DNA of 32,226 nucleotides from Dehalococcoidia bacterium (GTDB lineage Bacteria > Chloroflexota > Dehalococcoidia > DSTF01 > JALHUB01), in the NCBI GenBank assembly GCA_022865685.1, contig JALHUB010000301.1:1-32226 (forward strand), read 5' to 3'. Below the pieces are notes generated by a model. That model had not been told where the DNA came from. It made no database searches and worked only from the letters and a program-made list of their open reading frames with translations. A program made the position numbers and the translations under genes. Below are positions 1 through 32,226 of the stretch, piece by piece (positions within the stretch are counted from its first letter, which is position 1; each line of letters opens with the position of its first letter).

Positions 1-387
1 GATGCCGCCGCTGGTGAGGGCGTCGAGCCAGAGGCGCATTCGCAGCACCATCTCACCCGACCGTTCTTTGAGGCCGTCGCCCGGTGTCACCGCGAGAACC
101 TGAACCAGCAGCTCCGAGGCGCCCACCAGGAGCGCGAGCGTATGGATAAAGACCGCGCGCCAGGGCAACCGCGCGAGAACGTAGCCGGTCGCAACGCCGA
201 ACACCGCTATCGGGTAGAGCGAGGGCATGTCCTCGACCCAGCCGGCGTTGTCGATAGCAGCGACTACGCTCAGGGAGATGGCAAGGACCATGAGGAGCGT
301 GACCGCGTCGCGCCAGGGGAACAGCCGGCTCACCGCGCCTGTTCTGGGCTCCATTTCGGTCGAATGGAGTGTCGCCAAAGCCGTCAT
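1..387 (-). CDS. N-terminal part of a multi-pass membrane protein, probably TgpA/DUF3488-type transglutaminase (truncated by window edge)
   Basis: Reverse-strand reading from ATG at 387 stays open to base 1 (MTALATLHSTEMEPRTGAVSRLFPWRDAVTLLMVLAISLSVVAAIDNAGWVEDMPSLYPIAVFGVATGYVLARLPW...). The ATG overlaps the DUF58 stop (ATGA). The moxR-DUF58-transglutaminase order is a common operon. Confidence 0.7.
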   Translation of the reverse strand, partial: MTALATLHSTEMEPRTGAVSRLFPWRDAVTLLMVLAISLSVVAAIDNAGWVEDMPSLYPIAVFGVATGYVLARLPWRAVFIHTLALLVGASELLVQVLAVTPGDGLKERSGEMVLRMRLWLDALTSGGI

Positions 388-1652
388 GGGTCGCTCCCGG
401 CCACCGCTGATAGCGAGGGTCGCCGGACGTCGCTCGATGCGGATGCGAGAGCGGTACCGAGGTCGCCGCCGCGCTTTACAACCGACGTGTGGATGCCCGC
501 CGCCGCCAGCGCGCCGAAGACGACGAGCGAATCGCGCTCGGCGCCGAACGTGCCCGGCTCGATGATGACGGCCGCCAGCTTGGCGCCACGCTCCGCGGAC
601 ACCCGCAGGCTGAGCACCCAGTCGTCCTGCGTCGACGGCGTGATCACTACGACAGTGCTATGCTGCCCGAAGCGCTTCCCTTCCTCGTTGAGGAGCTGCG
701 CTAGAGAGACGTCGCCGGTGGCCCGCATCATCGCCAGCGATTCCAGGATGCGCACGTATTGCGCCAACCCTCGCTCGGGCGGAACGAGGTGCGGGGTCTG
801 CCCGAAGGCCATCAGCCCGATGGAGCGGCTGCTCCGGCAGAAATGGTTGGCAATCGAGGCCGCGAGCGTGACCGCGGACTCCTCGGTCGACTCGTCGCCG
901 CTGCCGGCCTGCGTCTTCGCTTCCAGGTCCATGACGATCCAGACGTCGCTGGCGGGGTCCATCTCGAAGAGCTTGACCATGAGCTCGCGCGTGCGGGCCG
1001 TGCTCGGCCAGTGGATGCGGTTGTAGCTGTCGCCGAAGGCGTACTGACGGACGCTGACGGCATTCGACGTGACGTAGTGCGTCGGCCTGTGCAACGGCCC
1101 CTCGCCGAGCAGTTCCGCCGGCGGCAGGTGGACGCCGCTGAGCTCGACGGGTCGCGGGTAGACCAGGACGGTCTGCGGCCGGCCGAGGGACTTCGTGAAG
1201 CGGAAGAGGCCGAAGGGGTCGCCGCTTGTCACGGTGACGCGGCCCAGCGTATACAGGCCGCGCCGTCCGCAGGTGCTGACCGCTTTCCAGGAGCGTCGCT
1301 GCCGCGGCCGGAGGGAGACGACGCGTCGGATCGCGTGCCCCGGCAGGTCCGAAGGCTCGTCGACCTCCAGCCACAGCTTCGACAGCCAGCTCCGGTTCTG
1401 AATGGACACGCGTTCGCTCAGCGGTTGTCCCTGTTGCAGCCGGTCTGTCGCGCGCTCGATCTCGGCGTGGACGCCCCAGAGGCTCAGGCGAGCCCAGAGG
1501 AGGCAGAGCGGCAGCGCCAGCAGGATGACGTAGGCGAGCCGGAACGGTAGCCAGAAGCCGGTGGCGAAGGCGGGAACGAGGGATGCGACAAGGATGACAC
1601 ACAGCACCAGGACGGAGCGGTAGCGCCGGAAGAATCTTCGGGAAGCGGCCAT
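384..1652 (-). CDS. DUF58 domain-containing protein
   Basis: Two N-terminal TM segments, then a DUF58-like segment (NAVSVRQYAFGDSYNRIHWPSTARTRELMVKLFEMDPASDVWIVMDLEA). Lies directly downstream of moxR. Start chosen at MAASRRFF (ATG at 1652). Confidence 0.85.
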   Translation of the reverse strand: MAASRRFFRRYRSVLVLCVILVASLVPAFATGFWLPFRLAYVILLALPLCLLWARLSLWGVHAEIERATDRLQQGQPLSERVSIQNRSWLSKLWLEVDEPSDLPGHAIRRVVSLRPRQRRSWKAVSTCGRRGLYTLGRVTVTSGDPFGLFRFTKSLGRPQTVLVYPRPVELSGVHLPPAELLGEGPLHRPTHYVTSNAVSVRQYAFGDSYNRIHWPSTARTRELMVKLFEMDPASDVWIVMDLEAKTQAGSGDESTEESAVTLAASIANHFCRSSRSIGLMAFGQTPHLVPPERGLAQYVRILESLAMMRATGDVSLAQLLNEEGKRFGQHSTVVVITPSTQDDWVLSLRVSAERGAKLAAVIIEPGTFGAERDSLVVFGALAAAGIHTSVVKRGGDLGTALASASSDVRRPSLSAVAGSDP

Positions 1653-1678
1653 GGCTGTCACTCCCTTGTGGAGGCGCC

Positions 1679-2638
<960 letters not shown>

Positions 2639-2665
2639 GTCGGCCCTCCGTGTGGAATTACGTCA

Positions 2666-2671
2666 ATTATA
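2666..2671 (-). promoter_or_regulatory. Predicted -10 element (TATAAT) for the moxR operon
   Basis: Reverse strand GTTGTTATAATTGACG about 30 bp upstream of the moxR start; -35 is weak. Confidence 0.4.
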
Positions 2672-2782
2672 ACAACTTATCCATGCTGTCACTCTATCCC
2701 CGCAGTCAACCGGGCGCTTGACGCTTCCCCGACGGCGGTCGTGCGATTGCCCTACGCCTTCGGCAGCCCGGCGCGGTGCCGT

Positions 2783-2811
2783 TTGCGATTCTGCCGGATA
2801 AGTGGTAAATT
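2783..2811 (+). promoter_or_regulatory. Predicted sigma70-type promoter for the methyltransferase gene
   Basis: TTGCGA - 17 bp - TAAATT, ending 30 bp before the ATG. Confidence 0.45.
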
Positions 2812-2841
2812 CGTCCTTTAGACCTCTAGAAGGGCCGCAGG

Positions 2842-3711
2842 ATGCAAGCCGTCAAACCCGACACCGATTACCGGATCGAACAGTTCACCATCTTTAACGA
2901 CCGCGAGACCGACTTCTACCTCCATCGCACCGAAAAGGCCGTCTTCCAGGCCGTCCAGCGTCTGAACGGCAAGGGGACCGGCCGTCTGCTGGACGTCGGC
3001 TGCGGGCTCGGCATGCAGGCGGCGCGCCTGGCCCTCAGGGGCTGGGAAGCGTACGGAATCGACGCCTCCGACCAGATGCTGAAGCTCGGCCAGTTCCGCT
3101 TTCCGGCGGTCCACAAGAGGGTGCGCCTGGCCCGCAGCATCGCCGAGGCGCTGCCGTTTCGCGGCGGCTACTTCGACGTGGTGATGTGCCAGGGCGCGAT
3201 GGACCACTTCGCGGACAGGGGGCGCTTCGTCGCGGAGGTGGAGCGCGTGCTGAAGCCGGGCGGGCACTTCGTCGTGGCGCTGGCGAACTACGAGAGCCTG
3301 TCCTGTCGCATCGGCAAGGCGCTGGACGACCTCAGCCGCTTGCTGGGAGTGGACACGCCGCGGCGCTACCAGTTCTGGCGCATCCCGGCCGACCACACGT
3401 TTATCGGCAGCTACAAGCTGCTCAAAGGCCTCGACAACGGCACGATGCGCATCGCGCGGATCCATGGGGCGTCGATGTTCCTGTTCCTGCCGCCGTGGCG
3501 GGAGCTGCTGGAGGCGCTGCCGTTTGAGTTGGCGGCGGCCACGTTCCGCGTCGTCGACCGCGTGGCGTACCGGTTCCCGTCGGCCGCCGACGTCGTGATA
3601 GCGGCGTTGCGCAAGGAAGACCTCAGCGACCTCTTACAGCTTCGGCTAGAAGCTCGGGGGAACGGGAAGAAACGAAGTAGCGCCGTACCCTCGTACCTTC
3701 TGCGAGGGTGA
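2842..3711 (+). CDS. Class I SAM-dependent methyltransferase
   Basis: LLDVGCGLGMQAARLALRGWEAYGIDASDQML (SAM-binding motif I/II) and VLKPGGHFVVAL. Confidence 0.9.
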   Translation: MQAVKPDTDYRIEQFTIFNDRETDFYLHRTEKAVFQAVQRLNGKGTGRLLDVGCGLGMQAARLALRGWEAYGIDASDQMLKLGQFRFPAVHKRVRLARSIAEALPFRGGYFDVVMCQGAMDHFADRGRFVAEVERVLKPGGHFVVALANYESLSCRIGKALDDLSRLLGVDTPRRYQFWRIPADHTFIGSYKLLKGLDNGTMRIARIHGASMFLFLPPWRELLEALPFELAAATFRVVDRVAYRFPSAADVVIAALRKEDLSDLLQLRLEARGNGKKRSSAVPSYLLRG

Positions 3712-4117
3712 ATTCGACGCCTTCCGGCACGCCCGGCAGGCTCCAGGCGCGGCGGCCTCCGAGCGCATAGCGAATTCCCCAGCCGCCGTAGGTGAGCCAT
3801 CGATACTTCTTCGCCTCTACGGACTGGATCGCTGCAAGCGGAAGCGTCCTTCGGAGCATGCCGAAGGCGAACCGCAGCTCCTCATCGCTCACCGCAATTC
3901 GGAGGTATCGAAACGAGAAGAAGACGAAGACTAGCAGCGCACCCACAAGCGCCATGAACGGATAGTAGAGGGCATACGTCTGCCAGCCTACCTGCCCGGT
4001 CGCAGCGGACACCGCGACCCCTGCCACGAGCGCAGCCACCCCGAACAGGATGACAGCCTGAAGCCACAAGGGCGCAGGCACTTCCTCCTGGTACCGCAGC
4101 GGCGAGCTTGCCTTCAT
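3623..4117 (-). CDS. Small membrane protein with PH-like (bPH2-type) domain
   Basis: Two hydrophobic segments followed by LRIAVSDEELRFAFGMLRRTLPLAAIQSVEAKKYRWLTYGGWGIRY...WSLPGVPEGVEFTLAEGTRVRRYFVSSRSPELLAEAV. Confidence 0.65.
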   Translation of the reverse strand: MKASSPLRYQEEVPAPLWLQAVILFGVAALVAGVAVSAATGQVGWQTYALYYPFMALVGALLVFVFFSFRYLRIAVSDEELRFAFGMLRRTLPLAAIQSVEAKKYRWLTYGGWGIRYALGGRRAWSLPGVPEGVEFTLAEGTRVRRYFVSSRSPELLAEAVRGR

Positions 4118-4213
4118 AGGCGTTCCTCAACCCGTAGCTTCCTCCATCGTCGCGACGAAAGTCAAACCTTGCCCGCTATGATATGATCGTTGTACCTCGA
4201 TGGCAGGTGCACG

Positions 4214-4582
4214 ATGGACAGAGAACGATTCGAAGAGCTTGTCGAACGGGCGCTTCTCGCGCTGCCTGAGCAGTTCAGCGAGCGGCTCTCGAACATCGAT
4301 GTGGAAGTCAAGGACTACCCTAGCCCCGACGACCTTCGCGTGGCGCGTGCCCGACGCGGCCAGACGCTGCTGGGCCTATATCGCGGCATCCCCGTCACCC
4401 GGCGCGGCCTGGGCTACAACATGGCGCCGCCGGACCGCATCATCATCTTCCAGCGGCCCATCGAGCTGACCTGCCGGAGCGATGACGAGATCGTCGAGAG
4501 GGTCGGGCACGTGGTCCGGCATGAGATCGCGCACTACTTCGGCATCGACGACGAGGCGCTGCGCCGGATGGGCGCCTACTAG
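4214..4582 (+). CDS. Metallopeptidase family protein (zincin-like, DUF1025 type)
   Basis: HExxH motif in VRHEIAHYFGIDDEALRRMGAY, plus PDDLRVARARRGQTLLGLYRGIPVTRRG typical of the family. Confidence 0.88.
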   Translation: MDRERFEELVERALLALPEQFSERLSNIDVEVKDYPSPDDLRVARARRGQTLLGLYRGIPVTRRGLGYNMAPPDRIIIFQRPIELTCRSDDEIVERVGHVVRHEIAHYFGIDDEALRRMGAY

Positions 4583-4596
4583 GAGACAGACCTGGC

Positions 4597-4821
4597 ATGG
4601 TCATGCTGGACGAGGACGAGGACGGCGAGCCTGAGGGCGAGGGTTGGGAGCTGGACCCGAACGACCCCAGTCATCCAGACTTCGACCTATCGGAGGCGGG
4701 CTACTCCGGCGTGGAACCCGAAGAGAGGCCGTGGCATCTGCCTCGGGCGCTCATCCTCATAGTCGCTATCCTGCTGCTCGTGGCGATGTTATGGCCGGGC
4801 TGCGCCCGCGTTCTCTACTAG
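4597..4821 (+). CDS. Small acidic protein with one C-terminal TM segment, unknown function
   Basis: ORF 15 bp downstream of the metallopeptidase; acidic N-terminus, hydrophobic tail ALILIVAILLLVAMLWPG. Confidence 0.6.
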   Translation: MVMLDEDEDGEPEGEGWELDPNDPSHPDFDLSEAGYSGVEPEERPWHLPRALILIVAILLLVAMLWPGCARVLY

Positions 4822-4831
4822 CGACCTCCGG

Positions 4832-6220
4832 CTAGACTCTCTTTGTCTTCCAGCGACCGCCCGCGAATCGGAGCCATATGAGGCCCGCGCGCACGTTCTG
4901 CTCCAGGACCGCACCGGCCCACGCGCCCGCCGGTCCCCAGCCGACGACGTGACTGAAGATGAAGGCGGCGGGAATGCGCACTGTCCAGGCCGTGAAAGTG
5001 AGCACGCCCAGGACGTAGCGGACGTCGCCGGCGCCGCGCAGGGTGCCCGAGAGCGCCATGCCCATTCCCATCATCGGGAAGGCGAGGGCGAAGACGCGCA
5101 GGCAGCGCGAGCCGATGTCGATGACCTCCGGGTCGTTCACGAACAGACCGACCATCTGCGGCGCGAAAAGTAGCACCAGCACACCCAGCCCGACCATCGT
5201 GATTAGCGCCCACTTTCGCGTTTCCTTGCCCGTTCGCTCGGCGAGGTCGGGCCGGCCCGCGCCCAGCGATTGCCCGACGACGGCCGTGCCCGCTGTCCCC
5301 AGGGCGAATCCGGGTACCTGCGCGATGTCGAGGGCGCGGAGCGCGATCGCGTGCGCTGCTGCTGCGGCGGTGCCAAAGTCGGTGATCAGGCGCGAGTAGA
5401 CGAGGAAGGCGAGGTTGAACTGAAGCTCCTCCAGACCAACGGGAATAGCGATATTAAGAAGCCGTCGCGCTTCGTCTCGGCCGAAGTGCAGCGCCTGCAG
5501 CGGGCGAAAGAGGATCGGGCCGTCGCCCCGGACCAGCACGCCGACGGCAATGAGCGCACCGGCAACACCGGCGCTGGCGATCCCGGCGCCTGCGGCTGCC
5601 GCTCCCAGCTTCGGCAGGCCGAAGACACCGCTGATCAGCAAGAAAGCCACAACGCCGTTGACGACGTTGGACACCATTATGACCAGCATCGGCGTCCTTG
5701 TGTCTCCGACGCCGCGCAGACAGCCGTTGGCCGCGAACATCAACACCATGAAGGGCATTCCCAGCGAGGTGACGCGCATGTAGTCGACGCCCGGGCCGAG
5801 CACGCCCTCTCGCGCCGCCATGAGCTGCATTAGCTGATGGGCCGCTACAACGAGGAAGAGCGAAACCGCCAGACCCCAAAGGAAAGCGAAGGTCAGGGAG
5901 GCGCGGACCGATCGTTGCAGGTCGTCGAGCGCCCGCGCGCCGGCGCTGTGGGCGACGACTATCGTCGAGCCGACGTTCACGCCCCAGGCGCCCGACAGGG
6001 GCAGCCAGAGCAGCAGTCCCGCGATACCGATAGCGGCCACGCCGTCGGAGCCGACGTACCTGCCGACAAGGACGGCGTCGACGATGCCGATGGCGGTTGT
6101 CGACAGGCGCTCGGCCACGAGCGGAGCGGAGAGACGGAGGATCGTACCGGTCAGCCGCTCTTCCCGCAAGTCAATGCCGATAGCTTCTTCGGCGCCGAGG
6201 GGTATGCCTTCGGAGGTCAA
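4832..6220 (-). CDS. MATE family efflux transporter
   Basis: 462 aa multi-TM protein; SAPLVAERLSTTAIGIVDAVLVGRYVGSDGVAAIGIA and internal repeat (LNIAIPVGLEELQFNLAFLVYSRLITDFGTAAAAAHAIALR). Confidence 0.92.
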   Translation of the reverse strand: MTSEGIPLGAEEAIGIDLREERLTGTILRLSAPLVAERLSTTAIGIVDAVLVGRYVGSDGVAAIGIAGLLLWLPLSGAWGVNVGSTIVVAHSAGARALDDLQRSVRASLTFAFLWGLAVSLFLVVAAHQLMQLMAAREGVLGPGVDYMRVTSLGMPFMVLMFAANGCLRGVGDTRTPMLVIMVSNVVNGVVAFLLISGVFGLPKLGAAAAGAGIASAGVAGALIAVGVLVRGDGPILFRPLQALHFGRDEARRLLNIAIPVGLEELQFNLAFLVYSRLITDFGTAAAAAHAIALRALDIAQVPGFALGTAGTAVVGQSLGAGRPDLAERTGKETRKWALITMVGLGVLVLLFAPQMVGLFVNDPEVIDIGSRCLRVFALAFPMMGMGMALSGTLRGAGDVRYVLGVLTFTAWTVRIPAAFIFSHVVGWGPAGAWAGAVLEQNVRAGLIWLRFAGGRWKTKRV

Positions 6221-6342
6221 CGGTGGAAAGTCCTTGTCGCTGGATGACGGATTTCCGCAATAATCGGGGACGTAGCGACAATTGTAGCGCAGGAGCTACC
6301 CCTGGCAGAAGGCCGCAGGGATTCGGTCTGCAGACGGCACGT

Positions 6343-6372
6343 TTGACAATTCCTGAGCGTCGGCACCATAAT
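6343..6372 (+). promoter_or_regulatory. Predicted sigma70-type promoter for the CoA-transferase/thiolase operon
   Basis: TTGACA - 18 bp - CATAAT upstream of the ATG at 6494. Confidence 0.5.
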
Positions 6373-6493
6373 TCGCTTGCCGCGGCCTCGGGAGGCGCTG
6401 AAGGCATCGGCCAAACATGACCCGAGGACGCCATTTCGACTATCCACGACCGAAGGCCCGGCCGCCCAGGCGTATCAGGGAGGTAAGAACAAG

Positions 6494-7462
6494 ATGCAGG
6501 TACTGGCTTCCGGGACGGGCGAGTTCAAGCCACCAAACCCCGACGAGATGCGAAGCTGGGTGCGCGAACACAAGGTGCGCGCGCCCGTGGACAAGGTGAT
6601 GACGGAGCACGAGGCGGTATCCCGCTTCGTCGACGACGGCGACTACATGGCATACGACATGAACATCGCCGCCAGAGGGCCCGTGTCGCTCTACCGCGAG
6701 ATCATTCGGCAGAAAAAGCGGGACCTCTGGATTGCCGCCAAGTTTAGCTGGGCGGACACGACCCTGCTGGTGGCCGGCGGCTGCGTGAACAAGGTCGACG
6801 TTGGCTGGATGGAGACGGGCGCGATCATAAACAACGCCCTGCGCGAAGACCGGCTCAAGTTCATCGAGTGGACGAACGGCGCTCTGTCCTATCGATTGCT
6901 GGCGGGCGCGCTGGGCGTGCCCTTCCTGCCGATGCGTTACGTCGGCGGCACGGACGTCTTTGAGAAGTCTGGCGCCAAGCTCGTCGAGGACCCGTACACC
7001 GGGCAGCCCATCGTGCTGGTGCCGGCTCTGAACCCGGACGTCGGCCTGATCCACGTCCACGAGTGCGACGCATTCGGAAACGCGCGCATTTACGGCGCGG
7101 GCGTGGCGCCGCGGGAGATCGCGATGGCGTCGAGGAAGCTGATCATTTCGACGGAGCAGATAATCGGCAACGATGAGATCAGGCGAAACCCGCAGCGGAC
7201 GACGATCCCCTACTACCTGGTCGACGCGGTCGTGCTGGCGCCGTTCGGCGGCTATCCGGGGAGCGTGCCCGGCCGCTACGTCGCCGATGCGGAGAACATC
7301 CTGGAGTTCGCCTTCGCGCAGATACAGGGCACGCTGGACCAGTACCTGGAGAAGTACATCTTCAGCGTCGCTTCGCACGAGGAGATGCTTGATAAGCGGG
7401 TCGGGGCTGCCAAGCTGCTCAGGCTGACACAGGAAGAGACCGTTCGGGAGGGCTACCAATGA
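6494..7462 (+). CDS. CoA-transferase family I, alpha subunit (glutaconate CoA-transferase/IpdA-like)
   Basis: VDKVMTEHEAVSRFVDDGDYMAYD...PFLPMRYVGGTDVFEKSG...ALNPDVGLIHVHECDAFGNARIYG; RBS GGGAGG before ATG 6494. Confidence 0.85.
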   Translation: MQVLASGTGEFKPPNPDEMRSWVREHKVRAPVDKVMTEHEAVSRFVDDGDYMAYDMNIAARGPVSLYREIIRQKKRDLWIAAKFSWADTTLLVAGGCVNKVDVGWMETGAIINNALREDRLKFIEWTNGALSYRLLAGALGVPFLPMRYVGGTDVFEKSGAKLVEDPYTGQPIVLVPALNPDVGLIHVHECDAFGNARIYGAGVAPREIAMASRKLIISTEQIIGNDEIRRNPQRTTIPYYLVDAVVLAPFGGYPGSVPGRYVADAENILEFAFAQIQGTLDQYLEKYIFSVASHEEMLDKRVGAAKLLRLTQEETVREGYQ

Positions 7463-8271
7463 CTGAGCTGACCTTCACGGACCTGGAGCAGAATATCTGC
7501 ACCATCGCCAACATGATCGAGGAGGACAAGCTCTACTTCGTGCAGATGGCGGGACCGCCGCTGTTCGCGATCCTTCTCGCGAAGCGGATGCGCACGCCCG
7601 AGGTCGGCTTTCTCGTCGAAGAGGGCGCCATAGCCCCCAGCCCCAGCTTCCCCCTGCCGCGAATGATGCTGGGCGCGGCGCGGTCGCACTACCGGTCTGT
7701 CGCCTGGGAAGGGATGAACATCGTCGACGCCCACGCGGCTCTGGGCTACGTGGACTGGGGCATACTCTCGGCGGTGCAAATAGACAAGTTCGGTAACTTC
7801 AACTCGACATTCCTGGGAAAGGACTACGACCACCCGGACAGGCGCTTCGGCGGGCCCGGCGGCGCCAACGAGATCGCTTCTTGCTGCTGGGGCACGATTA
7901 TCATGACCAAGCTGGAGAAGCGCAAGTTCGTCGAGAGGGTCGACTTCGTCTCTTCGCCCGGCTACATTGACGGCTCGCCCGGCGCGCGAGAGAAGGTGGG
8001 CCTTCCTGCGAACACTGGGCCGTACCGCGTCGTCACGGAGAGGGCGCTGTTCGGCTTCGATGAGAAGACCCACATGATGAGGCTCGATGCCATCGCCCCC
8101 TGGATAACCCTCGACGAGGTGCTGGAGCGGATGGACTTCAAGCCGCTCATCGCCGAGCCGCTGGGCGTGATGCTGCCGCCCACCGAGGAGGAACTAACGA
8201 TCATCCGCGCGGAGATCGACCCGGGAGGGTACACGCTGAACCGTGGCGAGTGGCTTACGGTGACGGTTTAG
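7459..8271 (+). CDS. CoA-transferase family I, beta subunit (IpdB-like)
   Basis: ATGA overlap with the alpha subunit; WGILSAVQIDKFGNFNSTFLGKDYDHPDRRFGGPGGANEIAS; VDFVSSPGYIDGSPGAREKVGL. Confidence 0.85.
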   Translation: MTELTFTDLEQNICTIANMIEEDKLYFVQMAGPPLFAILLAKRMRTPEVGFLVEEGAIAPSPSFPLPRMMLGAARSHYRSVAWEGMNIVDAHAALGYVDWGILSAVQIDKFGNFNSTFLGKDYDHPDRRFGGPGGANEIASCCWGTIIMTKLEKRKFVERVDFVSSPGYIDGSPGAREKVGLPANTGPYRVVTERALFGFDEKTHMMRLDAIAPWITLDEVLERMDFKPLIAEPLGVMLPPTEEELTIIRAEIDPGGYTLNRGEWLTVTV

Positions 8272-8312
8272 GTTCGTTTCGAGGCCATCGGTTCCGCCGA
8301 GAGGAGATGGGA

Positions 8313-8747
8313 ATGAGCGATTCCGGAGAAGGGTCCACGAAGCACATGGTGCCGCTGCGAGCCGGCATCTTCCGACTGCCGGACACGCCCGAGGGCAAGC
8401 CCGTGTTGCTGGGCAGTCGCTGCCCGAAGTGCGGCGCCTACTACTTCCCGAAACGGCACATATGCATCGGCTGTGGCCACGACGGCCTTGACGAGGCGGA
8501 GCTGAGCGCGCGCGGCAAGGTATGGACGTATACCATCGCCGGGCAGACGCCTCCCGGATCGCTGGTCGAGGCGCCGTACGCGCTCGCCGTCGTCGAGCTG
8601 CCGGAGAAGGTGGCGATCAGGGCGGTGCTGACCGACGTCGACCTCGATGCGGTGAGAGTGGGGATGGACGTCGAGATCACTCTGGCGAAGATGAAGGAAG
8701 ACCAGGATGGCAACGACGTCGTGTCATACAAGTTCCGGCCCGTCTAG
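8313..8747 (+). CDS. Zn-ribbon domain-containing OB-fold protein (DUF35 family)
   Basis: SRCPKCGAYYFPKRHICIGCG Zn ribbon followed by OB fold (GKVWTYTIAGQTPPGSLVEAPYALAVVELPE); adjacent thiolase partner. Confidence 0.92.
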   Translation: MSDSGEGSTKHMVPLRAGIFRLPDTPEGKPVLLGSRCPKCGAYYFPKRHICIGCGHDGLDEAELSARGKVWTYTIAGQTPPGSLVEAPYALAVVELPEKVAIRAVLTDVDLDAVRVGMDVEITLAKMKEDQDGNDVVSYKFRPV

Positions 8748-8797
8748 GGGAGCGACGCAGAGGCCGCGGCGACCGCCGGCAAGCTAGGAGGAATACC

Positions 8798-9934
8798 GTG
8801 GGCAACGATGGCACAAGAGTAGTGGTATTGGGGGTCGGTCTCCACCCCTTCGGTCGCTTTCCCGAGAAGAGCATGTCGGACCTCGGCCGGACGGCTGCCC
8901 TGGAGGCGATGAAGGACGCCGGCGTCAGCTACAACGACATCCAGGCCGGCTATTGCGGCCGCGTGGTGGCGTCTACGGGCGTAGGGCTGAACATTTTCGA
9001 AGAGCTGGGCTCCACGGGAATCCCCGTCACCAACGTGGAGCTGGCCTGCGCCAGCTCCTCTCGCGCGGCGGAGTTCGCGGCGACGGCAATCAAGGCCGGC
9101 GTCCACGACATGTGCATGGTCGTCGGCGTCGAGAAGATGCCGCGCGGCATGCTGGACTTGGGTCAGAGCGGCGGCGGCGGAATGAGCTTCGCGGGCGCGA
9201 TGGGCTTGGCGCTCCTCCCGGGCGAGTACGCGATGCAGGCGCGACGACACATGGCGCTCCACGGCAGCAAGCGAGAGCACTTCGCACAGGTGTCCGTGAA
9301 GGCGCACAAGAACGGCTGCCTCAATCCGTACGCCCAGTACCAGGTGCCGCTCTCGCTGGAAGAGGTGATGAACTCGCGGATGGTCGCCGATCCGATCACG
9401 CTCTACCAGTGCTGCCCCACCAGCGACGGCGCATCGGCGGTTGTGCTCTGCTCGGAGGAGACGGCGCGCCGCTACACGACGAAGCCCGTCTATCTAACCG
9501 TGTCGATGGGGGCGACGCCGATCTATACGCCGGGCGAGGTGCAGCTTTCCGAAGGCCCAACTGCATGGCTGGCGCAAAGGGTGTACGAGAAGGCCGGCCT
9601 GGGCTCGGAGGACGTCGACGTAGCACAGTGCCACGATGCGTTCACGCCCGGCGAGGTGCTAACGGTCGAGAAGCTGGGTTTCTGCAAAGAGGGTGAGGGC
9701 GGCGTCTTCGTCTGGGAAGGCAACACGGAAATCACGGGCAAGAAGCCGATGAACACCGACGGCGGCCTTCTCAGTCGCGGGCACCCCATGGGCGCGACCG
9801 GCGGCGCCATGATCACTGAAATCGTGCGACAGTTGCGCGGTCAGGCGGGGCCGCGGCAGGTCGCGAATGCCAGGGTGGGCATGATCCACAACGCCGGTGT
9901 CGGCGGCATTCAATTGTCAATCCTCACGACCTAG
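8798..9934 (+). CDS. Thiolase family protein / lipid-transfer (SCP-x-like) thiolase
   Basis: GTG start with TAGGAGG RBS; NVELACASSSRAAEFAATAIKAG, CHDAFTPGEVLTVEKLG, GGLLSRGHPMGATGGAMITEIVRQLRG. Confidence 0.92.
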   Translation: MGNDGTRVVVLGVGLHPFGRFPEKSMSDLGRTAALEAMKDAGVSYNDIQAGYCGRVVASTGVGLNIFEELGSTGIPVTNVELACASSSRAAEFAATAIKAGVHDMCMVVGVEKMPRGMLDLGQSGGGGMSFAGAMGLALLPGEYAMQARRHMALHGSKREHFAQVSVKAHKNGCLNPYAQYQVPLSLEEVMNSRMVADPITLYQCCPTSDGASAVVLCSEETARRYTTKPVYLTVSMGATPIYTPGEVQLSEGPTAWLAQRVYEKAGLGSEDVDVAQCHDAFTPGEVLTVEKLGFCKEGEGGVFVWEGNTEITGKKPMNTDGGLLSRGHPMGATGGAMITEIVRQLRGQAGPRQVANARVGMIHNAGVGGIQLSILTT

Positions 9935-9959
9935 CCCAAGGGCGAGCCCCGATAGCGCG

Positions 9960-9988
9960 TTGACGCCGTCCGATCGACGCTGTAAGAT
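9960..9988 (+). promoter_or_regulatory. Predicted sigma70-type promoter for rex
   Basis: TTGACG - 17 bp - TAAGAT. Confidence 0.5.
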
Positions 9989-10005
9989 TGTGCAGAAATT
10001 CGCAA
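9988..10005 (+). promoter_or_regulatory. Candidate Rex operator (ROP)
   Basis: TTGTGCA-GAAA-TTCGCAA; each 7-bp half differs by one base from TTGTGAA-N4-TTCACAA. It abuts the predicted -10 of the rex promoter. Confidence 0.65.
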
Positions 10006-10098
10006 TCGTCGCCAAGGAGGGCGGCGCACCTCGGCGACCGGGAACGAGGCTCGTTCGGTGGTTCGTCGGGGTTGTGTGTCGTTTGTCGGAGGATGGCA

Positions 10099-10734
10099 AT
10101 GACAACGCTTCTCGGTGTTCCGGAAGTGGTAATCGATAGGCTGCCGGTATACGCGCGGATGCTCGCGATCCTTGAGAGCCAGGGCCGCCAGGTTGTCAGC
10201 TCGCAGGAGTTGGGCGATGAGTTGGGCGTGACTCCGGCCCAGATACGCAAAGACCTCAGCTATTTCGGACGTTTCGGCAAGCAGGGCCGCGGCTACAATG
10301 TGCAGCATCTCACCGGCGAGTTGCGGCGGATCCTGGGTCTCGATCAGGAATGGACGATGGTCCTGGTAGGCGTGGGAAACCTCGGCCGCGCCATCCTGAG
10401 CTACAGGGGATTCGCGCCGGAGGGGTTCAAGATCATCGCCGCCTTCGATACCCATTCGGATACCGTGGGAAGGACGCTCGGGGGCATCCGCGTCTACAAC
10501 GTCAAGAACCTGCCTCAGTTCTTGAAGAACAGCCCCGCAGACATCGGCATCGTCGCCGTGAATGCCGTTGCCGCTCAGGAAGTTGCGGACATTCTCGTGG
10601 GCTGCGGCATCAAGGGGCTCCTCAACTACGCGCCGGTAGCGCTGCGAGTGCCGGACGGGACTCAGTTGAAGGACATCGAGCCGGTGCTCGCCCTTCAGAG
10701 CATGACCTACTACCTGAAAGGCACCTCTCCCTAG
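10099..10734 (+). CDS. rex: Redox-sensing transcriptional repressor Rex
   Basis: VIDRLPVYARMLAILESQGRQVVSSQELGDELGVTPAQIRKDLSYFGRFGKQGRGYNV and the Rossmann motif VGVGNLGRAILSYRGF. Confidence 0.96.
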   Translation: MTTLLGVPEVVIDRLPVYARMLAILESQGRQVVSSQELGDELGVTPAQIRKDLSYFGRFGKQGRGYNVQHLTGELRRILGLDQEWTMVLVGVGNLGRAILSYRGFAPEGFKIIAAFDTHSDTVGRTLGGIRVYNVKNLPQFLKNSPADIGIVAVNAVAAQEVADILVGCGIKGLLNYAPVALRVPDGTQLKDIEPVLALQSMTYYLKGTSP

Positions 10735-10747
10735 ACCCCCTGTATCG

Positions 10748-11778
<1,031 letters not shown>

Positions 11779-11779
<1 letters not shown>

Positions 11780-13074
11780 CAGCCTCCCCCAAGCCTGTTC
11801 TCTTCACTACCCGCGGCGTCGAGACGCTCCACACAGCCCCCCAACGATCTCAGCTTCTCGTCGAACCGCTCGTAGCCGCGGTCCAGGTGGAATATGTCAC
11901 TGATCTCTGTCTTCCCTTCCGCGGTCAGAGCCGCGAGCACGAGTGCGGCGCCCGCCCTGAGGTCGACGGCGCGCACGTTGGCGGCGTAGAGCGGCGTCGG
12001 GCCGCTGATGATCACCGTCGTGCCGGAGGTGATCACCTCGGCGCCCATCTTCCGCAGCTCCGCGACGTAGAGAAGGCGGTTCTCGAAGACTCTCTCGTAT
12101 ATGGAACTTACGCCCTTCGCCTGGGTCAGGAGCGTCGCCAGGGGCGCCTGCAAGTCCGTGGCGAGGCCCGGATAGGGCACCGCCTGGGCGTTTATCGCCT
12201 GGAGCGACCCGGTGCCCCTGACGCGGAGCACTCCGTCCGTCTCCTCGACCTTCACGCCCGCCTCGTTCAGCTTCCATATGAGCGCATCGAGCTGCTGCGG
12301 GACGCCCTCCGCGATCTCGACGTCGCCCTGCGTGGCGGCAGCAGCGATGGCGAAGGTCCCCGCCTCGATGCGGTCCGGGATTATGCGGTGCCGGGCGCCG
12401 TGCAGCTCGCCCACGCCCTCAATCTCTATTGTGTGCCTGCCGGCGCCGGAGATACGCGCTCCCATCTGGGTAAGCATCTCGACCAGGTTCTCGATCTCCG
12501 GCTCGGCGGCGGCGTTGACGAGGGTCGTTCGTCCCTCGGCGAGAGTGGCGGCGAGTATGAGGTTTTGGGTGCCGAGGACACTCGGGTAGTCGAGGAAGAT
12601 CCTGCTGCCGCGCAGTCGGTTCGTGCGGGCGACGAACTTGTCGCCCTCGTGGCTCACGGCAGCGCCGAGGACGCGAAAACCCGCGAGGTGCACGTTCAGC
12701 GGTCGCAGTCCGATTATGTCGCCGCCGGGGGGGCAGCAGGCCGCCTCGCCGAACCGTGTGAGGAGGGGACCCATGACCAGGAAGCTACCCCTGAGATGGG
12801 TGGCCAGGTCGCTCGGCGCCGCCAGTGTGTTGACGCCCGCCGCGTTAACGCGCAGCGAGGAGGGCGAAGTGTGCTCTACGGTGGCGCCGAGGGCACGGAG
12901 GATTTCCACCATGAAGCGAACGTCGCCGATTACAGGAACGTTTTCCAGGTAGCAGTCGTCGGACGTGAGGAGAGTGGCGGCCATGGTGTGGATCGCGGCG
13001 TTCTTGTTGCCGCTGATTCGCACCTTGCCCTCTAGGCGATGCCCGCCCTCTACGAGAAAACGGTCTCCTGTCAC
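11779..13074 (-). CDS. murA: UDP-N-acetylglucosamine 1-carboxyvinyltransferase
   Basis: [81 protein letters not shown] start. Confidence 0.96.
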
Positions 13075-13107
13075 GGTCCCGCCAATCGTCTCGGTACTTC
13101 GGGGTTA

Positions 13108-13136
13108 ACACTATCATCACGGCTACGCGACTTCAA
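13108..13136 (-). promoter_or_regulatory. Predicted promoter for murA-mreB
   Basis: Reverse strand TTGAAG - 17 bp - TAGTGT upstream of the murA GTG. Confidence 0.35.
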
Positions 13137-13243
13137 GCCGCTGCCGGGCACGGCTGTCTGCCGGCTGGCGCTGGTGAAATGTGATGCGCGCGCGACAGGA
13201 TATCCGGTGGAAACGGGTGCCGGCGGCGCGATGGTGAAGAGGG

Positions 13244-13696
13244 TTAGCGAGAGCTCTGGTCCGGCCCTGCTCCCGGACCGGACCGCCGGCGCTTTCGCTC
13301 CGCGACCTTCAGCCGGATGAGGGAGCGGCGCAGCTCCGCCTGAATGCGGGTGAGGTCGACCGCCGCTTCGCGACCGGCTAGGGCTCTCTCCGCGCGGGCC
13401 CGCGCTTCCTGCGCCCTGGCGATGTCGATCTCCTCCGCCCGCTCGGCGGACTCGGCGAGGATGACGACTTTGTCGTCGCGCACTTCCAGGAAGCCACCGG
13501 TCACCATCATGTAGGTCTCGTCGGCGCCGGCCTTCTGGAGGCGCAGCTCGCCGGGGACGAGGGACGTTATGAAGGACGCGTGTGAAGGCAGCACGGTCAG
13601 TTCTCCCGCTGCGCCCGGCGCGACGACGGCATCGATCTCCGTGTCGGAGAAGACGACGCGCTCCGCCGTTATAACGTCAACACTCAGCTTTGCCAT
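13244..13696 (-). CDS. atpC: ATP synthase F1 subunit epsilon
   Basis: LSVDVITAERVVFSDTEIDAVVAPGAAGELTVLPSHASFITSLVPGELRL, at the 3' end of the atp operon. Confidence 0.95.
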   Translation of the reverse strand: MAKLSVDVITAERVVFSDTEIDAVVAPGAAGELTVLPSHASFITSLVPGELRLQKAGADETYMMVTGGFLEVRDDKVVILAESAERAEEIDIARAQEARARAERALAGREAAVDLTRIQAELRRSLIRLKVAERKRRRSGPGAGPDQSSR

Positions 13697-13735
13697 CGAT
13701 TGCTTCCTCTCGCCGCCGGCGCAGCCCTTGCGGCG

Positions 13736-16028
<2,293 letters not shown>

Positions 16029-16034
16029 GTCGAC

Positions 16035-17546
<1,512 letters not shown>

Positions 17547-17582
17547 GTCACTCTCTCCGCTACAATCGTCTTCCTACGCGAC

Positions 17583-18164
17583 TCAACTGCTTTCCGCGGC
17601 GCTGCTCTCCCCAAGGGCCGGGGTCCAGCCGCCGCTTCCTTGCAGACTCTTCTTGAGGGCGCCAAGCCTGCTGCGTGTGCTGCCGTCGATGAGCGTGTCG
17701 CCGATGCGTGCGATGAGACCGCCGACGATCTCTGGGTCAACCATTTGCTCGACGCTCACCGTCTTGCCGGTGATCTGGCCCAGTCTGGCGGCGATTTCCG
17801 CCGCCTGCCCGTCGCTAAGGGGCACGGCCGTGGTCACTGTGGCCCGTGCCCGTCCCTCATGCGCGTCGAGCAGATTCCCGAACTCCTCGCGCACCTGGCC
17901 GGCCAGCCGAATGCGGCGCTTTGCCACCAGGAGACGGGCCAGGTTCAGGACCGCCGGGTCAACGTCGGGTAGGGCCGCCTTGAAAAGGATGTCTTTCTCA
18001 GCGTCCGGCACCCTGTCGCTCTGCAGCACCGCGGCTGCCTGGGGCTGGGCGACGAGGTCGACTAGCGCGTCCAGATCGCCGAGCCAGCGGTCGGGGTCGC
18101 CCTGCTCGAGGGCCACCGCGAAGGCTGCCTGCGCATAACGCTTGGCTGCTATGTCAATTCTCAT
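17583..18164 (-). CDS. atpH: ATP synthase F1 subunit delta
   Basis: MRIDIAAKRYAQAAFAVALEQ...GKTVSVEQMVDPEIVGGLIARIGDTLIDGSTRSRLGALKKSL; position between atpF and atpA. Confidence 0.93.
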   Translation of the reverse strand: MRIDIAAKRYAQAAFAVALEQGDPDRWLGDLDALVDLVAQPQAAAVLQSDRVPDAEKDILFKAALPDVDPAVLNLARLLVAKRRIRLAGQVREEFGNLLDAHEGRARATVTTAVPLSDGQAAEIAARLGQITGKTVSVEQMVDPEIVGGLIARIGDTLIDGSTRSRLGALKKSLQGSGGWTPALGESSAAESS

Positions 18165-18224
18165 GTTTACGCCCGGTCCCGGGACGGCGCGGTCGTCGCG
18201 CCCCTCTCGGTCCAATCGGAGCTG

Positions 18225-18767
18225 CTACTGCTGCTGCGCGCCCTGTCCCTGGAAACTCGACTGCGCCAGCACTTCCTCGATGAGGCGCTCGTGGGCCTGC
18301 TTGTCCAGGGACTGGTTGATGACCTTCTCGGCGGCGGCTATCGTCAGATCTGCGAACTCGCGACGGATCTGGGCGATAGCCTCATCGCGCTCCAGGGCGA
18401 CCGCGTTGCGCGCCCGCGCGATAAGCAATTCGCCCTCGGCCTGGGCCTGCTGGCGGGCCTCTTCCTGCATGCGGTTCGCGATCTGCTGCGTCTGACCGAT
18501 GAGCCCCTGGCCCTCCTGTCGCGCTTCTTCGAGCCGCTTCTGGACTGTGACGTCAGCCTGGGCGGCCTCCTCCTTCATCTTCTCCGCTGCCTCAAGCCCT
18601 TCCCTGATTCGCTGCGAGCGCTGGTCCATCATGCGGAGGATCGGCTTGTACGCTATCATCCGCATCAGTGCGAGCAGGACGGCGAATCCGATTAGCTGCG
18701 CCAGGAGTCCGGGCAGGTTAATGCCAAGAGCACCGATTCCCAAGACAGTGATTCCGTGGATATCCAC
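18225..18767 (-). CDS. atpF: ATP synthase Fo subunit b
   Basis: N-terminal TM then a long charged helix (LEARQEGQGLIGQTQQIANRMQEEARQQAQAEGELLIARARN). Confidence 0.93.
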   Translation of the reverse strand: MDIHGITVLGIGALGINLPGLLAQLIGFAVLLALMRMIAYKPILRMMDQRSQRIREGLEAAEKMKEEAAQADVTVQKRLEEARQEGQGLIGQTQQIANRMQEEARQQAQAEGELLIARARNAVALERDEAIAQIRREFADLTIAAAEKVINQSLDKQAHERLIEEVLAQSSFQGQGAQQQ

Positions 18768-18801
18768 GATACTTCCCCTCTTCCGGGCAGGTCTTGGCTC
18801 G

Positions 18802-19065
18802 TTAGAACACGAAGCCGATCATGACGGCCACGACGAGCGAGTAGATCGCGATGGCTTCGGCGAAGGCGATGCCCAGGATCATGTTCGTGGTAATGACGGG
18901 CTGCGCCTCCGGGTTGCGGCCGAGCGCCTCCATGGCCTTACCGGTGAGCATGCCGATGGCAAGCGCCGGCACAGCTCCTCCGAAGGCCATCGCCAGGCCG
19001 GCGGCCAGGTACTTCAGGCCTAGGTTGTCTATCGCCAACAGTGGAAACAGGTTGATCAGGTCCAT
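18802..19065 (-). CDS. atpE: ATP synthase Fo subunit c
   Basis: Two-TM hairpin with GKAMEALGRNPEA loop and AFAEAIAIYSLVVAVMI carboxylate helix. Confidence 0.97.
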   Translation of the reverse strand: MDLINLFPLLAIDNLGLKYLAAGLAMAFGGAVPALAIGMLTGKAMEALGRNPEAQPVITTNMILGIAFAEAIAIYSLVVAVMIGFVF

Positions 19066-19125
19066 ATCTCCTCCCTAAGTCTTGCTCTATTGCTTCCCAG
19101 GACGGGAAGACCGGCGTTCTGCAGC

Positions 19126-20202
19126 CTAGGGCGGCGCGGCCGGCTCCCTCTCATGGGTCTCGCCCTCCTCGTGTGACGTCACCGCGATGACCCCGAAGAC
19201 GAGGGTCAAAATCGCGAAAATGAAGGCCTGGATGAGCCCCACAAACAATTCCATACCGTAGACCATGTCCAGGGCCAGCACCGGCAACAAGAAGATTATC
19301 ACCAGGAAAAGGATTTCCCCGGCGAAGATGTTTCCGAAGAGTCGGAAGGTGAAACTGAGCAATCGTGCGAGCTCTGCAACGAACTCCAGCATACCTACAA
19401 ACAAGTCAATCCCGCCGTTCAGGATGTCGCCCTTGAGCAGCCGCTTCACGTTGAGGAACTTGCTGCCATAGCGGAAGAATCCCAGCGTGGAGATCCCCCA
19501 GTACTCGACGAAGATGGCTGACATGATGGCCAGCGCCAGCGGCCCGTTGATATCGGTGTTGACGCTGCGGAAGAAGGGGACGAGACGCCCCGCCTTCTGG
19601 TCCGGCTTCAGGTCCTTCGTGGCCTCGTCGAGAGCGGCCTTCTTCTGCTCCTCTGTGGCGTTGGCGGGCAGTTCAAGAGCGATGCTCTTCGGCTCGTGCG
19701 GCGGCCAGGACGGAACACCCGGCATGATCACATTGATTCCGGCCAGCTGATCGAAGACGACGCCTTCTTCCAGCACTTCACCGTGGCTCTCCAGTGGCTC
19801 CACCTTGCCCACGGTCGCCACGGTGGGGAAAAGGCCGAGCCAGTTCGAGGCTACGACGTACAGGAAGATCGTGCACACGACAGGGAAGAAACGGCGGCCA
19901 TGCTTCTCGCCGACGGTCTGGGTAACCAGGTTGTAGAACGCCTCCACGACCATCTCGACGAAGTTCTGGATGCCGCGCGGCACCAGCGCCATCTTCCTGG
20001 TGGCGAGGTAGAAGGTGAGTGCCAAGAGGACGATGACGATCCAGGAAGTCAGTATGGTGTTCGTCAGTGGGAAAGGTCCGATGTTAACAAGCGTCTCCGC
20101 CTTCAGCTCCACGATGGGGCGCGCCGAGCGCAGGGAGGTGAAGCCCACCAGCGTGAGGACGAGGACGGCTGCGATGATGGAATACAGCTTGAGCTTGCCC
20201 AC
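19126..20202 (-). CDS. atpB: ATP synthase Fo subunit a
   Basis: LARLLSFTFRLFGNIFAGEILFLVI (essential Arg helix), NWLGLFPTV, TDINGPLALAIMSAI. Confidence 0.96.
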   Translation of the reverse strand: MGKLKLYSIIAAVLVLTLVGFTSLRSARPIVELKAETLVNIGPFPLTNTILTSWIVIVLLALTFYLATRKMALVPRGIQNFVEMVVEAFYNLVTQTVGEKHGRRFFPVVCTIFLYVVASNWLGLFPTVATVGKVEPLESHGEVLEEGVVFDQLAGINVIMPGVPSWPPHEPKSIALELPANATEEQKKAALDEATKDLKPDQKAGRLVPFFRSVNTDINGPLALAIMSAIFVEYWGISTLGFFRYGSKFLNVKRLLKGDILNGGIDLFVGMLEFVAELARLLSFTFRLFGNIFAGEILFLVIIFLLPVLALDMVYGMELFVGLIQAFIFAILTLVFGVIAVTSHEEGETHEREPAAPP

Positions 20203-20203
20203 C

Positions 20204-20428
20204 TCAGTCCCTCTTCTTTGGACCTATCGCCGATATCACGTCCATCAGCATTCGGTAGCCACCCCAGAAGGCCACGACAAGGCCGAGAAACAGACCTGTT
20301 AGGGTGAACGCGGGAGATACCTCGAACCGCGAATCAAGCCAGACGCCGCCCAAGGTACCCGCCGCGATACAGAACGCTACGTACCAGCCGACGCCGACAA
20401 GCCTCAGAGCAGCCGGAAGACCGCCCAT
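20204..20428 (-). CDS. AtpZ/AtpI family protein (F0F1 assembly/accessory subunit)
   Basis: 74 aa, two TM, first gene of the atp operon; GTLGGVWLDSRFEVSPAFTLTGLFLGLVVAFWGGYRML. Confidence 0.85.
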   Translation of the reverse strand: MGGLPAALRLVGVGWYVAFCIAAGTLGGVWLDSRFEVSPAFTLTGLFLGLVVAFWGGYRMLMDVISAIGPKKRD

Positions 20429-20467
20429 CAGATTCGGCTCAAGCGTCGGGCTGGCTTCGGCTTGTGA

Positions 20468-20497
20468 ACTATAGCACCAAGCATTTTTTTAAAACAA
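20468..20497 (-). promoter_or_regulatory. Predicted promoter for the ATP synthase operon
   Basis: Reverse strand TTGTTT - 18 bp - TATAGT upstream of the first atp gene, in a locally AT-rich stretch. Confidence 0.4.
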
Positions 20498-20579
20498 GCG
20501 AGTTACAGATCATCGAATTCGCCTTCCGTGGACAGTTTGCTCTAAGGCGAAGATAAGGGGAAGAGTGGGTAGGAAGCGT

Positions 20580-21212
20580 TCAGATCTGGGTCGGACGGCG
20601 GATCCGGCGATGCTTCTCCGCCTCGACGATGGACACGATCCGGGAGATAGCGTCTGCCTGCCGGCCCTCCGCGTTCACGACGACGTAGTCGAACGCGCCC
20701 TCCTGCGCCATCTCACGAGCGGCAGTCTCGAGGCGCACGCGAAGATCGGCACCGGCGTCGGTCGCGCGGTCGCGGAGACGCTTCTGGAGGACTTCGTCGG
20801 ACTCAGGGGCGAGGACCACGAGGACGGCATCGGGGATGAGGCGTTTTATAGTGGCGGCGCCCTGGACGTCGACGCGCACGATCGCGTCCTGTCCCTTTCG
20901 CAACGCTGCATCGACCTCTTGCCTGGGGACGCCATAGCGATGTGTGTAGACGGAGGCCCGCTCCAGGAAGCCGTCCTCCGCGACGAGGCGGTCGTACTGC
21001 TCGTCGCGGAGGAAGCGGTAGTCGACGCCGTCGCGTTCGCCGGGACGCGGCGGCCGCGTTGTGACGGTGGTGGCGAAGTAGGCGGAAGGAAAAGCCTTCC
21101 TGAGGCCGGCAACGACGGCATCCTTGCCGACGCCGGAGGGGCCGGAGATCACGAGAAGAATGGGAGCGCTCGAAGAGGCGTTTGGGCTCGCGCGCTCCGT
21201 TCCGTCCTGCAT
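20580..21212 (-). CDS. gmk: Guanylate kinase
   Basis: ILLVISGPSGVGKDAVVAGLRKAFPSAYFATTVTTRPPRPGERDGVDYRFL. Confidence 0.96.
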   Translation of the reverse strand: MQDGTERASPNASSSAPILLVISGPSGVGKDAVVAGLRKAFPSAYFATTVTTRPPRPGERDGVDYRFLRDEQYDRLVAEDGFLERASVYTHRYGVPRQEVDAALRKGQDAIVRVDVQGAATIKRLIPDAVLVVLAPESDEVLQKRLRDRATDAGADLRVRLETAAREMAQEGAFDYVVVNAEGRQADAISRIVSIVEAEKHRRIRRPTQI

Positions 21213-21215
21213 GGA

Positions 21216-21488
21216 TCAGCGACTCCGGCCCGAGGGCTCCGCCGCCGTCTTGCCGGCCGCCCGGGCGGCGACGGTCTCCGGCGTGATGGCGGCGAGGATA
21301 ATGTGGCCGTCGTCCATGAACATTACCGCCTTGGTGCGACGGCCGCTTGTCATGTCGATGGCCATGCCTTTTGCCTTGTGCTCCTGCATCAGTCGGCGAA
21401 TAGGCGCCGCGTTCGGGGGCGCAATGGCGATAACGTGAGACGCGGCCAAGTGATTTCCGAAACCGATATGGATCAAGTCAGGGCTCAT
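21216..21488 (-). CDS. remA: RemA/DUF370 family regulator
   Basis: LIHIGFGNHLAASHVIAIAPPNAAPIRRLMQEHKAKGMAIDMTSGRRTKAVMFMDDGHIILAAITPETVAAR; immediately upstream of gmk, as in many Gram-positives. Confidence 0.88.
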   Translation of the reverse strand: MSPDLIHIGFGNHLAASHVIAIAPPNAAPIRRLMQEHKAKGMAIDMTSGRRTKAVMFMDDGHIILAAITPETVAARAAGKTAAEPSGRSR

Positions 21489-21503
21489 CACCACACCTCC
21501 CTG

Positions 21504-22811
21504 TCAGCTCGTGCCCTTTACGCTGTCCAAAACCTGCCAGAAACCGGGATAGGAGACATCCGATGCCTCTGCGCCGCGGATGACCGTCTCTCCTTCGGCG
21601 ACAACGCCGGCGACGGCAAGCGCCATGGCGAGACGGTGGTCGCCGTGGCTGTCGCAGACGGCGCCGGTGAACCTGTCCGTGCCTTCGATGACAAGCGCAT
21701 CGCCTTCTTCGTCGATGCGGGCGCCCATGCGCCGTAGCTCGTGCACGAGCAGCTTAACGCGGTCTGACTCCTTGAGGCGCAGCTCGCCCACGTCGCGGAC
21801 CATTGTCCGGCCTTCTGCCAGCGAGGCAGCAACGGCCAGGACCGGCACCTCGTCGATAAGGCGCACGACGGCTGGCCCGTCGACCTCGACGCCCCTCAGC
21901 TTGCCGGAGCGCGCCCGCAGGTCCGCCACCGGCTCTCCGCCGACGATACGCTCTTCACTCACGACGATGTCCGCGCCCATCTCCTTCAGCACGTCGAGGA
22001 GTCCGCTGCGGGTGGGGTTCAGGCCTACGCCGCGGAGCGTCAGGTCGGCGTCGGGATGGAGCGCGGCCGCGACGAGCCAGAAGGCAGCGGCGGAGAAGTC
22101 GCCGGGGACGCGCAGGCTGAGCGGCGCCAGGTCCTTCGCAAGCGGCGACAGTCGGAGGGCGTTGTTTTCTTCCCTCAGGCCGGCGCCCATGGCGCGTAGC
22201 ATCCGCTCTGTGTGGTCGCGTGACCGCACCGGCTCCTCATACAGGGTCTCGCCTTCCGCCTGCAGGCCGGCGAGCAGGAGCGCCGACTTCACCTGGGCAC
22301 TGGCGACGGGCGACCGGTAGCGTATTCCGCGAAGCCGCCTGCCCATGATGACGAGCGGCGCCAGCGTGTCGCTGTCGCGCCCGTAGACCTGAGCGCCCAT
22401 TTGCCGCAGGGGCTCGACGATGCGCGCCATCGGCCGGGAGCGGAGTGAATCGTCGCCGGTGATGATAGAGAGGAACGGGCGGCCGGCAAGGAGACCGGCG
22501 AGGAGTCGCATCGTCGTGCCGGAGTTGCCGGCGTCGAGGACGTCGGCGCTCTCACTCAGGCCTGCTAGGCCACGACCGGTTATCGTGAGGTCGCTGCCGC
22601 CGTCGTGGTTCTCGCGCAGCGACCACGAGACGCCGAGCGAACGCAGGCAGGCGAGGGTGGACAGGCAGTCCTCCGCGACAAGAAAGTTCTCGACGACGGC
22701 CGGGCCGGAGGCGATAGCGTTGAGGACGGCAGCCCGATGAGATATCGACTTATCGGGGGGTACCGTTATCGAGCCGCTGAGACGGCGCGGCGAGGAAATC
22801 CTTTTCTCCAT
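21504..22811 (-). CDS. aroA: 3-phosphoshikimate 1-carboxyvinyltransferase (EPSP synthase)
   Basis: LSGSITVPPDKSISHRAAVLNAIASG; LDAGNSGTTMRLLAGLLAG; RLKESDRV; DHRLAMALAVAG. Confidence 0.97.
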   Translation of the reverse strand: MEKRISSPRRLSGSITVPPDKSISHRAAVLNAIASGPAVVENFLVAEDCLSTLACLRSLGVSWSLRENHDGGSDLTITGRGLAGLSESADVLDAGNSGTTMRLLAGLLAGRPFLSIITGDDSLRSRPMARIVEPLRQMGAQVYGRDSDTLAPLVIMGRRLRGIRYRSPVASAQVKSALLLAGLQAEGETLYEEPVRSRDHTERMLRAMGAGLREENNALRLSPLAKDLAPLSLRVPGDFSAAAFWLVAAALHPDADLTLRGVGLNPTRSGLLDVLKEMGADIVVSEERIVGGEPVADLRARSGKLRGVEVDGPAVVRLIDEVPVLAVAASLAEGRTMVRDVGELRLKESDRVKLLVHELRRMGARIDEEGDALVIEGTDRFTGAVCDSHGDHRLAMALAVAGVVAEGETVIRGAEASDVSYPGFWQVLDSVKGTS

Positions 22812-22815
22812 GCCA

Positions 22816-23898
22816 TCATCGCTCTCTCTGAGGGCGGTGTCTTGACCTGTGAGCACGCCCGGCTGGCGGCTCCTGGCTCTCTACGGCTTTCATCACCTCG
22901 CGGGTGCGGCTGGCGGCCCAGTGCCCCATTAGCAGGTCGCTGAGGCCGATTCCCGCTTCCACCGGTCGCTCCGGTCGCTTCACCTTGGCGCCGCCTGCCA
23001 GGAACGCGTCGCGTTCGAGCTGGACGCGGGCGAAAGCCTTGAACAGCGCTTCTTCGTCGTCGCCCCGGATGAGGTCGCGGTACTTTCTCAGTTCCGCGAC
23101 CATGCGGTCGAGCCAGTGGATGATGTTCTGCGCGTTGGTGTGACAGATGTCCTCGCTCATCTCGGGGCTGCCGGAAGCGAGACGCGTGACGTCGCGGAAG
23201 CCGCTGGACGCGAGCTGCGCCATCTCCGGCCAGGCGGCGCTGTCACGCACGAGCGAGAAGAGCGCCGTCGAAACGACGAGCGGCAGGTGGCTGATGGCTG
23301 CGACGTAGCTGTCGTGCTCTTCGGCGTCCATGAACACGGGTGACGCGCCGACCAGGTCCGCCAGGCCGACGACGGTGTTGACGGCCGTCTCCTTGGCGTG
23401 GACGAAAGGCACGATGCAGTAGGGCTTGCCTTCGAAGAGAGCGGCGTCGGCGACGTCGATGCCGGACCGCTCCTTGCCGGCCATGGGGTGACCGCCGACG
23501 AAGCTAACGTGATGCGGCAGAAGCTCCTCCGCCCAGCGCATGACCTGCGCCTTCGTGCTCGCGACGTCGGTGATGACGCAGTCCTGGGGAAGCGCCGGCG
23601 CTATCTGCTCCATTATGTCGGGGATAGCGGCGATGGGAGTCGCGATGATGACTACGGCCGCATCGCGCACGGCGTCCGTGGCATCCGATGCGGCACGATC
23701 GATAGCGCCCATTTTTCGCGCTTTTTCGCGCGTCTCGCGGCTGCGGGCGTAGCCGGCGAACTCGACGTCGCGGAGGCGTGAGCGCTTGAGGGCAAGGCCG
23801 AGAGAGCCGCCGATGAGACCCAGGCCGATGATAGCTATCCTTGCCAACTCGTCCTCGTTTGGGTTTATCGGGAGTCTAGCACGATTCGTCGGCGGCAC
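22816..23898 (-). CDS. tyrA: Prephenate dehydrogenase
   Basis: IAIIGLGLIGGSLGLALKRS; VSFVGGHPMAGKERSGIDVADAALFEGKPYCIVP. The exact start is uncertain (ATG 23898 overlaps the HD gene; a TTG near 23848 is possible). Confidence 0.93.
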   Translation of the reverse strand: MPPTNRARLPINPNEDELARIAIIGLGLIGGSLGLALKRSRLRDVEFAGYARSRETREKARKMGAIDRAASDATDAVRDAAVVIIATPIAAIPDIMEQIAPALPQDCVITDVASTKAQVMRWAEELLPHHVSFVGGHPMAGKERSGIDVADAALFEGKPYCIVPFVHAKETAVNTVVGLADLVGASPVFMDAEEHDSYVAAISHLPLVVSTALFSLVRDSAAWPEMAQLASSGFRDVTRLASGSPEMSEDICHTNAQNIIHWLDRMVAELRKYRDLIRGDDEEALFKAFARVQLERDAFLAGGAKVKRPERPVEAGIGLSDLLMGHWAASRTREVMKAVESQEPPAGRAHRSRHRPQRER

Positions 23899-24385
23899 GC
23901 AGCAGCGCCTGGCGCGGGTCGTTGTCGCCGTCCGGCGTCTCGTGGCAGCGGACGAGGTGCACGACCTCGTCGGAGGCGCCGGACGCCCGCACGAGCGAGG
24001 CGCCGCGCTCCGCGTGATTGGCGATGGCCGCCAGGGCGCCGCGCCATGAGCCGCTCTCGCTGGATGCGAGCTTTCGCAGCAGGCCCGGCGACGCCGCGCG
24101 AATGAGCACGAAGGCGACGCGATGCCAGAGCCTGATGCGCCCCTTACCCACGTCGTGAAGGAGGGCCGCGGACAGAAGGTCGCGGTCCGTCTGGTTTTGC
24201 CGGAGCAGCACGTGCAGCACGTCGAGGGAATGTCGCTGGTCGCGCGCCCTCATGGAGAAGAACAGGCGACGCTGGTCTTCGGTGAGCAGCCGCGCCACCT
24301 CGGCTCGTTCGTCGTCGTCGATGGATGCGCCGACGGAGCAGAAGAACTGGCGGGAGCGGTAGAGACTCCTAGCCAAAAACGCCAC
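23876..24385 (-). CDS. HD domain-containing protein
   Basis: HSLDVLHVLLRQNQTDRDLLSAALLHDVGKGRIRLWHRV ... IANHAERGASLVRASGASDEVVHLVRCHE. Confidence 0.85.
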   Translation of the reverse strand: MAFLARSLYRSRQFFCSVGASIDDDERAEVARLLTEDQRRLFFSMRARDQRHSLDVLHVLLRQNQTDRDLLSAALLHDVGKGRIRLWHRVAFVLIRAASPGLLRKLASSESGSWRGALAAIANHAERGASLVRASGASDEVVHLVRCHETPDGDNDPRQALLRAADESC

Positions 24386-25091
24386 CGCTCACCCCCGTGA
24401 ACGCGCCGGCGAGCCCGTTGATGGCCGGGGACATGACCTGGAGGATTCCCACGGAACCGCCCGACATCATGGGCAGCAGGAATAGGATCAACAGTATCGC
24501 CATGCCGTATTGCTCCAGGCTGGCAACCGCCTCCGAGAGGTCATGCGGTAGGATGCCGACGGCGATTCGGAAGCCATCGAGTGGAGCAACCGGTATGAGG
24601 TTGAAAATGGCCAGCACGATGTTGAAGATGACGGTGGCGCTCAGGAAGAGGCCCAGGTAGTCGGAAGCGCCCCAATAGGAAGCGCTGTTGTAAACGACGA
24701 ACGGCGTGTGCCAGGGCAAGATACCCGCACGTATGGGGAGTCCTGCCAGCCCGGCGATCACCAGGTTGGACAGCGGCCCGGCGACGGCGACGAGCGCCAT
24801 CCCCGTCTTCGGGCCGGTTCTCAGGCGGTACGGGTTGACCGGCGCCGGTTTGCCAAAGCCGAAGCCCACCAGGAACAAGAGGACGGTGCCGATCGGATCG
24901 AGGTGCGCCTTCGGGTTCAGCGTCAGGCGCCCCAGGTTCTTCGCGGTGCGGTCACCGAGAAGGAAGGCGGTGAGACAGTGGCTGAACTCGTGGATGGTGA
25001 TGCCGATCAGCAGCGCCCCCACGACGGAGCCGAAGAAGACGAGAAACAGCGTAAGGCTGACCCCCAGGAGGTCGGCATAGGCAAAGATCAA
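24369..25091 (-). CDS. Site-2 protease family (M50) intramembrane metalloprotease
   Basis: HExxH motif HEFSHCLTAFLLGDRTAKNLGRLTLNPKAHLDPIGTVLLFLVGFGFGKPAPVNPYRLR; TTG start. Confidence 0.92.
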   Translation of the reverse strand: MIFAYADLLGVSLTLFLVFFGSVVGALLIGITIHEFSHCLTAFLLGDRTAKNLGRLTLNPKAHLDPIGTVLLFLVGFGFGKPAPVNPYRLRTGPKTGMALVAVAGPLSNLVIAGLAGLPIRAGILPWHTPFVVYNSASYWGASDYLGLFLSATVIFNIVLAIFNLIPVAPLDGFRIAVGILPHDLSEAVASLEQYGMAILLILFLLPMMSGGSVGILQVMSPAINGLAGAFTGVSGGVFG

Positions 25092-25120
25092 GGTTTCATC
25101 CTTAATTTTCTATCACAAAT

Positions 25121-25126
25121 ATTATA
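25121..25126 (-). promoter_or_regulatory. Predicted -10 element (TATAAT) for the M50/HD/tyrA/aroA/remA/gmk gene string
   Basis: Reverse strand GCTATAATATTT, about 30 bp upstream of the TTG start; -35 is unclear. Confidence 0.4.
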
Positions 25127-25224
25127 GCATGCCGCTTGGAGGCGAATTTGCCGTCGATTCTGACGGAACGGGTCCGCTGGTTCCCGATTGACCGCGACAG
25201 CGCCACGACTCAAACTTGTAGACG

Positions 25225-25515
25225 ATGTGGACGGTGATCGGGCTCGTCGCGGTTGCGGCCGGCGTCGTGCTGCTCGTGGTCTGGCACGGGCGCAACTTCG
25301 CCTATCGCTGCCGGCGCTGCGGCAACGAGTTCGCGATTTCGACGGCGCTCGACTTCGTCAGTCCGCACGGCATCTGGTTCGACGGCGGCTGGAAGCTGCT
25401 GCGCTGTCCGGGATGCCGTCGCTGGACGCGGGCGCGCATGATACGACGGCAGGAGATGGGAAGTGGCGACGGGAGGAAAGAGGGCCACGCTGACGTGGCA
25501 TCGGGCGGTGTCTAG
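25225..25515 (+). CDS. Small membrane-anchored zinc-ribbon-like protein, unknown function
   Basis: N-terminal TM helix followed by YRCRRCGNEFAI...LRCPGCRRWTRARM (CxxC x~30 CxxC). Confidence 0.6.
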   Translation: MWTVIGLVAVAAGVVLLVVWHGRNFAYRCRRCGNEFAISTALDFVSPHGIWFDGGWKLLRCPGCRRWTRARMIRRQEMGSGDGRKEGHADVASGGV

Positions 25516-25606
25516 GGCAGACACGAGGGCCTTTCGAAGCCGGGTGTCGATGGCAGCGTCGGGACGCGTTGGGCACAGACACTTCCCGCAACGAAGCTCT
25601 TTTGCC

Positions 25607-25636
25607 TTGACAGGCCATTCGGCGCCTTGCTAGACT
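25607..25636 (+). promoter_or_regulatory. Predicted sigma70-type promoter for dedA
   Basis: TTGACA - 18 bp - TAGACT. Confidence 0.5.
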
Positions 25637-25670
25637 CGGCCGACAAATGCAGACCCGGGAGACGTAAACA

Positions 25671-26327
25671 CTGACCGGCGGAATAGAGAACGCACTACTC
25701 GACTTCATACGCGGCACCTACGACGTCATTTCCTGGCCGGGCGTCGCGGTGCTCATGGCAATCGAAAGCGCCTGCATACCCCTTCCCAGCGAGATCATAA
25801 TGCCCCTCGCGGGCTGGATGCTTGTCAAGGATCACGGACTGGGCGTGCCCTGGCTGTTCGTGGCCGCATTCGTCGGCGCGGCGGGCAATCTGGCAGGCTC
25901 GTTGCTTGCGTACTACATCGGCGCCATCGGAGGGCGGCCGCTGGTCAATCGCTACGGACGCTTCGTCCTCATGTCCCCACACGACCTCGACGTCGCCGAG
26001 AGGTGGTTTACAAAGTACGGAAGCTGGGCTATATTCTTCTCACGTGTGCTGCCCGTGGTGCGGACGTTCATCAGCCTGCCGGCGGGCCTCGCGCGGATGA
26101 ACGTATGGCGGTTCAGCCTGTATACATTCGCCGGTTCCCTTCCCTGGTCGCTGGGGCTGGCCTGGGCCGGCTACATTCTGGGAGAGCACTGGGAGAGGAT
26201 CCGCAACTGGATGCGACCGGCCGACGTGCCGATTCTCATAGTGGTCGTGCTGCTCATAGGCTGGTACATTTACCTGCACGTCAAGAGGTACCGGCAGAAA
26301 CCGGAAGCATCGACGCCTGAGGCATAG
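25671..26327 (+). CDS. DedA family membrane protein (SNARE-associated/VTT domain)
   Basis: IESACIPLPSEIIMPLAGWMLV; FFSRVLPVVRTFISLPAGLARMN. In-frame homologous-looking N-terminus (TGGIENALLDFIRGTYDVISWPGVAVLMAIES) precedes the first ATG (25749), so a CTG start at 25671 is proposed. Confidence 0.88.
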   Translation: MTGGIENALLDFIRGTYDVISWPGVAVLMAIESACIPLPSEIIMPLAGWMLVKDHGLGVPWLFVAAFVGAAGNLAGSLLAYYIGAIGGRPLVNRYGRFVLMSPHDLDVAERWFTKYGSWAIFFSRVLPVVRTFISLPAGLARMNVWRFSLYTFAGSLPWSLGLAWAGYILGEHWERIRNWMRPADVPILIVVVLLIGWYIYLHVKRYRQKPEASTPEA

Positions 26328-26347
26328 ACGAGGGTCAGAAGGCACGG

Positions 26348-26383
26348 GGACCCGCCCGACAAGCGGAGACACTGTGCGGGTCC
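26348..26383. other. Inverted repeat (8-bp perfect stem)
   Basis: GGACCCGC (26348-26355) ... GCGGGTCC (26376-26383), between dedA and the beta-propeller gene. Confidence 0.6.
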
Positions 26384-26408
26384 AGCCTGGAGACGCGAAG
26401 TCAGGGAT

Positions 26409-27587
26409 ATGATTTTGACCCAAGGCGCTGTTCGCGTCCTGCGACGGACCGGCAAGGCGGTTGGCGTCGTCGTTGTGGTGGGCGCGCTCGCGGTCGGGCT
26501 GTGGTCAGGCGTCAGCGCCCTCAGGGGCGACGAAAACGGCGCCGCAAAGGCCGGCGGCTCTCCTCTACTTATCTATAGCGAGTTCGGCCGCAACTCCGAC
26601 ACCATCTGGGCCGCTCCGGCCGACGACCCTTCTCGTCGCAGCAGACTAACCACTATCGACCACGCTCCTGAGTACGGCGTCGTCGCCGGCCTCTCACCCG
26701 ACGCAGAGCACATCGCCTACACGGTCCTGCCTCCGGGCGGCACCGCTGCCATCGATGCGCCGGCGGAAGTCTGGCTAATGGACCGCGATGGCCGGAATCG
26801 CAAGCGTCTGGCCGCCGATGCGGACCTGCCGGTGGCGCCCGTGTGGTCGCCGGACGGCTCTGCGGTCGTCTTCCGCCGCAGCGACAACAGTGAGTCGGGC
26901 GGCCACTTCCAACTCGTCCAGGTCACGACGTTGGGCGTCAGGAGGACGCTCGTCGACACGACGGCCGGCGTCATGCCCGTCGGCTTCACTCCCGATGGGT
27001 CCCTCTACTTCGTGAGCCTCTCGACTTCCGGCACCGACCTCGGCGTCGTCTACCCGTCCGGCGGGGTAATGTCGAATGTCGCGCACCTGAGCGACGACTT
27101 CGCTCGCGACTGGCACCTTTCGCCGGACGGCACCCGATTGGCGTACCTCGCTCCTAGACAGACCACGAGCGGCGTGTCCTACGGCGCGGTAGTACTCGAT
27201 CTCGACGATGGAGCGCCTAACCAGCTCAGGGCGGCGGCCGCTCCCAGCAGTCAGGCGGACGAGTTCAACCCGATCTGGCGCCCCGATGGCACAGGAGTCA
27301 CCATCGGTCGCCTGGCGCCGAACGCCGCGGGAGGAGCGCCGGTGCTCCAGATCGCCGCGGCAGGCGGTCCGGCGGTAAGCGCGCTGGCGGCGCCGTCGCG
27401 GGGGTTCGACGTGCCCCTAGCCTGGTCGTCGGATGCCGGCTACCTGGCGGCGCGCTTCTTTGAAGGGAGCTCGGTCACAAACCCCGGCCGCAGCTGGGTG
27501 ACAGTCGTAGGCGCGGACGGCAAGCGACAGACTGTGTCGCCCAACAGCGACGTCGAGGTCATGGGATGGGTGGATAGCGGAGGATAG
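26409..27587 (+). CDS. Membrane-anchored/secreted beta-propeller protein (TolB/PD40-like repeats)
   Basis: N-terminal TM; repeated motifs VAPVWSPDGSAVVFRR, WHLSPDGTRLAYLAP, FNPIWRPDGTGVTIGR, PLAWSSDAGYLAARF. Confidence 0.82.
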   Translation: MILTQGAVRVLRRTGKAVGVVVVVGALAVGLWSGVSALRGDENGAAKAGGSPLLIYSEFGRNSDTIWAAPADDPSRRSRLTTIDHAPEYGVVAGLSPDAEHIAYTVLPPGGTAAIDAPAEVWLMDRDGRNRKRLAADADLPVAPVWSPDGSAVVFRRSDNSESGGHFQLVQVTTLGVRRTLVDTTAGVMPVGFTPDGSLYFVSLSTSGTDLGVVYPSGGVMSNVAHLSDDFARDWHLSPDGTRLAYLAPRQTTSGVSYGAVVLDLDDGAPNQLRAAAAPSSQADEFNPIWRPDGTGVTIGRLAPNAAGGAPVLQIAAAGGPAVSALAAPSRGFDVPLAWSSDAGYLAARFFEGSSVTNPGRSWVTVVGADGKRQTVSPNSDVEVMGWVDSGG

Positions 27588-27595
27588 GACGCGCG

Positions 27596-28936
27596 GTGAA
27601 GCGCTTCGCCCTCGTTGCACTCGTACTCGCCATCGCCGCCTCAGTGTCAATGGGCGAGAAGGCGCCGCGGGCCACCGCCTGCGCCTTCTCGGTTGCGCCG
27701 ACGGCGTACGAGGGTCCAAAGGACCGCTCGCTGAACCTCAAGGCGATGGACCTGGCGGCATACAACATGATCGCGCCGGGAAACACCTTCTTCGGGCTGC
27801 CGCGCATCGAGAAAGGGCTCCGGGAGAAACGCAGCAGCGTCGAGCCGGTCATCCCGCCGATCCTGCTGAAGTCGATTAGCTGGATAGAAAGCGTCACCAC
27901 CCAGACCACGCGCGATGCTCCTTTCGGCGGCATCGGACCCGCGCTCATCTCCTTCGACTGCGGCCACGGCGTGATGCAGGTGACGAGCGGTATGACAGTG
28001 CCGCTGGGCACAGACGGCTTCGCCACGCCCGACCAGCTCCTTGTGGCGACTCACTACGCGTACAACATCGCCCGCGGCGCGGTCATCCTCGCCGACAAGT
28101 GGAACGCGGCTCCGGACTACCGCCCGATAGCGGGGACCGACACCGACTCCAACCCGAGCATCGTGGAGAACTGGTATTTCGCGGTCTGGAGCTATAATGG
28201 CTTCACGGGCCCGGGCGCCAAGCGCAGTAACCACCCCATGGACCCTGTATATGGCGCCTGGCCGCGCACACCGTATAGCTGCGGCGCCGCGAACGACGGC
28301 TTCGGCCACAACCGTGGCAGCTATCCTTACCAGGAGCTGGTCTGGGGCTGCGCTACCCGGCCGCCGGTCGTCGACGGCAGACAGCTTTGGGCGCCATTTG
28401 AGCTGAGCCTCCCTGACCTGAACGACTCTCGCTGGCGCAACCCGTTGCAGCTCGCGAACTGGAAATCACCGTACGTAGGCATGGACATGCCGACGCCGCT
28501 GCCGTCGCACGTCGACGGGACACCGCAGCCTCCGACGTCGATCCTCTACTCCATCCTTGGCTTGCCGAAGCTGGGCGTGCACAAGAGCAACATCTCGATA
28601 ACCGTTAAGGATGACGGGACCGCGGAGCCTCAGGAGGTCGAGATCGGAAACGCGGGCACGGGCGTGCTGGCCTGGGGCGCCACGTCCTCGGCGTCGTGGC
28701 TAAGCGTGTCGCCGGCGGCGGGCGTGGCCATCGCCAACGACGTATATTGCAGCGCAGGCGATCAGTGCGAGCGCGACGGCAAGCTGACCTTGAGCGTGAA
28801 CCCGTCCGGGTTGCGCAGCGGCAGCCAGCGCGCCACCGTACGGGTGTATTCGCCGCAGACCAAGGATACTCAGACAATAACGGTGACTATCGCCTCGGTG
28901 GGGAAGACCGGCGTTCCGGGGATCGTCAAGAACTAG
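27596..28936 (+). CDS. Secreted lytic-transglycosylase-like protein with C-terminal Ig-like (BACON-type) domain
   Basis: GTG start, signal peptide; ILLKSISWIESVTTQ ... FDCGHGVMQVTSGM resembles the SLT catalytic Glu and G-x-M-Q motif; C-terminal SASWLSVSPAAGVA...LTLSVNPSGLRSGSQRATVRVYS. Confidence 0.7.
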   Translation: MKRFALVALVLAIAASVSMGEKAPRATACAFSVAPTAYEGPKDRSLNLKAMDLAAYNMIAPGNTFFGLPRIEKGLREKRSSVEPVIPPILLKSISWIESVTTQTTRDAPFGGIGPALISFDCGHGVMQVTSGMTVPLGTDGFATPDQLLVATHYAYNIARGAVILADKWNAAPDYRPIAGTDTDSNPSIVENWYFAVWSYNGFTGPGAKRSNHPMDPVYGAWPRTPYSCGAANDGFGHNRGSYPYQELVWGCATRPPVVDGRQLWAPFELSLPDLNDSRWRNPLQLANWKSPYVGMDMPTPLPSHVDGTPQPPTSILYSILGLPKLGVHKSNISITVKDDGTAEPQEVEIGNAGTGVLAWGATSSASWLSVSPAAGVAIANDVYCSAGDQCERDGKLTLSVNPSGLRSGSQRATVRVYSPQTKDTQTITVTIASVGKTGVPGIVKN

Positions 28937-28985
28937 CGGCTCGTTCGCCGATGAAGAACGGCCTCGCGCGCGGAAGTCGCTGTGC

Positions 28986-28991
28986 TATACT
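28986..28991 (+). promoter_or_regulatory. Predicted -10 element (TATACT) for the DUF6391-like gene
   Basis: GTGCTATACTCG 25 bp upstream of the ATG; -35 is weak. Confidence 0.35.
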
Positions 28992-29015
28992 CGATTTGGG
29001 GGTTGAGGAGGAGAA

Positions 29016-29504
29016 ATGTTAAGGGAACTGATAGGTTCCGTTCGCCGGAATCATGCTTTGGAGCATGCGACGATATCTATCCTGATGGGGCGGCTCGGTC
29101 CTGACACGCGACTTGTCGGTTGGGCCACTGCCAGCGGATTCTACATATACGGTAATGTCCCCAGCGAGGACGTCGAGGCGTCCGCGGAGCAGGGTCTAAG
29201 CCGTCTTCAAGCGGGAGAGTCGGTGCTGGCGGTCTCTCCGCTGTGCGGCACGAACTTGGCCGTCGCGGGAGTCCTCGCCGGACTGGCGTCGACAGTGAGC
29301 GCGGGGAATCGGAGTCGCTGGGAGCGGCTACCCGGCGTCCTACTGGCGTCGATGCTGGCCGTGCTGGCGGCGCAACCGCTGGGTCGCTGGCTGCAGAAGC
29401 ACGTGACGACAAGTCCTGACCTCCGCGACGTGGAGATAGTGGGAGTGCGCGGCAGCGGACGTCAGCGGGGGAACTACTATAAGGTAGAGACCGCACGCCG
29501 ATGA
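29016..29504 (+). CDS. DUF6391-like membrane protein
   Basis: N-terminal RRNHALEHATISILMGR signature, two central hydrophobic segments. Confidence 0.6.
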   Translation: MLRELIGSVRRNHALEHATISILMGRLGPDTRLVGWATASGFYIYGNVPSEDVEASAEQGLSRLQAGESVLAVSPLCGTNLAVAGVLAGLASTVSAGNRSRWERLPGVLLASMLAVLAAQPLGRWLQKHVTTSPDLRDVEIVGVRGSGRQRGNYYKVETARR

Positions 29505-29511
29505 GCGGAGC

Positions 29512-29587
29512 GTCCCTGTAGCTCAGAGGAAAGAGCGGCTGCCTTCTAAGCAGCGGGTCGGGGGTTCGAATCCCTCCAGGGACGCCA
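29512..29587 (+). tRNA. tRNA-Arg (anticodon UCU), CCA encoded
   Basis: Hand-folded cloverleaf: acceptor GTCCCTG/CAGGGAC perfect, D stem GCTC/GAGC, anticodon stem GCTGC-CTTCTAA-GCAGC (TCT at 29545-29547), T arm GGGGG-TTCGAAT-CCCTC, discriminator G then CCA. Confidence 0.96.
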
Positions 29588-29638
29588 AAAGCCGCAAGTT
29601 CCACACAACGACCCCAACAAGGCGATGACAATCGTGAG

Positions 29639-29657
29639 GTGCGCTCGTCGAGCGCAC
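29639..29657. other. Perfect inverted repeat / hairpin downstream of tRNA-Arg
   Basis: GTGCGCTC-GTC-GAGCGCAC (8-bp stem, 3-nt loop); no T-tract. Confidence 0.6.
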
Positions 29658-29795
29658 TGATATTCTGCGCGCCGCGGGAGACAGTCGCAACGCCCCGCAG
29701 TAAGGTGCGTGTTCAAGCCTCTCCCAGGATGGACTGAGCCGATGCGACCGTGCCGTCGCGCACTCGTGGCCTGAGCCGACATAACGCACGGCCGC

Positions 29796-29823
29796 TTGAC
29801 AAGCGCTTCGCCGCAGCTATACT
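29796..29823 (+). promoter_or_regulatory. Predicted sigma70-type promoter, regulator copy 1
   Basis: TTGACA - 16 bp - TATACT. Confidence 0.6.
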
Positions 29824-29952
29824 TTAGGCGCTGGCATCTCGCGCCTGACCATCCCCGCTTGCCGATGCCGCCAACAGGGAGGTTGCGCGGATGCATGTTG
29901 CCGCTGTCCCGCCACTCCAACCCTGTGCCGCTGCGTCCTCATCGGAGGCGAC

Positions 29953-30501
29953 GTGAAAAGCGATGGGAAGTGGGACAAGCTCGACCCCCGCGAGCGGCAA
30001 ATCGCTGAGCTCCTGCTGCAGGGGAAGAGCAACGCGGCTATCTGCGCAGAGGTCTTCCTATCCAGAGCACGCGTTCAGGACTGCATCAAGGGGATCTTGA
30101 TCAAGACGGGAGCAGACAGCACGAGAGGCGCTATCGCTCTGCTCGTTGGGGAGAGGGAGACCCTATCCCTGCTCCGCGTGCTGGAGCAAGCGTCAGACGG
30201 TGTGATAATCATACAAGATCGACTTGTGAAGTTCGCCAATAGGGCCATGGAATCGATCCACGAGTATGAACCCAACGGAATGACGGGGAAGTACTTCTTA
30301 GACCTGATTGCTCCCGCATCCAGGGATGTTATGAGCAAGCGTTATGAACTGAGAGTGCAGGGTGAGTCTGTTCCTACCACCTATGCGATCAGAATCCTGT
30401 GCAAGGGCGGGCAAGAGAAGGACGCAATGATAGCCAGCGCAGGCCAGATCAGCTACTGCGGCAGGCCTGCCATCCTGGGGATTGTAGTCGAGCGCATATG
30501 A
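29953..30501 (+). CDS. Transcriptional regulator: N-terminal LuxR-type HTH, C-terminal PAS-like domain (paralogue 1)
   Basis: LDPRERQIAELLLQGKSNAAICAEVFLSRARVQDCIKGILIKTGADSTRGAIALL (GerE-like HTH) then VLEQASDGVIIIQDRLVKFANRAMESIHEYEPNGMTG (PAS-like). GTG start. Confidence 0.82.
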   Translation: MKSDGKWDKLDPRERQIAELLLQGKSNAAICAEVFLSRARVQDCIKGILIKTGADSTRGAIALLVGERETLSLLRVLEQASDGVIIIQDRLVKFANRAMESIHEYEPNGMTGKYFLDLIAPASRDVMSKRYELRVQGESVPTTYAIRILCKGGQEKDAMIASAGQISYCGRPAILGIVVERI

Positions 30502-30631
30502 GAGGAACAAGCTCGGGCTCAGTATCCTGTCCTAGACATTTGTCTCATTCTTCGACTTCCTTCGGTAAGGGAATCTGGAGAGACCTTGGCGTCGCGCACT
30601 CGTGGCCTGAGTCGACATAACGCACACCCGC

Positions 30632-30659
30632 TTGACTAGTGCCTCGCCGGAGCTATACT
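30632..30659 (+). promoter_or_regulatory. Predicted sigma70-type promoter, regulator copy 2
   Basis: TTGACT - 16 bp - TATACT. Confidence 0.55.
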
Positions 30660-30786
30660 TAGCGCGTTGGCATCTCGCTCCTGACTATCCCCGCTTGCCG
30701 ATGCCGCCAACAGGAAGGTTGCGGATGCATCTTGCCGCTGTCCTGCTACTCCAACCCTGTGCCGGCGTGTGCTCATCGGAGGCGAC

Positions 30787-31335
30787 GTGATAAGCGACTG
30801 GAAGTGGGACACGCTCGACCCCACTGAGCGGCACATCGCTGAGCTTCTAGTGCAGGGGAAGAGCAACGTGGCCATCTGTGCAGAGGTCTTCCTATGCAGA
30901 GCACGCGTTCAGGACTGCATCAAGGGGATCTTGATCAAGACGGGAGCAGACAGCACGAGAGGCGCTATCGCTCTGCTCGTTGGGGAGAGGGAGACCCTAT
31001 CCCTACTTCGCGTGCTGGAGCAAGCGACGGACGGCGTGGTAATCATACAAGATCGACTTGTGAAGTTCGCCAATAGGGCCCTGGAAAGGATCCACTGTTA
31101 TGAACCCAACGGAATGGTGGGGATGCCCTTCGTAGAGCTGTCAGCTCCGGGATCTAGGAGCGCCACGATCAATCACTACGAACGGAGAATGCGGGGTGAG
31201 CCAGCTCCTACCAGCTATGCGATCAGAATCCTTTGCAGGGATGGGCAAGAGAAGGACGCAATGGTAGCCAGCGCGGGCCAGATCAGTTACTGCGGCAGGC
31301 CTGCCATCCTGGGGATTGTAGTCGAGCGCACATGA
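30787..31335 (+). CDS. Transcriptional regulator: N-terminal LuxR-type HTH, C-terminal PAS-like domain (paralogue 2)
   Basis: Same length as paralogue 1, gapless alignment; GTG start equivalent to 29953. Confidence 0.82.
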   Translation: MISDWKWDTLDPTERHIAELLVQGKSNVAICAEVFLCRARVQDCIKGILIKTGADSTRGAIALLVGERETLSLLRVLEQATDGVVIIQDRLVKFANRALERIHCYEPNGMVGMPFVELSAPGSRSATINHYERRMRGEPAPTSYAIRILCRDGQEKDAMVASAGQISYCGRPAILGIVVERT

Positions 31336-31996
31336 GAGGAAAAGGCTCGGGCTCAGCATCCTGCAGACCGCTCGGTCTGTGACTGGTAGCCTCCAACATA
31401 TGTCCTAGACACTTGTCTCATTCTTTGGCTCCACTTGTCATAGAACCCCTCACTGGGATTGACAAGCCGTGCGGCGCCTTCTACGTTTGGGGTGGGTCCA
31501 GCGCTTGCGTTGGAATCGCGCGGGAGACGCCCCCAAGGAAGCAGCCTGGCAAGGATGCCGTCTGCCTCCTACTGGTTGGGGTGTCTCTTCCGTGCAACAA
31601 GCGTCAACTGGTGGCCCACTCGACTTGTACTCTCCCCGCCTTGGACAGCTGTTTGCTGTCTTGACCCCGTGGCAGAGGGCATCGATGCTTGGTCGTGGTG
31701 TATCTACGACGCACGCCGCCGGCGCTGCGGCGCCCAGGCTGGGCATGAGGGCGCGCCGCAGGCCTCCTTCGAGAATGGGAAGAACCCGCCCATCGTCCTC
31801 TGCCGCCATCATGACTGTTGCGGTGAGGATGCTGTTCCCGTTCCCGTCGGGGGCCGGCGCGGCGCGCCGTTGAGGCTAGGCGGGCTTCCCGCGTGGTTAA
31901 CAATAGGGGTCCGGCATTTCCGCGATGGGCGGCAGCGCGAAGAAGCGCGCGGTGTGCCGCCGGACAAACAATAAATGTGAAGGGGGAGCACAAACA

Positions 31997-32226
31997 ATGA
32001 AAAAGATGCGTTGGATAGCAATGGTGGTGGTGGTGGTGGCTGTGAGCTTGTTGGGTCTGACCTCATTCGCTGCGCGCACCAGTGCGGGCAGCATTCTGGC
32101 GGTGGTTGGGCCAATCTTCATCCCTGCCCAAGATGATATCGGCACCTGTAATAATACTTGGGCTGTGGACAGCTTCAACAAGACCTATACGATTACCAAC
32201 GTCAGCGGGAACACGTACGATATACA
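31997..32226 (+). CDS. Secreted/anchored protein, N-terminal fragment (truncated by window edge)
   Basis: RBS AGGGGGAG, MKKMRWIAMVVVVVAVSLLGLTSFAARTSAGSILAVVGPIFIPAQDDIGTCNNTWAVDSFNKTYTITNVSGNTYDIQ; signal peptide, open to the end. Confidence 0.7.
   Translation, partial: MKKMRWIAMVVVVVAVSLLGLTSFAARTSAGSILAVVGPIFIPAQDDIGTCNNTWAVDSFNKTYTITNVSGNTYDI

Follow-up and report, generated by a model that had tools for sequence, protein, structure and literature searches.

The closest described counterpart of the regulators reported here is FG214 of Fimbriimonas ginsengisoli. Its description (PMC13060918; PDB 10JX, 10JY) presents it as a heme-sensing one-component switch with an N-terminal HTH and a C-terminal PAS domain, which binds heme b via His156 and His175. 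The PAS sheet is the docking site of helix 4, which lies beside the HTH; heme reduction or imidazole frees this helix, leading to dimerisation and binding of inverted repeats. For the PAS-LuxR regulator EL222, the same text likewise describes a release of helix 4 from the PAS sheet. A further group of regulators with both domain types is formed by the PAS4-LuxR solos of Photorhabdus, whose ligands are not known (PMC4235431).

Here, we analyzed a window of 32,226 nt from a Dehalococcoidia bacterium, in which a small one-component transcription regulator is genuinely duplicated in tandem.

Tandem duplication of a regulator unit

The window represents a whole contig (C272) of a 2.06 Mb genome, which is 93% complete and assembled into 329 contigs. 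At its right end, a unit of ~820–850 nt occurs as two direct copies on the forward strand, at 29746..30561 (copy 1) and 30582..31431 (copy 2). The repeat search revealed blocks of 300 nt (92% identity) and 142 nt (89% identity) with a spacing of 834–836 nt and an additional 30-nt 3' block with 90% identity. The full alignment of the copies showed that homology spans ~29746/30582 to ~30561/31431, with an inter-copy spacer of ~20–29 nt of unrelated sequence. Both approaches bear out the direct copies proposed by an earlier sequence-only reading, whose coordinates were right within ~10 bases.

An assembly or binning artefact, in which a single locus or the alleles of two strains were joined as a false tandem, has to be weighed at this point. 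The genome is a 329-contig draft, the contig ends 0.8 kb past copy 2, cutting off the right-hand neighbourhood, and a 108-nt identical run shared by the copies could confuse a small-k assembly graph. However, the copies differ by 12% of their nucleotides along most of their length, the inter-copy spacer is unique, the flanks are different and copy 2 contains a unique 39-nt stretch. Moreover, alleles of two strains would appear as alternative paths and not consecutively. An artefact behind the tandem is unlikely, and we give it very little weight.

The GC content of the duplicated region is 57% compared with 65% for the contig. Nevertheless, a foreign origin was not shown by composition, as the GC3 of the region (0.69) matches that of the neighbouring gene (0.70). 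A mobile origin was also rejected: phages and viral contigs contained no relative, and haloarchaeal plasmids gave just PAS matches of 26–34%.

Genomic neighbourhood

Upstream of the tandem, a tRNA-Arg (TCT) was identified at 29512..29587 (+) by ARAGORN and Rfam. The order of DUF6391 followed by this tRNA was kept in 13/15 of the relatives' loci, across the order. The sequence following the tRNA differs in every genome compared, and in the nine relatives compared it showed no significant match to that of the window.

Fragments of the tRNA were observed elsewhere. In the relative G006 (C164, L092, minus strand), an intact tRNA-Arg(TCT) at 9505-9430 is followed by four 43–52-nt 3' fragments (7044-7000, 4816-4765, 2076-2034 and 942-894), spaced at ~1–3 kb. 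Adjacent fragments enclose about one large ORF, and one of these ORFs encodes a subtilase with a weak dockerin match. This array resembles serial integration of small cassettes; an integrase was not recognised among the few G006 ORFs scanned. In the genome studied here (G000), a decayed 48-nt 3' half of tRNA-Arg(TCT), 94% identical to the tRNA of the window, is located on the minus strand of contig C12 (6703-6749, L110), upstream of the gene for a secreted protease of the papain family that carries a dockerin domain, the same theme as in G006. Within the 2.6 kb after the tRNA that are present on the contig of the tandem, neither an integrase nor a tRNA fragment was seen.

The conserved DUF6391-tRNA anchor, the variable 3' side and the tRNA 3' fragments in G006 and on C12 suggest that the tandem pair sits at a likely integration hotspot. 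They also indirectly support the previous assignment of the pair to an accessory region next to a tRNA.

Promoters, leaders and 3' flanks

Each copy carries exactly the promoter that had been proposed, TTGACA-N16-TATACT at 29796..29823 (11/12 consensus) in copy 1 and TTGACT-N16-TATACT at 30632..30659 (10/12 consensus) in copy 2. These are two strong matches in a region where 1.1 matches, of any quality, are expected by chance. Directly 5' of the -35 box, a 40-nt segment (29756..29795 and its counterpart at 30592..30631) is 92.5% identical between the copies. It represents a candidate operator or UP region, and autoregulation via this segment is conceivable.

As also described before, each promoter is followed by a leader of ~130 nt. 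Within the leader, we identified a putative, possibly translationally coupled ORF of 21 codons (ATG..TGA, 29891..29956 in copy 1; 30725..30790 in copy 2), the TGA of which overlaps the GTG of the regulator (GTGA). This ORF has its own ribosome-binding site, GGGAGG in copy 1 and GGAAGG in copy 2, and its DNA is 89% identical between the copies. A conserved peptide was rejected, as codon changes are mostly non-synonymous (judged by eye) and give no sign of coding constraint. The ribosome-binding site of the regulator could pair with CGCTTGCCGATG upstream, with a folding no better than chance. A structured leader RNA was rejected as well; Rfam gave no match, and folding was no better than that of shuffled sequences (z -0.13).

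Four occurrences of CCGCCAACA(A/G)G(G/A)AGGTTGCG, each behind a promoter resembling TTGACA-N16-TATA(A/C)T, were found in the genome: in both regulator copies, on contig C155 and on contig C242. At the latter two, it abuts the start codon, on C155 that of a peptidase-like gene and on C242 that of a secreted-protein gene; the genes were named by eye, and both count as secreted-protein genes. The shared promoter-leader (TTGACA-N16-TATAaT ... CTCGCTGCTGATnATCCCCGC ... CCGCCAACAAGGAGGTTGCG) spans 29824-29895 and 30660-30728 at the regulators, 1641-1699 on C155 and 1172-1226 on C242; it was not found in three relatives. Possibly, these occurrences reflect a common regulon or copied promoters. Since, at the regulators, the motif lies in front of the leader ORF rather than of the regulator itself, the promoter-leader could stem from another gene.

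The 3' flanks, the first of which is located at 30502..30561, are homologous according to repeat search and alignment. Thus, the similarity stated before holds, but the flanks are not collinear, as copy 2 contains 39 extra nt (31362..31400). These include the perfect palindrome CAGACCGCTCGGTCTG (31364-31379) with a 6-bp stem and represent either an insertion in copy 2 or a deletion in copy 1. A terminator function of the flank was rejected: no intrinsic terminator was found in the region, and 3' flank folding was unremarkable (z 0.24).

Domain architecture of the two regulators

Regulator 1 (29953..30501) and regulator 2 (30787..31335) are both encoded by GTG-initiated CDSs of 549 bp, in agreement with the sequence-only reading, and comprise 182 aa each. 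Pfam assigned a GerE HTH to residues 10–61 (E 9e-6) and a PAS domain to residues 75–149 (1e-5), and TIGR00229 (NCBIfam) covered residues 74–178 (1e-8). For the LuxR/GerE HTH profile PF00196, copy 1 reached 25.7 bits and copy 2, whose protein is 80% identical, just 15.9 bits (cut-off 23.5). Regarding the PAS/sensory box (PF00989, TIGR00229), both copies scored 35 bits with TIGR00229 against a cut-off of 22.9.

In a separate AlphaFold2 run, the HTH was modelled with a pLDDT of 92 and predicted to form helices at 12–22, 27–34, 38–52 and 57–79. This tetrahelical arrangement with a long last helix matched the DNA-binding domains of NarL, GerE and FixJ in Foldseek. The PAS part (74–180) was predicted with a pLDDT mostly >90 and a Foldseek probability of 1.00; the added alignment rows of this run covered the PAS only. 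Together with the profile match of copy 1, the predicted fold places the HTH in the LuxR/GerE type, and the TIGR00229 score and predicted PAS fold likewise point to a PAS/sensory box domain. Pfam, NCBIfam and AlphaFold2/Foldseek consequently agree with the earlier proposal of an N-terminal HTH and a C-terminal PAS-like domain.

The chain stops at the last PAS strand, with neither a kinase nor another output domain, and the linker leading to the next domain in kinases (the usual DIT linker) is missing at the PAS end. The connection to the HTH must therefore run from the N-terminal end of the PAS domain along helix 57–79. A receiver domain was not found outside the HTH part (Pfam, NCBIfam), nor was an autoinducer-binding domain (Pfam), which sets the proteins apart from two-component LuxR-type response regulators and quorum-sensing LuxR proteins.

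FG214 shares its order of domains, its length class and the long helix 4 with these proteins, which raises the question of a true functional orthologue, i.e. a heme- or gas-sensing switch of this type. Structurally, the PAS domain was closest to the heme PAS domains of EcDOS and FixL, and FG214 (10jx) came in at rank 8; NCBIfam gave a weak DosP match. However, the structural match to many unrelated PAS domains is just as good. The FG214 PAS was the best PAS sequence match in the PDB for the two-sequence profile, albeit a weak one (E 0.045). In an alignment whose register agrees with the published numbering of residues 156, 159, 172 and 175, His156 of FG214 corresponds to Met127 in copy 1 and Thr127 in copy 2, and His175 to Ile146 in both, so that both copies lack the histidine pair for heme ligation. 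Copy 2 alone has a histidine (His130) at the position of His159, a residue that the authors of PMC13060918 did not count among the axial ligands. A heme-binding mode like that of FG214 or FixL was accordingly rejected, and an orthologous heme switch appears very improbable. As both axial histidines are missing, the aligned residues imply that the sensor chemistry must differ from that of FG214.

Distribution

Protein and DNA searches of the 93%-complete genome revealed no copies beyond these two. Among ~780 other Chloroflexota genomes (overlapping sets of 99 relatives, 393 of the class and 400 of the phylum), a second HTH(N)-PAS(C) protein was not recognised. The HTH alone was additionally searched in the class, where the matches included two small ORFs of G091 (99 and 146 aa frames); those matches that could be placed had a C-terminal HTH. 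Histidine-kinase matches covering the query from ~6–11 to 178 were rejected as HTH-PAS homologues, as their apparent HTH proved to be the tail end of the PAS domain in front of it. Altogether, the expanding, lineage-specific family suggested before was not recovered; what we observe is a single duplication, with both copies in this genome and without any further member recognised among relatives. The set contained one genome of this genus, so that "lineage-specific" can be dated no further than the inter-copy Ks of ~0.19.

The closest PAS relatives (44–47% identity) were all found in large multi-sensor proteins of the class, mostly histidine kinases. Such a distribution, together with a PAS domain that ends without the usual DIT linker, would also fit a non-functional fusion remnant, in which a kinase PAS fragment was accidentally joined to a stray HTH. 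Against this stand two intact copies with an overall Ka/Ks of 0.62 and a strong promoter each, as well as the high-confidence prediction of an entire PAS sheet, and we regard a remnant as extremely improbable.

Divergence of the two copies

The two regulators differ at 36 residues, and 22/36 changes fall in PAS helices. Based on the variability among 22 related PAS domains, 13.4 of the 27 PAS changes would be expected at residues 97–143, where 22 were observed (P = 5e-5). The DNA-binding helices 3–4 and the PAS beta-sheet are nearly frozen: Ka was 0.01 and Ks 0.06 for residues 37–80 (DNA-contacting helix and linker), and Ka was 0.05 for the C-terminal PAS sheet (145–182). For PAS residues 100–145, by comparison, Ka was 0.33 and Ks 0.29 (Ka/Ks ~1.1). 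The ratio of non-synonymous to synonymous changes in the pocket versus the remainder was suggestive but not significant (Fisher P = 0.065). From the general PAS fold, the changed helices would be those that wall the ligand pocket.

The frozen middle includes the 108-nt identical run (permutation P = 1e-4). Since Ks is also low there, gene conversion probably contributed and may, in place of selection, account for some of the pattern.

Gene conversion is also part of a more conservative explanation, according to which the pair is an ordinary recent duplicate: the PAS domain of one copy drifts under relaxed constraint, conversion keeps the middle alike, and there is no new signal or shared-regulon logic. 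The Ka/Ks of the pocket helices is what neutral drift would give, the identical run with its low Ks suggests conversion, and the pair exists as just two copies and in no other genome searched. Nevertheless, at Ks 0.19 neither copy has lost its ORF, promoter, start codon or ribosome-binding site, and drift alone does not predict PAS changes that are restricted to helices beyond family variability while the sheet is conserved. We consider such drift rather unlikely, though it deserves more weight than the other alternatives discussed above.

Discussion

Overall, we moderately favor a recently duplicated one-component regulator that has kept one operator specificity while its sensor pocket diverges. 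According to this model, the N-terminal LuxR/GerE-type tetrahelical HTH would bind DNA, and the long helix 4 (57–79) would run straight into the C-terminal PAS sensor. A change of ligand or redox state in the PAS domain would be expected to alter how helix 4 docks on the PAS beta-sheet, and thereby dimerisation and DNA binding, as shown for FG214. Effector release of this kind appears to be the best model by analogy, since the parts used by FG214 have counterparts here, which are the conserved ones. Once duplicated, the regulator would have kept its DNA-contacting helix, linker and beta-sheet nearly constant while the pocket helices changed; because of this, the two proteins probably share operators and answer different or differently tuned signals.

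Heterodimers of regulator 1 and regulator 2 are possible. In an extended and quite doubtful version, the pair would act as a two-input regulator with the same operator, a conserved dimer surface and different pockets, whose homo- and heterodimers integrate two signals at one set of promoters, including their own.

The importance of the locus is modest, as the protein class is already known and the pair is new as members. Still, the HTH-first order is rare among PAS regulators, with a single case described structurally, and a frozen DNA-binding half next to a diverged sensor half offers a natural experiment on sensor change with the regulon kept.

Among known systems, the source family of the PAS domain consists of multi-sensor PAS histidine kinases of Dehalococcoidia-like genomes (up to 47% identity), but these are large and have no GerE HTH beside the related PAS; apparent N-terminal matches are PAS tails. 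The Photorhabdus PAS4-LuxR solo clusters (PMC4235431) also consist of neighbouring LuxR-HTH/PAS genes with presumed sensor diversification, but differ in their N-terminal PAS of the PAS4 type, the large size of the clusters and the unrelated bacterium. EL222 and VqmA similarly combine a LuxR-type HTH and a PAS domain in one chain, but in the opposite order, with PAS first and HTH last. The architecture that had been called inverted is indeed the minority order; it is uncommon yet already known, as FG214 (PMC13060918) has been structurally characterised with the same arrangement, an outcome that the sequence-only reading had itself listed as counting against its proposal. The regulators described here share with FG214 the N-terminal LuxR-type tetrahelical HTH, the long helix 4, the C-terminal PAS without any further domain and the length class (182 aa compared with ~200 aa) of a one-component regulator. 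In contrast, sequence similarity is weak and restricted to the PAS domain, the axial histidines are replaced, and the available text of PMC13060918 does not describe FG214 as a tandem pair, the arrangement in which the regulators occur here.
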